The translations under genes and the position numbers were made by a program. Below are positions 1-29,917 of a stretch of DNA of 29,917 nt, one piece after another (position 1 is the first letter of the stretch; the number at the start of each line of letters is the position of its first letter). Where the stretch lies: NCBI GenBank assembly GCA_030616195.1, contig JAUWXW010000002.1, forward strand, positions 1-29,917, in the 5' to 3' direction. The notes under the pieces were generated by a model that worked only from the letters and a program-made list of their open reading frames with translations, searched no databases and was not told where the DNA came from. The stretch comes from Chloroflexota bacterium. Its GTDB lineage: Bacteria > Chloroflexota > Dehalococcoidia > RBG-13-53-26.

Positions 1-421
1 CAACTGTTCGTATACCCAGTGTTGCGAGAGTGCGCTCAAGTGGATTGGCATAGAAGGAGTTCGCACCTTTACCCATTATGATGAGTTCGTCTTGCTGGGG
101 TTCGACCTCCTCATGTATCTTGTTACCCCATGTGCCTACGGTGATAGCGCCCGTCGACGCAATGCCGTCAAACAGGGGGGCTACAGGTGTTTCCGCAAGC
201 AATTTGCGTTCAAACTCCGTGAGATCCACCTGTACATGGATTACAGGAACACCCAAGCGCCTGCATGCCTCCATGACCTTCCTTGTGTTCTCTAGGCAGT
301 TGGTTTTCTTCACATGGGCAGGGCCGCCCATGGCAGCAAACTTCCCTTCCTCACATACAAGGTCGTTTTGAAAGTGCATGGACAGGAAAGCCGTTTTCCC
401 CTTATCGATAGTTAGTGCCAT
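1..421 (-). CDS. Isochorismatase-like cysteine hydrolase, C-terminus cut by window edge
   Basis: Reading frame open from an ATG at 421 to the left edge, giving 140 residues of a family that is usually about 180-220. The start follows a near-perfect Shine-Dalgarno (GGAGGTGA, six bases upstream). The N-terminus reads MALTIDKGKTAFLSMHFQND, with the Asp of QND in the place of the family's first catalytic Asp, and the later IIMGKGANSFYANPLE segment sits where the catalytic Lys/substrate loop lies. The nucleophile Cys expected about 30 residues further on is outside the window, so catalytic competence cannot be judged. Family members hydrolyse amide or vinyl-ether bonds of small metabolites (isochorismatase, nicotinamidase, N-carbamoylsarcosine amidase); no substrate can be assigned. 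Gene lies downstream of, and codirectional with, the CoA-transferase operon but about 310 bp away, with its own candidate promoters. Confidence 0.8.
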   Translation of the reverse strand, partial: MALTIDKGKTAFLSMHFQNDLVCEEGKFAAMGGPAHVKKTNCLENTRKVMEACRRLGVPVIHVQVDLTEFERKLLAETPVAPLFDGIASTGAITVGTWGNKIHEEVEPQQDELIIMGKGANSFYANPLERTLATLGIRTV

Positions 422-730
422 CTCTTGTCACCTCCTTCTATGAAAGCATATTGCAGGTCTTTGCCGACACTTTTCCTCTCGGTTATATCACCCCCTTTTT
501 ACCCACGGGAATCATCAAGCTCAGCGAACCCGCCGACATGGGGAGAGACCAACCATATGGCCAATCTCTATCTTCCGTGTGAAGTAGCGCGAGGCTTAGC
601 CTCGCAAGTTAGGTCCCTTATGAGGGAACAATTCAGAAGGACGGCTGGGAAGTGATTGCAAGAGGCTCCGAATCGAACCTCCTGCGCCACAAGCATACCC
701 TGACTTCGCTGGACTGTCAACCGGGGCTAT
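422..730. other. 309-bp intergenic leader with two small hairpins
   Basis: No convincing gene. Read on the minus strand (towards the cysteine hydrolase) it contains a hairpin TCCCT-CATA-AGGGA near 618-631 and a hairpin with 7-bp arms GCGAGGC/GCCTCGC at 589-605, neither followed by a T run. A second possible promoter with an extended -10 (TGA-TATAAC, the hexamer at 482-487) lies nearer the start codon. A tRNA-like scrap (GGTTCGATTC on the minus strand near 670-680) does not fold. Confidence 0.4.
692..720 (-). promoter_or_regulatory. Candidate sigma70 promoter TTGACA-17-TATGCT
   Basis: Minus strand: -35 TTGACA (715-720), 17-bp spacer, -10 TATGCT (692-697). It points to the cysteine hydrolase and would give a leader of about 260 nt containing the two hairpins noted in the gap. 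It starts only 11 bp beyond the stop of the CoA transferase. Confidence 0.45.
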
Positions 731-1906
731 TTATTGTATCGCCCCCTGCCCCCGCAGCTCCTCGATGCTCTCCTTGCTATATCCCAGCTCAAGCAGGACC
801 TCCTCAGTATGCTGACCTAGGGTGGGACTAAAGCTCCTGATGGAGCCCGGCGTCTCGGAAAGCTTTACCGAGATACCTGCTTGCCGTACCTTGCCAAATT
901 TGGGGTGATCCAGCTCCAGGATCATCTTGCGATGAACAAGCTGAGGGTCTGTGGCAAGCTCGTCAAGCTCATATACCTTGCCCACACATATATCCCACTG
1001 GCTCAGGTAATCGAACCACTCATCCCTGGTTCTGGTGCGGAAAATTTCCCTAAATTCGGAGAATATCTCCTCCCTCTTTTCACCGCTAGCCCCTTGATGG
1101 GGAATAAGGTCCTCCCTGCCCAGGGCTCGGCACAGGTTCTCATAGAACCACGGCTCCAGGCAACCGATGCTGAGATATTTCCCATCCTTAGTTTCATAGA
1201 CGCTGTAAAACGGCACCCCCCCGGTGAGAAGCTCGTTTCCCCTCTGCGGCACCACACCACTCCCAAAGTAACCGCTTAGAGCGGACGACAGGAGTGAGAC
1301 TACCCCATCAGCCATACCTATGTCCGCATATTGCCCTTTGCCTGTCCTCTCCTTGGCCATGAGAGCGGCAAGGATGGCAATGGTGGCGTTCATGCCCCCG
1401 GCGGCGAAGTCAGCGAGCAAATTGCTCGGTATTGTGGGAGCACCGCCGGGAATGCCGATGATGCCCAGGGCACCACCGATGGATATGTAGTTTATGTCAT
1501 GTCCCACCATGTTGTGATAAGGCCCATCCTGCCCGTAGCCGCTGAGGGAACAGTAAATGAGCCTGGGGTTTATTTCCTTGATGGTGTCGTAGTCCACCCC
1601 CAGGCGTTTCACCACCCCCGGTCTAAAGCCCTCGACAATCACGTCTGCCCCTTCGGCGAGCTGATAGAAGATTTTGCGCGCCGGCTCAGCCTTCAGATTG
1701 AGGACGATGCTCCTCTTATTGCGCTCCACAGCATTATGGACGATGGCTCTTTCCTCAGCGGACACCACCACCGCCAGGCGGCCTTCTCGCGGCCCCTCAA
1801 CCTTGAGGATGTCAGCTCCCAGGTCGCCCAGGATCATAGTGCAAAACGGTCCCGGAGCCAACCGGGATAAGTCCAAAACCTTTATTCCCTCCAGTGGCGT
1901 GGTCAT
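731..1906 (-). CDS. CaiB/BaiF family CoA transferase, alpha-methylacyl-CoA racemase-like
   Basis: 391 residues from the ATG at 1906, chosen because AGGAGG lies 8 bases upstream and MTTPLEGIKVLDLSRLAPGP is the usual N-terminus; a longer frame to 1951 lacks a ribosome site. The motifs of the alpha-methylacyl-CoA racemase branch are present: GHDINY (135-140, giving the His/Asp pair), LLADF (D166) and LEPWFY (E251), matching the catalytic His, Asp and Glu known from mycobacterial MCR. True type III CoA transferases use an Asp in another context, so racemisation of 2-methylacyl-CoA or related branched acyl-CoA is the better guess. Third gene of the rsmG operon, 69 bp after the membrane protein. 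Fits with the acyl-CoA dehydrogenases nearby. Confidence 0.9.
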   Translation of the reverse strand: MTTPLEGIKVLDLSRLAPGPFCTMILGDLGADILKVEGPREGRLAVVVSAEERAIVHNAVERNKRSIVLNLKAEPARKIFYQLAEGADVIVEGFRPGVVKRLGVDYDTIKEINPRLIYCSLSGYGQDGPYHNMVGHDINYISIGGALGIIGIPGGAPTIPSNLLADFAAGGMNATIAILAALMAKERTGKGQYADIGMADGVVSLLSSALSGYFGSGVVPQRGNELLTGGVPFYSVYETKDGKYLSIGCLEPWFYENLCRALGREDLIPHQGASGEKREEIFSEFREIFRTRTRDEWFDYLSQWDICVGKVYELDELATDPQLVHRKMILELDHPKFGKVRQAGISVKLSETPGSIRSFSPTLGQHTEEVLLELGYSKESIEELRGQGAIQ

Positions 1907-1975
1907 AGCTTTTCCTCCTAGCAAAGATTTTTGGCACGGATAATAGTACAATATCCTCCCTTGTGGAGTAAACCC

Positions 1976-3025
1976 CTACTGACCATCCCTCATTACCACC
2001 TTTCTTCTCCTAGCCTGCAAAAAATGCCACAAGGTGAAAATGAGCAGCCCAACAGCGATGATGCTCAAGAAGGAGATGGTGCGGTCAACGAAAGCAATTG
2101 ACCAAGCATCATTTCGGGCAACGGAGATGGTCAACAGCCCGGCGATCCCGGCCTCCACCAGGCCCAGCCCCCCAGGGGTGAACGGTATGGCGACGAGCAA
2201 GGCATTGGCGAGGGCGACAAAGAGGATGAGGGAAAGCCCGATAGAAAAGCCCAGGGCCTCAGTAACCAAGAGCAGACGACCTGCCTCCAGCAGCCAGATC
2301 CCGACGCTCAGGGAAACAAGGATTGGGAGCCGGTCAAAGCTGCCCAGGGTCCCCTCACGGAAAAGGATGAATGCCCGTCTTATCCTCGTCGGTAAGCGTC
2401 GCTCCACCACGCTGCCAAAATGCCCCATGACCCCGAGGAGGATGGCGATAGCAACAAGCATGGCGACTCCAGCACCCAAAACCACTGTTACCACTACCAT
2501 GCCCTTGCCCCCCACGAGGCCAAACACAGCCACCCCGAGGAGAAGAAATATGATGACGACATCCAAAACTCGCTCGGCAAGGACGGTGCCAATAGTCTTG
2601 GAGAAGCTGACATCAGCATTCTCCTTGAGAAGGTAACCGCGGTAGGCATCGCCCAACCTGGCATAGAGGATGCAGTTGGCAAACCAATTGATGAGCAAGA
2701 TCTGGGTCAGACCGCCAAGGGAGGGTAAGTTCACCCCCTGTTCCTTGCGAAAGCCCACGTTGTGCAGCAGCACTCGCCACCGCAAAGCGCGCAACGGGAA
2801 GGTAATATAATAGCAGATAAAGGCCAAAGCATAGTAGAGCGGATTGCAGCCTGTGATCCCGTCCCAGACAGAACTGAAGTCTATGTCCAGCCTTTCAACA
2901 GCGACTACGAGAAGGGCAATGGCAACGACGAAGGAGAGCAGAGTCCGAACATTGAGGAACCGCCTCCTAAGGGAGATCTTCTCTTCTTCCACAGGGGCGA
3001 CATCTTTGTTGGAGTTATCAGCCAC
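1976..3025 (-). CDS. Lysylphosphatidylglycerol synthase TM-region family membrane protein (UPF0104/YbhN-like)
   Basis: 349 residues, GTG start with AAGGAAG upstream. Short charged cytoplasmic N-terminus, then about eight hydrophobic segments, beginning around residue 29 (LLSFVVAIALLVVAVERLDI) and ending near 335 with the basic tail QARRRKVVMRDGQ. The family signatures P-x-R-A-x-R-W near residue 80 (PLRALRWRVLL), the R-x-G-D-A-Y-R-G-Y-L loop near 124 and the PFTPGGLGLVEAG loop near 275 are visible. This is the integral domain of MprF without the aminoacyl-transfer domain; related stand-alone proteins are thought to move or modify lipids or polyprenyl-linked intermediates, but no substrate can be named. 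Separated by 18 bp from rsmG, so cotranscribed. Confidence 0.88.
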   Translation of the reverse strand: MADNSNKDVAPVEEEKISLRRRFLNVRTLLSFVVAIALLVVAVERLDIDFSSVWDGITGCNPLYYALAFICYYITFPLRALRWRVLLHNVGFRKEQGVNLPSLGGLTQILLINWFANCILYARLGDAYRGYLLKENADVSFSKTIGTVLAERVLDVVIIFLLLGVAVFGLVGGKGMVVVTVVLGAGVAMLVAIAILLGVMGHFGSVVERRLPTRIRRAFILFREGTLGSFDRLPILVSLSVGIWLLEAGRLLLVTEALGFSIGLSLILFVALANALLVAIPFTPGGLGLVEAGIAGLLTISVARNDAWSIAFVDRTISFLSIIAVGLLIFTLWHFLQARRRKVVMRDGQ

Positions 3026-3043
3026 AGATCTTCCTTTGTCTCA

Positions 3044-3760
3044 TTAGCCCTTTAACGGACGCTTAGTTGGGATCCCAACACGCCGCGGGTAGCCATCGGG
3101 AGTGGCGCTGAGCTTATCAATGATAACCAGGGCGCGTTCCTCCCCCAGCTCCTCCAGCGTGAACCTCATCACCTCCCTCAGCCTGCCCCCCATAACAGTG
3201 ATAGCCGTTGTCGCTTGCTCTACCTCGGCCTCGATTTCACCCTTCTTCTGGGCGATAAATGAGCCCCCCAGGGCGCAGAAGGGCAAGGCCAGCTCGACGA
3301 GGGTTGGTAGTCGCGCCACTGCCCTTGAGAGGACGAGAGCAAATTGCTCTCGATAGTTCCCCTCTCGAGCCAGGTCCTCAGCCCTAGCGGTCAAAACCTC
3401 AACCCGCTCAAGTCCCAGCTTGGCCACCAGATGACTCAAAAAGCCCGTCTTTTTCCCCATAGAGTCAAGCAAAACCAAATGAATGCTGGGGAAAAGGATC
3501 TTCAGGGGAACGCCAGGGAGGCCGGCGCCAGCGCCCAGATCAAGGAGGCGCAAAGGACGAGATATATCCTTCACCGCAAGGACTATGGTAAGGGAATCGA
3601 GGAAGTGCTTCACCTGCACCTCCTCATAATCGACAATGGTGGTAAGGTTCACTCTCCTATTCCAAAGGATAAGCTCTTGATAATAGGCCTCAAACTGCTC
3701 CACCTGCCCGGAGGCGAGGTAAAGCCCTAAACTTTTAGCACCAGCGATAAGCCTCTCCAT
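3044..3760 (-). CDS. rsmG: 16S rRNA (guanine527-N7)-methyltransferase RsmG
   Basis: 238 residues, ATG start. Uses S-adenosylmethionine to methylate G527 of 16S rRNA. Family hallmarks are all present: NRRVNLTTI (34-42), HFLDSL (52-57), the SAM-binding LDLGAGAGLPG (73-83) and the SRAVARL segment with the conserved Arg. Length is normal for the family (about 205-240). It is the first gene of a minus-strand operon with the LPG-type membrane protein and the CoA transferase, an association unrelated to rRNA modification. The Shine-Dalgarno is weak (GGAG about 15 bases upstream). The usual chromosomal partners gidA/mnmG and parA/parB are absent. Confidence 0.95.
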   Translation of the reverse strand: MERLIAGAKSLGLYLASGQVEQFEAYYQELILWNRRVNLTTIVDYEEVQVKHFLDSLTIVLAVKDISRPLRLLDLGAGAGLPGVPLKILFPSIHLVLLDSMGKKTGFLSHLVAKLGLERVEVLTARAEDLAREGNYREQFALVLSRAVARLPTLVELALPFCALGGSFIAQKKGEIEAEVEQATTAITVMGGRLREVMRFTLEELGEERALVIIDKLSATPDGYPRRVGIPTKRPLKG

Positions 3761-3774
3761 GCCAATATCAAAGT

Positions 3775-3786
3775 ACTCCGCGGAGT
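3775..3786. promoter_or_regulatory. 12-bp perfect palindrome upstream of rsmG
   Basis: ACTCCGCGGAGT lies between the predicted transcription start and the ATG of rsmG. It could be an operator or simply chance; there is no second copy in the window. Confidence 0.25.
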
Positions 3787-3801
3787 CGCTACCGTTGTTG
3801 A

Positions 3802-3830
3802 ATTATAGCACTACACCTAACCCACGCCAA
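3802..3830 (-). promoter_or_regulatory. Promoter of the rsmG operon, TTGGCG-17-TATAAT
   Basis: Minus strand: -35 TTGGCG (3825-3830), 17-bp spacer, consensus -10 TATAAT (3802-3807). Transcription should start near 3795, about 35 nt before the rsmG ATG. Confidence 0.7.
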
Positions 3831-3868
3831 GGCGTCAAATAAGGCTCGATTCTGCATGTGTTTCGTGG

Positions 3869-3897
3869 TTGACTTTGCTCGCCAAAGAAAATAGAAT
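3869..3897 (+). promoter_or_regulatory. Promoter of the RAM-domain gene, TTGACT-17-TAGAAT
   Basis: Plus strand: -35 TTGACT (3869-3874), 17-bp spacer, -10 TAGAAT (3892-3897), about 40 nt before the start at 3945. Divergent from the rsmG promoter, with about 40 bp between the two -35 elements. Confidence 0.65.
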
Positions 3898-3944
3898 ACG
3901 GTCGCCGCCAAGAGAAAGCAGGAAAGAGCAAAGGAGGTGAGCTG

Positions 3945-4184
3945 ATGGCAGCGAAGGCTTTCGTGCTCATTGAGGTCGCGGTAGGCAAGACCAAGGATGT
4001 GGTCGCTACGCTGAAGAAGGTGGAGGGGGTAAAGTCGGTTGAAGCGGTGACCGGCCCCTATGACATTATCGCCGTGGTGGAAATGCCAGACGTGAATGCC
4101 ATTGGCGACTTGGTGACAAGAAACATTCATTCAGTTAGCGGCATCGCCAGAACAGTAACCTGCCTTACGGTGCAGCTCACCTAG
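3945..4184 (+). CDS. Stand-alone Lrp/AsnC ligand-binding (RAM) domain protein
   Basis: 79 residues, ATG preceded by AAAGGAGGTGAG. The whole protein is one alpha-beta RAM domain: FVLIEVAVGKTKDVVATLKK, then the typical VxxVTGPYDIIAVVE turn (about residues 33-47) and a C-terminal strand TVTCLTVQL. The helix-turn-helix part of Lrp/AsnC regulators is missing. Such single-domain proteins form decamer-like rings and bind amino acids or other small effectors in known family members; here they may bind a metabolite and work with a full-length Lrp elsewhere. It has its own promoter and stands before the acyl-CoA dehydrogenase cluster, but 245 bp and a second promoter separate them. Confidence 0.88.
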   Translation: MAAKAFVLIEVAVGKTKDVVATLKKVEGVKSVEAVTGPYDIIAVVEMPDVNAIGDLVTRNIHSVSGIARTVTCLTVQLT

Positions 4185-4260
4185 GCCGAGGACTTGTTAT
4201 CAAAAGCGGTAAAAACCCTGGTTTCATACCGCCAATCGAGGGCTGAGTTTTTTGTCATTA

Positions 4261-4288
4261 TTGACTCACCCCGTAAATTGGATATAAT
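4261..4288 (+). promoter_or_regulatory. Promoter of the acyl-CoA dehydrogenase cluster, TTGACT-16-TATAAT
   Basis: Plus strand: -35 TTGACT (4261-4266), 16-bp spacer, -10 TATAAT (4283-4288). Leader of about 135 nt to the first dehydrogenase; it runs through the dehydrogenase remnant at 4369-4413. Confidence 0.65.
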
Positions 4289-4368
4289 GGGTGCGCTGTA
4301 GCGGAGCCTTGCTCCCTCAGGGTGGGGATATAAATGGAGCAATAGCCTGAAGACCTTTATTCCCATCA

Positions 4369-4413
4369 GGAAACATTGCAGCCTGGACAGGCTTAGGGTT
4401 GCCCAAAACATAA
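4369..4413 (+). pseudogene. 3' end remnant of an acyl-CoA dehydrogenase gene
   Basis: In frame, this stretch reads GNIAAWTGLGLPKT and a TAA stop, which is the C-terminal signature of the acyl-CoA dehydrogenase just downstream (...LVAWTGLELPRA). Over 33 bp (4381-4413 against 5621-5653) I count 26 identities, and all differences are transitions. Nothing further upstream keeps the homology. Best read as the tail of a lost tandem copy. Confidence 0.7.
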
Positions 4414-4429
4414 AAAGGAGATAGACAGG

Positions 4430-5653
4430 ATGGACTTTGAACCAATTGCAGGAACAGAGGAACTGAAAAAGGAGTTTGAGGACTTCTTCAGGGAGGTGAT
4501 GAAGGACGCCCCACCGGGATGGGAAAACTCACCGGAGGACCTCGAGACTGAGGAAGGGTGGGCCTTCCACCGAAAACTACAACGTGAGATGGGGAAAAGG
4601 GGATGGTTGGCCTTAGCCTGGCCCAAGAAGTATGGCGGGCTGGGAAAATCCATCTTCGAGCAGCTTACTTACAATGAGGTGAGGTCTTACTACCGAGCAC
4701 CCGGGTGGGACCTCCAGGGGGTGGGAATGCTTGCCCCCACCCTGCTTGCCATGGGGACTGAGGAACAAAGAGAGGAGTTCCTCCCTCCTATCGCCAGGGG
4801 GGAAGTAATCTGGGCCCAGCTTTGGTCTGAGCCAGAGGCCGGCTCCGACCTAGCCAATCTCCAAACGATGGCGGTCAGGGACGGGGATGACTACATACTC
4901 AACGGACAGAAGGTCTGGACCACCGGTGCTCACCATGCTGACTGGGCCTTTGCTTTAGTGAGGACAAGCAAGGAGCTGACCAGAAGCCGAGGGCTTACCT
5001 ACCTCCTTTTTGACCTCAAGAGCCCTGGGGTCGATGTTCGCCCCCTGCCAACAATGTCTAGCCATTCCCGACAGGTGGAGTCGCATTTCAACGAGGTCTT
5101 CTTGGATGATGTGCGAGTGCCATTGAAGTACAGGGTCGGGGAGGAAAACCAGGGCTGGGCTATTACCCGAGCTACGATGAACTTCGAGAGGTCCGGGCTT
5201 GCGGGGTTTGGGGCGCTGAGGCACTCCTTAGACGAGCTGATAGAGTTTTGCAAGGAGACCAAATGGAGGGGCAAGCCCTTGTCTGAAGACCCCCTGGTTC
5301 GATACCGCCTGGCTGAAATTGCCGTGTGTATCGAGGCAGGGCAGGCTACAGGCCGTCATCTCCTCTGGGGACAGCACAAGGTAGAAATGGGAGGAGCGCC
5401 AGGTATGGGGATGGTCCCCCGGGCTTCTTCGATGAAGTACTTTGCAAGTGAACTAAGTCAGCGCTTCGCCTATGTGGGAAGCCAGATTATGGGGCTCTAT
5501 GGTCAGTTGAAGTCGCAGTCAAAATGGGCACCCATGTCGGGGAGGTTTGAGAGGGCATATCAGGCTGCCCCCGGTGGCAATATGGCTGGCGGCACAACCG
5601 AGATCCAGAAAAACCTCGTCGCCTGGACAGGTTTAGAATTGCCCAGGGCGTAA
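4430..5653 (+). CDS. Acyl-CoA dehydrogenase, catalytic (alpha-type) subunit
   Basis: 407 residues; ATG with AAAAAGGAG upstream. FAD-dependent alpha,beta-dehydrogenation of an acyl-CoA. SEPEAGSD (133-140) is the FAD/substrate signature, followed by the NGQKVWTTGAHHADW strand. The position of MCAD Glu376 near the C-terminus is Gly (AGGTTEIQ, G387), but NFERSG places Glu253 where isovaleryl-CoA dehydrogenase carries its catalytic base, as in steroid-side-chain heteromeric dehydrogenases of actinobacteria. First of three tandem dehydrogenases, 30 bp before the second; together they probably form heteromers. Closely related to the partial dehydrogenase at the right end of the window. The substrate is not evident; a branched or polycyclic acyl-CoA is inferred. 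Confidence 0.92.
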   Translation: MDFEPIAGTEELKKEFEDFFREVMKDAPPGWENSPEDLETEEGWAFHRKLQREMGKRGWLALAWPKKYGGLGKSIFEQLTYNEVRSYYRAPGWDLQGVGMLAPTLLAMGTEEQREEFLPPIARGEVIWAQLWSEPEAGSDLANLQTMAVRDGDDYILNGQKVWTTGAHHADWAFALVRTSKELTRSRGLTYLLFDLKSPGVDVRPLPTMSSHSRQVESHFNEVFLDDVRVPLKYRVGEENQGWAITRATMNFERSGLAGFGALRHSLDELIEFCKETKWRGKPLSEDPLVRYRLAEIAVCIEAGQATGRHLLWGQHKVEMGGAPGMGMVPRASSMKYFASELSQRFAYVGSQIMGLYGQLKSQSKWAPMSGRFERAYQAAPGGNMAGGTTEIQKNLVAWTGLELPRA

Positions 5654-5683
5654 CAAGGAATTTGGCTAGAGGAGAAAGGAAAA

Positions 5684-6814
5684 ATGAACCTCGATTTCAC
5701 CGAAGAGCAAGAAATGTTAAGAACAATGGCTCGGGACTTCCTGCAAACGGAGTGCCCCAAGACCTTGATCAGGGAGCTGGAGGAAAGTGACCTGGGTTAT
5801 TCTCCCGAGTTGTGGAAAAAGATGGCAGAGCTGGGGTGGCAAGGGTTGGCCTTCCCCGAGGAATACGGTGGCACTGAGATGACCTTCTTTGAATTGGCGC
5901 TCCTTGTCGAGGAAATGGGGCGTAATATCCTTCCCGGACCCTTCATTTCCACACAAGTGTGTGGACTGACCATTCTGGAAACAGGGACGGAGGAGCAGAA
6001 AAAGGAATTCCTCCCCAAAGTAGCTGCGGGGGAGATGATCCTCACTTTGGCTTTGACCGAACCCAGTGCGAGCTGGAAGCCTGAGCATATCTCCGTTGGA
6101 GCTGTCGCCAGCAATGAGGAGTATATGATCAATGGAACCAAGCTCTTTGTGCCTGATGCTCATGTTGCTGATTACCTCCTGGTTGTAGCCAGGACAAAAG
6201 ACAGCGCCAAGCCCGAGGAGGGGATTACCGTTTTCTTGGTGGATGCCAAGAGTCCTGGTATCCAGTGCGAGTCCCAGCTTACCATGGGTCTGGATAATAA
6301 AGCCGAGGTGGTGTTTAAGGATGTAAAGGTGCCCAAGAAGAATATCCTGGGGGAGCTGGACCAGGGCTGGAAAGTGGTACAGATCGCCATGACCAAAGGG
6401 ACGGCGTTGAAGATTGCTGAGATGAGCGGCGGGTGCCAGGCGAGCTTAGAGATGGCCAATACCTATGTCAAGGAGAGGGTACAATATGGACGACCTATCG
6501 GCCTCTTTCAGGTTATCCAGCACTACCTGGCAGATGCATGGGGGAAGACGGATAGGACCACCAATATCGCCTGGGAAATCTGCTGGAAGGTAGACGCAGG
6601 CGTGGCTACTCCCTTCGAGGTAGCGACAGCCAAGGCGTGGACAAACGAAGCCTATAAGTGGGTTACAGAGAAGTGTGTCCAGTGTCATGGGGCTATCGGC
6701 ACCACCAGAGACCATGATATGGGGCTATACTACCGGCGCGCCAAGGTGGGAGAGCTAGACTATGGGGATACCGATTTCCAGATGGAGATCGTTGCTCAAG
6801 AACTAGGCCTGTAA
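5684..6814 (+). CDS. Acyl-CoA dehydrogenase-like beta-type subunit, no evident catalytic Glu
   Basis: 376 residues; ATG with GGAGAAAGG upstream. N-terminal helical domain starts MNLDFTEEQEMLRTMARDFL; middle domain has TEPSAS (125-130), in which the usual AGSD is lost. Near the C-terminus YGDTDFQ replaces YEGTxxIQ, and the helix-G position used by isovaleryl-CoA dehydrogenase is not Glu, so neither known base is present. By analogy with alpha2beta2 dehydrogenases I infer a non-catalytic structural/FAD-sharing partner of the upstream subunit. Strongly similar to the next gene; the pair arose by tandem duplication. A CHGAIGTTRDHDMGLYYRRAK stretch typical of the family is present around 335-355. 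Confidence 0.88.
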   Translation: MNLDFTEEQEMLRTMARDFLQTECPKTLIRELEESDLGYSPELWKKMAELGWQGLAFPEEYGGTEMTFFELALLVEEMGRNILPGPFISTQVCGLTILETGTEEQKKEFLPKVAAGEMILTLALTEPSASWKPEHISVGAVASNEEYMINGTKLFVPDAHVADYLLVVARTKDSAKPEEGITVFLVDAKSPGIQCESQLTMGLDNKAEVVFKDVKVPKKNILGELDQGWKVVQIAMTKGTALKIAEMSGGCQASLEMANTYVKERVQYGRPIGLFQVIQHYLADAWGKTDRTTNIAWEICWKVDAGVATPFEVATAKAWTNEAYKWVTEKCVQCHGAIGTTRDHDMGLYYRRAKVGELDYGDTDFQMEIVAQELGL

Positions 6815-6875
6815 ACCTATGGAATTCGACCCAAGACAGAGATAGCAACTAGTTCGCAAAAGGAAAGGAGGAGAT

Positions 6876-8009
6876 TTGGACTTAGGTTTTAGCGAAGAGC
6901 AGGAAATGCTGAGAACAGCAACTCGCGATTTTCTCACCAATGAATGTCCCCCCGACTTGGTAAAGGAGATGGCCGAGGATGAGAGGGGCTATACCCCGGA
7001 GCTGTGGAAGAAGATGGCGGAACTGGGTTGGATGGGGCTGACATTTCCTGAGGAATATGACGGCATGGGGATGACTTTCCTCGACCTGGTCATTCTCCTT
7101 GAGGAGACGGGGCGAGCCTGCCTCCCCGGCCCATTGTTCTCCACGGTGGTCCTCGCTGGCTATACCATCCTGGAGGCGGGGAGTGAGGAGCAGAAAAAGG
7201 AACTCCTGCCCAAGATCTCGAACGGGGAGCTGATCCTTACCCTGGCCCTCACCGAGCCCAGCGCTAGTTATGAGCCCGGTGGGATCAAGATTAAAGCCAG
7301 CCCCAAAAACGGTGATTATGTGATCAATGGCACCAAACTTTTCGTTCCCGATGCCAATGTAGCCGACTATATGATATGCGTCGCCAGGACCAAGGATGGC
7401 GCCAAGCCAGAGGAGGGGATTACCCTCTTCCTCGTCGATGCCAAGAGCCCTGGGATCAGCACCACGCTGTTGAAGACCATAGCTGGCAATAAGCAATGCG
7501 AGGTCATCTTCGATGATGTCAGGGTGCCCAAAGAGAACATCCTGGGCGAGCTGGACAAGGGCTGGCCGGTGGTGGAGAAAGTATTGGAGAAGGCTACCGT
7601 GGGGCTTTGCGCCCAGATGGTGGGCGGTGCTCAAAAAGCGCTGGAGATGAGCATTGATTATGCCAAGGAGAGGGTCCAGTTTGGGCGGCCCATCGGCAGC
7701 TTCCAATCGATCCAGAACTACTGCGCCGACATGGTCACCGATGTCGATGGATCGAAATACATCACCTACGAGGCGGCGTTGAAGCTCTCAGATGGACTTC
7801 CTGCTGCCATGGAGGTGTCGATGGCAAAGGCCTGGGTCAGCGAGGCCTGCCGCCGGGTAACCGCTTTGGGGCACCAGATTCATGGCGCTATCGGCTTCAT
7901 GGCTGACCACGATTTGCCCCTCTACTTCAAGCAGGCCAAGGCAGGAGAGGCTACCTTTGGCAACGCCGATTTCCACCGCGAGCTGGTAGCCAAGCATCTG
8001 GGTCTCTAA
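6876..8009 (+). CDS. Acyl-CoA dehydrogenase-like beta-type subunit, paralogue of the preceding gene
   Basis: 377 residues from a TTG start; AAAGGAGGAG (6864-6873) lies directly before it, and no ATG serves better because the conserved GFSEEQEMLRTATRDFL must be included. Same architecture as its upstream neighbour: TEPSAS in the FAD signature, FGNADFHR in place of YEGTxxIQ, and no Glu at the helix-G site (the nearest Glu is displaced by two residues in my alignment). Distinct enough from its paralogue to suggest different substrates or partners rather than a recent copy. Ends 115 bp before the HIT gene, with a palindromic repeat in between. Confidence 0.88.
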   Translation: MDLGFSEEQEMLRTATRDFLTNECPPDLVKEMAEDERGYTPELWKKMAELGWMGLTFPEEYDGMGMTFLDLVILLEETGRACLPGPLFSTVVLAGYTILEAGSEEQKKELLPKISNGELILTLALTEPSASYEPGGIKIKASPKNGDYVINGTKLFVPDANVADYMICVARTKDGAKPEEGITLFLVDAKSPGISTTLLKTIAGNKQCEVIFDDVRVPKENILGELDKGWPVVEKVLEKATVGLCAQMVGGAQKALEMSIDYAKERVQFGRPIGSFQSIQNYCADMVTDVDGSKYITYEAALKLSDGLPAAMEVSMAKAWVSEACRRVTALGHQIHGAIGFMADHDLPLYFKQAKAGEATFGNADFHRELVAKHLGL

Positions 8010-8061
8010 TAGAGCGGTGAAAAAGGAGAGCCCAGAGAGGCGAAGCCTCACTGGCAGGGGT

Positions 8062-8112
8062 CTGGGGTGTCCCCCAGTTATATTTTCTCCCCCTCTCCTC
8101 AAGGAGAGGGGG
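8062..8112. repeat. REP-like palindromic element: two adjacent GC-rich hairpins
   Basis: First hairpin CTGGGG-TGTC-CCCCAG (8062-8077), then TTATATTTT, then a perfect 10-bp-arm hairpin CCCCCTCTCC-TCAA-GGAGAGGGGG (8089-8112). The first followed by the T-rich stretch could end transcription of the dehydrogenase operon. The arrangement resembles interspersed palindromes I associate with Dehalococcoidia genomes (recollection, not a search). The start region of the HIT gene follows within 13 bp. Confidence 0.55.
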
Positions 8113-8124
8113 TCGGGGGATGAG

Positions 8125-8469
8125 GTGAACAAAGATTGTATCTTTTGTCGCATCATAAGCGGCGAGATCCAAAGTGATATCCTTTACCAGGATGAAGAGG
8201 TCATCGCCATCCGCGATATCAACCCCCAGGCACCAACTCACCTCCTGGTGCTGCCCAGAGCCCACATTCCATCCCTGGCCGATGTCGGCGCTGACCAGAA
8301 GCAGCTTCTGGGGCATCTTGTCCATGTCGCCAACGAGCTGGCGAAAAGGGAGGGCATCTCCGACAAAGGCTACCGCCTGGTGATAAACTGCGGCGCTGAA
8401 GCTGGTCAGGAGGTACCCCATCTCCACCTCCATCTCCTCGGCGGCAGGGCAATGGGAAAGCTGGGCTAA
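8125..8469 (+). CDS. HIT family (HinT-like) nucleotide-binding hydrolase
   Basis: 114 residues from the GTG at 8125. A longer frame opens at 8017 but its first 36 codons are just the palindromic repeat; the family N-terminus is xCIFCRIISGEI, which starts here, and GGGGGATGAG precedes it. The histidine triad is H99-L-H101-L-H103 in VPHLHLHLLGG; the N-terminal CIFC pair (C5, C8) is typical of zinc-containing HinT proteins. Members hydrolyse phosphoramidates of nucleosides such as AMP-lysine. Length is standard. Probably a housekeeping gene, only incidentally next to the dehydrogenases. Confidence 0.93.
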   Translation: MNKDCIFCRIISGEIQSDILYQDEEVIAIRDINPQAPTHLLVLPRAHIPSLADVGADQKQLLGHLVHVANELAKREGISDKGYRLVINCGAEAGQEVPHLHLHLLGGRAMGKLG

Positions 8470-8574
8470 TCTAAAACCCCCTGGCTATGGCATAGGTCGC
8501 ACTAAATAGGGCGATCTTACTAACGCCAAGAGACCGCCTCTGCTCCTCTTATTGCAAACAGCCATTTCCCCCCT

Positions 8575-8645
8575 TTTTCGAACTATGGGCAAAGGGCTGA
8601 GATAGCCAATGGCCTTAAGAGCCGCCAAGGCAAATAGTTCGAAAA
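8575..8645. repeat. 12-bp perfect inverted repeat around a 47-bp loop
   Basis: TTTTCGAACTAT (8575-8586) and ATAGTTCGAAAA (8634-8645) are exact reverse complements. The enclosed 47 bp contain smaller complementary pieces (GGCT...AGCC). It may be a MITE-like end pair or a structured transcript; no coding frame spans it. The rest of 8470-8660 shows nothing I can identify. Confidence 0.5.
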
Positions 8646-8661
8646 GAGTGACACAATCCCC

Positions 8662-8690
8662 TTGACACTGTTAGAACATATGTGCTACCT
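8662..8690 (+). promoter_or_regulatory. Possible promoter with overlapping LexA-like site
   Basis: TTGACA (8662-8667), 17-bp spacer, weak -10 CTACCT. Inside the spacer is GAACATATGTGC (8674-8685), one base from the GAAC-N4-GTTC LexA consensus of Gram-positives. AAGGAGGA follows at about 8695. Downstream is the tail of a serine recombinase, so this may be the old control region of a lost mobile element gene. Confidence 0.4.
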
Positions 8691-8844
8691 TGCCCAAGGA
8701 GGACCCCTTGCATAACCTTGTTTTCGCCCAATACTTCGTCACTGCGCTAAGCAGCGCATTCAATGCCTGCTACTTCTTTGGGTACCGCTCCTCCACGAGG
8801 AGGAGGCGCATCGGAGCCATAGTGCTCGCCCTGGTGAGCCTGGC

Positions 8845-9042
8845 ATGGACAGGGCTGCCAGACAGGGCAAGAAAATCGGTAGACCAAGGGTAACCGATAG
8901 GCGAGGCTTCCAAACCCGCTACAAAACTATTTTGGAGCGCCTCTCACAAGGAGAAATCTCGAGGCGACAGGCTGCTAAAGAACTTGGGATCGGCTACGCT
9001 ACATTGAAGAGGCTGTTGGATAGCAACTTCGCTGTTGGATAG
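8845..9042 (+). pseudogene. Serine recombinase/resolvase C-terminal helix-turn-helix remnant
   Basis: 65 residues with the unmistakable resolvase linker and DNA-binding domain: MDRAARQGKKIGRPRV followed by LSQGEISRRQAAKELGIGYATLKRLL. The roughly 130-residue N-terminal catalytic domain with its nucleophilic Ser is missing; in the same frame the preceding codons are unlike it, and the region 8690-8844 in other frames gives only unrecognisable peptide. A DNA-invertase or transposon resolvase once stood here. Translation of this piece alone is possible but no ribosome site precedes it. Confidence 0.7.
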
Positions 9043-9188
9043 TTTCTGTGACCACCTAGTATCCGTACGTATGCTTGTTCTTTTTCTATCCCAGTTGCAC
9101 AAAATGAACCAAAGTGACCTGCTGAACAGACAGGCGATTGTCATGCCTGGTTACCATCACTATCTTAATCCCACTATGGGTGATACGT

Positions 9189-9335
9189 TTATCTCTTCTT
9201 TTGTTCTGCCTTCTGTGCCTTCTTTTCTAATGCTTGCTTCTTGGGCTTTTTAACATTTTTTCTACCTTTATCACCCACGTCTATGCCCCCGTCTTTAATC
9301 TCTTCTCAAGGATTACCTACACATTTTCCCGACAT
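9189..9335 (-). pseudogene. Small Lys-rich ORF interrupted by one in-frame TGA
   Basis: From an ATG at 9335 with GGAG just upstream, the frame reads MSGKCVGNP, then TGA (9306-9308), then 38 more codons, starting EEIKDGGIDVGDKG and continuing KNVKKPKKQALEKKAQKAEQ up to the TAA at 9189. The downstream part is a basic coiled-coil-like tail. The strong promoter sits 15 bp upstream in the right direction, so the gene was real. TGA may be a nonsense change from TGG or a sequencing error; an internal GTG at 9278 could give a 29-residue product. No function is recognised. Confidence 0.4.
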
Positions 9336-9349
9336 TCGCTCCAAATCGA

Positions 9350-9377
9350 ATTATAGTGTTTTCTCCATCGATGTCAA
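9350..9377 (-). promoter_or_regulatory. Consensus promoter TTGACA-16-TATAAT
   Basis: Minus strand: both hexamers are perfect (-35 at 9372-9377, -10 at 9350-9355). It is the best promoter in the window by hexamer match and can only serve the small ORF ending at 9189. Confidence 0.7.
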
Positions 9378-9582
9378 TCGTATCAGGTGTTTCAAAAGTT
9401 CTCCGCTCCCTCAGATGCGATGGACTGCACATTACGCTAGATTGTTAAGTGCTAAGGAAGAGTTTCCTCAGCTGGATTTGCCATTTCAGCCAAGATTGCC
9501 GGTAGCTGCAGTGCGGGTGAGCAAAGCTTCCTGAAACAGATCCCGTCAGCCTTCCATATAGACTAAAAGTGGTCAGCTCCCC

Positions 9583-11013
9583 CTAGAAGGCTACTTGATG
9601 CATTTGGTGATATTCAAGCACCATGTGGGCTACATTAAATGCTGAGTCGACCGCGTGATGTGTGCCACAGCCATAGCCACCGGCATCACAGCCTACGTAG
9701 AAAAGCCCTCGTAGCGGAGCCCTGGCTGAGGGCTTGTGTCGCCCACATTGGCCCACCACCTGACCCAGACCAATGACCTCACCTCCCTGTCCCGGGAGGA
9801 CGTGGTCTCTGCTAATTGCGGATATGTCAGCAGTGCCATAGCGCTCCTTGTGTTCGATATGTTGGGAGAGCTCAGGCCAGATCTTAGCTACCGTCTGCTC
9901 CAGCTTGTCCCAGAAGATCTCCTGGTCTTTCATGTCGGCACCGGGGGGGCACAAGGTAGAGGCCAGAGCACATTGCTTACCCGCAGGAGCCAGGCTGGGG
10001 TCAAAGCCCGAGGGGACTACCACGAAGACGGGAACATCCTCAGGAAGCTGGCCGGCCTTTGCTCTCTCGGCGCGTTCTAGATTGAGGTAGTTGTCATCGG
10101 AGAAGGTGATATACATGGGGTGTTCCAGCACAGGCTTGCTCAGAAAGTAGCGAATACCCGTGGATCCCAAGGAGGGAACCAGATCCTTAACATAGTTCAC
10201 GTACCCTTTGTCAAAGTGCTCCCCACCCACAAGCTTGAGCACTGTAGGTTGAAGCCCGGCGTTGCTTATCACGATGGGGGCATGAAAGGCACCTTTGTCG
10301 GTAACTACCCCACGAACCTGGCCAGCTTCGATGGTGATGCGCTCCACCCTGGTTCGTAGCCGCACTTCACCACCATAACGCTCAACTGCCTTTGCGCAGC
10401 CCTCAAATATCTTTCCGTAGCCACCCTTAAAGTAGCACCCAGCGCCGCCGCGTCTTATGTCCCGCATTGTCTCCACCATCTCTGAAGCAGCTAGAAGCTC
10501 GATGGGCACCGCAAAGATGATGTTAGCTTGTATCGCAAGGTGGCTGTAAACGGCCTGAGGTATTCGATAGCGGGAAACGAATTCGTGCCAAGTTACTTCA
10601 TCCAGGGCCTCGATCTCTCGGGGACTAAGAGAGATCATATCATTAAAGAAACGGCTGAGTCCCTCCGATTCCTCGGCCGTCGGTGGAACTGGGCCTGGCT
10701 CTTGGTAGGGCACGTATTCTCCTGACGGGCTGCGGTACAATAAAAGACTAGCGCCTTCTGGGGCTAGCAATTCGACATCCAGCTCCAATTCCCTAATCAA
10801 CTCCTCCCATCGGCTGCTGCGACTTGGTCCTCCGGTTATCGGCCAGAGCTCGTAGCTGAACCCCTTGCGGGATCTGGTCAAAGCATTGCCTCCGGGCCTG
10901 TCGTTCTTCTCCACCAGAAGGGTCCTTATTCCCTCCTTCGCCAGCAGGGCGGCACAGGCAGCCCCTCCCGGACCTGCCCCGACCACGATGACGTCGTAAG
11001 TTTCGTTACCTAT
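9583..11013 (-). CDS. FAD-dependent oxidoreductase, phytoene-desaturase (CrtI)-like
   Basis: About 476 residues. The Rossmann signature VGAGPGGAACAALLAKEG with the following VEKNDRPGGNALT is complete, and a C-terminal FAD motif GLFYVGCDAGGYGCGTHHAVDSA is present. The family (COG1233) includes carotenoid desaturases, isomerases and saturases. The frame has no ATG, GTG or TTG between an in-frame TGA and the GTG at 10986, yet the first beta strand (YDVIVVGAG) is encoded upstream of that GTG; AGGGGG sits six bases before an ATA codon at 11013, so I extend to there. Alternatively the start codon is mutated. The nearby prenyl-synthase and reductase fragment suggest an isoprenoid substrate, but this is only context. 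Confidence 0.8.
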   Translation of the reverse strand: MGNETYDVIVVGAGPGGAACAALLAKEGIRTLLVEKNDRPGGNALTRSRKGFSYELWPITGGPSRSSRWEELIRELELDVELLAPEGASLLLYRSPSGEYVPYQEPGPVPPTAEESEGLSRFFNDMISLSPREIEALDEVTWHEFVSRYRIPQAVYSHLAIQANIIFAVPIELLAASEMVETMRDIRRGGAGCYFKGGYGKIFEGCAKAVERYGGEVRLRTRVERITIEAGQVRGVVTDKGAFHAPIVISNAGLQPTVLKLVGGEHFDKGYVNYVKDLVPSLGSTGIRYFLSKPVLEHPMYITFSDDNYLNLERAERAKAGQLPEDVPVFVVVPSGFDPSLAPAGKQCALASTLCPPGADMKDQEIFWDKLEQTVAKIWPELSQHIEHKERYGTADISAISRDHVLPGQGGEVIGLGQVVGQCGRHKPSARAPLRGLFYVGCDAGGYGCGTHHAVDSAFNVAHMVLEYHQMHQVAF

Positions 11014-11088
11014 GGCGATCCCCCTCTCTCTAATGTTTTCCCATCGTGAGTGGCTTTCAGATCAGTCGATGACTTGACTGTGTGAATC

Positions 11089-11094
11089 ATTATA
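11089..11094 (-). promoter_or_regulatory. Extended -10 promoter (TGA-TATAAT) before the FAD oxidoreductase
   Basis: Minus strand TATAAT preceded by TGA, with no good -35. Start of transcription would be near 11082, about 70 nt before the ATA/GTG start region. Confidence 0.4.
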
Positions 11095-11170
11095 TCATGC
11101 CGCATGCCATGAAGTGGTTGCAATCCCTTCTTGCGCTATCTCCTGGCTTGGGATGCTCACAGTGCCCTCA

Positions 11171-11539
11171 TTATTTATTCATAACGCCCTTCAAATATGC
11201 ACCTCTTTTTTCTCCATCAAAAACTATTTGGGTTTTTTCTAATTGATCGGATAATCTTCGACAGATGGGGTGGCATAACTTGCGGTAGGTATCAATAATA
11301 GAGTTAGCTTCGGTTTTCATTGCTTGCGCCGCCATCAATCCACTTTGTAACGCATAACTAATCCCTTCACAACTGGATGGACTGATAAGACCTGCTGCCT
11401 CACCGACCAACAAAATATTATCAGTGCCGAATACGATTTCATTTAGATTGCCGATCATCGTTGCTGGATGCCCTTCTGTTTTCAAAACTTTTGTCGAGAT
11501 TTTCAGTTCTTCGGAAATCTTTTTTAAAAGCAGGTTCAT
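11171..11539 (-). pseudogene. Geranylgeranyl reductase family flavoprotein, C-terminal fragment
   Basis: 122 residues from an ATG at 11539 (AAAAGGAAAT before it). NILLVGEAAGLISPSSCEGI followed by SYALQSG is the FAD-pyrophosphate/C-terminal motif of geranylgeranyl reductases, which saturate prenyl chains of chlorophyll, menaquinone or archaeal-type lipids. The N-terminal two thirds, including the GxGxxG Rossmann motif, are absent; the frame is open further to 11713 but that part looks like out-of-frame sequence. A 47-codon ORF in another frame (11562-11705, MLPYHRAKIKVCSNYSMEVL...) fills the gap and is not recognised. Likely a decayed gene, possibly once linked to the adjacent prenyl-synthase cassette. 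Confidence 0.65.
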
Positions 11540-11676
11540 ATTTCCTTTTACTTTTTCCTTCCTACAAGAACTTGATAAAGGGGGCTTCTTCTTGGTGGTA
11601 TCTTTGAGATGTCCCATTCTTACAGTCGACATAGTGGGCGTCGAACAAGACCTCCATGCTGTAGTTCGAGCACACC

Positions 11677-11705
11677 TTGATTTTTGCGCGGTGATATGGT
11701 AGCAT
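11677..11705 (+). promoter_or_regulatory. Candidate promoter of the peptide/prenyltransferase/sensor cassette, TTGATT-17-TAGCAT
   Basis: Plus strand: -35 TTGATT (11677-11682), exactly 17 bp, -10 TAGCAT (11700-11705). Start expected near 11712, about 38 nt before the peptide ATG. Both hexamers match 4 of 6 positions, so a regulated promoter is plausible. Confidence 0.45.
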
Positions 11706-11749
11706 ACGCACACCTGTTTTGACCTTAACAGAGATACAGGGGGTATGAC

Positions 11750-11968
11750 ATGAGAAGTGGACGTCTAGCGGAGTTCATGAAAAGGGTGTTTACTGATGAG
11801 AACTTCAGACAGTCGTTTCTGTCAGAACCTGACAAGGCGATGAAGACGTTCGGGCTGAGCAAGAGGGCAAAGGGGGCCATACTGAGCATCGGCGTGGTAG
11901 CCGTAGCAGGTCTTACCGATGTCGCGCAGGTTCTGGCAGTCGTTGACCCTACAGCAATCTGGTTGTAG
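11750..11968 (+). CDS. ComX-like prenylated pheromone precursor candidate, 72 aa
   Basis: 72-residue ORF, ATG with AGGGGG six bases upstream. N-terminal half is an amphipathic leader, FTDENFRQSFLSEPDKAMKT then FGLSKRA, with the FRxxFLxxPxxAxxxxGL pattern common in leader peptides of modified peptides. A hydrophobic stretch (46-66) follows, and the peptide ends VVDPTAIWL, with a single Trp at position 71. ComX pheromones of Bacillus are cut from the C-terminus of 55-75-residue precursors and prenylated on a Trp near the end (for example ...ADPITRQWGD). The gene lies 31 bp before a ComQ-like synthase and upstream of a ComP-like receptor on the same strand. Identity with ComX at sequence level is slight; the call rests on size, the terminal Trp and the gene order. 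Alternative: an unrelated small membrane peptide. Confidence 0.6.
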   Translation: MRSGRLAEFMKRVFTDENFRQSFLSEPDKAMKTFGLSKRAKGAILSIGVVAVAGLTDVAQVLAVVDPTAIWL

Positions 11969-11999
11969 AGCTACAAAGCTCTGGTGCGGTTACTAGCGA

Positions 12000-12986
12000 A
12001 TGAGCTTAGAGAGGCAAACGGAGGCTGTCCAGGCGGAGATCATTGCTCTGCTGACTGGGGCGGGTGGTGATCAGGCGTTCTACGACATGGTGCGTAGATG
12101 GGTCCTCGATCGTGACAAAAGAGACTCTGAGGAAAGGTACTCGCCGTGGCCCCTTTTAACGCTCCAAGTGTGCGACGCGATATGTGGCGCTTGGGAACAC
12201 GCGGTGCCAGCTGCAGCAGCGGTAGAGCTTTATGCTGCCGCTGGTGACTTGCTCGACGATATCGAAGACGGTGACTATGACTTTATTCTGGAGCACGGAT
12301 ACAGTGTGGCGCAGGCTTTTAACGCGGTGGCTGGGCTATTCGTGCTCGGTCAGGAGGCGGTTACTAACCTGCTCGCAAAGAAAGTCCAGCCCCGGACTAT
12401 CATATCGGTAATGCACGCCATTACCTCCTCCGCGCTGGTTGGATGCAGCGGACAGCACGCTGAGTTTGATAGCGAAGGTGCCGACGTCTCCGAAGAGGAT
12501 TACCTGCGACTGGTGGAGATGAAATCGGGGGCATTAATCGAGTGTGTGTGTCGCGTTGGTGCTCTCCTGGCAACGGATGATCGAAGGATCGTAGATACTT
12601 ATGCCTTGTTTGGTAAGCGGCTAGGGGTGGCCGGCCAACTGGCAAACGATGCGAGGTCTATCATTAGCTCACGGCCGGGCCAGAGTGACATTGCCAGAAA
12701 GAAGAGGACGTTCCCTATCATCTATGGTTTGAAGCAGGATGATGGCCCGGAAGTTGATTTCTTGAAATCAGTAATCACCGGTCCGGGGGAAGTAACGCTG
12801 GACATGGAAAGCGAGGCAAGGCGGATACTTATGGCGCTGGGGGCGGTGCACTACACTCTGGTGCGGGCCCAGATGGAAAAGCAAAATGCGCTTGAGGCAA
12901 TAGAGAGCAGTGGCATTCCAGCTGAGGCCAACGCTAGGCTCCTTTCTTTGATTGGTCTTGACAAACACGATACCGACGTAGGGTGA
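12000..12986 (+). CDS. ComQ-like polyprenyl synthetase-fold protein (candidate pheromone prenyltransferase)
   Basis: 328 residues, isoprenyl diphosphate synthase fold. The first Asp-rich motif DDIED (86-90) is intact, GQHAEFD (151-157) and MKSGALIE (174-181) match conserved positions, but the second Asp-rich motif is degenerate: QLANDARSI (213-221) instead of DDxxD, followed by KKRTFPIIYGL. Loss of the second motif fits an enzyme that transfers a farnesyl or geranyl group to a protein rather than elongating IPP, as ComQ does to ComX Trp. Placed between the 72-aa peptide (31 bp) and the sensor (10 bp), so translated as one unit; its own Shine-Dalgarno is weak. Alternative: an ordinary prenyl diphosphate synthase supplying a lipid. 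Cytoplasmic, no membrane segments. Confidence 0.75.
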   Translation: MSLERQTEAVQAEIIALLTGAGGDQAFYDMVRRWVLDRDKRDSEERYSPWPLLTLQVCDAICGAWEHAVPAAAAVELYAAAGDLLDDIEDGDYDFILEHGYSVAQAFNAVAGLFVLGQEAVTNLLAKKVQPRTIISVMHAITSSALVGCSGQHAEFDSEGADVSEEDYLRLVEMKSGALIECVCRVGALLATDDRRIVDTYALFGKRLGVAGQLANDARSIISSRPGQSDIARKKRTFPIIYGLKQDDGPEVDFLKSVITGPGEVTLDMESEARRILMALGAVHYTLVRAQMEKQNALEAIESSGIPAEANARLLSLIGLDKHDTDVG

Positions 12987-12996
12987 AAACTTAGCC

Positions 12997-15789
12997 ATGT
13001 CTGGGGAAGCCACATCGACTAAATCGATGCGGTTTTCTTTTTGGCGTCCAATACTGCTTGCGGGAGGCGTCGCCAGTCTAGTCGCCACACTTGTCCTGTT
13101 CTCGCTGTCGGTCGATAGGCCCTTCGTCGGCGCGTCGATACGACACCAAGAACAGGGTATTTGGGTGGTTGGCGAAACGGACTACGGAGGCTTGGCTCGG
13201 GAGGCCGGTATTGCTCCTGGCGATGTTGTCTTGGCCGTCAATGGCCAGAGTATCGAAGAATTTATCGAACAACATGGAAGGATACCTCCAGGAGGGATCC
13301 ACGAACTTGAAGTAATTGATAATGCTGGTACGGAAAGAGTTGTGTCAGTTGCTGGGGCTGCATCTTCGAGAGAAGGCTTGTACGAGCCTATAGGCTTTCT
13401 AATCTTGGGCCTGGTGTTTTGGGTCACAGGCAATATCGTCTACGCTAAACGGCCAGGTCACAAAGCGGTTCTGCCCTTATATCTCCTGGGACTCGCAGTT
13501 CCTCTTGCCCTAATGGCGATAATCGCAACGAGTAGATGGAGCACGGGGACGCTAATACTTGAGGCTATCACGTATGTATTGATACCTGGTCTCCTTGTAC
13601 ATTTCTTCCTGCAGTTCCCCCGGGAGAAACGCCTGGTCGCTCTCCACCCATCAATCCTCTACCTTTGCTATGCTCCTGCTATTGTTCCCCTGAGCCTATT
13701 CTTTCTCTTTCGGCAGAGTTGGCATCTTTTCGACCCATATGTTAGAGCCCCGCTATTAGGCTATTTCTCACTCGGGCTGGCAATAGCTGCTGTGAGCCTA
13801 GCGCATAGCTACGTTACGCGACACTCGCTGCAGGAGCGGCAACAAATCAGGATTCTCCTTGTAGGGATGTTAGTCGGTATTGTGCCCTTTGTGGCTCTCA
13901 GCGCTGTGCCTGCTGTCCTAACTGGTGAGCCCTTGGTGGCACCTGGACTCAGCATTATGAGCGCAATTGCTGTCCCCATCACATTGGCTTACATCCTCTT
14001 GAAACGCCAGCTGATGGACATTGACTTCTACCTCGGTCGTGCTCTGGTCTACGGTATGCTGGTTGCCTTCGTGGCATGCGGGTACGTGTTGATAGCTCTG
14101 GGTTTAAGATTGGCGACCAGTACGCTAGAGCAGGCCTCTCTCATCGCTACAGCTGTAGTGTTTAGCACTTTGGTAGCGATTTTCTTTCACCCCTCTAAAG
14201 CAAAGGCGCAGCAGCTAGTCGATCGGTGGCTATTCAGAGAGCGGCTAGCCTATCATCAAGCTTTGACGTCCATAGCGGATACATTGTCCACCTTCAAAGA
14301 TGCCGATAGCTTGGGCCACTTTGTGACCGAGGTGACCACAAAAACGATGCACATCTCGGGATCTTGCCTACTGCTGCACGATGTCTCCAAGGGCTTGATC
14401 ATCAAAGCTGCGGCAGGTGAACTGGCTGACCCTAACATCCAAACTGAGATTGTCAGCGAGGGCCGCCGCTTGTTGGAGAAGAAGGGACCGATAGTTGCTG
14501 CTCCCGAGGGGTTTGCAACTGCGTTGCTGGTCCATCTCTCAGTGCGAGACAGGGCACTTGGCGCTTTGCTATTGGGCCCGAAGGCCAGTGGAGCCAGCTT
14601 CACTGCAGACGAGTTTCAATTTCTTTCTAGCTTTGCAGGCCAGGCGGGATTAGCCATAGAGAACGCCCAGTTGCTGGAGCAAACGAGAGAGCTATCGGTA
14701 ACCGATGAACTGACGGGGCTCTACAACCGTCGCCACTTCTACGACGTACTCGAGACTGAGATGTCCCGCACCCAGCGCTATGACCGGTCTTTTTCTGTGG
14801 TAATGCTAGACCTTGACGGGTTCAAACAATACAATGACAGGTTTGGACACACCAATGGCGATAGCGTCCTGAAATCGCTTGCACGAACCCTCAGGTCATC
14901 ATTGCGGAGGGCCGATACGGCTTTCCGCTACGGGGGTGACGAGTTCACCATCATCTTGCCAGCAACGGATGCTGAGAGAGCTGAGAGGATTATTGATCGT
15001 ATCAGATCAAAATGGTTACTAGCGCCCAAAGCGGACCATCTCGTTCTGGAACGTCCTCTTGGCTTGAGTGCCGGGATCGCTGAGTTTCCTGAGAATGCTG
15101 AAACCGCGGACGGCCTGGTATTCCTGGCCGACACCGCCCTCTACCATTCCAAGAGAGATGGAGGATGCAAAACTACGCTGGTATCTGCTCTGGGGGCACC
15201 TGAGACAGACGTGTTGGACAGGGCAATGGTGGAGCAGGTCTACGCCCTGGCAGCTACGGTAGATGCAAGAGACTCATTTACCTACGGTCACTCAAAGAGG
15301 GTCGCCGCCATATCCGAAATGATAGGCAAAGCAATTGGGCTATCAAGAGATAAATTGGCGACCCTGGACGCTGCTTCTCTCCTCCACGATATTGGCAAGG
15401 TGGGCGTCTCTGACTCGATCCTGACTAAACCTGGTAAGCCAACAGAGGATGAATGGAAACTCATAAGGAAGCACTCTGCTGAAGGAGCGCGGATAGTTGC
15501 CTATGTTACGGGACTGGCACCGCTGGTGCCCGCTATCCGGCACCACCACGAGTGGTATGGGGGGACGGAATACCCGGACGGATTGAAGGGCGAAGATATA
15601 CCCCTTGGCGCCAGGATCATAAGCATAGGTGACGCCTATGACACTATGACTACGCCGCGTACCTATAGGGATGTAGTGTCTCAGCAAGAGGCCCTTGAGG
15701 AGCTCAGGCGATGTTCCGGCACCCAGTTTGACCCTGAGCTTGTTGAGGTGTTCTGCAGGGCCATCGATGAGGCTGCGAAGCAGGACTAG
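12997..15789 (+). CDS. ComP-like membrane receptor fused to GAF-GGDEF-HD-GYP cyclic-di-GMP output
   Basis: 930 residues; ATG with GGGTGA overlapping the stop of the ComQ-like gene. Order: membrane helix (about 18-38); extracytoplasmic PDZ-like domain (about 42-120, GLAREAGIAPGDVVLAVNGQ); six or seven further helices (about 130-395) containing LMDIDFYLGRALVYG; GAF (about 413-565); GGDEF (566-730) with intact GGDEF at 646-650 and an RxxD inhibitory site at 637-640; HD-GYP (about 740-930) with HDIGK (797-801). The GYP motif reads EYP (858-860) in HHHEWYGGTEYPDGL. Bacillus ComP has the same PDZ-plus-helices input half but a histidine kinase output. Here the signal would set cyclic-di-GMP synthesis or hydrolysis. 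Similar input halves occur in other Chloroflexota sensors, so ligand identity is inferred from the operon. Confidence 0.85.
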   Translation: MSGEATSTKSMRFSFWRPILLAGGVASLVATLVLFSLSVDRPFVGASIRHQEQGIWVVGETDYGGLAREAGIAPGDVVLAVNGQSIEEFIEQHGRIPPGGIHELEVIDNAGTERVVSVAGAASSREGLYEPIGFLILGLVFWVTGNIVYAKRPGHKAVLPLYLLGLAVPLALMAIIATSRWSTGTLILEAITYVLIPGLLVHFFLQFPREKRLVALHPSILYLCYAPAIVPLSLFFLFRQSWHLFDPYVRAPLLGYFSLGLAIAAVSLAHSYVTRHSLQERQQIRILLVGMLVGIVPFVALSAVPAVLTGEPLVAPGLSIMSAIAVPITLAYILLKRQLMDIDFYLGRALVYGMLVAFVACGYVLIALGLRLATSTLEQASLIATAVVFSTLVAIFFHPSKAKAQQLVDRWLFRERLAYHQALTSIADTLSTFKDADSLGHFVTEVTTKTMHISGSCLLLHDVSKGLIIKAAAGELADPNIQTEIVSEGRRLLEKKGPIVAAPEGFATALLVHLSVRDRALGALLLGPKASGASFTADEFQFLSSFAGQAGLAIENAQLLEQTRELSVTDELTGLYNRRHFYDVLETEMSRTQRYDRSFSVVMLDLDGFKQYNDRFGHTNGDSVLKSLARTLRSSLRRADTAFRYGGDEFTIILPATDAERAERIIDRIRSKWLLAPKADHLVLERPLGLSAGIAEFPENAETADGLVFLADTALYHSKRDGGCKTTLVSALGAPETDVLDRAMVEQVYALAATVDARDSFTYGHSKRVAAISEMIGKAIGLSRDKLATLDAASLLHDIGKVGVSDSILTKPGKPTEDEWKLIRKHSAEGARIVAYVTGLAPLVPAIRHHHEWYGGTEYPDGLKGEDIPLGARIISIGDAYDTMTTPRTYRDVVSQQEALEELRRCSGTQFDPELVEVFCRAIDEAAKQD

Positions 15790-15811
15790 GCACGTTCGGT
15801 CATTCTGTGCA

Positions 15812-15951
15812 CTGCTCACGCTGGCTGTCAAATTGGGGGTTGGAGCAGAACGCTGCAGGGCTAAGTCCACCTAAGTGGAGACAACCTCGTTCCTTACTAG
15901 AACGAGGCAAAGGACTTATCAAAAGCTCTTCCCTTTTTGCTACCCCATGGT
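15812..15951 (+). repeat. Structured repeat, copy A (left, inverted relative to copy B)
   Basis: About 140 bp related to the reverse complement of 23052-23183. Shared blocks: CTGCTC(AC)GCTGxCTGTCAA at the outer end, GGGCTAxGTCCACCT, TGGAGAC, CTCGTTCCTTACTAGAACGAGG, GACTTAT, and a T-rich block before CCATG. Each copy keeps a strong hairpin: here CCTCGTTC-CTTACTA-GAACGAGG (15885-15907) and TCCAC-CTAA-GTGGA (15865-15878). It begins 22 bp after the receptor gene. Confidence 0.75.
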
Positions 15952-16026
15952 CAACAAAACGCTAGACTGTTAGTTAGACTCTCTTCTGGATTTGTTGAAA
16001 ATGAAAAGCGGCCCAACCTCCGCCTA

Positions 16027-17643
16027 TCATGACGAGGCAGTGCGAAGATGGCCTTTAGACTCACGGTCAATATTGTCAAGCTGTCGGCAAGCAAAATCTA
16101 AGGTTTCAACGTCTATGCTCCCCTTCCTTTGCTCCCTCAGCCTCTGTCCACACTCTTCTGCAACTTGCGCAAGTTGCAACTCATAGGCACAACTTGGCTC
16201 ATTTCTGATCCTGCCCAATTCTGACATACAGCCAGGCACAACTATAGAAATATAGCCTAGTGCTGCCGCCTGCCTTATCTCCCAAGCTTGATCACCTAAA
16301 AGCCCTCTTTCCAGATGTTCAGACAGTGCACACATTACTTTGCGATAGCCATCAGATGCATCCCATTGCACATCTTCAGCCAGTTCTTGTTGCCCCAGGT
16401 ATCGGTGCGCCTTTCCCCCGGCGAGTGTGATCGTCACCGTCGTGAAGCCGCGTGGCAACTTGCTCAACGATGCACGATTTGCAGAAGTCAATTTCAGGAT
16501 TTCATCAGGAAAATCTTGCTGATCTACATAGAACGCGTGCCAACAGGTGCCTTCGCATTTCCCTTTCGAATCGGGTAAAACATCGTCAATGCGCTTGTAT
16601 CCCCTCCTCTTGTATACACCTACAATCTGCACAATGCTGATATCGAAGTCTGCCTTGCTCAGCCTCTCAAATCCTTCAAACTTGGCTCCGATTTGCTTCA
16701 AAGGGCTGAAAACCGGGTCTGGGGAAAGAGCTACCAGTTTAGCTCTTTCAAGTAGCTCAGCCGCGCCATAGGCTATTCTAGCCTGAACTTGGAGGCGTTT
16801 CCGTTTCGCCACCTCTATTTCAAGGCTGGACCCTGTAAAGGTCTGGTATACGCCCCCTAGAAATGCCCTTCTGTTCCACTCTTGAAGCTCATCTGCAAGG
16901 ATCAGGAAACAAAGCTCGGGGCACCCGGCGATTTTCATGCGAGAGAGCAGGCCCGGCTCTGCATGGTGCAGGGCTATCGCCAGTAGAGCGTCAAGCGATT
17001 GTTTTTTGTGCTCAACCTTTAACGTCCTCCAAGTTAGAAATGCGCCCGCGACATCGTGTTCACTCGTGCTTTCCAACCTTCTGCTAAAATACTCTTTCAT
17101 TTCCCTGTAATTTGCACAAATGCTTGTGGCAGCGATGCTGGCCATATCATGTACAAATCTATCATTGTCTTCTTTGCTTGTAGACAGCTCTTTGCTTATG
17201 TCAACAAGCTGGGTCACGTCGTGGAATAAACAAGTTAGCGCCAAAGACCTAGAACTGACTTTGCCATTCATCGTCTTAGCCAGATAAGAAGCTAGAAGAA
17301 AGACCCTGATCATGTGGTCGATGTGATCCCGATAGAACTTCCTTTTCACTTCAGACTTGTTCACCGCCGCCCTCGCTTCCAAATCGGGCATCTTATCAAT
17401 ATATGTTGTAATGGATCTCTGCTTGAACAGCCCTCCCAGTAGCCCCCCTGGGCTGCAACACGCATTGAAAACTCGCCACCCTGAGGACAAGCCTTTACCG
17501 AGTATTGGACCCTCTGACCTCTGTCGGTGCAGCAACTCCTCCAGTTGCTCGGACCACAGATTAAATGCTTGTGTCTCCTCGTCGGAAAGCTGAGCACATT
17601 CTTGCAGGTCGCGAACTAGCCGCCTGTCGGTTACCAGATCCAT
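16027..17643 (-). CDS. HD-domain protein of unknown function
   Basis: 538 residues, ATG with AGGGG eight bases upstream. An HD phosphohydrolase-type core lies in the N-terminal half: YRDHIDHM (H110), LFHD (H141-D142), SEHDVAGAF (H196), ALHHAEP (H226-H227) and LADELQEW (D251), so the metal ligands appear complete. Such domains cleave nucleotides or phosphodiesters. Before it is a Cys/Gly-rich segment (NACCSPGGLLGGLFK, 60-74). Residues 330-538 match nothing I know; there is no membrane segment. Downstream of, and codirectional with, the PD-(D/E)XK gene (105 bp gap), possibly one transcript. Not a relA/SpoT or dGTPase by visible motifs. Role in defence is suggested only by the neighbours. Confidence 0.75.
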   Translation of the reverse strand: MDLVTDRRLVRDLQECAQLSDEETQAFNLWSEQLEELLHRQRSEGPILGKGLSSGWRVFNACCSPGGLLGGLFKQRSITTYIDKMPDLEARAAVNKSEVKRKFYRDHIDHMIRVFLLASYLAKTMNGKVSSRSLALTCLFHDVTQLVDISKELSTSKEDNDRFVHDMASIAATSICANYREMKEYFSRRLESTSEHDVAGAFLTWRTLKVEHKKQSLDALLAIALHHAEPGLLSRMKIAGCPELCFLILADELQEWNRRAFLGGVYQTFTGSSLEIEVAKRKRLQVQARIAYGAAELLERAKLVALSPDPVFSPLKQIGAKFEGFERLSKADFDISIVQIVGVYKRRGYKRIDDVLPDSKGKCEGTCWHAFYVDQQDFPDEILKLTSANRASLSKLPRGFTTVTITLAGGKAHRYLGQQELAEDVQWDASDGYRKVMCALSEHLERGLLGDQAWEIRQAAALGYISIVVPGCMSELGRIRNEPSCAYELQLAQVAEECGQRLREQRKGSIDVETLDFACRQLDNIDRESKGHLRTASS

Positions 17644-17748
17644 GCACTACCCCTGCTCAGATTGTATTTATTATTGGGAACTCCTCTGGATCATTCAGCA
17701 CATAGAATTCCCGGGACCTACGCCTCGCTGAGGCGATCAAACATTCTG

Positions 17749-18477
17749 TTAGCCACTTGTAAGGTTCGCGAGACTGGCTATCTGGATTAATCGCTCGAGC
17801 GACTCGCAGTCCCGGCACCCGAGCGTGTGCGCGGGCGGCATCTCCTCGTCGCCTATCTCATTGACCCGCTGGAGCAATTCTTCAATGAATTCGTCTGGCT
17901 TGATTTCGACGCTCACCGCTTTCGGCTTGAAGCCCAGCATCAGCTGGCCCTCTGAGCGGCTCAGCAGGCTTGGGTTCGAGTCGAAATCCGTGTCCGGCTC
18001 CAAGTACACCAGGGTCAGGGTCGATGCCGGGGAGAAGACGGTTCGGTTCCCGATGTAGGCGTACGCGTTCAACTGAACCTCGTATCTGGGGAAAAGCTCG
18101 CCTTGGGTGGCTGTGAACCTGGCGGTCTTGTAGTCCACTATGTGGTATGCACCGCCTTCCAGCTGGAAAACATCATCGGGTACTCCCCGGAGCGTGACGC
18201 CTGTTTGAGGATTGGTAATGGAGAACTGCCGCCACGAGGGCACTTTCTCCGGTTTGACCACCTCGCCAACTTGTGGAAACCAGTCAGGCAGTTTCTGCTC
18301 TCTATCCCAGTACCTGTGCACAACATTCTTGATATATGCGTCGATGGAGCTGAATATGCCGGGCATAGGTATTTGGAAAGGTAGCCTGTCGCACTTAAGC
18401 TTTATCCAGAAGCATCTAGGGCAGAAATCGGGGAAGGCAAGATCCCCGAGCGTTCCAGCTGAGATGGTCAAGGGCAT
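17749..18477 (-). CDS. PD-(D/E)XK nuclease family protein with two Cys pairs (RecB/Cas4-like)
   Basis: 242 residues; strong GGGGGAGGAAA site before the ATG. Nuclease core motifs in order: RGVPDD (D101), VDYKT (D115, K117), then YEVQLNAYAY (Q135, Y139), as in RecB/Cas4-type PD-(D/E)XK enzymes. A CPRC pair near the N-terminus (C19, C22) and a CRDC pair near the C-terminus (C221, C224) flank the core in the way iron-sulphur-cluster Cys do in Cas4 and AddB, although the spacing is not identical. There is no CRISPR array or cas gene in the window. Upstream partner of the HD protein. Its promoter overlaps a 19-bp inverted repeat. Confidence 0.82.
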   Translation of the reverse strand: MPLTISAGTLGDLAFPDFCPRCFWIKLKCDRLPFQIPMPGIFSSIDAYIKNVVHRYWDREQKLPDWFPQVGEVVKPEKVPSWRQFSITNPQTGVTLRGVPDDVFQLEGGAYHIVDYKTARFTATQGELFPRYEVQLNAYAYIGNRTVFSPASTLTLVYLEPDTDFDSNPSLLSRSEGQLMLGFKPKAVSVEIKPDEFIEELLQRVNEIGDEEMPPAHTLGCRDCESLERLIQIASLANLTSG

Positions 18478-18556
18478 TTTCCTCCCCCTTTGAACCCTTT
18501 CAGCCTACTCCGTCAATATTGATTCGCTTGTTCTTGCACGAGGTTAACTGAGCAGT

Positions 18557-18589
18557 CGCAATATATCATATTGCGTATCATGATTTCAA
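18557..18589 (-). promoter_or_regulatory. Promoter overlapped by a 19-bp inverted-repeat operator
   Basis: CGCAATAT-ATC-ATATTGCG (18557-18575) is a perfect inverted repeat. On the minus strand it covers the -10 TATATT (18560-18565) and half the spacer of a promoter whose -35 is TTGAAA (18584-18589, 18-bp spacer). This is classic repressor geometry for the PD-(D/E)XK/HD transcript, in the divergent region before the 575-aa gene. Confidence 0.6.
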
Positions 18590-18724
18590 TAGCAAGGCTC
18601 GCTGGGCAGTCCTATTTGGACCAGATATTCAGATCACCTGAAAAAATGTTATTGCGCTAACAGCGATTCACACTCCTCTCTTTGACATACTGCTTTTCAA
18701 TGACTGCACTCAATCGCAGATAAT

Positions 18725-18937
18725 ATGGATTCTGCCCTTAGTCATATCCAGAATTCTGTAAATACGTATCTAAATGAGCAAGATTGTAAAACAACTGGGT
18801 ATGATGTTACTATCTCATATATGGATAGCCTATTTGATGGCCGAGATAGATGGAGGCCATTCTTAAGATTGAGTTGCTCGAGGATAGGTATTGGATATCA
18901 GGCAATCAATTTCATCTCTTCTCAAGAATACCCTTAG
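18725..18937 (+). CDS. Possible 70-aa protein overlapping the next gene
   Basis: 70 residues, MDSALSHIQNSVNTYLNEQD... ending FISSQEYP, overlapping the start of the 575-aa gene by 47 bp in another frame. There is no clear Shine-Dalgarno and no family is recognised. It may be real and translationally coupled, or the frame may once have been joined to the next gene by a single indel. The rest of the 18478-18890 gap holds the operator described separately. Confidence 0.3.
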   Translation: MDSALSHIQNSVNTYLNEQDCKTTGYDVTISYMDSLFDGRDRWRPFLRLSCSRIGIGYQAINFISSQEYP

Positions 18938-20618
18938 AGACGCGGGTCTTACTGATGGGGCCACATATGAAGAGGGCGACCTGAGGCCTGTTCTACTTAG
19001 CTTCTTGGGGGTTCTTGAGTCTCTGACCTCTGACGTTTGCAGGCCCTATAACTCTTTCGGGCTACTTTGTGCACTCCAGCACCGTATTCCATTTGGAATC
19101 TCAACCCCTCGAAAGGGATTTGAACCTGATGCACAAATACTCTTTAATGATGCTGCCGCCTTGGCCTTTCGATTTTCCTCGTCAACCGAGGATGCCAAGG
19201 TGAAATTTACACCTGCTGACTACGACAAAGTCGCCGCAACTGACGATCTATCTTGGTTAAATGACTTCCCCTGGGCTGTTGAGAACATATACGCCCTTGT
19301 TGGTGCAATTAACTATGTAGTCAAGAGTCTTCGAAATCTTGGCAAAGGTGCTATGGGGATACCCAATTTTAAATCAGATGATATTTCTACAATACTGACA
19401 GTTAAAATGCCGTCACAATTAAGACAAAAGGTACGCAAGTATGATGAACGCGTAATTCAAAATGCAGATGTTCTTATGCTCTACGGCCTGCCTGGAGCTG
19501 TTTCTGAAGCTAGGGGACCGCTATGCTATGTTGTCATACACCCCAATTGGTCTGAATTTCGCAAAGGGAATACAAGTCCACCTCCGAAAGCACAGTTGTT
19601 AAACATGCAAGGGCTTTATGCGGCTACTACCCTGCATGATCAGGAAGTTAAGCGAATATTTGGGTCACGAGTCTATGTTGAAGATTTGTTCGCCTTTCTA
19701 GCCACACTCTTTGAACCCTTGATTGAGAAGGTTCACCAAGCAGAACGCTTTGCTGGGCAAGGATACACTTTTTCTCAAGAAGAAGACCTCATTAAGTACA
19801 TTGTACGTAGAGCGCCTGATGTCTATGCTCATTGCTATGAGCAACTGTTTCAGCATTGCTATCCTGGAATCATTCTTGAATGCTTCACACACGAATACTG
19901 GCAGGAGGTCGCGCCCAAATTGCTTGATTTCATTTCGCATGATTTTGAATCTAGACATTCTATCGATTGCCAATTATTTCGTCCTAAGCGATTTGCCTAT
20001 AGATGTGATTGTGGGGCAATTTTCCTACATTTGGGATCCGTCACTCATTTCTTTGCCCATCTATGGGACGGCTTCGAACCAACGGGCGACTTCCATAGCA
20101 TAAAGGGTCCTATATTTGAAGAACTTCTCCTCAATTTACTCGAATCAATTGAGGGATTCACCCGTATTTGGGATACGGGTCGAAAACTAAAGTTCCCTGT
20201 GGAAGGCAAGATTGGTACGGATATTGACGTGTTTATTCGCAGAAAAGAACTGGCCTTCCTAATCAGTTGCAAATCTTACAGTATAAATCGCAAATACGAA
20301 CTCGGTGATGGCCAGGCCTGCTGGGATAGGTCAGAAACGGCAAAATCATGGTTTCGATTTGCTTATGAGTCGGTCAAGGTTATTGCTGCCCACCACCAAG
20401 AATTACATATACCTCCTGAAATTGAAGGTATATGCCCCCTTGTTTGTACTGGCTGGCCTGAGTATTTGCATGAACCATCTGAGCAGTATTATATGGAAGA
20501 TGGGACACCTAGAATAGCAACAATAGATGAAATCCGGCATTTTTTCGAAAGCATGGATGATATTAAGGCGAATAACTTACTGCATGACGCTTATACGGTT
20601 CTTATAAATTCCCCTTAA
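18891..20618 (+). CDS. Unknown 575-aa protein with a PD-(D/E)XK-like C-terminal region
   Basis: 575 residues from a TTG (GAGGATAGGT upstream; an in-frame stop two codons earlier excludes a longer version). The N-terminal 400 residues are not recognised; they include a CDCG motif (372-375) and a nearby HFFAHLW that could bind zinc. The C-terminal part resembles a restriction-type nuclease: a helix with E410/E411 (GPIFEELLLNLLE), then GTDIDVFI (D444, D446), a turn, and LAFLISCKSYS with K461. The usual acidic residue of (D/E)xK is Ser here, so activity is uncertain. Base composition is more AT-rich than the flanks, suggesting transfer. Forms an island with the nuclease, HD and AlbA_2 proteins. 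Confidence 0.72.
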   Translation: MDIRQSISSLLKNTLRDAGLTDGATYEEGDLRPVLLSFLGVLESLTSDVCRPYNSFGLLCALQHRIPFGISTPRKGFEPDAQILFNDAAALAFRFSSSTEDAKVKFTPADYDKVAATDDLSWLNDFPWAVENIYALVGAINYVVKSLRNLGKGAMGIPNFKSDDISTILTVKMPSQLRQKVRKYDERVIQNADVLMLYGLPGAVSEARGPLCYVVIHPNWSEFRKGNTSPPPKAQLLNMQGLYAATTLHDQEVKRIFGSRVYVEDLFAFLATLFEPLIEKVHQAERFAGQGYTFSQEEDLIKYIVRRAPDVYAHCYEQLFQHCYPGIILECFTHEYWQEVAPKLLDFISHDFESRHSIDCQLFRPKRFAYRCDCGAIFLHLGSVTHFFAHLWDGFEPTGDFHSIKGPIFEELLLNLLESIEGFTRIWDTGRKLKFPVEGKIGTDIDVFIRRKELAFLISCKSYSINRKYELGDGQACWDRSETAKSWFRFAYESVKVIAAHHQELHIPPEIEGICPLVCTGWPEYLHEPSEQYYMEDGTPRIATIDEIRHFFESMDDIKANNLLHDAYTVLINSP

Positions 20619-20944
20619 AAGTTGGCTAGGAATGATCATTCCTGTGTACGTAGTCAGCAAAGGTATGACAATATGGCCCTATAATTAATGGGTATTTAAT
20701 AGGCCATTGCCTTGCTCCCTAGCAGTTCCATTGTAATCCCTTCTTGCATGTAATGTCCTTTTTGCTTGCTTTTTTCAGACGATACTTTATTTCCCTGGGG
20801 AGCGGGAGCAAGCCCCTAGGTGCCTATCAACTTTTGTTACAAATGTATTCCTTTTCTCATGATGATCTACAGCCTCAGCAATTGCTGGCTAGAAACCAAT
20901 CCCGTTTTTATTGAATATAGCAACTAGAAAAGATAGAATAAACT
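20619..20944. other. 326-bp intergenic region with a 16-bp palindrome
   Basis: AGGAATGATCATTCCT (20628-20643) is a perfect palindrome 10 bp after the stop of the 575-aa gene; no T run follows. A GC-rich dyad CCTGGGG...CCCCTAGG lies near 20795-20820. No ORF of note. The right end carries the promoter of the AlbA_2 gene. Confidence 0.45.
20911..20939 (+). promoter_or_regulatory. Promoter TTGAAT-17-TAGAAT adjoining the start codon (leaderless transcript?)
   Basis: -35 TTGAAT (20911-20916), 17 bp, -10 TAGAAT (20934-20939). The start of transcription would fall at about 20945-20948, exactly on the GTG/ATG that opens the AlbA_2 gene. Confidence 0.5.
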
Positions 20945-22123
20945 GTGATGAGGAGGAAAGTGTTAAGTAGTCATTATATAAATAGACTGATTACCGGAGG
21001 AGAGTTCACTAAATTTGACCTCAAGGCTGAGCTGTGTTGCAAAACCAAGTCAGAGAAAGCGGAGCTAGTCAGGCACATAATCGCAATCGCAAACTCGCCC
21101 GGCAGAGTAGGACACCTTCTATTCGGTATCTATGACAATAGACAGCCATCGGGTGCATTAGATACGAGTATATCAGAAGAACAAATTCAGAAGATAGTAA
21201 AAGAATATGCTGAACCCTATATTGAAACCTCATACGAGATAGCAACATTTATGGGCTTGAGTATCGGACTTCTAACCATTATTAGAGAAGCCAAGAAATT
21301 GCCGTATAGATTTAGAAAGACTGTCGGGGGTGACAAGGAGGTCATAAACAAGGACGACATCTTTTATCGACATGGCAGACATTCTGAGAAAGCCAGCTAT
21401 CATGAGATAGAAGAATTGATCTTAGAAGGTACTGAGGCACGCCATAAAACGATATCAGCAGTACGAACTCGGTTTGACGATAAATATGCAACGCTGAACG
21501 TAGCGAATAGGAAATTCGAGATGTTGACAGACTTAATAGAGACCTTGTTTGATAACTTGGGGTTTACTGAAAGGCTATGGAACCTGGAAAAGAGAATCCG
21601 CCCAGCGATGTCCTACCAAGTGTATCCTCAGCTACGCGAGGGCTACAAGTTTGATGTCGAAATTGCAGATAAGATTGTAGGTATGCATCACTACTTATTT
21701 ATGTTTTATGTCCACCCCTTTGACATAGAGCGATATCACCATCTTGAGTTCCATAGATATGCCTTTGAAATGGTTCCAAAGGGCACAAGGGTTGCGGGCA
21801 GCTGGAAGAGATTTGTTATCATACTTACCTATGGTAAGACCACCAAAGTGACCTTCAAACGATTCATTGAGCCTGCCACCACGAACATCTTGGTAAAAAC
21901 ATCCTTTGGATTTTACTGTGGTCCGAGTGAGCTTACCCGCCGTACTTTGTATACTTGGGAACCCAGATTATATTTGACCAATATCGTATCGAAAGAGTGC
22001 ATGGAAGTGAGATTGCAAGAGGCACTAAGATGGATTGAAGAGAATCCAGACCTCGCAGAACCAGCAATCAAGATAACTCCTCCATTTAAAAGGCTTCCTG
22101 CCACTGAAGTTGTAATTATTTGA
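20945..22123 (+). CDS. AlbA_2/Schlafen-type DNA-binding domain protein
   Basis: 392 residues from GTG (or ATG three bases on). N-terminal AlbA_2 domain (PF04326-like): GEFTKFDLKAEL, then KAELVRHIIAIANSPGRVGH with LLFGIYD, and IFYRHGRHSEKASYHEIEEL around 135-160, all characteristic. The C-terminal 230 residues are unassigned. Family members bind or cleave nucleic acid and recur in phage-defence loci and as transcriptional regulators. A downstream GTG preceded by AGGAGGAAA (20960) is another possible start, though the spacing is short. Last sizeable gene of the bracketed island; AT-rich like the previous gene. Confidence 0.8.
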   Translation: MMRRKVLSSHYINRLITGGEFTKFDLKAELCCKTKSEKAELVRHIIAIANSPGRVGHLLFGIYDNRQPSGALDTSISEEQIQKIVKEYAEPYIETSYEIATFMGLSIGLLTIIREAKKLPYRFRKTVGGDKEVINKDDIFYRHGRHSEKASYHEIEELILEGTEARHKTISAVRTRFDDKYATLNVANRKFEMLTDLIETLFDNLGFTERLWNLEKRIRPAMSYQVYPQLREGYKFDVEIADKIVGMHHYLFMFYVHPFDIERYHHLEFHRYAFEMVPKGTRVAGSWKRFVIILTYGKTTKVTFKRFIEPATTNILVKTSFGFYCGPSELTRRTLYTWEPRLYLTNIVSKECMEVRLQEALRWIEENPDLAEPAIKITPPFKRLPATEVVII

Positions 22124-22187
22124 CCGTCTAAAGAATGAGTAACTACTCCCACAAGACAATGAAATTGTATTCTGTAAAGATTCGGTA

Positions 22188-22226
22188 GCCCTGCTTGTCG
22201 GTTACCTCAGGCTGTTGTATTTTTTA
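22188..22226 (+). terminator. Likely intrinsic terminator after the AlbA_2 gene
   Basis: AGCC(C)TG...CAGGCT stem with a bulged C and an 18-nt loop, then GTTGTA and TTTTTT (22221-22226). A little downstream is a short tandem repeat TGTCTCACAC/TGTCTCACTA. Confidence 0.4.
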
Positions 22227-22488
22227 GCTCTGTCTCACACTGTCTCACTACTGAATCTAGCTTCCTTTAGACCATCACCATACCCTCTCTTGGAAGTGCT
22301 CCTGAAGTGACCCAGACATGAGGCGAAATACCCAATATTTGCAACATGGAGCACCCCGGCTCGAAGCTTCAGGCCTGTGCGACCCACAGCTTCCCCTAGC
22401 GTCCCTGGGCAGCCCCGGGCGCCGCTTACGAACGGCGCGAAACGCGCCACAATTGAGGCAGAATGCTGAGCGAAAGGGGGCCACAGAG

Positions 22489-22707
22489 ATGGGGGAGAAG
22501 CAATATGTGGTGTCGGCCAGGGTGAGCGAGGGCGGGCTTCACAGGCTCAATGAGCTCAAGAGGGAGGTCGGAAAGGGCTGGGACGGCCTTCTGCTGGAGG
22601 CCGTTTCTGCGCACTACGGCATTGACATCGCCGAGCTGGCGTTGCCGAAGCCAGAGGGGAAGGCAGAGGGTTCCGAGGTGGGCAAAACAAGAAAGGGAGA
22701 GGGCTGA
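22489..22707 (+). CDS. Small conserved-looking hypothetical protein, 72 aa
   Basis: 72 residues from the ATG at 22489 with AAGGGGG nine bases upstream; the open frame extends to 22318 but the extra residues look non-coding. MGEKQYVVSARVSEGGLHRL followed by NELKREVGKGWDGLLLEAVS and AHYGIDIAEL suggests one beta strand and two helices, reminiscent of ribbon-helix-helix proteins, with a charged tail. I think similar proteins occur in Chloroflexota but cannot give a function. A GGCGCG-AAA-CGCGCC hairpin (22434-22448) lies before it, and a tRNA fragment 60 bp after. Confidence 0.6.
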   Translation: MGEKQYVVSARVSEGGLHRLNELKREVGKGWDGLLLEAVSAHYGIDIAELALPKPEGKAEGSEVGKTRKGEG

Positions 22708-22766
22708 TACGCCCCCTCCCCCGAAAGAAAACTTCAGACCTGCAACCCTGCGCGGGGATGGCTTTT

Positions 22767-22822
22767 TGGTAGCGGGAGTTGGATTCGAACCAACGACCTT
22801 CGGGTTATGGGTCCGATGAGTC
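22767..22822 (-). pseudogene. 3' half of tRNA-Met(CAU), probable attachment-site remnant
   Basis: Minus strand: CAT anticodon in loop CCCATAA, variable loop AGGTC, perfect T arm GTTGG-TTCGAAT-CCAAC, acceptor TCCCGCT, discriminator A and encoded CCA (22767-22769). The D arm and the 5' acceptor strand are missing. The loop has C33 instead of the near-universal U33 and an A-C mismatch at the stem, so homology effectively starts at the anticodon. That is the usual extent of the core in integrase attachment sites. No integrase gene is seen in the window. Confidence 0.75.
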
Positions 22823-23051
22823 AATGTTGTCATACCCCACAGTCACGTCAAGAAGTGCAGCAAAACAAGGCTCAAGGAGTGAGCACGTAACTCGCGTAAG
22901 GAAAGGAGGCGAGAGGCGCCAGGCCAGATTCGATCGGGCCCACTAGCCTTGGCAAAAAGTAGACGGTCCTGGTAAAACTGAGGTCATCATCGTCCTCAAA
23001 TCCAACAATTAGCCATTTTGTTCAATAAGGCATAGCCTAGCGCACCCCATA

Positions 23052-23183
23052 ACATGGAGTATCCAAAAAGAAGAACTTTTTAATAAGTCTCCTACCTCGT
23101 TCTAGTAAGGAACGAGTTCGTCTCCAAGCAGGTGGACGTAGCCCCGCACTTTTGCGCTTTGCAGCTTGACAGTCAGCGAGCAG
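23052..23183 (-). repeat. Structured repeat, copy B (right, inverted relative to copy A)
   Basis: Reverse complement aligns with 15812-15951. Core hairpin CTCGTTC-TAGTAAG-GAACGAG (23096-23116, plus-strand reading). The second, smaller stem is kept as TCCA...TGGA although loop bases differ from copy A. The remainder of 22823-23319 contains no gene I can recognise apart from the promoter at 23243. Confidence 0.75.
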
Positions 23184-23242
23184 GGGTTTAGCATACTGAC
23201 ACTAGTTGATATGAGAAATCCCGGTTCAAATTGAGCAAGAGT

Positions 23243-23271
23243 TTGACACTCTTGACACAGGGGGATATCAT
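23243..23271 (+). promoter_or_regulatory. Promoter of the ABC binding protein, TTGACA-17-TATCAT
   Basis: -35 TTGACA (23243-23248), 17 bp, -10 TATCAT (23266-23271). A second TTGACA at 23252-23257 lies in the spacer. Leader of about 40 nt to the ATG at 23320. Confidence 0.65.
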
Positions 23272-23319
23272 ACTAGCGCGTATATGCAATGAGGCACTAA
23301 GGAGAGAAGGAGGCGGTGG

Positions 23320-24516
23320 ATGAAGAGATGGTTTTCTTTAGCAGCAGTTGTGCTCTTGAGCCTAGCGCTCGTCATCGGTGTCGCTTGTGGCGGTGGAGAA
23401 GAGGAGGAAGAAGGGGTAACGGAGTTGAAGTACGGCATCGGAACGCCGCTGACCGGTGCTTATGGAGCCGCCATTGGCCTCCCGGGAAAATACGCATTCA
23501 ACATGGCCGCTGAGAAGATCGGGGAGTTCACTGTAGCCGGAGAACAATACCGCTGGAAGCTCATCCTTGAAGATAATCTTGCGAGTGTCGCCGGCGGGTT
23601 AGCTTCGGCTCAGAAGTTCATCTATGAGCATGATGTGGATTTCATGCACCAGACTTTTAAGGATCCAGCGATGGGCGCCCTGCCTATATGCGAAGAATTG
23701 GGGATGCTACTCGGCGTCTCAGGTGCTGATTACAGTGACTTCGGCCCGGATAAGCCCCACTTCTTTCAGACCTCCGCCACATTGTCGCTCCACGCTCCAG
23801 CCTTCTTTGACTGGTTGACTAAAGAGCACCACGAGGTGAAGCGGGTCGCCTTCACTGCCCCCGATAGCCTAACTGGGTACGTGGTCGGTGCCGCCGTTGT
23901 TGCCTCCGCCGAGCACTTTGGTCTTGAAGTTGTGGCCGAGGAGTACACCCCTACCGCTATGTTGGAACTGATGCCGATAGCAAACAAGATCATGGGCAGG
24001 GACCCTGACCTGTATGTGGGTGGTGCTGACATATACGATATGATGGTGGCAATGGGCTATGAAGGGCTGGCTGCCAGTTATTTCTGGACCGAGGCAGACC
24101 CCGAAAAAGTAGGCTGGGATGTCTGCGAGGGTTATCTACTCTTTGTCCCGCACCCGGTTGGAGACGTATGGCCTGAAGTGCCAGCCTTACGTGAGGAGTA
24201 CGAGGATCGATATGGTATAGAGTTCGGGCTAAGTGCATTCGGGTCCTTTAATCTACTCTATGTGATGACCGATGTCTTGAGGCAAGCCGGAACCGTGGAT
24301 GATATCGACAGAATTAGAGAGATCATGGAGACTGGAGCCTTCGACAGCCTGGCTGGCCCCATCGCGTATGGCCTGGAGGAGCTTAATGGGGTTGGGCATG
24401 TCGGACTATATCCAACCCCGATCGTCAAAGTGGTCGGGGAGAAGGAGTATCAGCTACTAGCTATGTACACCCCGGAGGAGACAGAGGCGATAATGGTGGA
24501 GGTGTTTGGGGAATGA
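23320..24516 (+). CDS. ABC transporter substrate-binding lipoprotein (branched-chain amino acid/amide type)
   Basis: 398 residues; ATG with GGAGGCGG upstream. Lipoprotein signal: KRW, hydrophobic core, then GVAC with Cys23, followed by an acidic linker GGGEEEEEG. The mature part is a type I periplasmic-binding fold (Peripla_BP_6/LivJ-like): YGIGTPLTGAYGAA at the start, then alternating lobes with LILEDN and DLYVGGADIYDMM. It would capture a solute outside the membrane for a permease and ATPase, but none of those genes (livHMGF) is adjacent: it is an orphan. In Chloroflexota such proteins are often linked to uptake of aromatic or carboxylic acids; the ligand here is unknown. Confidence 0.9.
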   Translation: MKRWFSLAAVVLLSLALVIGVACGGGEEEEEGVTELKYGIGTPLTGAYGAAIGLPGKYAFNMAAEKIGEFTVAGEQYRWKLILEDNLASVAGGLASAQKFIYEHDVDFMHQTFKDPAMGALPICEELGMLLGVSGADYSDFGPDKPHFFQTSATLSLHAPAFFDWLTKEHHEVKRVAFTAPDSLTGYVVGAAVVASAEHFGLEVVAEEYTPTAMLELMPIANKIMGRDPDLYVGGADIYDMMVAMGYEGLAASYFWTEADPEKVGWDVCEGYLLFVPHPVGDVWPEVPALREEYEDRYGIEFGLSAFGSFNLLYVMTDVLRQAGTVDDIDRIREIMETGAFDSLAGPIAYGLEELNGVGHVGLYPTPIVKVVGEKEYQLLAMYTPEETEAIMVEVFGE

Positions 24517-24589
24517 GGCTGATCGACCCATTGGAGCACGGTGATAGCATATTATTGCCTACATAAAATGAGGCACCAGAGAGGCGAAA

Positions 24590-24751
24590 ATGGCGATAAC
24601 AGAGTGGGACGATTATTTGATTCATCAGATTCCGGATACTATTGATGCAGTGGAAAGTCCAACTGGATGGGACAGCGATGCTGGGGTTTGCGCTGCTGAT
24701 CAGGGAGTAGCTAATAGAGACAGCCTTGACAATTACCAAACTTCGTGCTAG
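24590..24751 (+). CDS. Small ORF of 53 aa, possibly a truncated gene
   Basis: 53 residues, ATG with GAGAGGCG upstream. It begins MAITEWDDYLIHQIPDTIDA, which recalls the N-terminus of larger proteins (a D-(D/E)-Y-L-I-H-Q-x-P-x-P/T opening), but after residue 25 it becomes unrelated and ends NYQTSC. Either a decayed gene or a small protein of its own. It stands between the binding protein and a clear terminator, so it may be cotranscribed with the binding protein (73 bp gap). Confidence 0.4.
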   Translation: MAITEWDDYLIHQIPDTIDAVESPTGWDSDAGVCAADQGVANRDSLDNYQTSC

Positions 24752-24764
24752 GCTTCACATACGG

Positions 24765-24801
24765 CGCACGAGTTCCTATGGGGGTCTCGTGCGGATTTTT
24801 T
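24765..24801 (+). terminator. Intrinsic terminator
   Basis: CGCACGAG (24765-24772) pairs with CTCGTGCG (24786-24793); GA and six T follow. Ends the binding-protein transcript. Two more hairpins without T runs follow: CCCTC-TTC-GAGGG at about 24827-24837 and CGGGTC-TTT-GACCCG (24848-24862). Confidence 0.8.
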
Positions 24802-24911
24802 CAGTGTAGTCCTATCTGATCGTTCCCTCTTCGAGGGACCCTCGTGCCGGGTCTTTGACCCGCCTCGATTGATGACCAAAGATGTTCGCTGGCCTGAGTG
24901 CCGGGAAAGGA

Positions 24912-26750
24912 ATGGCTAAGCCGATGAAAAAGATTGCAATACTTATGGCGATAGTGCTGATTTCAGTATTCGCCTCAGCGGTCTCTGCTGATGCTCAAAC
25001 AGCAGGCCGTGGCAGTATTGACAATCCACACCCAGGAGGCAGTTCGACAATAGTTGCAACCTGTGGCGAGGGCTTCCTTGAAGACAGGGAAGAGATGAGA
25101 GTCCTACACGTCAAAGGAACGCCCTACGAGATGGGGTACCAGCACGGCTTTTTGCTTGCCGACGACATACTAGAAGACTGTAGCATAGTAATGATATTAG
25201 TTGCTTTACAGCTGTGTGGTACAATAGACGTTTCAGCCGCTTTGGACTGTCTGCTGCTCGATGCACAAGCAGTGGAGCCATACATTCCAGCTGAATATAT
25301 GGAAGAGCTGCAGGGGATCGCCGACGGACTGGCAGCTGCGGGGTCGCCCCTGACCTACGAAGACATTCTGATATGGAACACATTCGCCGATGTTGTGCTT
25401 TACAAATGCAGCACTTTTTCGGCCTGGGGTGATGCAACGACCGACGGCAAGCTGGTTTTGGGCAGGAATACCGACAGCTACGTTATACCGGAGATCCAGC
25501 AGAAGCCCACTGTATTGGTGGCGCAGCCGGACAGTGGATATGCCTTCATTCATCCCCTTGTTACCACCGGCTATGGGAGACCGGGCTCAATCGGAGGCAC
25601 CGTGGGAATGAACGAAGCCGGGATAGTCGTCGCATTTCATACCAGTCGTTCGGAGAACGAATCCATGCTGGGTACCCCGTCAGCAATGATCGTAAGGGAT
25701 ATCTTGCAATACGCGGGCAGTATCAATGAAACCGTGACCATACTGAGCGACTCCCCTAGATGTGTTGGCCTAAACTACCACGTAGCCGATGGCCAAGCCG
25801 GTGAAGCAGCGGTGATAGAGACTTCAGCCACGGAGATAGAGGTCCGCTACAGCGAACCGGGCAGCGATGTGCTCTGGACTACAAACCACTATAACTGCTA
25901 TCCAGGTTGGCAGGGCTATCTTGGGTACAATATGGTGCCTGGGCAGGCCCCGGTGTACGGTCTGGCAGACATAAGCACAGTGGAAGCATGGCAGGCCAGC
26001 CTCTCAACTTCCGCACCAGGTACCTTCCAGCGTTATCAGAGGTATGAGCAATTGCTTAGCGAAAACTACGGGGCGATAACCATCGATACCGCGATCGATA
26101 TTGTGAGCGACCGCTATGACATGGTCGAGGGCAGGGAGCTAGGTTGGACCGAATATGGGGATGGGTATCCCATTTGTACCTTGGGGCCAGTCTTATACAC
26201 CTTCCCCGATGTCCCTTATTACAAGAGCGGCGAAACAGGGTCGCTCACAATGCAGAGGTCTACACCCCTAAGCCTGGCAGCAGTTCCGGCTGATGGGGTC
26301 ATTCGGATAGCACTGGGTGGAATTCCAGCATGCGCCGGACCATACGTATATTTCGACCTGTCGGAAGAACTTGCTGATGGTGATGGAGATGGTGTCGTAG
26401 ATGCTATTGATAATTGTCCAGCTGTTCCCAATCCTGGGCAAGAAGATCAGGACGGTGACGGTGTAGGAGATGTCTGCGATAACTGCCCAGCCGTCCCCAA
26501 TCCTGGCCAAGCAGACGAGGACGCTGACGATGTAGGTGATGCCTGTGACTGTGATGCCGATGGACTCTGCACTGCACGAGCCTTATGCCACGGACAAGGA
26601 ACACCCGACCCCGACTGCCCCATCGGCCCCGTCGGCGGGACCATAGTCCCCACAGACAAGCTCGGACTGGTAGCGCCCTGGATGTTAGCGGCAGCACTGA
26701 TAGTGGCTGCTGGTGTGTCGCTGGCTATCTGGAACAGAAAACGGGCATAA
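24912..26750 (+). CDS. Secreted C45-family (Ntn-hydrolase) protein with TSP3 repeats and C-terminal membrane anchor
   Basis: 612 residues from ATG 24912; ATG 24924 (MKKIAIL...) is equally possible, with AAAGGA at 24906. Signal peptide to about residue 28 (VSADAQ). Middle: acyl-CoA:6-aminopenicillanic acid acyltransferase-like domain with [20 protein letters not shown], where Cys166 would be the autocatalytically exposed nucleophile, and GRNTD just after. C-terminal: two to three thrombospondin type 3 calcium-binding repeats (489-544, [20 protein letters not shown] and a copy). Tail 573-612 has [16 protein letters not shown], a hydrophobic helix and RKRA, the layout of a sorting/anchor signal. 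Family members hydrolyse amides (bile salts, N-acyl amines, penicillins); the substrate here is unknown. Cell-surface location follows from the signals. Confidence 0.85.
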
Positions 26751-26868
26751 GGACGAAGCATATCCCTGAGCAGGTCGAGCTTTATCTGGGATGCGATTCT
26801 CAAATGCCCTGCCTCACTTTGGTATGACCGTGCCTCACTATTATCTGTAGATCTCAGGGGGTGCCAAG

Positions 26869-28416
26869 GTGTCAGTTCAATTGGATCTGTCAAGACAACT
26901 AATACTTGGTGAGGTGCTGGCTAGATGGGCGAGGAAAACCCCCGACAGGGAAGCTCTCGTCTTTAAGGACAAGCGCTACACCTATAGCCAGTTCAACGAG
27001 CGGGTCAACCGCCTGGCCAACGGCCTGATGGGGCTGGGGATTGAGAAGGGTGACAAGGTGGCTGTCCTTTTCATGAACTGCATGGAGATCGTGGAATGCT
27101 ACTTTGCCCTGGCCAAGATCGGGGGCGTGGTGGTCCCCAACAACTTCCGTTTGACCGGCAGGGAGCTTAGTTATCAGATTGACCAATCTGACTCCAAGGC
27201 GCTGATTTTTGGCGAAATGTTTCAGGAGGTGGTCAACTCCATCCGACCGCAGCTGCCTAAGGTTAAGCTCTACATCTGCGTTAGCGAAGGGGGCGTTGAA
27301 GGCACCATCGACTACGAGAAAGTGGTGCAAGAAGGCTCCCCTGAGGAACCCCTTGTGCCTGTGGAGGACGACGATCCCGCTTTCATCATGTATACCGCAG
27401 GCACGACTGGAAGGCCAAAGGGGGCGGTACTTACCCACAAGAACCAACTGATGCTAGCTGTCAACACAAGCATCGAAGGGGGGGTGGGCCAGCCAGGGAA
27501 ACAGCTTCTTGTCTTTCCCATATTCCACCAGGCAGCAACCGGGGCTTTGATAATAGGCGTCTTCCTTGGCGCAACCGCTGTCATCCTCGACATACCTACG
27601 CTTGAGAACATCATGACTGCCATCCAGGAGGAGAAGATACAGGCAGTCGGTCTCGTTCCTGCCCTCTGGAACTGGATCGTCAACCATCCCAATTTCAAGG
27701 ACTACGACCTCTCTTCTCTGGAGCAAGGGGCCACCGGAGCTGCCCCTATGCCGCTGGAGCTTAAAAGGAAGATCGTTGAACTATTCCCCAATATACGTCT
27801 TTCTGAAGCCTTCGGAATGACTGAGACCAGTGCAAGCGCCGTATCTGCCAAACATGAGGATATACTGACAAAACAAGGAACAGTGGGGAGGCCGATGATC
27901 AATGTGGAGGCCCGGGTGGTGGATGACTATGACAACGATGTTCCCATCGGAGAGGTGGGTGAGATAGTGTACCGTGGGCCCACTGTCATGAAGGAGTACT
28001 ACAACGACCCAGAAGCCACGGCCGAAGCCTTCAGGGGAGGCTGGTTCCACAGCGGAGACTTGGTGCGCCAGGACGAGGATGGGTATATCTACGTAGTGGA
28101 TCGCAAGAAGGACATGATCATCAGCGGCGGTGAGAACATTTATCCGGCGGAGATAGAAGAGGTGCTCTACACCCATCCGAAGATCCTGGAGTCAGCGGTC
28201 ATCGGCGTCCCCGACCCCGATTGGGGTGAGAGCGTCAAGGCGATAGTGGTGCCTAAGCAGGGGGAGACGCTGACAGAAGAGGACATCATCGAGCACTGCA
28301 AGAAGAACCTCGCCAGCTACAAGAAGCCAAAGTCAGTGGATTTCGTCGATGTGCTGCCAAGGAACCCTCAGGGCAAAGTATTGAAATTCGTGCTCCGAGA
28401 AAAGTATAAGAAATAG
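26869..28416 (+). CDS. AMP-dependent acyl-CoA synthetase (fatty/aromatic acid CoA ligase)
   Basis: 515 residues from GTG with GGGGG upstream; normal length for the family. ATP-binding motif YTAGTTGRPKG (175-185), GMTET near 320, SGDLVRQDEDGYIYVVDRKK with IISGGENIYPAEIEE near 400-430, and the catalytic Lys in NPQGKVLK (K503). Activates a carboxylic acid through an acyl-adenylate to the CoA thioester, feeding the dehydrogenases seen elsewhere in the window. Substrate class is not fixed by the sequence; medium- or long-chain, or cyclic acids are all possible. Own terminator at the end, so probably monocistronic. A direct repeat TGCCTCACT occurs twice in its upstream region (about 26809-26840). 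Confidence 0.92.
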   Translation: MSVQLDLSRQLILGEVLARWARKTPDREALVFKDKRYTYSQFNERVNRLANGLMGLGIEKGDKVAVLFMNCMEIVECYFALAKIGGVVVPNNFRLTGRELSYQIDQSDSKALIFGEMFQEVVNSIRPQLPKVKLYICVSEGGVEGTIDYEKVVQEGSPEEPLVPVEDDDPAFIMYTAGTTGRPKGAVLTHKNQLMLAVNTSIEGGVGQPGKQLLVFPIFHQAATGALIIGVFLGATAVILDIPTLENIMTAIQEEKIQAVGLVPALWNWIVNHPNFKDYDLSSLEQGATGAAPMPLELKRKIVELFPNIRLSEAFGMTETSASAVSAKHEDILTKQGTVGRPMINVEARVVDDYDNDVPIGEVGEIVYRGPTVMKEYYNDPEATAEAFRGGWFHSGDLVRQDEDGYIYVVDRKKDMIISGGENIYPAEIEEVLYTHPKILESAVIGVPDPDWGESVKAIVVPKQGETLTEEDIIEHCKKNLASYKKPKSVDFVDVLPRNPQGKVLKFVLREKYKK

Positions 28417-28433
28417 GTCCCAAGGTGGTATAT

Positions 28434-28471
28434 GAAGCAGCGTCGGGGTTTTGTCCCCGGCGCTTCGTTTT
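28434..28471 (+). terminator. Intrinsic terminator of the acyl-CoA ligase
   Basis: Arms around CGTCGGGG-TTTTGT-CCCCGGCG, continued by GAAG/CTTC with a small bulge, then GTTTT. It lies between the convergent ligase and MarR-type gene. Confidence 0.75.
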
Positions 28472-28478
28472 AGCAGCC

Positions 28479-28858
28479 TTACAGATTCGGGCCAGTACGG
28501 CGTGCTATCCGCCCCTCCATCTTCGTCTGCAGCCTGTGCAGTTCCTGGTCCTTGGCAGTGATTATAACCTCTGTAAATGTGCGCCCCTTCCGCTTCGGTA
28601 CTCTCGTCACCAAGTCCTCTCTTTCCGTTCGAGTGAGCAATCCACCCATGGTTTGACTTTCCGGAAGACCACACGGGATATATCGGAAGGGGTCAATGGG
28701 CTGGGGTGGGTGCTAGCAACCCATAGGACTTCATTCTTTTGAGGCGTCAAGCCGAACTTGGCGAGCAAATGCCCTTCTGACCTGCCCATCGCATGCCAGG
28801 TTTGGTGAATCAGCACCCAAGCTTCCAAAGCGTCATCGCGAAACTGATAATCGTACAC
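28479..28858 (-). pseudogene. MarR family regulator broken by a frameshift
   Basis: From GTG 28858 (GGGGTG six bases upstream) the frame reads as the N-terminal two thirds of a MarR protein: LEAWVLIHQTWHAMGR, LAKFGLTPQKNEVLWV, and LTPSDISRVVFRK, the start of the recognition region. It then runs to a TGA at 28607. A shifted frame carries on from ATGGGTGGATTG (about 28670) with GGLLTRTEREDLVTRVPKRK and GRTFTEVIITAKDQELHRLQ, the MarR wing and dimerisation helix, to a TAA at 28479. A one-base indel near 28670-28680 explains both pieces. MarR proteins bind phenolic or acyl ligands. Pseudogene or sequencing error; the frame on each side is otherwise clean. Confidence 0.8.
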
Positions 28859-28905
28859 TTAACACCCCATTCTAGTTACTCAGCAAAAGCATGTTAGAAA
28901 AGCGA

Positions 28906-28927
28906 CTACAAAACAACTGCTTTGTAG
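28906..28927. promoter_or_regulatory. Inverted repeat CTACAAA-N8-TTTGTAG, operator candidate
   Basis: Seven-base perfect arms, 22 bp overall, centred about 58 bp before the start of the MarR gene. MarR proteins commonly bind such dyads in their own promoters. Confidence 0.5.
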
Positions 28928-29118
28928 GGGCGTGAGGCTAAGCATGGCAGTGAACAAAGGCTAGGGATATGCTAGTTTACTTCGCTACTAGCCAGTGACG
29001 CGTTGAACAATTGGCCGATATGTGTCCTTCGTACCCCGACCGCTCGTTGGCGAATCATCCTACAGCGTGGTTGCGCTACGTGGCCTGGCTTCAGGTTGAC
29101 AAGGGAGGCAAAAAGGGT

Positions 29119-29917
29119 TTATCTCGGCAGCCCCAGCCCCCTCGTGGCAATGATGAGACGCATGATCTCAGACGTGCCGGCGGCGATGGTCATGCCCACG
29201 GAAGACAGATATGCGTGCTCAATCCTCCCGTTTAGCGGTGCCCACTTGGAGCCTATCTCCAGCTGCCCGTAAAGTCCCATGATCTGGGTTCCGACATGGG
29301 CAAATCTCTGTAGCGCTTCAGAGGCGAAAAGCTTTATCATCGAGGCCTCATAGTTGGGAATAAGCCCTTGGGCCTGCATCCAGACAAGCCGGTAGGCCAG
29401 CATCCGGCCAACCTCGCATTCGATAGCAAGCTCTGCCAGCTTGTGCCGAATGAGAGGGTTCTTGGCCAGGGGTTCCCCGTTGCTCTTCGTCTCCTTGGTA
29501 AACTGTATCAGGTCATCTACGGTTCTTCGCACGCCGGCCATCATGACAACGCCGGCAGTCCGCTCAAAGTCCAGAGAAACCATTATATGATACCAGCCCC
29601 TGTTCTCCTCCCCGACAAGGTTGCTTTTGGGAACATGCACATCATCGTAGAAGACCTCATTAAGGTCATGCGTACCAGACATGGTTATCAAGGGGCGGAT
29701 AGTGATGCCCGGAGTCTGCAGGTCTACCATCAGGAGGCTGATACCTTTATGTTTTGGCTCCTGAGGCCCGGTTCTCACCAGCAACCATTGCCAGTAGTCA
29801 TTGATGTAGCCGCCACTGGTCCACAGCTTTTGCCCGTTAATAATGTATTCGTCGCCGTGAGCCACAGCGCGACAGTGTATATTAGCCATGTCGGAGCCCG
29901 CCTCCGGTTCACTATAG
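29119..29917 (-). CDS. Acyl-CoA dehydrogenase, N-terminus cut by window edge
   Basis: C-terminal 265 residues; the frame is open to the right edge, where SEPEAGSDMAN (FAD signature) is encoded, so the ATG at 29889 is internal. NGQKLWTSGGYINDYWQWLL follows. LDFERTAG places a Glu at the isovaleryl-CoA-dehydrogenase-type catalytic site, while the C-terminal MCAD-type site is not Glu (IAAGTSEIMRL). It ends ATRGLGLPR, close to the first dehydrogenase of the window (AWTGLELPRA) and to the remnant at 4369, so all three belong to one alpha-type subfamily. The neighbouring MarR-type gene may once have controlled it, although it lies downstream on the same strand. Confidence 0.9.
   Translation of the reverse strand, partial: YSEPEAGSDMANIHCRAVAHGDEYIINGQKLWTSGGYINDYWQWLLVRTGPQEPKHKGISLLMVDLQTPGITIRPLITMSGTHDLNEVFYDDVHVPKSNLVGEENRGWYHIMVSLDFERTAGVVMMAGVRRTVDDLIQFTKETKSNGEPLAKNPLIRHKLAELAIECEVGRMLAYRLVWMQAQGLIPNYEASMIKLFASEALQRFAHVGTQIMGLYGQLEIGSKWAPLNGRIEHAYLSSVGMTIAAGTSEIMRLIIATRGLGLPR

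What the first reader, a model, noticed from the sequence alone, without database searches (positions are those of the whole stretch)
11677..15789. Candidate ComX-ComQ-ComP-type prenyl-peptide signalling system with a cyclic-di-GMP output
Three adjacent plus-strand genes with gaps of 31 and 10 bp encode, in order, a 72-aa peptide with its only Trp next to the C-terminus, an isoprenyl-diphosphate-synthase-fold protein with one good and one degenerate Asp-rich motif, and a receptor with a PDZ-plus-multihelix membrane input. This is the parts list of the Bacillus ComQXP system (ComQ prenylates a Trp of ComX; ComP senses it). Known ComQXPA loci, to my knowledge, are Firmicutes and use a histidine kinase plus ComA. 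Here the receptor carries GAF-GGDEF-HD-GYP and no response regulator follows, so quorum information would go directly to a second messenger. The order (X, Q, P) also differs from Bacillus (Q, X, P).
Basis: partly seen in the sequence, partly recalled or inferred. Interest (0 to 1): 0.95.

Follow-up and report, generated by a model that had tools for sequence, protein, structure and literature searches.

The report
Prenyl-peptide signalling wired to cyclic-di-GMP
Three adjacent genes encode a small peptide whose tryptophan near its tail is kept in every relative compared, an enzyme related to the one that puts a lipid on a Bacillus signal peptide, and a membrane receptor whose input part resembles that signal's receptor but whose output part consists of cyclic-di-GMP enzyme domains; together they would likely form a bacterial cell-to-cell signalling system that speaks directly to a second messenger.

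Summary
In detail: peptide (11750-11968), synthase-like gene (12000-12986) and receptor (12997-15789) lie head to tail with gaps of 31 and 10 bases. The triplet recurs. In 393 genomes of one Chloroflexota class, 12 carry a synthase of this kind and 13 the peptide; the same 12 carry both, and in the 13th the synthase ORF is cut short beside a transposase-like ORF. The tryptophan is invariant in 17 of 17 aligned peptides. The synthase lacks the GKxxR and RR motifs of chain-elongating enzymes and falls with ComQ, not with canonical synthases. The receptor's PDZ-plus-ten-helix input is homologous to ComP, but its output is GGDEF-HD-GYP; three related loci end in HD-GYP alone (L004, L087, L089), the others typed in histidine kinases. 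The peptide is not ComX: its leader is NHLP-like, as in PalX of Paenibacillus alvei, whose partner PalQ prenylates a C-terminal tryptophan (PMC10853753). Best reading: a ComQXP/PalXQP-like prenyl-peptide signal with the kinase exchanged for a cyclic-di-GMP enzyme. Prenylation, export, sensing and the direction of the cyclic-di-GMP change are inferred. New variant of a known kind.

The parts
11750..11968 (+). 72-aa precursor peptide: NHLP/Os1348-like leader and a C-terminal end DPTAIWL with the only Trp at residue 71
12000..12986 (+). 328-aa ComQ-like (trans-isoprenyl-diphosphate-synthase-like) prenyltransferase, predicted to prenylate Trp71
12240..12275 (+). first Asp-rich motif (DDIED, residues 86-90) and its flanks; the RR motif that follows it in canonical synthases is missing
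12636..12659 (+). degenerate second Asp-rich motif (QLANDARS, residues 213-220): the Gln is kept, the first and third Asp are lost
12997..15789 (+). 930-aa receptor: TM1, PDZ, nine further helices, GAF, GGDEF, HD-GYP
13123..13356 (+). PDZ domain between TM1 and TM2 (residues 43-120), the likely peptide-binding part
14677..15186 (+). GGDEF diguanylate cyclase domain (residues 561-730) with intact RYGGDEF and RxxD inhibition site
15187..15786 (+). HD-GYP phosphodiesterase domain (residues 731-930): the His and Asp residues that align with solved HD-GYP enzymes are present, but GYP reads EYP

Best explanation
Three co-directional genes encode a precursor peptide with an invariant tryptophan near its C-terminus, a ComQ-like enzyme predicted to attach an isoprenyl chain to that tryptophan, and a ten-helix PDZ receptor, homologous to ComP in its input part, that would sense the processed peptide and likely change cyclic-di-GMP through its own GGDEF and HD-GYP domains. 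Shown here: the gene arrangement and its recurrence, the conserved Trp, loss of the GKxxR and RR motifs with the first Asp-rich motif kept, the grouping with ComQ, the homology to the ComP input, and intact GGDEF residues. Inferred: prenylation of Trp71, removal of the leader, export, binding of the peptide by the PDZ and membrane module, and the cyclic-di-GMP response. Neither the chain length nor whether binding favours synthesis or hydrolysis can be told from sequence.
For: Co-occurrence: 12 synthases of at least 241 bits and 13 full-length peptides of at least 52.9 bits in the same 393 genomes; 12 genomes have both, Fisher p = 5e-22 (genomes are related, and the synthase cut was drawn after seeing the loci). 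In the 13th (G196) the synthase ORF is cut to 214 aa beside a transposase-like ORF. The next 18 synthases by score (L030-L047) show neither the peptide nor a membrane receptor, 0 of 18 (about 1.5 kb seen on each side, L031 only 172 bases downstream). Trp invariant in 17 of 17, 25 of 26 distinct peptides picked by profile from all loci have a Trp within the last 3 residues and the 26th has it 6 from the end. GKxxR and the RR after the FARM are absent in 29 of 29 candidate synthases of this group and 5 of 5 more distant ones; of 22 canonical rows printed, 22 have GKxxR (19 GKxxRP) and 18 RR (4 RH). Two proteins taken as ComQ (annotated polyprenyl synthetase, each followed by an annotated comX and a kinase gene) lack the same motifs and score higher on the candidate profile (141.0 and 113.4 bits) than on the canonical one (84.6 and 57.9). 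In a 97-row tree the 61 canonical rows are split from all 34 candidates and both ComQs with support 100/100. ComP N-termini against the receptor input profile: hhalign 97.9 and 98.6%, E 5.8e-13 and 1.1e-15; two reversed ComPs, a flippase and 20 block-shuffled ComPs give at most 12%. tblastn of the receptor input against 72,556 plasmid records hits 5: two Priestia records (4e-8) and two labelled Stenotrophomonas (3e-3), of which one of each was opened and the match is the kinase next to a comX gene, plus a Deinococcus kinase. GGDEF and HD-GYP residues. Precedent: PalQ prenylates the C-terminal Trp of an NHLP-leader peptide encoded next to a kinase gene (PMC10853753, parts 1-3 of 4 read).
Against: No prenylated product, secretion or response has been measured. 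The first set of peptides was picked with a filter for Trp near the C-terminus, and the profile used later was trained on it; free of that filter are the three database homologues (3 of 3 keep the Trp) and, in part, the profile-only hits. The peptide is not detectably related to ComX. PalQ loses activity if residues follow the Trp (PMC10853753), whereas this peptide and most relatives carry one residue after it. No exporter or leader peptidase was noticed beside the triplet. The PDZ score is only just above its cut-off here, and no Pfam PDZ is reported at E<=0.1 in the related receptors of L006, L007, L085, L089 and L090 or in the more distant ones of L010 and L012-L015. The receptor input model has modest confidence (pLDDT 71.8). 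The HD-GYP motif reads EYP. A similar input is found on SpoIIE proteins (P0129-P0131) with no known peptide link. The GGDEF-HD-GYP triplet is seen directly only in this window; for the nearest relatives (P0003, P0124, P0125) linkage is inferred from a shared contig length of 16,572 bases.
Confidence: 0.66

Rival explanations
1. The product is a prenylated, membrane-active natural product (an antimicrobial RiPP), and the receptor senses it for autoregulation or self-protection rather than for counting neighbours.
For: The leader resembles the NHLP RiPP type; regulation of a peptide antibiotic by its own sensor kinase is known for lantibiotics (recalled); among antimicrobial peptides prenylated with PalQ, activity was highest with the C10 chain (PMC13290415, passages read).
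Against: No immunity, exporter, peptidase or further tailoring gene was noticed beside the triplet (eight neighbouring ORFs were scanned with Pfam, the rest read by eye); neighbouring genes differ between the more distant loci, though L003, L006 and L007 share theirs, so the constant set is peptide, enzyme and receptor.
Confidence: 0.15
2. The prenylated peptide is not secreted: it stays in the producing cell as a membrane-tethered cofactor or ligand of the receptor, so the system reports isoprenoid supply or membrane state rather than cell density.
For: No exporter or leader peptidase noticed beside the triplet; hydrophobic segment before the C-terminus.
Against: The PDZ lies between TM1 and TM2, which is outside the cell in the published ComP model (PMC9620489, passages read); the closest functional precedent, ComX, is secreted without a transporter gene in its locus (recalled).
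Confidence: 0.12
3. The enzyme is an ordinary or altered isoprenyl diphosphate or terpene synthase, and the peptide is a regulatory subunit.
For: PF00348 match and isoprenyl-synthase fold; canonical synthases have an overall similar structure.
Against: GKxxR and RR motifs are missing in all 34 candidates compared, and the enzyme splits from canonical synthases together with ComQ; the peptide's conserved residue is a near-terminal Trp, which a mere subunit would not need.
Confidence: 0.05
4. The association is a chance neighbourhood of unrelated genes.
For: None found.
Against: The arrangement recurs in samples of three classes (those of L002, L012 and L011), with joint presence and absence in 393 genomes.
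Confidence: 0.01

Closest known systems
ComQXPA quorum-sensing locus (Bacillus and relatives; loci on Priestia megaterium and Anoxybacillus plasmids read here)
   Same: Peptide with a near-C-terminal Trp, enzyme without GKxxR and RR that falls on the same side of the tree, ComP-homologous receptor input with a PDZ between TM1 and TM2 (PMC9620489 passages)
   Different: Peptide is NHLP-like, not PF05952; order X-Q-P instead of Q-X-P; GGDEF-HD-GYP instead of a histidine kinase; no ComA; relatives are Chloroflexota, where a census of genomes to the end of 2013 found no comQXPA (PMC4008528, abstract passage: none outside Firmicutes)
PalP-PalX-PalQ of Paenibacillus alvei (PMC10853753)
   Same: NHLP-leader precursor with conserved C-terminal Trp, trans-isoprenyl-synthase-like Trp prenyltransferase and a receptor gene side by side
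   Different: PalP is a histidine kinase; PalQ needs Trp at the very end, here one residue usually follows; the parts of the paper read do not show PalX to be a signal; no PalQ sequence was compared here
Ord1, farnesyltransferase for free Trp (PDB 9v4g-9v4j)
   Same: Fold match (Foldseek rank 15) and profile match (81.6 bits, rank 6 of 90); Gln before the second motif
   Different: Acts on free Trp according to PMC13290415 (section 9 read), no peptide partner
RpfR, the BDSF receptor with cyclic-di-GMP output (listing and abstract starts seen)
   Same: A quorum signal acts directly on a cyclic-di-GMP enzyme
   Different: Fatty-acid signal and a soluble PAS-GGDEF-EAL protein (domain make-up recalled), not a prenyl-peptide and a membrane PDZ receptor

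Membership tests
ComQXPA | Synthase of the ComQ type with an intact first and a degenerate second Asp-rich motif | tested here: met
   (the tree shows a split from canonical enzymes, not a resolved ComQ clade)
ComQXPA | Precursor of the ComX family (PF05952) | tested here: not met
   No PF05952 match for the window peptide or any of 17 aligned peptides; hhalign of ComX against the peptide profile stays within the shuffled range. A search of six genomes with PF05952 gave only sub-threshold hits away from the locus, but Bacillus subtilis in its control did not pass the cut-off either, so that search says little
ComQXPA | Trp near the C-terminus of the precursor | tested here: met
   17 of 17; 26 of 26 within the last 6 residues
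ComQXPA | Receptor with ComP-type input (PDZ between TM1 and TM2, multi-helix) | tested here: met
ComQXPA | Histidine kinase output and ComA response regulator | tested here: not met
   GAF-GGDEF-HD-GYP output, no regulator downstream
ComQXPA | Isoprenylation of the Trp and secretion of the pheromone | not testable with these tools
   needs mass spectrometry
PalXQP type | NHLP-type leader on the precursor | tested here: inconclusive
   Window peptide 25.1-25.5 bits, below curated cut-offs of 34-40; all 17 aligned members match NF038399 at E<=0.5, best 5.6e-12
PalXQP type | Trp as the very last residue | tested here: not met
   Trp71 of 72 here; last residue in P0123, P0124 and L004
PalXQP type | Sequence homology to PalQ itself | not tested
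   No PalQ sequence was in hand
Cyclic-di-GMP enzymes | GGDEF active-site motif and RxxD inhibition site | tested here: met
   RRADTAFRYGGDEF
Cyclic-di-GMP enzymes | HD-GYP metal-binding His and Asp residues | tested here: met
   Aligned with solved HD-GYP enzymes; which residues bind metal is recalled
Cyclic-di-GMP enzymes | GYP motif | tested here: not met
   EYP in the window, GYP in P0125-P0127
Canonical GGPP or polyprenyl synthase | GKxxR and post-FARM RR motifs (their role in IPP and diphosphate binding is recalled) | tested here: not met

The most novel reading that the evidence does not exclude
This is a peptide-pheromone circuit in which the membrane receptor of a prenyl-peptide is itself a cyclic-di-GMP enzyme, with no phosphorelay: a ComP-type input on exchangeable outputs (kinase, hybrid kinase, HD-GYP, GGDEF-HD-GYP). 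Chloroflexota would hold the broad reservoir from which both the ComX-type and the PalX-type systems can be read as branches.
Probability: 0.5. Interest if true: 0.9.

Novelty: new variant of a known kind. Interest (0 to 1): 0.82.

Why it matters
If true, quorum sensing by isoprenylated peptides is not a Firmicutes speciality but occurs in several classes of Chloroflexota, a phylum whose cell-to-cell signalling is little known, and the signal can feed straight into a second messenger. The set of receptors with one kind of input and four outputs is a natural domain-swap series for working out how ComP-type sensors transmit a signal. It also gives more than twenty new candidate tryptophan prenyltransferases with their cognate peptides.

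Tried and rejected
ComX membership of the peptide: tested and rejected (one search is uninformative because its Bacillus subtilis control did not pass the cut-off). By eye ComX and the peptide leader look alike; the profile comparison did not support it.

Ordinary isoprenyl diphosphate synthase: rejected on motifs and tree. The degenerate second Asp-rich motif alone does not discriminate: several canonical enzymes of the same class also read ND there. The conserved Gln before it is also present in the canonical enzymes, so it is no evidence on its own.

Diversifying selection as in Bacillus pherotypes: only a rough look; against three close relatives the last six residues of the peptide are 33, 33 and 67% identical while leader residues 10-48 are 77-85%. 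Too few sequences for a claim.

Promoter and terminator scan: no plus-strand promoter-like site upstream of the peptide gene between 11300 and 11750. Phage records: no match for the synthase. Plasmid records: 16 matches, of which three were opened, two comQ-like and one canonical. Window's own genome: not held. Taxonomy of the window itself was not tested; Chloroflexota is inferred from the record titles of relatives. The PDB comparison with L013's synthase did not show the Ord1 alignment that I wanted.

Not in print, as far as searched: searches list no paper whose title or shown abstract describes such a locus in Chloroflexota or a prenyl-peptide receptor with a GGDEF or HD-GYP output. Supplements could not be read, and most subscription papers are not held.
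Full report
What is there. The finding's three genes are real and correctly described, with one correction: the peptide begins at ATG 11750, six bases after a G-rich ribosome-binding-like stretch; 11677 is upstream sequence. Peptide 11750-11968 (72 aa, one Trp, residue 71), synthase-like protein 12000-12986 (328 aa), receptor 12997-15789 (930 aa). Pfam gives PF00348 for the second protein and PDZ, GAF, GGDEF and HD for the third. The next ORFs of 150 aa or more downstream are on the minus strand, so there is no linked response regulator.

The peptide. It is not ComX: no PF05952 match. Its first 50 residues match NHLP-type RiPP leaders weakly (TIGR04509 E=1e-5, NF038399 E=1.4e-5, both below curated cut-offs), and all 17 peptides of alignment A3 match NF038399 at E<=0.5, best 5.6e-12. 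Only Leu36, Ala43 and Trp71 are invariant in the 17 rows. A caution: the first peptides from loci were picked with a filter for Trp near the end, and the profile was trained on nine of them; the three database homologues were found without it and keep the Trp. A wider count by profile alone over all loci fetched gives 26 distinct peptides, several nearly identical: 25 have a Trp within the last 3 residues, the 26th six from the end. Two small ORFs next to synthases of the Ktedonosporobacter class, with no leader recognised by the profiles, also end in WWV and FWV (L104, L106).

Recurrence. The three genes stand in the same order in L001, L002, L003, L004, L006 and L007, and after fetching more sequence in L085, L086, L087 (start of its synthase unsure), L088 and L090; L005, L008, L009 and L089 are cut by contig ends. 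L016 and L017 are unrelated synthases without the triplet. In a sample of 393 genomes of the class of L002 (record titles: Dehalococcoidia and Dehalococcoidales), 12 genomes hold a synthase scoring at least 241 bits. Of these 12, 11 show the peptide upstream and 11 the multi-helix receptor downstream; the exceptions are contig ends (for G040 the peptide contig carries 58 codons of a synthase start). The next 18 loci by score (238.6 to about 202 bits) show neither, 0 of 18; four have another ORF of over 300 aa downstream, without membrane helices, and L031 shows only 172 bases downstream. The cut between the two sets was drawn after seeing this. An independent search with the peptide profile found 13 genomes with a full-length hit (52.9 bits or more; the next hit is 30.8 bits and covers only the leader): the same 12 plus G196, where a truncated 214-aa synthase ORF and a transposase-like ORF follow the peptide. 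Fisher's exact test on 12/0/1/380 gives 5e-22, with the caveat that genomes are related. In a sample of 400 genomes of the phylum, 7 exceeded 240 bits, all of them genomes of this class already seen. More distant forms: of 16 matches in 15 of 47 genomes of the class of L012, 11 have both a peptide recognised by the profile and a membrane receptor within the limits of the script, 5 do not (a twelfth peptide, in L099, was picked up); of 3 matches in 150 genomes of the class of L011, 2 have both.

The enzyme. The AlphaFold2 model, made from 18 sequences, has mean pLDDT 90 and its best PDB matches are isoprenyl diphosphate synthases, with the Trp farnesyltransferase Ord1 at rank 15. Compared with canonical synthases, all 29 candidate rows and 5 more distant ones lack GKxxR and the RR that follows the first Asp motif; of 22 canonical rows printed, 22 have GKxxR (19 GKxxRP) and 18 have RR (RH in L040, L042, L044, L045). 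Not all 29 are known to be linked to a peptide (P0009-P0018 are database proteins without context). The DD of the first Asp motif and the Gln before the second are kept in all candidate rows printed, and one Lys in all but P0016 (Arg) and L028 (Thr). That the lost residues bind IPP and the allylic diphosphate is recalled knowledge of the family. PMC13290415 (section 9 read) states that the second motif is repurposed for Trp recognition in Trp prenyltransferases and that the first motif holds the allylic donor.

ComQ for comparison. A tblastn of the window enzyme against 72,556 plasmid records gave 16 records. The best (Anoxybacillus) and the third (Priestia) were opened: in each the matched gene, annotated only as polyprenyl synthetase, precedes an annotated comX and a histidine kinase; the second (Streptomyces) is a canonical enzyme without such neighbours; the other 13 were not opened. 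The two ComQs lack the same motifs and score higher on the candidate profile than on the canonical one (141.0 against 84.6; 113.4 against 57.9 bits), while the Streptomyces synthase does the reverse (102.2 against 291.7). In a tree of 97 rows the 61 canonical rows are one side of a branch with support 100/100; the 29 candidates, 5 distant candidates and both ComQs are on the other side. The order inside that side is not resolved, the 29 are not one clade in the tree drawn, several branches are long and the root is unknown, so this shows a split, not a proven common origin.

The receptor. Hydrophobicity gives ten helices and the model places the PDZ between the first two; Foldseek matches of that part are PDZ domains of CtpB, AlgW and DegS, none below E=0.001. 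The published model of Bacillus amyloliquefaciens ComP has ten helices and a PDZ in the same place (PMC9620489, passages read). Profile comparison of ComP N-termini with the receptor input gives 97.9 and 98.6% probability (E 5.8e-13, 1.1e-15), and with only the four GGDEF-bearing receptors 95.6 and 96.2%; two reversed ComPs, a flippase and 20 block-shuffled ComPs give at most 12%. A tblastn of the receptor input against the plasmid collection hit 5 records: two Priestia (4e-8) and two labelled Stenotrophomonas (3e-3), of which one of each was opened and the match is the kinase next to a comX gene, and one Deinococcus kinase that matches only the last quarter.

Outputs. Linked receptors with full sequence end in HisKA-HATPase (L001, L002, L088), PAS-HisKA-HATPase-REC (L003, L006, L007, L085, L086, L090; L005 cut), HD-GYP without GGDEF (L004, L087, L089) or, in this window, GGDEF plus HD-GYP. 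The more distant L010-L015 have kinases. P0125-P0127, 58-72% identical to the window's input, also carry GGDEF and HD-GYP; P0125, peptide P0124 and synthase P0003 share a longest contig of 16,572 bases, which suggests but does not prove linkage. The window's GGDEF is intact with an RxxD site; its HD-GYP keeps the His and Asp residues that align with solved enzymes but reads EYP for GYP.

How it most likely works. The enzyme transfers an isoprenyl chain from an allylic diphosphate to Trp71, as PalQ does to the C-terminal Trp of an NHLP-leader peptide (PMC10853753, parts 1-3 of 4 read) and ComQ to ComX. The leader is removed by an unlinked protease and the lipidated C-terminal piece leaves the cell; the PDZ and membrane helices of the receptor bind it, as proposed for ComP; the GAF linker passes the signal to the GGDEF and HD-GYP domains and the cyclic-di-GMP level changes. 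All of these steps are inferred. A tension remains: PalQ does not tolerate residues after Trp, while this peptide has one.

Novelty. ComQXPA was reported as absent outside Firmicutes in a census of genomes to the end of 2013 (PMC4008528, abstract passage); a later survey says that chloroflexi contain the kinase-regulator pair of that pathway, without naming ComQ or ComX there (PMC8895600, passages read). Direct coupling of a quorum signal to cyclic-di-GMP is known for fatty-acid signals through RpfR (search listing). I found no report of a prenyl-peptide receptor with such an output. It works like ComQXP/PalXQP; it is not a member of ComQXPA in the strict sense, because the ComX family, kinase and ComA tests were not met. 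I file it as a new variant of a known kind.

Noticed in passing
P0129, P0130, P0131: Proteins whose input region resembles this receptor's, with PDZ matches of varying strength, but ending in a SpoIIE phosphatase, with no known peptide link.
   Followed up: partly
L091 (G196:C1:1112000-1125000): A peptide-synthase-receptor locus in which the synthase ORF is cut to 214 aa next to a transposase-like ORF; a kinase receptor follows about 1.1 kb further on.
   Followed up: partly
L118 (plasmid of a record labelled Stenotrophomonas rhizophila): A comX gene with kinase and response regulator on a plasmid attributed to a gammaproteobacterium; the label may be wrong.
   Followed up: no
L104 and L106, directly upstream of the synthase: Small ORFs ending in LSWWV and AAFWV without a recognisable leader, possibly diverged precursors.
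   Followed up: no
window 11171-11713, minus strand: A 180-aa ORF with no Pfam match that reads like the C-terminal part of a geranylgeranyl-reductase-type flavoprotein (my reading), possibly a gene remnant beside the prenyl locus.
   Followed up: partly
window 16027-22123: A stretch with an HD-like protein (sub-threshold), a PD-(D/E)XK nuclease, a 575-aa protein without Pfam match and a Schlafen AlbA_2 protein, which may be a defence or mobile island.
   Followed up: partly
window 24882-26750: An acyl-transferase-like (AAT) protein with thrombospondin type 3 repeats and a hydrophobic C-terminal segment.
   Followed up: no
window 8845-9042: A 65-aa ORF whose best Pfam match is the helix-turn-helix of resolvases, possibly a remnant of a mobile element.
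   Followed up: no
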